A stretch of 22,943 nucleotides of DNA, taken from a virus. This document shows, in pieces, positions 1 through 22,943 of this stretch. The stretch lies in the IMG/VR virus record IMGVR_UViG_3300017971_000182, positions 1 to 22,943 of that record. One strand, written 5' to 3'. Position numbers and translations under genes: made by a program. The notes under the pieces are model-generated. The model did not search any database, was not told the DNA's origin, and saw nothing but the letters and a program-made list of their open reading frames with translations. Positions within the stretch are counted from its first letter, which is position 1. The number at the start of each line of letters is the position of its first letter.

Positions 1-123
1 ACAAAAGTCCCGTATGCCGGGATGTGTGTCTAACAATTGTCGGAGCTGATGCCGGGTGAGCTTGAGAGCCCATCCAGAACCGTTGCTTTGAAATGTCCCA
101 TGGTTGTACAGGTTCAACCAACG
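1..123. repeat. Terminal direct repeat, left copy
   Basis: Bases 1-123 are identical to 22821-22943. The match is bounded only by the two ends of the window, which is what an assembler leaves when it closes a circle or a circularly permuted population. The repeat lies wholly inside a protein-coding frame that continues correctly across the join. This favours an assembly overlap on a circular map over a packaged terminal repeat with its own function, although the latter is not excluded. Confidence 0.97.
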
Positions 124-486
124 AAGCGCAGACGCTAGCACTGCGTAGTGTTTTTCACCGTCACGGGCGAGAAGATGAGCGGCGGTTCTTCCCCGTCCTG
201 TGTCGATCGAATCAAACGACCCGACCGCAACTCCTCTCACGACGATCACGTCAATCGATTTTCCAGCCATAACCACAGCCAAACACCGATGCTGCCCGTC
301 CTCCATTTTCCCGTCGCTGTTGAACACAATTGTTGCCCCGTTACGCTCCCACTCGCCCACCTGGATTGAATTGGCCAACTCTCTGGCGTAGAGTTTACTC
401 AGCGGGCGATTTGGCGCCCGGTTGTCAAGCCATCGTTGGGCCTTGTCTGGCGTCAACGTTTCCAGTCGTGTGCTGATCCTGCTCAT
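1..486 (-). CDS. DGQHR-motif (ParB-like) phage protein, N-terminal part; continues at 22820..22503
   Basis: The ATG at 484-486 follows an AAGGAG ribosome site (around 494-499). The frame is open to base 1 and continues in frame at 22820, giving one 267-residue protein (486 + 318 nt). Residues 63-67 are DGQHR within a GKMEDGQHRCLAVVMAGK context, followed near residue 92 by DSIDTGRGRTAA. This is the signature of a widespread but poorly characterised phage family related to the ParB/Srx N-terminal fold; DndB and DpdB of DNA-modification systems also carry DGQHR domains. Its function here is unknown; DNA binding or regulation is an inference. It stands alone between the terL terminator and the portal gene, and I saw no promoter directly upstream, so it is probably transcribed by read-through. 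Confidence 0.88.
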   Translation of the reverse strand, partial: MSRISTRLETLTPDKAQRWLDNRAPNRPLSKLYARELANSIQVGEWERNGATIVFNSDGKMEDGQHRCLAVVMAGKSIDVIVVRGVAVGSFDSIDTGRGRTAAHLLARDGEKHYAVLASALRWLNLYNHGTFQSNGSGWALKLTRHQLRQLLDTHPGIRDFC

Positions 487-511
487 CTCGCTTCTCCTTG
501 TAAAGAGCTGT

Positions 512-547
512 AAAAACCCGGCGCCCCGCCCCACGCAAGGGCGCCGG
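512..547 (-). terminator. Intrinsic terminator after the early/packaging operon
   Basis: On the - strand, CCGGCGCCC (539-547 as its + strand complement) pairs with GGGCGCCGG (518-526) around a 12-nt loop. This 9-bp all-GC stem is followed directly by a GTTTTT run (512-517). This is the classic rho-independent form and the strongest terminator seen in the window. It lies between the 44-codon ORF after terL and the DGQHR gene, only about 12 nt before the latter's ribosome site. It should separate or attenuate the two transcription units. Confidence 0.85.
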
Positions 548-559
548 TGGGAGCGCCGG

Positions 560-694
560 CTACAAGCCGGGCTCCGGTTTCGGTTTCGGCCACGGCACCA
601 TTTCACTCAGCGGACAATCAAACCGATCGTGACTGTGCGTCCGCAGGGCATCGAGCCGCCGGGGCTCGTTCATTTTTTCGGCTTCGTGTTTCAT
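560..694 (-). CDS. Small ORF (44 aa) coupled to terL
   Basis: The ATG at 692-694 overlaps the terL stop codon as ATGA, with AGGA about 9 nt upstream inside the end of terL. The frame encodes 44 residues and stops at 560-562. The product is charged and proline-rich at its end (WPKPKPKPEPGL-like Pro/Lys/Glu tail), with no recognised domain and no membrane segment. The start geometry is the same as that of the well-supported genes around it, and the stop falls before the intrinsic terminator. I do not recognise it. It could be untranslated 3' leader, so confidence is moderate. Confidence 0.5.
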   Translation of the reverse strand: MKHEAEKMNEPRRLDALRTHSHDRFDCPLSEMVPWPKPKPEPGL

Positions 695-2076
695 GTCGTG
701 TAGATCCTTTGGTCACCGCCGGTCGGCTGCCCGGTCGTTCCAAGCAAATCCAACCAGAGACGACGCATTAGTGCCAGTGCGTCTGGGCCATCGTCGTGTG
801 ACCCGAGTGGAAAATCCCGTAACTGATTCCCCAGGATTCGCCCCTGCGGTGTGTCGCGGATTTTGACCAGCCCCTGCGCAAGCAGCGGAGTCAAGATCAT
901 GCGAATCCTGATTTCCTTGTTTTCTGTATTTTCGTAAGGGTAGATTTTCGCCGCCGGAGCCAGCTTGTAGATGTTCAGCGCGATACATTCCTGAAAATTG
1001 TTGGTCTCGATTGCGAACGCATCGGGGTTCTTTTGTTTCACCTGCGCCGCCGCCAATTCCTCCAGCTGCGTTGTGGGGATGCGCTTTAGGATCGGGTCAT
1101 CAATCCAGAGAGTGCCCTGCGGATCGACCAGCCCGTAAAGCAACGCGCTGTAGTCGCCCTTCTTGGCCTTCTTGCCTTTCGCCGGATCTAGAGCGAGAAA
1201 CCGAAATCGCGGCTTGAATTCGGGCAACTCGTGGTAGTAAAGATCCTGCCAGTATTTCGCGGGCCACTCGCACAACTCGGCAGCCGTCGACGGATCTTGC
1301 TGATAGAGCGAGTACCATTGCCACTCCGTACCGGCCAACTCGTGATCACGTTTGATCGCCCGTAGCTTTTTGGCGTCGTATCGTTCAGGCCACAACGCTC
1401 GCTCCCCATCGTCACTCAGCGCGGGGAACTTCAGCCGGTGCCACTGCTCGCGTGGCTCCAGGTGGGCGTTGCTCTCCAGTAGCTTGCCCGATAGATCGTC
1501 GGGATGGCGGCGGCTCATCACCATGATGATTTTGCCACCGGGCTCCAATCGCCCAAGCAGCTCCCCGTGGAACTGTTTGTACAACTTGTCACGCCCTTCC
1601 TCCGTGGCGACTTCGCCAAATTCCTTGACCAGATCGTCACAGACGATCAGGTGCGCGCCCTTGCCGGCGATCCCGCCGTAGATGCCCAGCCCGCGCAGGT
1701 CGCCAGTGTGCGGCGGAGCGAGTCTGAAGTGAGCGCGGGGCTTGTACTTCGGATCAAGATGCACGCCCGTCAATTTCGGCCCCCACTCCCCAACGAGGCT
1801 CCGGACCTTGGAAGACCACTCCGTTGCGAAGTCGGAACCGTATGACACGACCCAAACCGATTTGTTCGGGTGCGTCATGATGTACCACGACGGGAGGATG
1901 TAGCTACAGTAGAATGATTTCCCATGCCGCACCGGGATTTCAATCACAAGCCGGTTCTTGTCGGGATCGTACAGCGTTTGCAGCACCGCCCGCTGAAGCG
2001 CCTGAATGTGCGCGGGGAATTGCCACTCAGGCAGCGCAGCACGGGCAAGCGTCGATGGTAGGAGGGTGTTACTCAC
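691..2076 (-). CDS. terL: Terminase large subunit (ATPase and nuclease)
   Basis: This 461-residue protein is the motor that translocates DNA into the prohead through the portal and cuts the concatemer. It begins at a GTG whose GTGA overlaps the stop of the preceding gene; the open frame extends further upstream, but only as a shadow of that gene. Residues 48-54 (PVRHGKS) form the Walker A loop and residues 143-148 (LIVCDD) the Walker B strand. The C-terminal RNase H-like nuclease shows LALDPAKG at about 294-301 (Asp297), AIETNN at 355-360 (Glu357) and SHDDGPDAL at 426-434. Length and motif order are normal for the family. It is followed by a 44-codon ORF and a terminator, and is separated from the putative small terminase by three genes. 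Confidence 0.95.
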   Translation of the reverse strand: MSNTLLPSTLARAALPEWQFPAHIQALQRAVLQTLYDPDKNRLVIEIPVRHGKSFYCSYILPSWYIMTHPNKSVWVVSYGSDFATEWSSKVRSLVGEWGPKLTGVHLDPKYKPRAHFRLAPPHTGDLRGLGIYGGIAGKGAHLIVCDDLVKEFGEVATEEGRDKLYKQFHGELLGRLEPGGKIIMVMSRRHPDDLSGKLLESNAHLEPREQWHRLKFPALSDDGERALWPERYDAKKLRAIKRDHELAGTEWQWYSLYQQDPSTAAELCEWPAKYWQDLYYHELPEFKPRFRFLALDPAKGKKAKKGDYSALLYGLVDPQGTLWIDDPILKRIPTTQLEELAAAQVKQKNPDAFAIETNNFQECIALNIYKLAPAAKIYPYENTENKEIRIRMILTPLLAQGLVKIRDTPQGRILGNQLRDFPLGSHDDGPDALALMRRLWLDLLGTTGQPTGGDQRIYTT

Positions 2077-2345
2077 GGCATGTTCTTCAATGCGTCGAGC
2101 ACGGTAGCCCCGGCCATCATCACCACGTACAGCAGGAGCCCACCGCCGCCGATCACTATCAGCGCGGTCGCAACGCCCATGCATCCACGATAGCCGCTGT
2201 TGTACGAATCGGGCGGTGGCGGTTGCCGTTGAATCTCGCCCCGCAACCACAGCGCATGTTGCAGCAGCCACTCCGCATCGAGGTCGTCAATTCCACGGCC
2301 GTCGTCCTGAAACGACTGGCGAATTTCTTCAAGTCGATCTGGCAT
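2073..2345 (-). CDS. Small single-span membrane protein
   Basis: This 90-residue protein has a start ATG overlapping the RusA-like gene's stop as TGATG; a GTG one codon earlier is possible. The N-terminal half is acidic and helical, a PPPP stretch follows at about 43-46, and residues 57-80 form a hydrophobic, glycine-rich membrane segment (ATALIVIGGGGLLLYVVMMA). A short polar tail of about 10 residues follows. I recognise no family. It lies between a resolvase and terL, an odd place for a membrane protein. A holin or a membrane-associated accessory are possibilities, not conclusions. Confidence 0.75.
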   Translation of the reverse strand: MPDRLEEIRQSFQDDGRGIDDLDAEWLLQHALWLRGEIQRQPPPPDSYNSGYRGCMGVATALIVIGGGGLLLYVVMMAGATVLDALKNMP

Positions 2346-2866
2346 CACTTCCCTCCCGCCGCGTCTGCGGCTGTTAATAGTGGCAGTTCTTCGAGCGCGT
2401 CGACTGTGATCTCGGCGCGCTCCTCAGCCTCGGTCCACTGCTTGATTGGCCCCGGCGCGTATTCGACGATTTGGCTATCGTCAACGTACACAACGCCAGT
2501 CAGCGCGTCTTCAATCGGGCGAATCAGTTTCGACGCGTCCGGTTTTGAAGTATGAAACCTGGGGGCCGATGCCTTCAACATGGCGCTGTATCGCCCGGTC
2601 CGGTAATGACACTTCGGGCGACGAAAAAAGCATCGGACCCCCAGGCAAACCGGCCCGGCGATCAGTGCGTCATCACCGACCGCCAGCCGGGCCACCGCTG
2701 TAACCTTTTCCATCCACCCTTTCGACTGTGGGTTATCGTCCGCCGTCACGATCACCGGCCAAGTTGTGCCGGGCCGCATGACCAGCCGGCCATCCTTGTA
2801 TTTCAGATTGCGAGGGTTTTTTGACCCGCGCGATTGGGGCTTGCCGTAGACCGTGAAACTGATCAT
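2345..2866 (-). CDS. RusA-like Holliday junction resolvase
   Basis: This 173-residue protein begins at an ATG overlapping the upstream stop as ATGA. It has the RusA pattern: an N-terminal beta strand followed by KPQSRGSKN-type basic residues, then SKPDASKLIRPIEDALTGVV at about 107-126, VYVDD at 126-130 and a lysine at about 142. Asp110, Asp120 and Asp129/130 match the metal-binding aspartates of the family. RusA enzymes cut four-way DNA junctions. In phages they resolve recombination intermediates so that branched concatemers can be packaged, which fits the adjacent exonuclease, annealing protein and terminase genes. It is somewhat longer than the usual RusA length of about 120 residues, with a C-terminal extension. 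Confidence 0.85.
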   Translation of the reverse strand: MISFTVYGKPQSRGSKNPRNLKYKDGRLVMRPGTTWPVIVTADDNPQSKGWMEKVTAVARLAVGDDALIAGPVCLGVRCFFRRPKCHYRTGRYSAMLKASAPRFHTSKPDASKLIRPIEDALTGVVYVDDSQIVEYAPGPIKQWTEAEERAEITVDALEELPLLTAADAAGGK

Positions 2867-3171
2867 GCGTCGGCGTCCTTAATTTTCTCAACCTTGATCG
2901 TGTCGCCGCGATGGTTCAACTTGACTACGTAGCCATCGATTGCACACTCCTCTACGGAATGCTCCTGCATCTGCGCCACCAAATCGGCGCGCTGGGTCGC
3001 CTCTGTGACTTGCAACTCCTGCCGCGCGTGCAGGGTTTCGGCGTACAACTCCGCCGCCTGCAACACCGCCGGGTTCGGCGGATCAAACGTGCCCTCGATT
3101 TGCTGTTGCTTGGGTGGGCGTTTCTTCTTCGGTTCCTGTTTTTGGTTCTGCCGAGTTTTTTCAAAGCCCAT
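2863..3171 (-). CDS. Unknown protein with basic N-terminus and coiled-coil-like middle
   Basis: This 102-residue protein has its ATG at 3169-3171 chosen because GGGAGG lies about 8 nt upstream; a TTG two codons earlier is less likely. Residues 8-25 are rich in Lys, Gln and Pro. Residues 35-75 are a long polar, probably helical stretch, and the end is a beta-rich segment around GYVVKLNHRGDTIKVEKI. I recognise no family. It lies between the putative small terminase and the RusA-like resolvase, so a DNA-transaction accessory role is plausible by position only. Confidence 0.75.
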   Translation of the reverse strand: MGFEKTRQNQKQEPKKKRPPKQQQIEGTFDPPNPAVLQAAELYAETLHARQELQVTEATQRADLVAQMQEHSVEECAIDGYVVKLNHRGDTIKVEKIKDADA

Positions 3172-3173
3172 GA

Positions 3174-3680
3174 TCAATCCTCCCTTTCGTGAAACTCTGA
3201 AATCTCTTCCTCCAATTGCAGGGCCTTTTCCCGCAGCTGAGGATCTCGCATCGCGGCGAGTGCCGCCGGATCGTAAGAGGTCACCGCCACGGCAACCTCC
3301 GTCTGCTTTGGGGCTCCAAGCCCCAGCAATTCCATTTTCAGCTTGATCGCCGCAAGCCGGTTGGAGTGATCGGCTACGCGTATCGTGTCTTCGATTTGCT
3401 CCAGAGCGAGGGCCAGGTGATCTTGTCGCGACTCGTTCGCGATGACCGCCAGCCGCTCTTTTGCTTTTCTAATCGCGGTCTCGGCTGAGTCCGCACAACA
3501 CTTGAATTGATTCATGATTTTTTCCCGCACCACGTAGCGCCGGTGAAACGGGATCAGCTCAAACGCCCGGTTGACCCGTTTCAAAACGTCAACCGGTCCG
3601 GCTCGCTTCACCGGTTTCTTGATCTTTGACCGGGCGTGTGCCATGCGTTGTTGCGCGGGCGTCTGCTTCTTTTTGGGCAT
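3174..3680 (-). CDS. Putative terminase small subunit
   Basis: This 168-residue protein has an AGGAG site 9 nt before its ATG. It has a very basic N-terminus (MPKKKQTPAQQR, KIKKPVKR), then a helix-rich segment around 48-80 that reads as a helix-turn-helix (RRYVVREKIMNQF then SAETAIRKAKERL). A long helix at 88-120 and an acidic C-terminus (LEEEISEFHERED) follow. This layout of DNA-binding head, oligomerising helices and acidic tail is typical of small terminases, which recognise the packaging site and recruit TerL. It overlaps the preceding membrane-protein gene by 92 nt, which is unusual here. The assignment rests on layout and neighbourhood, not on a diagnostic motif. Confidence 0.6.
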   Translation of the reverse strand: MPKKKQTPAQQRMAHARSKIKKPVKRAGPVDVLKRVNRAFELIPFHRRYVVREKIMNQFKCCADSAETAIRKAKERLAVIANESRQDHLALALEQIEDTIRVADHSNRLAAIKLKMELLGLGAPKQTEVAVAVTSYDPAALAAMRDPQLREKALQLEEEISEFHERED

Positions 3681-3825
3681 TTAGAAATTCTCCTAATAGT
3701 CCGAGCGTTGGCAGTATCAACACCAGCCAGCTTAACGTCTGCTTTGTCACCTCAATCAGCAACTCCGCTTTTTCGTCGAGTCGGTCGAGTCGATCGGTAA
3801 TTAGTTTGTCGTCGCTATCAGCCAT
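3589..3825 (-). CDS. Small membrane protein, holin-like layout
   Basis: This 78-residue protein starts at the ATG at 3823-3825, after an excellent GGGGGAG site. An upstream ATG in the same frame lacks one and would lie inside the annealing-protein gene. Residues 1-28 are charged and helical (DDKLITDRLDRLDEKAELL), residues 31-49 are hydrophobic (TLSWLVLILPTLGLLGEFL), and the tail is polar. One membrane span plus an amphipathic helix resembles some small phage holins or XhlA/BhlA-type proteins, but no family is certain. Its 3' end overlaps the next gene by 92 nt. Its location among recombination and packaging genes is unexpected for lysis. Confidence 0.65.
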   Translation of the reverse strand: MADSDDKLITDRLDRLDEKAELLIEVTKQTLSWLVLILPTLGLLGEFLNAQKEADARATTHGTRPVKDQETGEASRTG

Positions 3826-4786
3826 CGAATCTCCCCCTTGCAATGTGCGCGGCTTTGTGGCACCGAGCCGCCGCGTCGGGTGATTGTTGGATGAAATCAT
3901 CCTCCATCATCCGGGCGAACAGTTTTTCGACCGCCAGCAAATCCTTCGCTCCCTCGAACGCCTGGCAGTACTCCTCCGCCGCCGCGTCCATTGCCGCCGG
4001 ATCGTACAGAGGTTTTTCTTTCGTCCGGCCCCCGCCGGCTCCGAACGGCACGTCGGGTCTTTCGTTAGGCAGTTCCGCCGCCTTTTCCGCCGCCTTTTCG
4101 GCTTCGGTTGGGATGTCGCGCTGATTCAGTAAATCATCCACCGAGGGCTTGTCGGGTGTTCCCGCCGGCTGATTGTTGATCATCCATCGTGCTTCGTCTT
4201 CGCTGGTCGCCCCGGAAATCGGCGTGAATAGCCGGACGGCGTGACGGAGGCTGAAGATTCTCAGCATGTGGATAGGGATCGACTTGGCGACGAATCCCGA
4301 TAGCCTGCTGTACTCGGCAGCAAACGCCCGATACTTCGTCGGATGCTCCCGGGTCTTGGAGTAGATCGTGGTTTCGATCCACTTCACCTCAGTCTCCGCC
4401 TCATCCTTCCACGCGAATTCCACGTCGAATCCATCGTAGTGCGGCGTGCGGTCGAGCACTCTCACCCAACCATCGACGCCGATGACCGTCATGAGCTTCC
4501 CCTTGTGGCGCGTGACGTAAACCTCGCGTGCCAGTGGGTCTAGCTCGTAACGGGCAACGAGCGCCAGCCCGCTCGTTAGCTCCTCGTTGCTCAGGGGTGG
4601 CTCCCCCTTGCCTGTCGGCCACGCGCCGCGAAGCAGGTTGAAAACCTTGCTCGGCTCGGTCCCCAGGAAAGCCGCCGCCCTCCCCACGATCGTTTCGCGC
4701 GGCGTGGCCTGGATTGTCTGGTCGATCAGGCCGTTGTCGGTGGTGGTCTGTCCGGCTGTGGCCGGCTGCGTTTGTTGTTGGTTCAT
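3818..4786 (-). CDS. RecT/Bet-family single-strand annealing protein
   Basis: This 322-residue protein starts at an ATG overlapping the exonuclease stop (ATGA) with AGGGAG upstream. The core at about 70-205 has the Bet/RecT pattern: NEELTSGLALVARYELDPLA, YVTRHKGKLMTVIGVDGWV, a DGFDVEF segment, and later AKSIPIHMLRIFSLRHAVRL near 175-195. These proteins coat single strands and anneal complementary ends, here made by the exonuclease encoded just upstream. The N-terminus is Gln/Thr-rich and the C-terminal third is Ala/Glu-rich and variable, which is common in the family as an exchangeable C-terminal arm. The exonuclease plus annealase pair gives this phage its own recombination route. Confidence 0.87.
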   Translation of the reverse strand: MNQQQTQPATAGQTTTDNGLIDQTIQATPRETIVGRAAAFLGTEPSKVFNLLRGAWPTGKGEPPLSNEELTSGLALVARYELDPLAREVYVTRHKGKLMTVIGVDGWVRVLDRTPHYDGFDVEFAWKDEAETEVKWIETTIYSKTREHPTKYRAFAAEYSRLSGFVAKSIPIHMLRIFSLRHAVRLFTPISGATSEDEARWMINNQPAGTPDKPSVDDLLNQRDIPTEAEKAAEKAAELPNERPDVPFGAGGGRTKEKPLYDPAAMDAAAEEYCQAFEGAKDLLAVEKLFARMMEDDFIQQSPDAAARCHKAAHIARGRFDG

Positions 4787-5625
4787 GCTTGCTCCCTTGC
4801 CCATTTGGGCGGTTCGATGGTTAGAAGTTCATTCTGCCCCGGTGCGCTCCAATCGTCGGTTTCGATCGACCGGGCGAGATTGCAAATGTCGTGAGTGTTT
4901 TGCCCCCGGCCAATCTCGATGTAGGCCGCGTCCAATCTGTACACGTATACATCGTGCGGCGGGGCCTTGCCCACGACGATGAAGATCCACTCTGCCGGGA
5001 TCGTCTTCGCGCCGAGTTCGGCAGCGATGCCATCGAGGTACCACGCCGCCTGCCGATGGTAGCCCCACTGCCAAATCGCTCCCGCCCGTCGAGTCTCACC
5101 GTCGATCAGACCGGAGAATCCCCCCGGGCTCGGATCGACTGCGGTTTTGAGGTCGACGCAAATAACGTGCTCCGGCAGTCTGATCAGCAAGTCGGGTTTG
5201 CACTTGCAGGCGAGCCCGGTTTCATCATGCCAGTAGATCGGCTGTTCTACCACGCCCCCGGCTCCCAGTAGTTTTGCCGCCTCGGGGTGGGCCGTCACCG
5301 CGTCGGCTGTGAGCGCGGCCGCTCTGTACTGCGAAGGCAAGAGCAGTTCCTTGCCGGCCTTGTCGGATTCCGCTTTGGCCTCTTTCCATTGGTTGCCACG
5401 CCGGTGGTCGAGGGCGGCGATTTCGTATCGCTCCGCCAACTCCTCCGGCTCAAGCAGCAGACAGTGCACCAACGAGCCGAACACCTGATCGGGCGTCGAA
5501 GGCGGCCGGGGGATCGTGCCGGTCACGAATCGCCCGTGGTACTCGGCCGGCGATCTGCGGTAGACCTCAAGCGTCGAGTGCGACACGCGGGCCGTGTCTG
5601 CGTGGTATTCATCGTTTGGGTTCAC
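4783..5625 (-). CDS. PD-(D/E)XK exonuclease (RecE / exonuclease VIII-like)
   Basis: This 280-residue protein begins at a GTG inside the last codons of the replication gene (17-nt overlap), preceded by AAGGAAGG. An N-terminal VSHSTLEVYRRSPAEYH segment and FGSLVHCLLLEPEE at 49-62 match the first helix and GxxxH region of the family. The nuclease core is VEQPIYW (Glu127), KPDLL (Asp145) and CVDLKTA (Asp158, Lys160), then a WGYHRQAAWYLDGI helix at 187-200. RecE-type enzymes digest 5' ends to expose 3' single strands for the annealing protein encoded directly downstream. The length is typical of the nuclease domain alone. Confidence 0.85.
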   Translation of the reverse strand: MNPNDEYHADTARVSHSTLEVYRRSPAEYHGRFVTGTIPRPPSTPDQVFGSLVHCLLLEPEELAERYEIAALDHRRGNQWKEAKAESDKAGKELLLPSQYRAAALTADAVTAHPEAAKLLGAGGVVEQPIYWHDETGLACKCKPDLLIRLPEHVICVDLKTAVDPSPGGFSGLIDGETRRAGAIWQWGYHRQAAWYLDGIAAELGAKTIPAEWIFIVVGKAPPHDVYVYRLDAAYIEIGRGQNTHDICNLARSIETDDWSAPGQNELLTIEPPKWAREQA

Positions 5626-6442
5626 TTAGTTTGCCTTCCTTTTTGGGTTTGGGTGGTTTAAGAAGTTGGGCCGGCACTTCTACCGCCGCCATCAACGCGG
5701 CGAAGTTTTGGCCCAACTCCTCAGCCCCCCGTTTCAAGCAGGTGGTCAGGTAGGCTGGTTTCGATCGACACCCCACCTTGGCGTCAACCGCCCCGACGGC
5801 GGAGGAGAGCCACGCCTCAGGCATGGGGCCGTACAATTCGAGCGCGCAGGCTTTCAAGATCAATCCTCGATTCTTCTCCGTCAGTTGCAGCCGGAGTTTC
5901 CGTTGGATTCGCTGCGCGGAACTTCGTACTTCCTCCCAGTCAATTTCCCTCAGTCGATCGATTCGATCGATTCGATTCGAATCGATCAATCCGTTGGATT
6001 GGATTGGATTGGATTGGATTGGATATGCGGTACGCCGTACCGTTTCGTCGGTACGCTGTTGGTACGCTGAAACGGCGTACACCGAAAGCCCTTCTCGGTG
6101 GGGGTAGCAATCCAGGAAATCTAACCCCGCTCGATTCAGCCGGGCCCGCACGTATTTCTCACAATGGCAAGGCCAGTCGTGAACTATCAGCCGGTACTCT
6201 GGGTGGGTGTCTAAAAACCCCGCATCTACTAGGGCGAGCACGAATTCCGTGGGCCGATCCGGGGACCACTCGCACGCTCGAGCGATCGTCGGATCGGGGA
6301 ACTTGCCAATGTCGCCCCGTGGCGCAAATTCGCCACAGTAGTCCCAAAGAAGGGACAGAATTCCTATAGCTTCTGGCCGGCTGCAACCGAGCAGCGCGGC
6401 CAGATTGTATAGTTTTGGGTGGCGATAACACTCACGTTTCAC
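5609..6442 (-). CDS. Putative replication initiator / replisome organiser with winged helix
   Basis: This 277-residue protein starts at GTG 6442 after GGGGAGG (8-nt gap). Residues 1-95 look like a winged-helix DNA-binding domain of the phage replisome-organiser type: YRHPKLYNLAALLGC, a helix ILSLLWDYCGEF, ARACEW, and a wing ending in DAGFLD then LIVHDW. Residues 119-165 are low complexity (Ser, Asn, Ile, Arg, Asp) because their DNA carries iteron-like repeats. Residues 170-277 are basic and helical and end in a lysine/proline-rich tail. The arrangement mirrors lambda O, whose gene contains the origin between its two domains. No helicase, polymerase or loader is visible nearby, so host enzymes would be recruited. 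Initiator function is inferred. Confidence 0.62.
   Translation of the reverse strand: MKRECYRHPKLYNLAALLGCSRPEAIGILSLLWDYCGEFAPRGDIGKFPDPTIARACEWSPDRPTEFVLALVDAGFLDTHPEYRLIVHDWPCHCEKYVRARLNRAGLDFLDCYPHREGLSVYAVSAYQQRTDETVRRTAYPIQSNPIQSNGLIDSNRIDRIDRLREIDWEEVRSSAQRIQRKLRLQLTEKNRGLILKACALELYGPMPEAWLSSAVGAVDAKVGCRSKPAYLTTCLKRGAEELGQNFAALMAAVEVPAQLLKPPKPKKEGKLSEPKR
5954..6081. repeat. Iteron-like repeats inside the replication gene; candidate origin
   Basis: Three blocks stand side by side. First, at 5954-5990, overlapping TCGATCGATT/TCGATT units carry three GATC sites. Second, at 5996-6025, GGATT occurs five times in tandem followed by GGATA. Third, GGTACGC occurs at 6029, 6050 and 6061, that is 21 and 11 bp apart, close to two and one helical turns, with related inverted GTAC-containing sequence at 6034-6041 and 6074-6080. 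The blocks coincide with the low-complexity linker of the encoded protein. Repeats inside an initiator gene match the lambda-type origin plan; origin function is inferred. Confidence 0.6.
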
Positions 6443-6514
6443 TGCGATTTCCTCCCCAAAAAAGCCCGCCCCTCGCTTTGTTTTTCCCTCTCCCTGCGAA
6501 GCTTTGCCACTCCC

Positions 6515-6940
6515 TTAGCTAGCGGGCTCAATCTCAAAACGCACGATAACAGCTTGCTTGCGATAAATGACCCGCGCACCGTTAAGATTGCAATCACACA
6601 GATTGGCCTCGCTCAGATCGGCACCGCGAAGATCGGCACCGCTCAGGTTGGCACCGTTAAGATCGGCACCGTTAAGATCGGCATCGCACAGGTTGGCACC
6701 GGTTAGATCGGCACAGATCAGACGGGCACCGCGCAGATCGGCGCGGCGAAGATCGGCACCGCTCAGATCGGCGCGGCGAAGATCGGCACAGATCAGACGG
6801 GCACCGCGCAGATCGGCGCGGCGTAGGTTGGCATCGCGCAGATCGGCGCGGCGAAGATCGGCATCGCGCAGATCGGCGCGGCTCCCGGTCTCGGGGTCCT
6901 GCAGCCACGCCGCGTGCTCTGCCAGGATTTTTGAGTTCAT
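6515..6940 (-). CDS. Pentapeptide repeat protein
   Basis: This 141-residue protein has its ATG overlapping the upstream stop as TAATG, with GGAG about 10 nt upstream. Residues 21-125 are 21 uninterrupted pentapeptides of the A(D/N)LxX type, such as [20 protein letters not shown] and GANLS. They are capped by a short N-terminal helix ([12 protein letters not shown]) and a beta tail ([15 protein letters not shown]). Such arrays fold as a right-handed quadrilateral beta-helix; some members (Qnr, MfpA) mimic DNA and bind gyrase. Here it is an early gene just before the replication initiator, so a gyrase- or DNA-binding-protein-directed role is plausible but unproven. Confidence 0.92.
6705..6823. 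repeat. Duplicated DNA segment in the pentapeptide gene
   Basis: A 44-bp stretch starting AGATCGGCACAGATCAGACG occurs at 6705-6748 and again at 6780-6823 without mismatch. The offset is 75 bp, which equals five pentapeptides. Shorter near-identical 30-bp-spaced copies (GATCGGCGCGGCGAAGATCG) surround it. The identity, including third codon positions, indicates recent expansion of the array by duplication. Confidence 0.85.
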
Positions 6941-7191
6941 TAGTCGGTTCTCCTCTGAAGGTTCGGATCGGTCGTGGTTTCAGGGTCAGCCTCGGCGGCC
7001 TGATCGCGTGCTTCCAACTCAGCCACGACAGCGCCTAATTGTTCGTGAACGATTATCGCGTCCTCTGCGTCAATCGTGAGGGTAAATACCTGCGCGCCTC
7101 CCTCCCCGGCCCGGAAAACCAGGTGGACCAGCGGGGCGCAAGAGTTGAGGCGGGTGGTAAATTCCAATGCGGTGGCACTTATACTGATCAC
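6940..7191 (-). CDS. Small early protein of unknown function
   Basis: This 83-residue protein. The GTG at 7189-7191 is chosen as start because GGAGG lies 5 nt upstream; the GTG at 7203 would place that site inside the gene. The sequence reads as beta-rich ([33 protein letters not shown]), then a helix around [20 protein letters not shown], then an acidic, threonine-rich tail. I recognise no family. It is the third gene after the early promoter and is joined to the pentapeptide gene by TAATG. Confidence 0.75.
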
Positions 7192-7203
7192 GATTTCCTC
7201 CAC

Positions 7204-7482
7204 TTAGGTTGTCCGGGAATTGATTTCGTCGGCGATCCTGTTTGCTTCGGCTCTGGCCTTCCCGTAGCTCGAACGCGGCCCTTGATTGCGCGAGTAGCCC
7301 TGACCGCAGTGGATCAGTTCGATCCCGCGCCGCCTGGCGTGATCGTGATTCAAGACCTTGAGCCGCTCAACTCCCTCCGGCACGACCTGGACGCAAAAAT
7401 AGGTGTCAGGTCCGCCGAAGCCGTTGCCGCTCCCGACTGAGTGTTGGCGCCGTACTTCGACGTATGCAGTTGCAGTTGTCAT
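7204..7482 (-). CDS. Small early protein of unknown function
   Basis: This 92-residue protein has its ATG at 7480-7482 overlapping the stop of the 33-codon ORF (ATGA). It starts with a beta strand (TATAYVEVRRQ), has a glycine-rich GSGNGFGGPD stretch, a YFCVQVV strand, and a C-terminal helix (YGKARAEANRIADEINS). The layout resembles small alpha/beta phage proteins, but I cannot assign a family. As one of the first genes transcribed from the early promoter it could act on the host or on regulation. Confidence 0.72.
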   Translation of the reverse strand: MTTATAYVEVRRQHSVGSGNGFGGPDTYFCVQVVPEGVERLKVLNHDHARRRGIELIHCGQGYSRNQGPRSSYGKARAEANRIADEINSRTT

Positions 7483-7580
7483 GATAGATCTCCAAAGCCC
7501 CCGCCGCCCCGGGGCACACTGAGGCCGGGAGAATCCCGGTGGTCAGATCGGGGCTGGCAGAGGGGCGAAGTGAATTTCAT
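7479..7580 (-). CDS. Leader-length ORF (33 aa), first frame after the early promoter
   Basis: The ATG at 7578-7580 has GAGG about 8 nt upstream and lies about 28 nt after the -10 element. The frame ends in TGA overlapping the next gene's ATG. The product is proline-, serine- and glycine-rich, with a GGGG run near its end and no recognised domain. It may be a real small protein or a leader ORF that couples ribosomes into the 92-codon gene. That gene has no clear ribosome site of its own (GGAG sits about 10-13 nt from its ATG). Confidence 0.45.
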   Translation of the reverse strand: MKFTSPLCQPRSDHRDSPGLSVPRGGGGFGDLS

Positions 7581-7607
7581 GATTGAATCCTCAGTGTGCT
7601 TTCCCAG

Positions 7608-7636
7608 AGAATATCAGGTTTCGGAAAACCTGTCAA
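7608..7636 (-). promoter_or_regulatory. Early promoter, sigma70 type
   Basis: On the - strand a perfect TTGACA (7631-7636) is followed after 17 nt by TATTCT (7608-7613), four of six consensus bases with the conserved first TA and last T. The start would fall near 7601, giving a leader of about 20 nt before the 33-codon ORF. It heads the entire early block. Confidence 0.72.
7615..7632. promoter_or_regulatory. Operator-like inverted repeat in the early promoter spacer
   Basis: CAGGTTT and AAACCTG are perfect inverted arms of 7 bp separated by 4 bp. They fill the spacer exactly and touch the -35 hexamer. A dimeric repressor bound here would block RNA polymerase. The matching protein is not evident in the window. 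Confidence 0.6.
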
Positions 7637-7696
7637 CAGAAATCTTTCCATTTGGGGTTGACAATGCGGAGGGGGGGGACTTGACAACCCTGTCAA
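7631..7696. promoter_or_regulatory. Cluster of four TTGACA/TGTCAA sites
   Basis: The hexamer occurs in alternating orientation at 7631-7636 (TGTCAA, the early -35), 7658-7663 (TTGACA), 7681-7686 (TTGACA) and 7691-7696 (TGTCAA). The last two form a 16-bp inverted repeat with a 4-bp centre. Only the first has a credible -10 element, so the others read better as protein-binding sites than as promoters. Confidence 0.45.
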
Positions 7697-7716
7697 TACC
7701 CCCGGAGTGGTAGGGG

Positions 7717-7732
7717 CGCCAGCAAACTGGCG
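7717..7732. other. Short stem-loop in the control region
   Basis: CGCCAG, CAAA, CTGGCG: a perfect 6-bp stem with a 4-nt loop. There is no T-run on either side, so it is not a standard terminator. A role as RNA or protein target is possible. Confidence 0.4.
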
Positions 7733-7840
7733 ACAATCGCCAAATCGGAGGCCCTGTGCGTCGATCCTGGGCGTTTCGAGGGCAGATGTGGGTTTTGATA
7801 GGGTCGGAGCTACAGGCCGCTAGCGGGCGTCTGGAGAAGA

Positions 7841-7880
7841 GAGGGGCCGCGCCTACTTTCGAGGGAAAACGCGGCCCCTC
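7841..7880. other. Long GC-rich hairpin (11-bp stem)
   Basis: GAGGGGCCGCG (7841-7851) and CGCGGCCCCTC (7870-7880) are perfect inverted arms around an 18-nt loop. No T-run follows on the - strand (TCTTCTCC comes next), so termination would be atypical. It may instead be a protein-binding or packaging-site structure. Confidence 0.5.
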
Positions 7881-7902
7881 GTTGCTCATGCACCCGTAGA
7901 AT

Positions 7903-7936
7903 CAAGCCCGTCTCCTCTGCAAAAGATACGGGCTTG
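7903..7936 (-). terminator. Hairpin after the last late gene, possible terminator
   Basis: CAAGCCCGT and ACGGGCTTG form a 9-bp stem with a 16-nt loop, starting 15 nt after the stop of the last late gene on the - strand. It is placed where a terminator would be expected but is followed by ATTCT rather than a T-run, so efficiency is doubtful. The loop contains GCAGAGGAG on the - strand. Confidence 0.4.
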
Positions 7937-7950
7937 CGGATGCTGTATCA

Positions 7951-8310
7951 TTATCGTAGCACATACGGTTTCCGATAGAAATGCCGCCAAACCGCCTTGC
8001 CCTTGCTCGATGCACGGCGGATCAATTCGAAATCCTCGACAGTGGTGCCGGGATAATGACAGCGGGCCCCGTCATTAAAAATCAGCATCACACTTTCGCT
8101 CCCGCCGATCCTAACAAGGTGAATCGACTTGACCCAGGACGACGACACCGGCATCGAGAGGATGATCTGGAGGCGTTGACCGACCAGCCCCCGCGTCGGC
8201 CTCACCCCGTGATATCGGCGAATCATCCGCCGCCGTGCCTCTGCCGGGTCCAGCGGGGCGAGTCGGCGTTGACGGCGGAGGGCGCGGGGGAGGCGCGGGA
8301 TGGTTTGCAT
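7951..8310 (-). CDS. KTSC-domain protein, last gene of the late block
   Basis: This 119-residue protein has its ATG overlapping the fibre gene's stop as TGATG. Residues 1-45 are very arginine-rich and probably disordered or nucleic-acid binding. Residues 55-118 fit the KTSC pattern: SSSWVKSIHLVRIG, SVMLIFNDGARCHYPG, VEDFELIRRASSKGKAVW and a final HFYRKPY. KTSC domains are short beta/alpha modules often found in phage and lysyl-tRNA-synthetase-associated contexts; their role is unknown. The gene closes the late operon before the control region. Confidence 0.72.
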   Translation of the reverse strand: MQTIPRLPRALRRQRRLAPLDPAEARRRMIRRYHGVRPTRGLVGQRLQIILSMPVSSSWVKSIHLVRIGGSESVMLIFNDGARCHYPGTTVEDFELIRRASSKGKAVWRHFYRKPYVLR

Positions 8311-10091
8311 CAACTCACCCTCATTATCGCGGCCATCACGTAGTAGGCCGGCCTGTTGTCGGTCGCGGAGTGGGAGAGGTCAGCGCCGCCGCCTACGCCG
8401 GAGTGGGCCAGGTCCACGCCGCTAGGCGCGTGAGCCGCGTGTGTGTGGTCGCTGTGGGCTTTGTACTGTGTGTCGGAATAGTAGTCGTACCAATCGGCCC
8501 CAGCCTCGTCAACGTGGTTGTTGTCGTGGACGTGATCGGCGTGGGTGGCGATGCAATTGGCCACGTCGGCATCGGCGTGGTCGCCCATCGCGGTGGCCAC
8601 CTGGGCGGACGTGTGGTCGTTGTGATCGTTCACGCCGCCGCCGTGCGCCTTGTTCCCGCCCGTGTTGCCGATGGCGTTTTCATCGGCGGCCCCGCCAGGT
8701 GGTTCATCGATGCACATAATGAATTTGGCCGACAGGTCCGGGGCCGTGGCCGCCCCGTCGCACAGTTCCCAGCCGCGGCGAATATTGGCGACGTTGACCC
8801 CTTCCCATTTGACGGTGCCGATGGGATCGTCGAAGTGGTAGGACGTGATCAGGTACACTCCGTCCGGCTGAATCTCGATTCTCACCACGTCATCGGTGAA
8901 GAGGGCCGTGTCCTTCTCGTCGCGTAGCTCGGTGTACGCATTGAAAGCCGCCCCGGTGACGTTGTTGCCGAGGTAGTCGCATGACTTCACCGAGACCGCC
9001 CGGGAGGTGTCGCCTGAATCGTTTGTGTAGCCCGGCTGTACCTTGGCGTAGTGGCTCCGGTTTTCGAGCATCGGATACCAGCGGTAGTCGTGCCGGTCGA
9101 AATAGATGGTCAGGCGCTGATCCTCCAGCAGCTTCAGCTCCTGGTTGTTCGTGAGCTGAACCTCCAGGTAGGAATTGATCAACTCAAATTCGCTCACCGG
9201 CCGGTCGGTGTTGCACCACAACACCTGCGCCGTGCCGGTGTCCCCCGGCTCGATGTCATCGTCGTACACGATGGCATCGGTGAGCGTAGACGCATTCAGC
9301 GTCACGATCTGCCAGTGACCGATCCAGCGGTTCTCGCCCGAGGTGTCTTTGTGCGCTCGAGCTATCCACCTCGCCCACCCGCGCGTGGCCGGGTAATCGT
9401 CGCTCGCCTTGCGGCAGATGCCGTCGTAGATCGGGGGCGTTTCGTCGGCCTCTTCCTCCAGCTCGCGTCGGGTGCTCTCCGGACCGAAGAATTGCAATTC
9501 GGTCCGCTCGGGGTCGTTGAGTAGGTAGCCGCTGATCGACTCCGTTTCCTCTGCCGTTTCGCCGGTGCGAGCGGGAATGTGATCCTCAGTGACGAAAAAC
9601 GGTTGTAGCAACTCTTCATAGGTGAACCCCCAGGTCCAAACGGTTCGGTACTCCCCGCCGATCACTTTGGTGAACGGGTCGCGCGGGTACAGTCGCACAA
9701 CGGTCCCCACCCTCACGCCGCGATTGTCGTTGGCTTCGATCGCCGCGTTGTCGAGGAAAGCAGACTCCTCACTCCACACTGATCGTTGCCCCCACACCGG
9801 CTCTTGCCACACCTCCGACTCTACCTTCTCGTCTTCGGTGTTCCGTTCCCCGGGGATCACCTCCACCCACTCGTATTCCACTCGCTCGGGAGGATCGGAC
9901 CCCGGGGGCAGTTCCTTCTTGCCGGTGATCACGCCCCAGACCGGGCCGGGAGGCGGGAGGTAGTCGAGGCCCGTGCCCTGCCCCTGGATAGTCAGCAGGG
10001 TAGATGAATGAGGCTTCGCCCCGTGGCAGTAGTCGACCAGCGGCGAGAACTTTTCCGGCGTGATCTCTTCGCCGTGTAGGGGCTTCTTCAT
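8310..10091 (-). CDS. Tail fibre with tail-collar domain and His-rich C-terminus
   Basis: This 593-residue protein starts at an ATG overlapping the upstream stop as ATGA. Residues 1-420 are an unrecognised, acidic, beta-rich shaft or attachment region. From about 425 the tail-collar pattern appears: RRGWELCDGAATAPDL, AKFIMCID and AIGNTGGNKA. Residues 480-575 hold about 14 histidines in HxH/HxxH groupings, and the protein ends in RPAYYVMAAIMRVS, the usual last strand of collar proteins. Such histidines bind metal along the trimer axis in T4 gp12. The protein is the best candidate for receptor recognition. No chaperone is visible after it unless the KTSC protein serves. Confidence 0.85.
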   Translation of the reverse strand: MKKPLHGEEITPEKFSPLVDYCHGAKPHSSTLLTIQGQGTGLDYLPPPGPVWGVITGKKELPPGSDPPERVEYEWVEVIPGERNTEDEKVESEVWQEPVWGQRSVWSEESAFLDNAAIEANDNRGVRVGTVVRLYPRDPFTKVIGGEYRTVWTWGFTYEELLQPFFVTEDHIPARTGETAEETESISGYLLNDPERTELQFFGPESTRRELEEEADETPPIYDGICRKASDDYPATRGWARWIARAHKDTSGENRWIGHWQIVTLNASTLTDAIVYDDDIEPGDTGTAQVLWCNTDRPVSEFELINSYLEVQLTNNQELKLLEDQRLTIYFDRHDYRWYPMLENRSHYAKVQPGYTNDSGDTSRAVSVKSCDYLGNNVTGAAFNAYTELRDEKDTALFTDDVVRIEIQPDGVYLITSYHFDDPIGTVKWEGVNVANIRRGWELCDGAATAPDLSAKFIMCIDEPPGGAADENAIGNTGGNKAHGGGVNDHNDHTSAQVATAMGDHADADVANCIATHADHVHDNNHVDEAGADWYDYYSDTQYKAHSDHTHAAHAPSGVDLAHSGVGGGADLSHSATDNRPAYYVMAAIMRVS

Positions 10092-11287
10092 TTCTGTCCA
10101 ACCGGCTGCAAGATGAACAACTGGTCAAAATTGTCGACGGTGTTATAGAGGAACCCAGCGGGTGGCGGTGCGCCGAAGATCCGGTTGGCGATTTGCTGCG
10201 CTATCGCGCCACCGACCGGCAGATCCCGTAGCGGGGCCTCGGTGATGACCGGGCGATACCACCCCAGATCCTCTTTGATCCACGCGGGGATTGGCACCCA
10301 TACCGCTGCCCCGGCCACCGGGACTGGCACGCTCTTGCGGGGCCGCATCAGGACGTGATTCCAGGTGATCCAGTCGGACCCACCGGGGAAACTACCATCG
10401 CGGGCCTGCACGTTTTTGGCGATTTGGTTGATCCAGGTGAACTTGAATTCCACGTCGAAGTAGTTGCCGCGCAGGGCGTGTTTCAGGGTCGGTTTCCAAG
10501 AATCAAACCGCAGGGTCTCAGCGGGAAACCTCGGCAGTTTCGTCTTGGCCGGCGTCCAGTCCTGAGAATTCACTTTGCCTACGTGGTAGTTCCAAAGGTC
10601 GCCGTACAGCACCGGCAGGAGTGAGCGGCGGATCGTGACTTCTATCGTCGATATGGTCACCGGGGCCGTGACCGCATCGTTGAGCGTTTCCCACTGCCCG
10701 TTAGCGAATCGGCCCGCACTCCACCGCAGGCCATCGGGCCGTGGCAACGTGAACGACCCGGGCAGGAATGTTGGCTCGCCTTCCAGCCAATCGAAAACAT
10801 GATCGACTACCCCGTCTTCCTTTGATAGACTGATCAGGGGCCGGTATACTCCGGTAACCAGTGCAGGGCAGGAGAATTGCTCGCCGAAAGGCGTGTTAGT
10901 CAGCGCGTGCAGGGTGTCTCGGTCGCTGCCTTTTTGCATTGCCCGGCGTGCTATCCAATTCAGATTCCGGCTTGCCATTACTCCATCCGAATCAAGAGGC
11001 GTCACAATACAGTCCGTCCACGCGCAGCCGGTGAACGGGTCGATGTTCGGAAAGAATCGCTTGCGTTTGCCTGCCTCGGAACCTACGTAGCCTTCCATCG
11101 CAGCCACAAATGGCAGCCACGCCTTGTAGGGCATGACACTGAATTGCCTCTTGACCTCCACCCCGTGCATCGACAAATGGTCGGTTCGATCGACAACTTG
11201 GACCTCGCGCAGCGGATCGAGCGATCGCGCGGACACGGGAGCCGTCTCCACCGGGCCAGTCAGGTCAGGGTATTTCTCGATGGGCAT
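10088..11287 (-). CDS. Large tail-region protein of unknown fold
   Basis: This 399-residue protein begins at an ATG forming TAATG with the upstream stop; upstream in-frame codons overlap that gene. It is rich in aromatic residues and prolines and reads as mostly beta (for example GRFANGQWETLNDAVTAPVT and YFDVEFKFTWINQIAKNV). I saw no long coiled coil or repeated hydrophobic helix, so it is not a tape measure. It precedes the collar fibre, which suggests a tail-tip, baseplate or fibre-attachment role. I do not recognise the family. Confidence 0.75.
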   Translation of the reverse strand: MPIEKYPDLTGPVETAPVSARSLDPLREVQVVDRTDHLSMHGVEVKRQFSVMPYKAWLPFVAAMEGYVGSEAGKRKRFFPNIDPFTGCAWTDCIVTPLDSDGVMASRNLNWIARRAMQKGSDRDTLHALTNTPFGEQFSCPALVTGVYRPLISLSKEDGVVDHVFDWLEGEPTFLPGSFTLPRPDGLRWSAGRFANGQWETLNDAVTAPVTISTIEVTIRRSLLPVLYGDLWNYHVGKVNSQDWTPAKTKLPRFPAETLRFDSWKPTLKHALRGNYFDVEFKFTWINQIAKNVQARDGSFPGGSDWITWNHVLMRPRKSVPVPVAGAAVWVPIPAWIKEDLGWYRPVITEAPLRDLPVGGAIAQQIANRIFGAPPPAGFLYNTVDNFDQLFILQPVGQK

Positions 11288-11694
11288 TATCGTCGTGATC
11301 CGATCGGGTTGGTGGTGATCTTGTTCGCTTCCGGAATGCCTTTCCTCCGCCATTGAACGAGTTCGGCGAGGAATTCGCGTTGCGCCGCGACCATTTCGTC
11401 AACCGGATTGACCTCTTGGATCGGGGGCATCGTGCTTTGGATCGGATCCGTCGTGCTTTTGGCCGGCATCGGCATTACCCCGGGTTCCCGGTCGTCTTCC
11501 GCTTTGAGCGCCTCCAATGTTCTCGAAACCAACGGCCGCATCGGCGTCGACTCACCCGAACCCCGCTCGGCTTCCGTCTGCGCCATGACCTCGGCCAGGT
11601 CCCCGGGGTTGAGCGGCTCAATATCCTTTTCCCCTTTGCCGGTCAACTCGGCAACGGCAAGGTGCATAATCATGGATGCGATGGGAAGGGGCAT
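11287..11694 (-). CDS. Unknown protein in tail-chaperone position
   Basis: This 135-residue protein has its ATG forming TGATG with the upstream stop; a TTG one codon before is less likely. It starts with a hydrophobic helix (LPIASMIMHLAVAELTG), then an acidic segment (DLAEVMAQTEAERGSGES), then a long proline/methionine-rich stretch without evident structure. It ends with a helix (EMVAAQREFLAELVQWRRKG). Together with the 85-residue protein before it, it occupies the place of siphovirus tail-assembly chaperones, but no slippery sequence links the two frames. Confidence 0.65.
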   Translation of the reverse strand: MPLPIASMIMHLAVAELTGKGEKDIEPLNPGDLAEVMAQTEAERGSGESTPMRPLVSRTLEALKAEDDREPGVMPMPAKSTTDPIQSTMPPIQEVNPVDEMVAAQREFLAELVQWRRKGIPEANKITTNPIGSRR

Positions 11695-11951
11695 CAATCG
11701 GACTCCTCTTCTGCGGTCTGTTGTCGGAGCAACGCCAGCGCTTCCGATGGCGACAAGTGGCGTTCCGCCGGCCGGTCACCAAGCAGCGGCTGGAGCGTGG
11801 CCCACACCTCATCGGCGTTGCCGTCGGTGACTTCGACAACCATGCCGCCCATTCTCCCAAGAAGATCGACGCAAAGGATTTCAGCATTGCGGATCACGCG
11901 GGAAGCCATCCGCAGAAACAGGGATCTATCTTGCTCGCTGAGTGGTGTCAT
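11694..11951 (-). CDS. Small helical protein, tail region
   Basis: This 85-residue protein is joined to the 191-residue gene by ATGA. It is mostly helical and acidic (LSEQDRSLFLRMASRVIRNA, then LSPSEALALLRQQTAEEE). I recognise no family. Its size and place between a possible tube protein and the tip genes resemble a tail-assembly chaperone, which is inference only. Confidence 0.68.
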   Translation of the reverse strand: MTPLSEQDRSLFLRMASRVIRNAEILCVDLLGRMGGMVVEVTDGNADEVWATLQPLLGDRPAERHLSPSEALALLRQQTAEEESD

Positions 11952-12523
11952 TGCAGCACGTTGAAGTGCACGTCGTTTCCGCGCACGCCCTGAAGCAGCG
12001 ATGTTCCCTGCCCCCGAACAAAGGTTCGGATCACGGCATCGGGTGAAGCGCCGGCGTCCGACCGCACCGTGGTATCGACTACCTCCAGGAGTGCTTCAGG
12101 CGCGAATAGGCCGGCCTGATAGTCCGCGCCGCCGGCCCCGGATTCGTTATAGCTGAGCGCATCGCCCAGGGTGAACAGGCACGATACCCGGTATCCCACG
12201 TCCTGGTGCCCAATCAGTAGCTCCTCGAGAAACCCTACCGCCTCTTTTGATCGACTCGCAACAAGCCGGGCATTCCAGGGTAGCTCGGCCTCGAACCACC
12301 AATCTTGTCCGACCAGGTGTCGTTGCACCGCACCGTTGCTGCCCGATTGTGTCACCGGGGCAAGAAGCATTTGATGCCGCACCCGGTAGCTGGCGATATC
12401 GAGGTACGGCCCGTGATCCATTTTCTGATTCCCGATGACCTCCGAAAGACTGGCGTGGCGATAGGGCATAATCAGTCCGCCCATGCCGGCAATGAGGGCG
12501 GGTGTGCGTGGCGTGCGTGGCAT
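11948..12523 (-). CDS. Putative virion protein of the tail region
   Basis: This 191-residue protein starts after a near-perfect AAGGAGG site 5 nt before its ATG, the strongest ribosome site in the tail block, which suggests high expression. It is beta-rich with aromatic pairs (GQDWWFEAELPWNARLV) and has a serine/glycine-rich loop (SYNESGAGGADYQAG). The C-terminal third alternates Val, Thr and Arg residues. A high-copy structural part such as tail tube is possible; I do not recognise the family. Confidence 0.72.
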   Translation of the reverse strand: MPRTPRTPALIAGMGGLIMPYRHASLSEVIGNQKMDHGPYLDIASYRVRHQMLLAPVTQSGSNGAVQRHLVGQDWWFEAELPWNARLVASRSKEAVGFLEELLIGHQDVGYRVSCLFTLGDALSYNESGAGGADYQAGLFAPEALLEVVDTTVRSDAGASPDAVIRTFVRGQGTSLLQGVRGNDVHFNVLQ

Positions 12524-12533
12524 GGTGGCCTCC

Positions 12534-13502
12534 TTACACTGTTCTGAGCAGCCGGCCTTCGAGGTCCGCTGCCACGCCGGAGGCGTTGGTTACGAGCAGT
12601 TGCGTCACGTCTTCCAGCACGGGATTTAGGATCGACCCTTCCTCGGTCCAGAGGAACGGCACGTCGGCTGTCAGGCGGATCAGTAGCTCCGTCCGAATCC
12701 ATTGAATCGTCGTGTCGCCCGCCGCCGCCTCTTGCGCGGCCAGCGCCTCTTCGACAACGATCGTGGTGTCGGGGGCTGCGTAGGTCGCTGACACGACCGT
12801 GTAGATCCCTGCGTTGCCTCCGGTTGTGGCCGCCTCGATAAGGATTTTGTCATCGGCTTGGAGAAACGACCAATCGCCGGCAACCTCGATTTCCCCAGGA
12901 GCCGCCACGACGTTGAATTCAAAAGCCGCCGCCGCGCCCAGCAGGGCTTGCCCCGCATTCCTCGGCAGGAATTTCGTCATCGTGCCCGCCGCCGCCGGCT
13001 GTAGTGCCGCGAACACTTCGTGCACGGCCACATTGTCAATCGTGAATGGGTCGGCTGCCGCCAGTTGACCGCACTTGACTAGCTCCACCGTGGTCACTCC
13101 GGCGGCCACTGCGGTACTTCTCACCACGTAGCGGCCGTCGTTTGCCGGTGCGGAGCAGCCCTCGAGCCACACGTTATCACCGATATACAGCCACTCGGTC
13201 AGGTCGCCTATGACCGTGATCGTGCCGCCGTTCGCCGTTGCCGTATCGCCCAGCGTTGCTATCGTGGCAATGTCCCAGGGGTTCCCCCCCAACACTTTGA
13301 TGATCAGATCTTGATCGGCTTCCAGCAGAAGCCCCTCCAAATCCGCCTTGGCGACGGCCAGGGCCGTGACCGCATCGTCGGCCCCGACGGCCACAGGGAT
13401 ATTGATCGACGTGCCGAAATTGGCGGTGATCGTCTCGTTGCCGGATAGGCTCGGCTCATTACCGATGGCCATGCTGCGCCCGGCTGTAGCTGTTACTGTC
13501 AT
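12534..13502 (-). CDS. Two-module beta protein, candidate tail structural protein
   Basis: This 322-residue protein has AGGAG 8 nt before its ATG. Two similar stretches occur: residues 99-145 (a WLYIGDNVWLEGCSAPANDG region, then YVVRSTAV and TTVELVK) and 210-254 (a FLQADDKILIEAATTGGNAG region, then YTVVSATY and TTIVVEE). Each reads as a small beta barrel with a (N)DGxYxV core, typical of repeated beta modules in phage tail and fibre proteins. LEGLLLEADQDL near 55 and LEGRLLRTV at the end also resemble each other. It follows the tail-terminator candidate, the usual position of a tail-tube gene. Confidence 0.72.
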   Translation of the reverse strand: MTVTATAGRSMAIGNEPSLSGNETITANFGTSINIPVAVGADDAVTALAVAKADLEGLLLEADQDLIIKVLGGNPWDIATIATLGDTATANGGTITVIGDLTEWLYIGDNVWLEGCSAPANDGRYVVRSTAVAAGVTTVELVKCGQLAAADPFTIDNVAVHEVFAALQPAAAGTMTKFLPRNAGQALLGAAAAFEFNVVAAPGEIEVAGDWSFLQADDKILIEAATTGGNAGIYTVVSATYAAPDTTIVVEEALAAQEAAAGDTTIQWIRTELLIRLTADVPFLWTEEGSILNPVLEDVTQLLVTNASGVAADLEGRLLRTV

Positions 13503-13503
13503 T

Positions 13504-13932
13504 TCAACTCTCCTGAATGAGTACTTGCCAAGTTTGAGTACCGACCAAAATGTCGGCACCGAATTGTTGTGCGTCGGCCTCGGTGATCCCGCACGGCTCG
13601 ACAGGCCACATCATGATGATAGGATCCTCGACAGAGGGCAGGTCTTGCGAGCGGTCGAACGCGTCGGAAAATGCCTGTTGGATGTCGGCGATGTCGCCGG
13701 GTGCCTGCCCACCGAACACCCTCAGTTCCGCCGTGTAGGTGACCAGCGCCGTGTAACCGGAGTTGCCGATCCGGGAGACTTCTTTGACTTCCATTTGCCC
13801 GAACGGCCGTGAGGCGTCGGTGTCGGTGCGGAACCCGTGATGCAACCCGCCGGCCAGGGCGGCATTCAGCACGTCGGATGCCGAGATGCGGTCGCGGAAC
13901 GATTTCAGGATGTTGTGAATGTTGCGGCTCAT
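13504..13932 (-). CDS. Candidate tail terminator / tail completion protein
   Basis: This 142-residue protein has its ATG at 13930-13932 chosen because GGAG lies 8 nt upstream and the preceding stop ends 2 nt before it. It begins with a helix (NIHNILKSFRDRIS) and then has paired strands (FGQMEVKEVSR, ALVTYTAELRVFG). A central helix (IADIQQAFSDAFD) and a final strand (TWQVLIQES) follow. The alpha/beta order and the position between a head-completion candidate and a tube candidate fit tail terminators (gpU / gp17-like), which cap the tail tube. No diagnostic motif exists, so the call is positional. Confidence 0.6.
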   Translation of the reverse strand: MSRNIHNILKSFRDRISASDVLNAALAGGLHHGFRTDTDASRPFGQMEVKEVSRIGNSGYTALVTYTAELRVFGGQAPGDIADIQQAFSDAFDRSQDLPSVEDPIIMMWPVEPCGITEADAQQFGADILVGTQTWQVLIQES

Positions 13933-13934
13933 TC

Positions 13935-14555
13935 TCAATACTCCGCCACGATTACCGACAGTTCGTCGATTCGCTCCCTGTTCCGCCACGATTTGATCGT
14001 GTACTGATTGCCGGCGTCGTCTTTGATCAGGTCGCCAATTTTGAGCCCGGTCAACTCCACCTCACAGAAAATGTGAAACCTCCGTGTCCATTGATGCCGG
14101 CCGGCCTCGATGCCCTCTGTGTTCGGTTGCTCCTGAATCTTCGCCGGCACGTCGATAAACACCAAATCCGCCGCCGGGTGAGTAACGATCCGCCCGCCGC
14201 CTTCGTCCAGCGCCACGACCGCAGGCCAGAGTGCAATCAGATCGGTGAGCCCGGCAGCAATGTCCAACTCGCGACAGCCGACAACCCAGCCGGTTCCGAG
14301 TCGCGGGTGCTTGACCGTCTGCGCCACCCAAGACACCCCGCCAGCATCGACGATCACCGACCCGACGATGGGCGCGATGACCGGCACAGAGGGGAGTCGC
14401 CAAGTGCACTCACGGGCAACGTAGCCACCCTCAGAGGGCGCGGCCTCGACAACCGCGTCGAACGATTGCAGACAATCGGCAACGGCCCCGCCGTCGAGCG
14501 TGACGTTCTCCAGGCCGTCAAACATCGTGTGATCTGTTGTGAGGTCAATGGCCAT
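13935..14555 (-). CDS. Candidate head-completion (stopper-like) protein
   Basis: This 206-residue protein is placed at ATG 14553-14555; a TTG two codons upstream, overlapping the previous stop, is possible. Two similar beta segments are seen: around 65-100 (GSVIVDAGGVSWVAQTVKHP ending in GCREL) and around 170-206 (GDLIKDDAGNQYTIKSW then IDELSVIVAEY). Both read GD/GS-x-I-x-D-x-G-x-x-Y/W-x-V, as in small beta-barrel head-closure proteins. Followed by a terminator-like gene, this suggests a head-tail joining role. Function is inferred. Confidence 0.6.
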   Translation of the reverse strand: MAIDLTTDHTMFDGLENVTLDGGAVADCLQSFDAVVEAAPSEGGYVARECTWRLPSVPVIAPIVGSVIVDAGGVSWVAQTVKHPRLGTGWVVGCRELDIAAGLTDLIALWPAVVALDEGGGRIVTHPAADLVFIDVPAKIQEQPNTEGIEAGRHQWTRRFHIFCEVELTGLKIGDLIKDDAGNQYTIKSWRNRERIDELSVIVAEY

Positions 14556-14557
14556 CG

Positions 14558-15313
14558 TCAATCATCCAATCGAGTGAGAGCGTAAATATCGTGCCACAGC
14601 AGGGCGATTTCATCCGCGGAGAGAACGCGGTTCCAAACGCCCACCATCTCTATCTCGCCATTCCATTCGTGGCCCAAATCCTGCGTGCATCCGATCCCAA
14701 GCGTGGTGTCGGCGCTCGACCAGTCGCCGCCGCCGCCTACCGCGTCGGTGGCCAGGGCGCGCCCGTCGAAATACATCTGCCCAGCGCCCAGGGCGGCGTT
14801 GGCGGGATGCACGCCAGCGAATTGGTGAATTGCTCCGTCGTTCCACGCTGCCGGCAACGTGGCCCGATGTTTTTTCCACAGCCAGATGTTGGGGCCCGCT
14901 GCCTCGATAGCGAGCCACATCGGGGCGTTGAGCGCGGTCCCGCCGTTGTTGAGCAAGGTGCCGACGCCCGTCGCGAAGGCTCCCAACACGCTCGCGCGGC
15001 AGACGACCGTGTACGGCGTTGCCTGCGAGACGTCCCACGGCAGGGCGGGCGTTTCCACGATTTCATTGCCCGCATCGAACAACACCCCCGGCCCGTTCGC
15101 CCCGCGCATCCACGTTGCCCCGGTGAGCGTGCCGTCGAGGCTGCTGCCCTGGGCCGATTGATTGCGCCACACCCGTTGCGCGAAAACGTCATGCGGCCCA
15201 AGTGACCCGTCCAGGAACAGTTTAAGACCTCGCCACAGACCCGGGTGTAACGGCGCGCCGTCGCGTGGCGCGAAACCTTGGCCGTAGCTCGGACGATATC
15301 GCTGCTCGCTCAT
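14558..15313 (-). CDS. LamG / concanavalin-like jellyroll protein
   Basis: This 251-residue protein starts at the ATG overlapping the previous stop (ATGA); the longer open frame upstream is only a shadow. From about 73 it has the LamG_3 pattern: GPGVLFDAGNEIVETPAL, YTVVCRAS, then QMYFDGRALAT, a glycine-rich turn, and the closing NGEIEMVGVWNRVLSADEIA with a final helix. LamG folds bind carbohydrates or act as structural lectin-like domains. In phages they are found on virion surface or tail proteins. There is no signal peptide, so it is probably assembled into the particle. Confidence 0.85.
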   Translation of the reverse strand: MSEQRYRPSYGQGFAPRDGAPLHPGLWRGLKLFLDGSLGPHDVFAQRVWRNQSAQGSSLDGTLTGATWMRGANGPGVLFDAGNEIVETPALPWDVSQATPYTVVCRASVLGAFATGVGTLLNNGGTALNAPMWLAIEAAGPNIWLWKKHRATLPAAWNDGAIHQFAGVHPANAALGAGQMYFDGRALATDAVGGGGDWSSADTTLGIGCTQDLGHEWNGEIEMVGVWNRVLSADEIALLWHDIYALTRLDD

Positions 15314-15789
15314 CCGCGCGGACCTCGAACCAGGGGCGTCAAAATGAATCGGGACACATTGGCGTGCGCTGCCATCTGTGTCACGGTGGCATTGTAAAGC
15401 ACCGGGCTCCAATACCGGCTGACGATTCGGACCACGCCTGAGGCAATCATGTCGTGATCGGCGGTATTGGTGGTCACTGTCAAGGCACCGATTTGGGTTA
15501 AGTTGGCCAGCTCCGCCAAAGTGACCGCCGCATCGATGGCGCCCACCCCGCCGTCCTCGTAGGTTCCGTCGGAGGAGCAACCATAGATTTGGATCGCCTC
15601 CCCGGGCACGGGCGCGGCCTCGAATTGGACGACCGCACGCCAGGCGAAATCCAACGGCGTGTGACCTGCGCCTAGATCGTGTCGTGCCCCGATCCGCAGG
15701 GCGGTGGACGCCAGGCCATTGAGGCTCATGACCAGATCACCGTCGCTGTCACTCCAGACGATCGGCTTAAGCCGTTGGATGGTTTGCAT
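15310..15789 (-). CDS. Putative virion protein of unknown family
   Basis: This 159-residue protein has an ATG 22 nt inside the end of the preceding holin-like gene, with a modest AAAGAAG site upstream. It is beta-rich: LKPIVWSDSDGDLVMSL, FAWRAVVQFEAAPV, VVRIVSRYWSPVLYN, ending RFILTPLVRGPRG. I recognise no family. It is coupled by ATGA to the LamG gene and may form a structure with it. Confidence 0.68.
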   Translation of the reverse strand: MQTIQRLKPIVWSDSDGDLVMSLNGLASTALRIGARHDLGAGHTPLDFAWRAVVQFEAAPVPGEAIQIYGCSSDGTYEDGGVGAIDAAVTLAELANLTQIGALTVTTNTADHDMIASGVVRIVSRYWSPVLYNATVTQMAAHANVSRFILTPLVRGPRG

Positions 15790-15949
15790 GGCACACTTCT
15801 TTCTGACAGGGTAAATTGTCGATTTTACGTTCGATCCGTTCTAAGCGGTCTTTCATCAGGCTGAATAGGCGTTTGATCGTCCAGAATTGCGCGCCGACGA
15901 GGAACACGCAAAGCCCGCCAAATCCGATCACTTCCGGTATCGTTTCCAT
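15767..15949 (-). CDS. Holin-like small membrane protein
   Basis: This 60-residue protein has its ATG forming TGATG with the upstream stop. Residues 4-24 are hydrophobic (IPEVIGFGGLCVFLVGAQFW), followed by a basic amphipathic helix with heptad spacing (IKRLFSLMKDRLERIERKID) and a short Cys-containing tail. One membrane span with a positive coiled-coil helix is the layout of several small phage holins and XhlA-like proteins. It ends the cassette that includes a peptidase and an exported protein, so a lysis role is plausible. It could instead be a membrane anchor. Confidence 0.68.
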   Translation of the reverse strand: METIPEVIGFGGLCVFLVGAQFWTIKRLFSLMKDRLERIERKIDNLPCQKEVCHANHPTA

Positions 15950-16161
15950 CAGCCCAGCCCTTGTGTTGCAATCTCACCGCCACTCAGGTTGACGATTTGG
16001 ATTTGGATTTCTTTCAGGTCCCGGATCAACTGCGCCCGGTATTCGGTATGTGAGAACGATTGGCCGTCTACCGTGTAGCTTGGTTGCGGAGAGGCGTAGG
16101 TGGCCTTCAGCTCCGCCGAAATCAGTTCCGCCGTGTCTTGCAGGTCGGTTAGGACGGTCAT
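15949..16161 (-). CDS. Small helical protein (70 aa)
   Basis: This 70-residue protein is joined upstream by ATGA and downstream by TGATG. It is mostly alpha-helical (LQDTAELISAELKATYAS, YRAQLIRDLKEIQIQIVNL), ends glycine-rich, and has no membrane segment. A similar layout, two helices around a YTVDGQSFSHTEY hairpin, is common in small phage proteins encoded near head or tail connectors. I do not assign a function. Confidence 0.72.
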   Translation of the reverse strand: MTVLTDLQDTAELISAELKATYASPQPSYTVDGQSFSHTEYRAQLIRDLKEIQIQIVNLSGGEIATQGLG

Positions 16162-16334
16162 GCGTCATCCTTCTTGATCAGCCGAATCTCAATCACCGGC
16201 TCCCATCCGAAGATCGGGGGCAGCTGCACTTCCACGTGATCGGTCTTCCGCAGCTCGGTCAGCAGTGGAATGAGTTGCTGTTGAATCAACGTGCCGATCC
16301 AAGTGGCTCCGGCTTTTTGTGCGTCGTCTTCCAC
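16158..16334 (-). CDS. Small protein (58 aa), GTG start
   Basis: The frame is open far upstream, but only as a shadow of the peptidase gene. GTG at 16332-16334, with GGAG about 8 nt before it, gives 58 residues and a 49-nt overlap with the peptidase gene. The product has a helix (AGATWIGTLIQQQLIPLLTEL) and a beta end (VEVQLPPIFGWEPVIEIRLI). I recognise no family. The stop is coupled to the next gene by ATGA, which supports translation. Confidence 0.6.
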   Translation of the reverse strand: MEDDAQKAGATWIGTLIQQQLIPLLTELRKTDHVEVQLPPIFGWEPVIEIRLIKKDDA

Positions 16335-17029
16335 AAGAGGTCTCCGTCGTTTGGCGGGTCGACAGCGTACCGCAGCGCCCAGGCCCCGTATCCGCCTTCG
16401 ATCCCGCGTCTGAATTCTCGTTCGGTCGCCCAGCGACCGAGGCCTTTTTCTTGCCAATCCGGCCAGGAATTGAGATCGGGTGTATCCGTAAACATGCCGT
16501 TTGCTACTCGCACGACCGCGTGCCCCATTGCGCCGTAGATGACCGGGTGGCCGTGTGCGAGCATCGAGCCGGCGTGCTCGTACGTCGGACAATCCATCCA
16601 TTCAAATGGCTTGTAGAGTTCGCCGATTTCCTCCCACTCGCTGGGCCAGTGACTCCGCCGCCAGTCGTAAGGATCGACCACGTCTGCCGGGCAGGTGCCA
16701 TGCTTCAGCAGCTCGCGCAGGCAGGTGTCAATCGCCATCCCGCCGTCGCGACCACCGTTGCCGAAATGATAGGGCACGGCTTGAGACAAGAGGACTCTAT
16801 CGAGCCCTTGTCGCTCCCGGGCCAACATCACGATCCCCGCCCCGGCGCAGGCACAACAGGAATTCTGCCGCCCCTGGTTGATCACGTGCCAGACGTAAGG
16901 GATCAGGTTGTTTGCGTGGTACGTCTTCCAATCCTTCTCCGGAATCAACCAGTCATCGGGCACAACGCGAAACGTGCCGTCCCCGGGCTTGGATTCTCTC
17001 GGCAAGCAACCTGTCCAGCGAACGCTCAT
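16286..17029 (-). CDS. Papain-like cysteine peptidase
   Basis: This 247-residue protein starts at an ATG overlapping the upstream stop (ATGA). NQGRQNSCCACAGAG at 51-65 matches the papain active site: Gln52 (oxyanion) and Cys58 have the six-residue spacing of papain Gln19/Cys25. GAMGHAVVRV places His170, and DLNSWPDWQEKGLGRW places Asn187, like the papain NSWG segment. There is no signal peptide, propeptide or cell-wall-binding module. It sits between a gene for a Sec-exported protein and small membrane-protein genes. It may process virion proteins, degrade host envelope protein, or act as the lysis enzyme; no other candidate lysin is visible. Confidence 0.83.
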   Translation of the reverse strand: MSVRWTGCLPRESKPGDGTFRVVPDDWLIPEKDWKTYHANNLIPYVWHVINQGRQNSCCACAGAGIVMLARERQGLDRVLLSQAVPYHFGNGGRDGGMAIDTCLRELLKHGTCPADVVDPYDWRRSHWPSEWEEIGELYKPFEWMDCPTYEHAGSMLAHGHPVIYGAMGHAVVRVANGMFTDTPDLNSWPDWQEKGLGRWATEREFRRGIEGGYGAWALRYAVDPPNDGDLLWKTTHKKPEPLGSAR

Positions 17030-17682
17030 TTCTTGGCACCCCACTTCTTGCATCGGGTGAGCATGTCCGCCGCCGATGGCAGCGGGCACGATTCATACCG
17101 ATCACCGGAGTCGGAAACGAAAAAGACGTAGGGCAGGTCGGATGCGTTTTTGATGAATGGCTGGGCGTCCACCGCCGTGCTGTCCTTTTCGATCCGTCTC
17201 ACACGATAGCCGTTCTCTCGACACCACGCCCGCCACGGGCCGGTCAGCACCGCTTCCTGCGCCGGTGTCGTCAGGCTCGACTCCTCGACGATCACGACCG
17301 TTAGACCCTCCCCCGGCTCCGGCGTGGGAGTCGGAACCGGGGGAATCGGAGGGTCCGGGGGAAAGCCGATTTCGAGTTCGTGAATGACCAAGGCGTACTG
17401 CTTCGGAACATTCACGTCAAGAATCAATGCGAAGCGCCCGGGCGTGCCGCCGGTGACAAACAGCACGGGCCGGTTGTCGAGCGTTTGCAGCGCCACGATC
17501 TGGGGCTGATTCTCAGCGGGGAACACCGCCAGGGTGCACGATGCAAACTGTTGCGCCGTGATCCCCTCGACATTCAGCAGTGCGGCCTCCCGCACCGCCA
17601 ACCGATCGGGGCCGACGATCGTTACCTCCGCCGATGCCGGCAAACACAGTGCCAGGCAAATCAGGCAGAATAGAGGTTTCAT
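17026..17682 (-). CDS. Sec-exported two-domain protein
   Basis: This 218-residue protein is joined at both ends by ATGA overlaps. Residues 1-18 are a clear signal peptide (MKPLFCLICLALCLPASA) with an ASA|E cleavage site. Residues 19-103 read as an Ig-like beta domain. Residues 106-121 are a Pro/Thr linker (PPDPPIPPVPTPTP). Residues 124-218 form an alpha/beta domain with a first strand LTVVIVEES and a C-terminal CKKWG. The C-terminal domain resembles a thioredoxin-like fold, but no CxxC motif is present, so redox activity is unlikely. Export of a phage protein from inside the late operon is unusual. Confidence 0.78.
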   Translation of the reverse strand: MKPLFCLICLALCLPASAEVTIVGPDRLAVREAALLNVEGITAQQFASCTLAVFPAENQPQIVALQTLDNRPVLFVTGGTPGRFALILDVNVPKQYALVIHELEIGFPPDPPIPPVPTPTPEPGEGLTVVIVEESSLTTPAQEAVLTGPWRAWCRENGYRVRRIEKDSTAVDAQPFIKNASDLPYVFFVSDSGDRYESCPLPSAADMLTRCKKWGAKK

Positions 17683-17945
17683 TGCGCGGCCCTCGCTTCC
17701 TCAGCTGCGTCGACAAGGCTGGTCAACTCGGAACGTGTGGCGGACTGCATCGCCTGCAAGCCCTCACGCAGCGCGGCATAGAGCTTGCGGCCCCGGAAGC
17801 CCTGTGAGCGAAGCACGCGCCACAAGGCGAGTGTCTCGCGTGGCCCGGGATTCGCCAGGCCCTCAATAATCTCGGTCCGGTCGCGGTTCTCGAGGCAAGC
17901 CATGATTGCCTCGATGACCAGCGGAATTATAACAGCCCACTCCAT
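17679..17945 (-). CDS. Small protein with hydrophobic N-terminus
   Basis: This 88-residue protein has GGGAGG about 8 nt before its ATG, 23 nt after the capsid gene stop. Residues 3-17 are hydrophobic (WAVIIPLVIEAIMAC); the rest is helical and charged (REGLQAMQSATRSELTSLVD). The hydrophobic stretch is short for a full membrane span and could be a membrane-touching helix. I recognise no family. It begins the cassette with the exported protein and the peptidase. Confidence 0.74.
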   Translation of the reverse strand: MEWAVIIPLVIEAIMACLENRDRTEIIEGLANPGPRETLALWRVLRSQGFRGRKLYAALREGLQAMQSATRSELTSLVDAAEEARAAQ

Positions 17946-17968
17946 CTCATTTCCTCCCGGTAAAGTGG

Positions 17969-19204
17969 TTATGCAGTGCCGTCACTGCGGATCATCAAAC
18001 GTGGCTCGCGTACGCCGGCAACGCCTTTGTACGAGCCTTTGAATTGCATCCAAATGTCTCGGTTGAACTGCGCCTCACTGTTGTTGGGCGCCTCTTCAAC
18101 TGTCAACGGCCAGATTTCCTTCCAGCAAAACGCCTTGGTCGGTTTGCCGATGAACCAATACGCGTTCGCCGCATCTCGGTCCGCCGCAGTGATCCCGCCG
18201 GCCCCACCGTTCGCATTGAGGATCGCTTGCGTGACCCACTCGTTGGAGAGGATTTTGCACTGATAGGAACTCGGGATTCGGTTTTTGCCGTGCGAACCGA
18301 TCTGACCAGCCGCCGCCGCGCGGTCGACAAGATCAAGATCGGTATCATGGAACACTGCCGCCGCCGTCCAGGAGAGGTTCTTACAGCAGATTACCGTATC
18401 GGGGTCGTGTCCGAGTGGCTCGTTCGTGGTTGGGTTCCGCATGGCGTAGAACAGTTCCGCCACTTCCATGATGTCCGTGTAATTCACGAGCGCCGCTGTT
18501 GCCTCATTGAGGAACCCCAACGCCTGCCCTGCCGTGGCACCGTCGCCGTAGGTGAGTCTGGCCTCACCTTTGTACACGTAGGGGTTCACCGCGCCGATCA
18601 CCACGTCGATAATCGACTTCTCGCGCCGGATGCCAAGGGCTTCACCAACGCCCCGGGCCCGTTCGATCAACACGCCCGTGCGATCGGCAATGACCGCTTC
18701 CCGGGTGATCGCGAGAATCCCGCCCTTCTTTTCCGCCGCCGGAATCTGCACGTATTCCTCGGTGAGGCCCAGGAGCGGGTAGTCCTCGCCTTGAACCACG
18801 TTGGTATCGAATTCGTCTTCGACGCCACCGATGCCCGGCACCAATTCCGTGCCCTGGATGTTTGACCCGAACGTCGAACACAACTGATCGCCGATCATCT
18901 GATCAAGAACCATCCCCTCCTTGATTGCGTTGAAAAACAACTGCCCGGTAATGTGCGACATGGCGGACGTGTCGACCGCGTGCGCGGCTTCCACGATGTG
19001 ACCCCCTTTGCGCCGTTGCCGCGCCCAGTCGTCGATCATCTCGCCACCGCTGTCAACGGTGTGCGTCACGAGGTCGCGTAGGCTGAAGTCGGCCGGCGTG
19101 ATTTCCTTCTTGTCATACGACTCCTGCAAGTGGTGCAAGGTCCAGGGGAGGCCCTTTTCCTTCACCAACTTTTGCAGGTCTTTCGCCTTAACTAAAAAAC
19201 TCAT
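17969..19204 (-). CDS. Major capsid protein (HK97 fold)
   Basis: This 411-residue protein starts at the ATG at 19202-19204, after AAAGGAAAG and 14 nt behind the upstream stop. The open frame continues 62 codons upstream only as a shadow. The N-terminal 60 residues are helical and charged. The core includes ILAITREAVIADRTGVLIER and RGVGEALGIRREKSIIDVVI, the spine-helix region typical of HK97/Mu-T-like capsid proteins, then DPDTVICCKNLSWTAAAVFH and the C-terminal KAFCWKEIWPLTVEEAP. Position after portal, protease and scaffold and before head-completion genes is the standard order. It builds the icosahedral shell. Confidence 0.87.
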   Translation of the reverse strand: MSFLVKAKDLQKLVKEKGLPWTLHHLQESYDKKEITPADFSLRDLVTHTVDSGGEMIDDWARQRRKGGHIVEAAHAVDTSAMSHITGQLFFNAIKEGMVLDQMIGDQLCSTFGSNIQGTELVPGIGGVEDEFDTNVVQGEDYPLLGLTEEYVQIPAAEKKGGILAITREAVIADRTGVLIERARGVGEALGIRREKSIIDVVIGAVNPYVYKGEARLTYGDGATAGQALGFLNEATAALVNYTDIMEVAELFYAMRNPTTNEPLGHDPDTVICCKNLSWTAAAVFHDTDLDLVDRAAAAGQIGSHGKNRIPSSYQCKILSNEWVTQAILNANGGAGGITAADRDAANAYWFIGKPTKAFCWKEIWPLTVEEAPNNSEAQFNRDIWMQFKGSYKGVAGVREPRLMIRSDGTA

Positions 19205-19218
19205 GTGTCTTTCCTTTC

Positions 19219-20073
19219 TTACTCGCCAAATCGGAGCTGCTTGCAACGCAAGTACTCTATGTGGTTCACGATGATTTGGTTTAGCCCGGTGCGCGAAACG
19301 TAGCCGAAGTTCATCGGTTCGGCTGCCAGTGCCGTGATCTGATTCACGCCACGCATTTCGTGCTTGGCACACAACACGCCATTGATCCAAAACCTAACTT
19401 CGGCGTCGAATAGCGTCGGTGCCACGGCACCAACACCGGGAACGACATTCAGCGGCACCCACTCAGCAACCAACTTGCTTCGATTGCGGTATACATCGGC
19501 GTCGTATACCTTCTGATCAGCATTCGACAAGTTGTCGGGATTCGTTGCGACCAGCTCGGTAATTTGCTGGTTGGCACCGAAGCCGGATACGCAACACCAA
19601 ACCTCGCCTGCGTAGTCGCCGGTCGCCTGCGCGACTTTGAAAAACCCAAACATATCCGAATCTGCCCGGGGGCCCGCCCCGTCATCTTGCAACTCGGTGG
19701 CGGTGTCCATGTCCTCCATGCAGCCGACGAAAATGTTCAATTCGTCGAGATTTTCGTCGGCGTAACCCCGGGGGAAAAGAGCCGCAAAACGAATTGGTCG
19801 GTCTATCGAAAAGATAAACTCTTCGTGCGTCCGAAGGAAGGAATGGAACTGGTCGGCGACAGCAGTTCCCGTAATAGTGATTTGCGAGTTCGGCTGCGTC
19901 AGCACGCCGGACACGGCCGGGCTGATTTGCTCCACAGTTTCCATATCGCCCGCGGCAAAGGTCGGAATCCAGCCGTCCAGCTGGGGCGTAGCAGTAACGT
20001 ATTCATCGTGATCGAATTGAGTAAAGACCTCAAAGCCTTGCTCCCGCTCGAAATTGATTGGCAGTAATCGCAT
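19219..20073 (-). CDS. Putative capsid-associated jellyroll protein
   Basis: This 284-residue protein has AAGGAG overlapping the protease stop. The C-terminal half ends in EVRFWINGVLCAKHEMRG and EPMNFGYVSRTGLNQIIVNH, a LamG/concanavalin-like pattern. A middle segment (TELQDDGAGPRADSDMFGFF) is acidic. Placement between the protease/scaffold and capsid genes is the usual site for decoration proteins. The decoration role is inferred; the family is not certain. Confidence 0.7.
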   Translation of the reverse strand: MRLLPINFEREQGFEVFTQFDHDEYVTATPQLDGWIPTFAAGDMETVEQISPAVSGVLTQPNSQITITGTAVADQFHSFLRTHEEFIFSIDRPIRFAALFPRGYADENLDELNIFVGCMEDMDTATELQDDGAGPRADSDMFGFFKVAQATGDYAGEVWCCVSGFGANQQITELVATNPDNLSNADQKVYDADVYRNRSKLVAEWVPLNVVPGVGAVAPTLFDAEVRFWINGVLCAKHEMRGVNQITALAAEPMNFGYVSRTGLNQIIVNHIEYLRCKQLRFGE

Positions 20074-20087
20074 GGCTTACGCTCCTT

Positions 20088-20324
20088 TCAGTTTGTCACC
20101 GAGAAGCCCTTCAGGGCCCCGATGAAATCTTCGTGAGTGTTTCCGATGGCCGGCGCATCATCGTCGCCCTTTGCTCCCTTGTCCTCTTCCAGGGCTTGAA
20201 GCCGTGTTCTTTTCGGTGGCGTCGTGACCTCCTCGGTCACTACCGCCTGCGCCTCTTTCGCGTCGATCTTCTTTTCGAGCGTGTCGAGCCGCTTCAGTAG
20301 TTTCTCTTGAAACTCCGTTGACAT
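20088..20324 (-). CDS. Possible scaffold protein from internal start in the protease gene
   Basis: An in-frame ATG at 20322-20324 (protease residue 163) has GAGGAG exactly 6 nt upstream, a better site than the protease's own. Translation gives 78 residues: a helix (TEFQEKLLKRLDTLEKKIDA) with coiled-coil character, then an acidic, disordered region and the tail GALKGFSVTN. This is the arrangement of lambda C/Nu3, where the scaffold is made from an internal start in frame with the protease. No separate scaffold gene is present. Confidence 0.55.
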   Translation of the reverse strand: MSTEFQEKLLKRLDTLEKKIDAKEAQAVVTEEVTTPPKRTRLQALEEDKGAKGDDDAPAIGNTHEDFIGALKGFSVTN

Positions 20325-20810
20325 TTCATGCTCCTCGCTTTCAAACAGGTTTTGCGTTGTGGCGGGATCGTCAACCAGATCCACGCTGTTGATTTCCAGG
20401 ATTTCCGTGACCTCAGAACCGTCGTCCGACATGACCACAACCGCGTTGTGTGACAGACCGAAGTGCGCATCCGCCAGATGCTCAAGAACGTCCTTTGCGA
20501 GTGGGTGGGATGGTTTGATGGTCAGATCGGCGAACACGCCGAACGAGTCCGCATCGCCGCGTTCTCGGACGTTGTGCAGGCTGCCGAAATGATCTCGCAA
20601 CTTGCGGGAGTTGGATTTCTTCTCACGGCCTGAGGGGTGCAAAACGAACACCGCCGCGCCCTCATAGAGTGGCTTGGCCTTGCGTAAGACCTCCACCGGA
20701 TAGCCGTAGCCGTTGCGTGATTTGGTCCCGATCACCTTCACGCCTTCGATCGTGCCGGGTTCTCGGACCACGGGCCGGCTGTATTCGAGGACGTTGGTTC
20801 GTTGATTCAT
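20088..20810 (-). CDS. Prohead protease with C-terminal scaffold-like region
   Basis: This 240-residue protein starts at an ATG overlapping the portal stop (ATGA). Residues 20-158 have the U35/S78 prohead protease pattern: YPVEVLRKAKPLYEG, VFVLHPS (His58), HFGLSHNAVV at 116-125 (Ser120) and EINSVDLVDDPATTQNLF at 139-156. His58 and Ser120 are the likely catalytic pair. After residue 160 a helical and acidic segment follows, which probably directs capsid assembly and is removed on maturation. The protease cleaves scaffold and capsid N-termini before DNA packaging. Confidence 0.87.
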   Translation of the reverse strand: MNQRTNVLEYSRPVVREPGTIEGVKVIGTKSRNGYGYPVEVLRKAKPLYEGAAVFVLHPSGREKKSNSRKLRDHFGSLHNVRERGDADSFGVFADLTIKPSHPLAKDVLEHLADAHFGLSHNAVVVMSDDGSEVTEILEINSVDLVDDPATTQNLFESEEHEMSTEFQEKLLKRLDTLEKKIDAKEAQAVVTEEVTTPPKRTRLQALEEDKGAKGDDDAPAIGNTHEDFIGALKGFSVTN

Positions 20811-22450
20811 ACCGAAACTCCCTCTGAGTTTGATTTGGATTCGTCGGCCGCGTCGTCATCGTCGCCGGGTTCCATGCCCATAATTTGCGCCTGCGTTTTG
20901 GTGGGATCTTCGGCCATGTTTTGGCGCTCTTCGTCGCGGTCAAGATCCTCGCGTGCGCTCCAGGTGGCGTTGCTGAGAATGCCGGCCTGTGACAGAATCT
21001 CGTTGCGCTCGGTCTCTTCCTTCTGGTTCCGGGCAACCACCGGCTTGCACTCGACGCTCAACTCCAGCGTGTCCCACAGCGAGTCACGCGCGCCACCGAA
21101 GCGGCCCGCCGATGCCGCACGATCTAGCACGCGCTGTAGCAGCTGCGTGTACGCCTTGCGGTAGTGCCACTGCCGGGCTTCCAGGGCACGTACAAACGGC
21201 CCTTCTGCAACGAGTGAGGAGGCAAGGTTGTTGTTGGATGAGTCGCCTGAGATCAGGCCCTCCGGCATCTGCCAGCGGCTGCCGATGTTCCGCAACGCGG
21301 CTTGGAGGCTTTCGATCAGCGCCGATGACTTATCTGATTGACCCATCGGCCCGGCAGTGTACGTCATGCCCTGAGGCACCGAAAGGATCGTGGCACCATC
21401 GTATCGTGCCGCAACCGTACTGTCCCCGTGGCGATTCGTGATCGGCGTGGAACCCAGTGCGGATGGCATCGAGCCCTCGGGATGCTCCCTGATCCACGCA
21501 ATGGCCGCCTGTACAGTGGCCCCTTCCCGGAGGTTGCGCAGGAGTTTCTTCACCCCGGGCAAATCGTTGATCACGCTGAAGAAATCCGAAACGCCCCGCT
21601 TCGCCTGCCGGTCGACCCACTCCGTCTTGAGGTGGAACACGTCATCGGCGTCGACCTCTTCGCCCTGCCGCCCGCGTTTGTCAGCGTATTGAGATGTGAC
21701 CCAATAAGCGATTGGTGTCGCGGTGTCGTCTTTTTCGGTGAGAATCCCGTACTTCCAGCTGTGCTGATCACTGGCGTGGGTGGCCGTTTTCTCCGTCGGC
21801 TCCTTCACTTGCTCCGGCTCGATCGATTTCAGCCGAACGCCCAGGTCCGAAAATTCATCGTCGACGAATTCAAGGAAAGCCTCCCCGTCGCGCCGGGTCC
21901 GGCGGAATATCTCAGACTCCCAAGACTGCCAGTCCACGTCCAGAAGCCACTTGTCGAGCGCCGCCTGCACCTCCGCCACTAGCGGGTTCTCCGGCGGGCG
22001 CTGTACGGGCGCTGCGTCCGGGTCCAACGGATCGGGCGCCGCCGGTATCTCTGGCCGGTCCCCGGGCTTCTTTCGCTCCGTGACCGTATAGGTGAACCCG
22101 GTAAAGATGGCGAACTGCGTAAGAACGTCAAGCACATTGACTGCGGTGGGGCAGTACGCCTCGACGATCCGGGCTGCGTCGATAATCTCGGTCTGCTGGG
22201 ACTCCGTGCGATAGAACGGGGGCAGGTCGCCATGTTGCCGGCTGCCCGGCCGTGCGGTGTGCGTCGAGCCCGCAGAGTAGGCGTAGAGGTCGTTTGCCGC
22301 TGCCCCCAGGCCGGCAGCAAGCGGGCCAACGTGCTGATAAGGATCGGCGGAAGCCCAGGCATCCTCCAAAGCGTGGCGAGCCTGGAGGGCTTTCCGATAG
22401 TCCTCTTCGGCCTTGTGCTGATTGCCAAGCCGTTGAAGAAATGTGGCCAT
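20807..22450 (-). CDS. Portal protein
   Basis: This 547-residue protein forms the dodecameric DNA gate of the head and docks the terminase. The ATG at 22448-22450 is preferred; a TTG 12 codons earlier lies in the -35 element of the candidate promoter. Recognisable features are an N-terminal helical region with LPPFYRTESQQTEIIDAARI, a stem region GVSDFFSVINDLPGVKKLLR, and the GDSSNNNLASSLVAEGPFVR segment near 415-435. An Asp-rich C-terminus (GMEPGDDDDAADE) follows. Order with the protease and capsid genes confirms the call. The ribosome site upstream of the ATG is poor. Confidence 0.9.
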   Translation of the reverse strand: MATFLQRLGNQHKAEEDYRKALQARHALEDAWASADPYQHVGPLAAGLGAAANDLYAYSAGSTHTARPGSRQHGDLPPFYRTESQQTEIIDAARIVEAYCPTAVNVLDVLTQFAIFTGFTYTVTERKKPGDRPEIPAAPDPLDPDAAPVQRPPENPLVAEVQAALDKWLLDVDWQSWESEIFRRTRRDGEAFLEFVDDEFSDLGVRLKSIEPEQVKEPTEKTATHASDQHSWKYGILTEKDDTATPIAYWVTSQYADKRGRQGEEVDADDVFHLKTEWVDRQAKRGVSDFFSVINDLPGVKKLLRNLREGATVQAAIAWIREHPEGSMPSALGSTPITNRHGDSTVAARYDGATILSVPQGMTYTAGPMGQSDKSSALIESLQAALRNIGSRWQMPEGLISGDSSNNNLASSLVAEGPFVRALEARQWHYRKAYTQLLQRVLDRAASAGRFGGARDSLWDTLELSVECKPVVARNQKEETERNEILSQAGILSNATWSAREDLDRDEERQNMAEDPTKTQAQIMGMEPGDDDDAADESKSNSEGVSV

Positions 22451-22456
22451 GCCTAA

Positions 22457-22486
22457 TTCATAGGCACGGGCCCCCGGGAATGTCAA
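22457..22486 (-). promoter_or_regulatory. Candidate late promoter before the portal gene
   Basis: On the - strand TTGACA (22481-22486) is followed after 18 nt by TATGAA (22457-22462), in the 52-nt gap before the portal gene. The start would fall about at the portal ATG, six bases after the -10, so the transcript would have little or no leader. No usable Shine-Dalgarno lies between. Confidence 0.5.
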
Positions 22487-22502
22487 CCCCTATTGTGGGG
22501 TG

Positions 22503-22943
22503 CTACTTCATCGCCACGAACTCATTGAGTATTTTTACAATCCCGGGCTTACGGCCACTTCTCGCCGCGTTCCAGCCGCGCACCACGATCTCAGCCTTAG
22601 CCGAGGTATGCAGTCTCTGCGCAGTCGACCGAAAGGCTGCAAATAGCCTTTCGCGAACTTGCCAACTCCAAGAACTTTTTCCGATATTCTCACCGGTCAT
22701 TAGGCCGTGAAAGTAGGTCTCGGCAAGATCTACATCAATCGATGATCCGATATAGTGAAAGGCCGCAATTATCCCGGAGGGGATGGTTCCTCGAATCCCG
22801 CCGGCATTTTTCGGAAGCACACAAAAGTCCCGTATGCCGGGATGTGTGTCTAACAATTGTCGGAGCTGATGCCGGGTGAGCTTGAGAGCCCATCCAGAAC
22901 CGTTGCTTTGAAATGTCCCATGGTTGTACAGGTTCAACCAACG
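22503..22943 (-). CDS. DGQHR-motif protein, C-terminal part (continuation of 486..1)
   Basis: This is the 3' part of the protein that begins at 486. It is open at the right edge of the window; a TTG at 22937 is an artefact of that cut, not the true start. Bases 22821-22943 duplicate 1-123. The C-terminal part is helical (TRHQLRQLLDTHPG, VDLAETYFHGLM, VRERLFAAFRSTAQRL) and ends in a basic RSGRKPGIVKILNEF segment. The frame ends at a TAG (22503-22505), 17 nt before the candidate portal promoter. Confidence 0.88.
   Translation of the reverse strand, partial: RWLNLYNHGTFQSNGSGWALKLTRHQLRQLLDTHPGIRDFCVLPKNAGGIRGTIPSGIIAAFHYIGSSIDVDLAETYFHGLMTGENIGKSSWSWQVRERLFAAFRSTAQRLHTSAKAEIVVRGWNAARSGRKPGIVKILNEFVAMK
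22821..22943. repeat. Terminal direct repeat, right copy
   Basis: Identical to bases 1-123; see the left copy. The unit after removal is 22,820 bp. Removing one copy restores a single uninterrupted 268-codon frame. Confidence 0.97.

Follow-up and report, generated by a model that had tools for sequence, protein, structure and literature searches.

The stretch of DNA analyzed here, the window, is a 22,943-base IMG/VR virus record whose genes include those for terminase, portal, capsid, RecT, RusA and an exonuclease. On its minus strand, at 5609-6442, lies a replication initiator gene of 277 codons with a GTG start. Residues 2-103 of the product match phrog_9474, "replication initiation protein" (E=1.2e-16), which establishes homology for the N-terminal domain. 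This was the sole PHROG match at E≤0.01, and a comparison with Pfam gave no family at E≤0.1, the lambda-O-type and AAA+ families included. Relatives of the initiator are annotated as replication initiation protein, primosome or DnaD. No recognizable helicase loader gene adjoins the initiator gene within the window. Directly upstream, at 6515-6940 on the minus strand, there is a gene for a pentapeptide-repeat protein with a 15-bp DNA periodicity; unlike the repetition in the initiator linker, this one is a protein-level repeat.

An earlier note on this DNA, made without database searches, had described a winged-helix protein gene with repeats in its linker-coding part, and the AlphaFold model bears this out with a confident prediction for residues 1-110 (helices and a two-stranded wing, pLDDT mostly 94-98). 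The winged-helix DNA-binding domain comprises residues 1-104 (6131-6442, minus strand) and is the part by which 68 relatives were found. The linker, at about residues 120-155, is modelled with low confidence and predicted to be disordered; it leads to a helical C-terminal part (residues 155-277; 5612-5980, minus strand) with a pLDDT of about 42-77. Neither sequence nor fold searches of the PDB with the initiator gave a significant match, and many of the best fold matches, all below significance, were winged helices of the MarR, ArsR and GntR type.

Three classes of motifs had been reported in this linker-coding DNA, and all three were found in their places when the positions were re-checked in the window sequence. 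The repeats are real, and the strand on which they were first described has to be corrected: since the gene is read from the minus strand, its sense units are ATCCA and CGTACC. In the sense direction the order is CGTACC boxes, then (ATCCA)x5, then ATCGA/TCGA units. The boxes, which are candidate iterons, occupy 6028-6081 (minus strand), with copies at 6029-6034, 6050-6055 and 6061-6066 that are 21 and 11 bp apart; between them 6036-6041 is an inverted copy, and 6076-6081 is a variant box. Read on the plus strand they are GGTACGC at 6029, 6050 and 6061, again at spacings of 21 and 11; the window has three plus-strand copies of this motif, all in the linker region, and one reverse complement elsewhere. 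The short tandem array (5994-6024, minus strand) encodes PIQSNPIQSN and is a candidate opening or single-strand-loading element; on the plus strand GGATT begins at 5996, 6001, 6006, 6011 and 6016 and is followed by GGATA. A second block of short units, delimited by Tandem Repeats Finder at 5954-5987 (minus strand), encodes LIDSNRIDRIDR and holds TCGATCGATT twice, at 5954 and 5963. The description "iteron-like", at first extended to the whole region, suits the CGTACC boxes only, the ATCCA array being a different, second module. The earlier emphasis on GATC-bearing units has to be abandoned: GATC is common throughout the window, with 220 sites in 22.9 kb, more than twice the simple expectation of about 90, and its presence in the ATCGA units is therefore no evidence. 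GATC as a site marker was dropped for the same reason.

How far do these repeats stand out from the surrounding DNA? When all 22,943 bases were scanned, the ATCCA array was the only strong period-5 site (20/20, with 13/20 for the next best), and its score was reached by none of 2,000 dinucleotide shuffles of 5901-6100. Taken by themselves, the 11-bp boxes stand out less: their score of 11/16 is reached by 30 of 2,000 dinucleotide shuffles. With synonymous codons redrawn and the protein kept, period 5 in the window linker has P=0.011; the P=0.001 obtained for periods 10-12 is overstated, 10 being a multiple of 5. GC skew is unable to place an origin: the window is probably a fragment, and along it the cumulative skew declines, interrupted by no more than a flat stretch at about 5-9 kb.

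A scan with the single protein found no relatives, and an alignment of the winged-helix domain was required. This domain, aligned with five distant cultured-phage relatives, yielded 57 viral and 11 genome loci, here called the first family, of which 61 non-redundant genes were analyzed; apart from the window itself, their sampling was independent of repeats. A second family of initiators (MPNRIIKES..., PHROG 5810/1408/2149) was represented by 80 loci fetched by its own winged-helix domain, and 63 of them were analyzed. Profile comparison of the two winged-helix families did not support homology between them. As controls, 1,006 segments of ordinary coding DNA, rather than matched disordered linkers, were used, and their 99th percentile was the threshold for repeats, taken as the best of several periods; the mismatch between controls and linkers is partly answered by the synonymous-codon null described below and by the absence of enrichment at most multiples of three. 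Linker repeats exceeded the threshold in 79% of the 61 first-family genes and in 84% of the 63 second-family genes, the latter frequency being less neutral since that set was seeded from repeat-bearing members. In the same genes none of the winged-helix-coding parts (0%) and 0-2% of the C-terminal parts did so. About a fifth of the relatives fall below the cut-off, and a few, such as L192 (a partial match), L074, L098 and L111, have little repeat signal. Two relatives in PHROG 9474, Paenibacillus phage Harrison and Faecalibacterium phage FP_Lagaffe, also have 5-bp linker repeats; they resemble the window initiator in their N-terminal domain and differ from it in the unit sequence and in the C-terminal part.

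For the period spectrum, 255 nt at and beyond the end of the winged-helix part were examined, a gene being counted if a 20-nt stretch scored at least 16/20. In comparison with 398 control segments from neighbouring genes, the 61 first-family genes were enriched at periods 5 (0.31 vs 0.008), 6 (0.30 vs 0.018), 10 (0.31 vs 0.008), 11 (0.23 vs 0.008) and 12 (0.31 vs 0.018); their share was 0.02-0.07 at periods 3, 4, 7, 8, 13 and 14, and 0.10 at period 9. The 63 second-family genes also peaked at 5-6 and 10-12 and were near zero at 7, 8, 9, 13 and 14, while the further peaks of the spectrum, at 15, 18, 20, 22 and 24, are multiples of the 5-6 and 10-12 bp periods. It could be supposed that such repeats grow neutrally as microsatellites, by slippage that accumulates in a linker tolerant of it, and the predicted disorder and low complexity of the linker, together with the fast turnover of unit sequences, would suit this explanation. 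However, slippage within a coding sequence would be expected to give mainly periods divisible by three, whereas it is 5, 10 and 11 that are enriched and 3 and 9 barely are. Neutral growth also leaves aside that the short array is usually preceded by a box array, and that one exact unit, ATCCA, forms arrays in initiator linkers far more often than other units do (26/38 against 0/23, 0/11 and 3/80); we consider it very improbable.

The comparison of relatives that the earlier note had proposed gave the outcome it expected: short-period arrays and 10-12 bp boxes are kept at the same place, which is also that of the candidate iterons of the window, while the linker peptide drifts. The encoded peptides differ among relatives (PIQSN, AKPSQ, NQTKP, RVDKS, PEPEPE, SSSS). 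At p≤0.01 the synonymous-codon null was exceeded at periods 10-12 by 52% of first-family and 60% of second-family genes, at period 5 by 31% and 52%, and at period 6 by 15% and 27%, respectively, as against 2-8% of genes at the control periods 3, 7/8, 9 and 13/14. The same hexamer may be read in two frames: AATCCG yields NPNP (three genes) or SESE (five genes), and GCCAGA yields PEPE (six genes) or QSQS (one gene). The synonymous-codon nulls and the identical hexamers in two frames show that the linker repeats are under selection as DNA, and the claim that the pattern is held at this level and not by the protein is upheld, as the periodicity exceeds what the peptide requires. On the winged-helix tree, counting well-supported branches, the arrays persisted while their period switched, at least seven times for each of the two most frequent labels. 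An explanation by protein selection, in which the protein requires a hydrophilic linker of repetitive sequence and the DNA repeats are a by-product, could appeal to the simple peptides that hexamer units yield (PEPE, SESE, SSSS) and to the many other genes with GCCAGA arrays. The synonymous-codon null and the reading of one DNA hexamer in two frames speak against it, as do the unrelated pentapeptides that 5-bp units encode at the equivalent place, and we find it scarcely credible.

The order of the two modules is also usual in the relatives. In the first family, strong box arrays precede the short array in 32 genes and follow it in 6, and in the second family they do so in 30 and 8 genes; the median gap between boxes and array is 37 nt and 25 nt, respectively. 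The boxes are spaced at 10 bp in the second family and at 10-12 or 20-24 bp in the first, and the short units are mostly of 5 or 6 bp, sometimes of 4, 7 or 8. AATCC is the usual unit of the second family, its steps being 5 bp in 129 cases and 6 bp in 130, while the boxes vary among phages; shared 6-mers have a mean of 0.38 in the arrays of this family, of 0.12 over the box region and of 0.04 where the winged helix is encoded. That the array unit is common to more phages than the boxes are may be a hint that something besides the winged helix reads it. In second-family locus L104 an extra domain separates the winged helix from the repeats; boxes and array are shifted together there, which suggests that the two work as a unit. 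Extra domains before the repeat region look nuclease-like by eye in L104 and L111, both of the second family, and HNH-like in L098 of the first. The sense strand of the arrays has A over T in 35/47 and 44/48 arrays of the two families, and C over G, and its complement is T- and G-rich.

The arrangement recurs, with other units, in cultured phages and in other initiator groups. Among the cultured relatives of the second family, Bernal13 (L198) has 11-bp boxes followed by an 8-bp GGAACAGG array, SOVA965 has 11-bp boxes and then GGAGAA, Mock2 has AGAAC, and E. coli phage Louie has 7-bp units. In the initiator genes of the mycobacteriophages Bernal13 and Babsiella (L200), the GGAACAGG arrays are perfect 8-bp tandem repeats that come after box-like repeats. 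Several Phage_rep_org_N initiators in bacterial genomes have AGAGAT hexamers, some of them with boxes spaced at 24 bp. PF07120 gave no match in 118 genomes of one class.

What, then, does the short array do? In the window its G+C content is 39% vs 56% for the whole gene, and it includes the gene's least stable 40 bp; the arrays of relatives average 57% vs 59%, with stability ranks that are only modestly low. A general AT-rich opening element is unsupported: in most genes the array neither is rich in A+T nor differs much in stability from the rest of the sequence. Strict half-turn geometry was likewise dropped as a rule, cultured phages having 7- and 8-bp units. A broader form of the latter idea is an in-gene origin in which both modules are duplex sites, the array offering half-turn-spaced sites to the initiator or to a protein that bends DNA, with opening elsewhere. 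Periods of 5-6 and 10-12 do equal a half turn and a full turn of B-DNA, but helical phase would be lost in the long pure 6-bp arrays, which reach about ten units, and in the mixed 5- and 6-bp spacing of the second family, and the longer units of its cultured relatives do not fit either; we regard this alternative as rather doubtful. We lean towards reading the short array as an opening or single-strand element and not as a second duplex-binding site.

The ATCCA unit can be followed beyond the two samples. A scan for the exact ATCCA array pattern matched 38 viral stretches, and by blastp 26 of the 38 have an initiator winged helix in the array-bearing frame, compared with 0/23 for control pentamer arrays (Fisher P=2e-8). 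Initiators accounted for 0/11 of the AAGCC arrays and 3/80 of the GCCAGA arrays; as perfect arrays of these two units show no such concentration, ATCCA is the one unit that is diagnostic on its own. Most of the 26 initiators belong to the second family, and ATCCA units are also used by the window and by L182, the relative closest to it (a Lentisphaerae bacterium contig). Exact ATCCA arrays were also seen in intergenic DNA or in the 5′ leader of other phage genes (L017, L018, L010, L038, L016), L017 having at least three matches in a row.

Origins inside the initiator gene are already known from lambda and from P335 phages, and the repeated CGTACC boxes at 6029-6066 of the window, which lie between the modelled domains and are conserved as DNA in relatives, have the same in-gene iteron layout. 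The parallel with lambda O drawn in the earlier note holds for the position: in both, the initiator gene has its repeated boxes where the linker is encoded. In lambda the annotated iterons are followed by an A-rich stretch with a weak 5-bp periodicity. The parallel fails for the iterons themselves, which in lambda are longer and about two turns apart (four of 18 bp at a spacing of 20-24 bp), whereas the window boxes have a 6-7 bp core and lie 11 and 21 bp apart. The window initiator also differs from lambda O in having no Pfam match and no adjoining P-like loader gene, and neither homology to the lambda O family nor its 18-bp iterons at 20-24 bp spacing were found. Phage 80alpha has an annotated putative origin inside its initiator gene (gp20), with AAT-rich 3-bp repeats. 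The closest layout is that of Tuc2009 rep, annotated "contains origin of replication", in which four 11-bp boxes of the CAACCAAATGT type are followed by about eleven pentamers of the AGGAT type. According to one paper (PMC8965321), Rep2009 and TP901-1 ORF13 bind direct-repeat regions within their own genes, and these regions serve as ori. The Tuc2009 gene resembles the window in having the origin inside the initiator gene and the two modules in equal order; in TP901-1 the origin is also inside the initiator gene, ORF13, with a 15-bp repeat only and no clear short array. Box and unit sequences of both phages differ from those of the window, and the likeness is one of layout.

Initiators often autoregulate, and this habit, along with the inverted box copies in the region, would be in keeping with the boxes being an operator or another cis site, for autoregulation, recombination or packaging, and not an origin. 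Such a role accounts poorly for a location in the middle of the gene and for the tandem array adjoining the boxes, and the layout matches that of Tuc2009, whose in-gene repeat region is reported as ori (PMC8965321). We hold it to be quite unlikely. As the earlier note proposed, the linker-coding DNA of the window initiator is very probably the phage replication origin, a conclusion drawn from the repeats and supported by the relatives, the synonymous-codon nulls and the Tuc2009 layout.

The origins of Vibrio cholerae ori2 and of plasmids with Rep proteins are located outside the initiator gene. They nevertheless offer a mechanistic model for the short array of the window: RctB, the initiator of ori2, and plasmid Reps bind duplex boxes as well as short single-strand repeats in the opening region (PMC10797057), the RctB repeat being 5′-G/AATCA-3′ according to the same review. 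In the window phage single-strand binding is putative. The DnaA-trio is another short tandem repeat beside duplex boxes, which guides the initiator onto one strand (PMC10797057). It differs in that its repeat has 3 nt and is recognized by DnaA, an AAA+ protein, whereas the phage units have 5-6 nt, the window array has a period of 5 and the window initiator has no AAA+ match.

Taken as a whole, an in-gene origin of two modules, with binding at the boxes and opening at the array, is the best explanation and a likely one. The gene's own winged helix most likely binds the CGTACC boxes as double-stranded DNA. Winged-helix domains would fill the first module, whose boxes are about one or two helical turns apart; the second, the 5-bp array directly downstream in the sense direction, would then open, and one separated strand, held by the repeated units, would have the replicative helicase loaded onto it. 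In open papers, to which our search was limited, we found no description of the two-module plan, of its breadth or of the shared AATCC unit. We put forward as a tentative possibility that many tailed phages with different winged-helix initiators have a common two-module origin, in which the 5-6-nt array is a DnaA-trio-like strand-loading code and the unit, for example AATCC, is read by a constant factor, perhaps the host helicase or its loader.

For most phages known only from metagenomes the origins are unmapped. The layout described here, a winged-helix gene with 10-12 bp boxes and a 5-6 bp linker array, would make it possible to locate origins in the sequences of many phage groups and would account for the strong repetitiveness of initiator linkers. 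Should the array be a single-strand element, the strand-loading code would extend beyond DnaA and RctB to phages.
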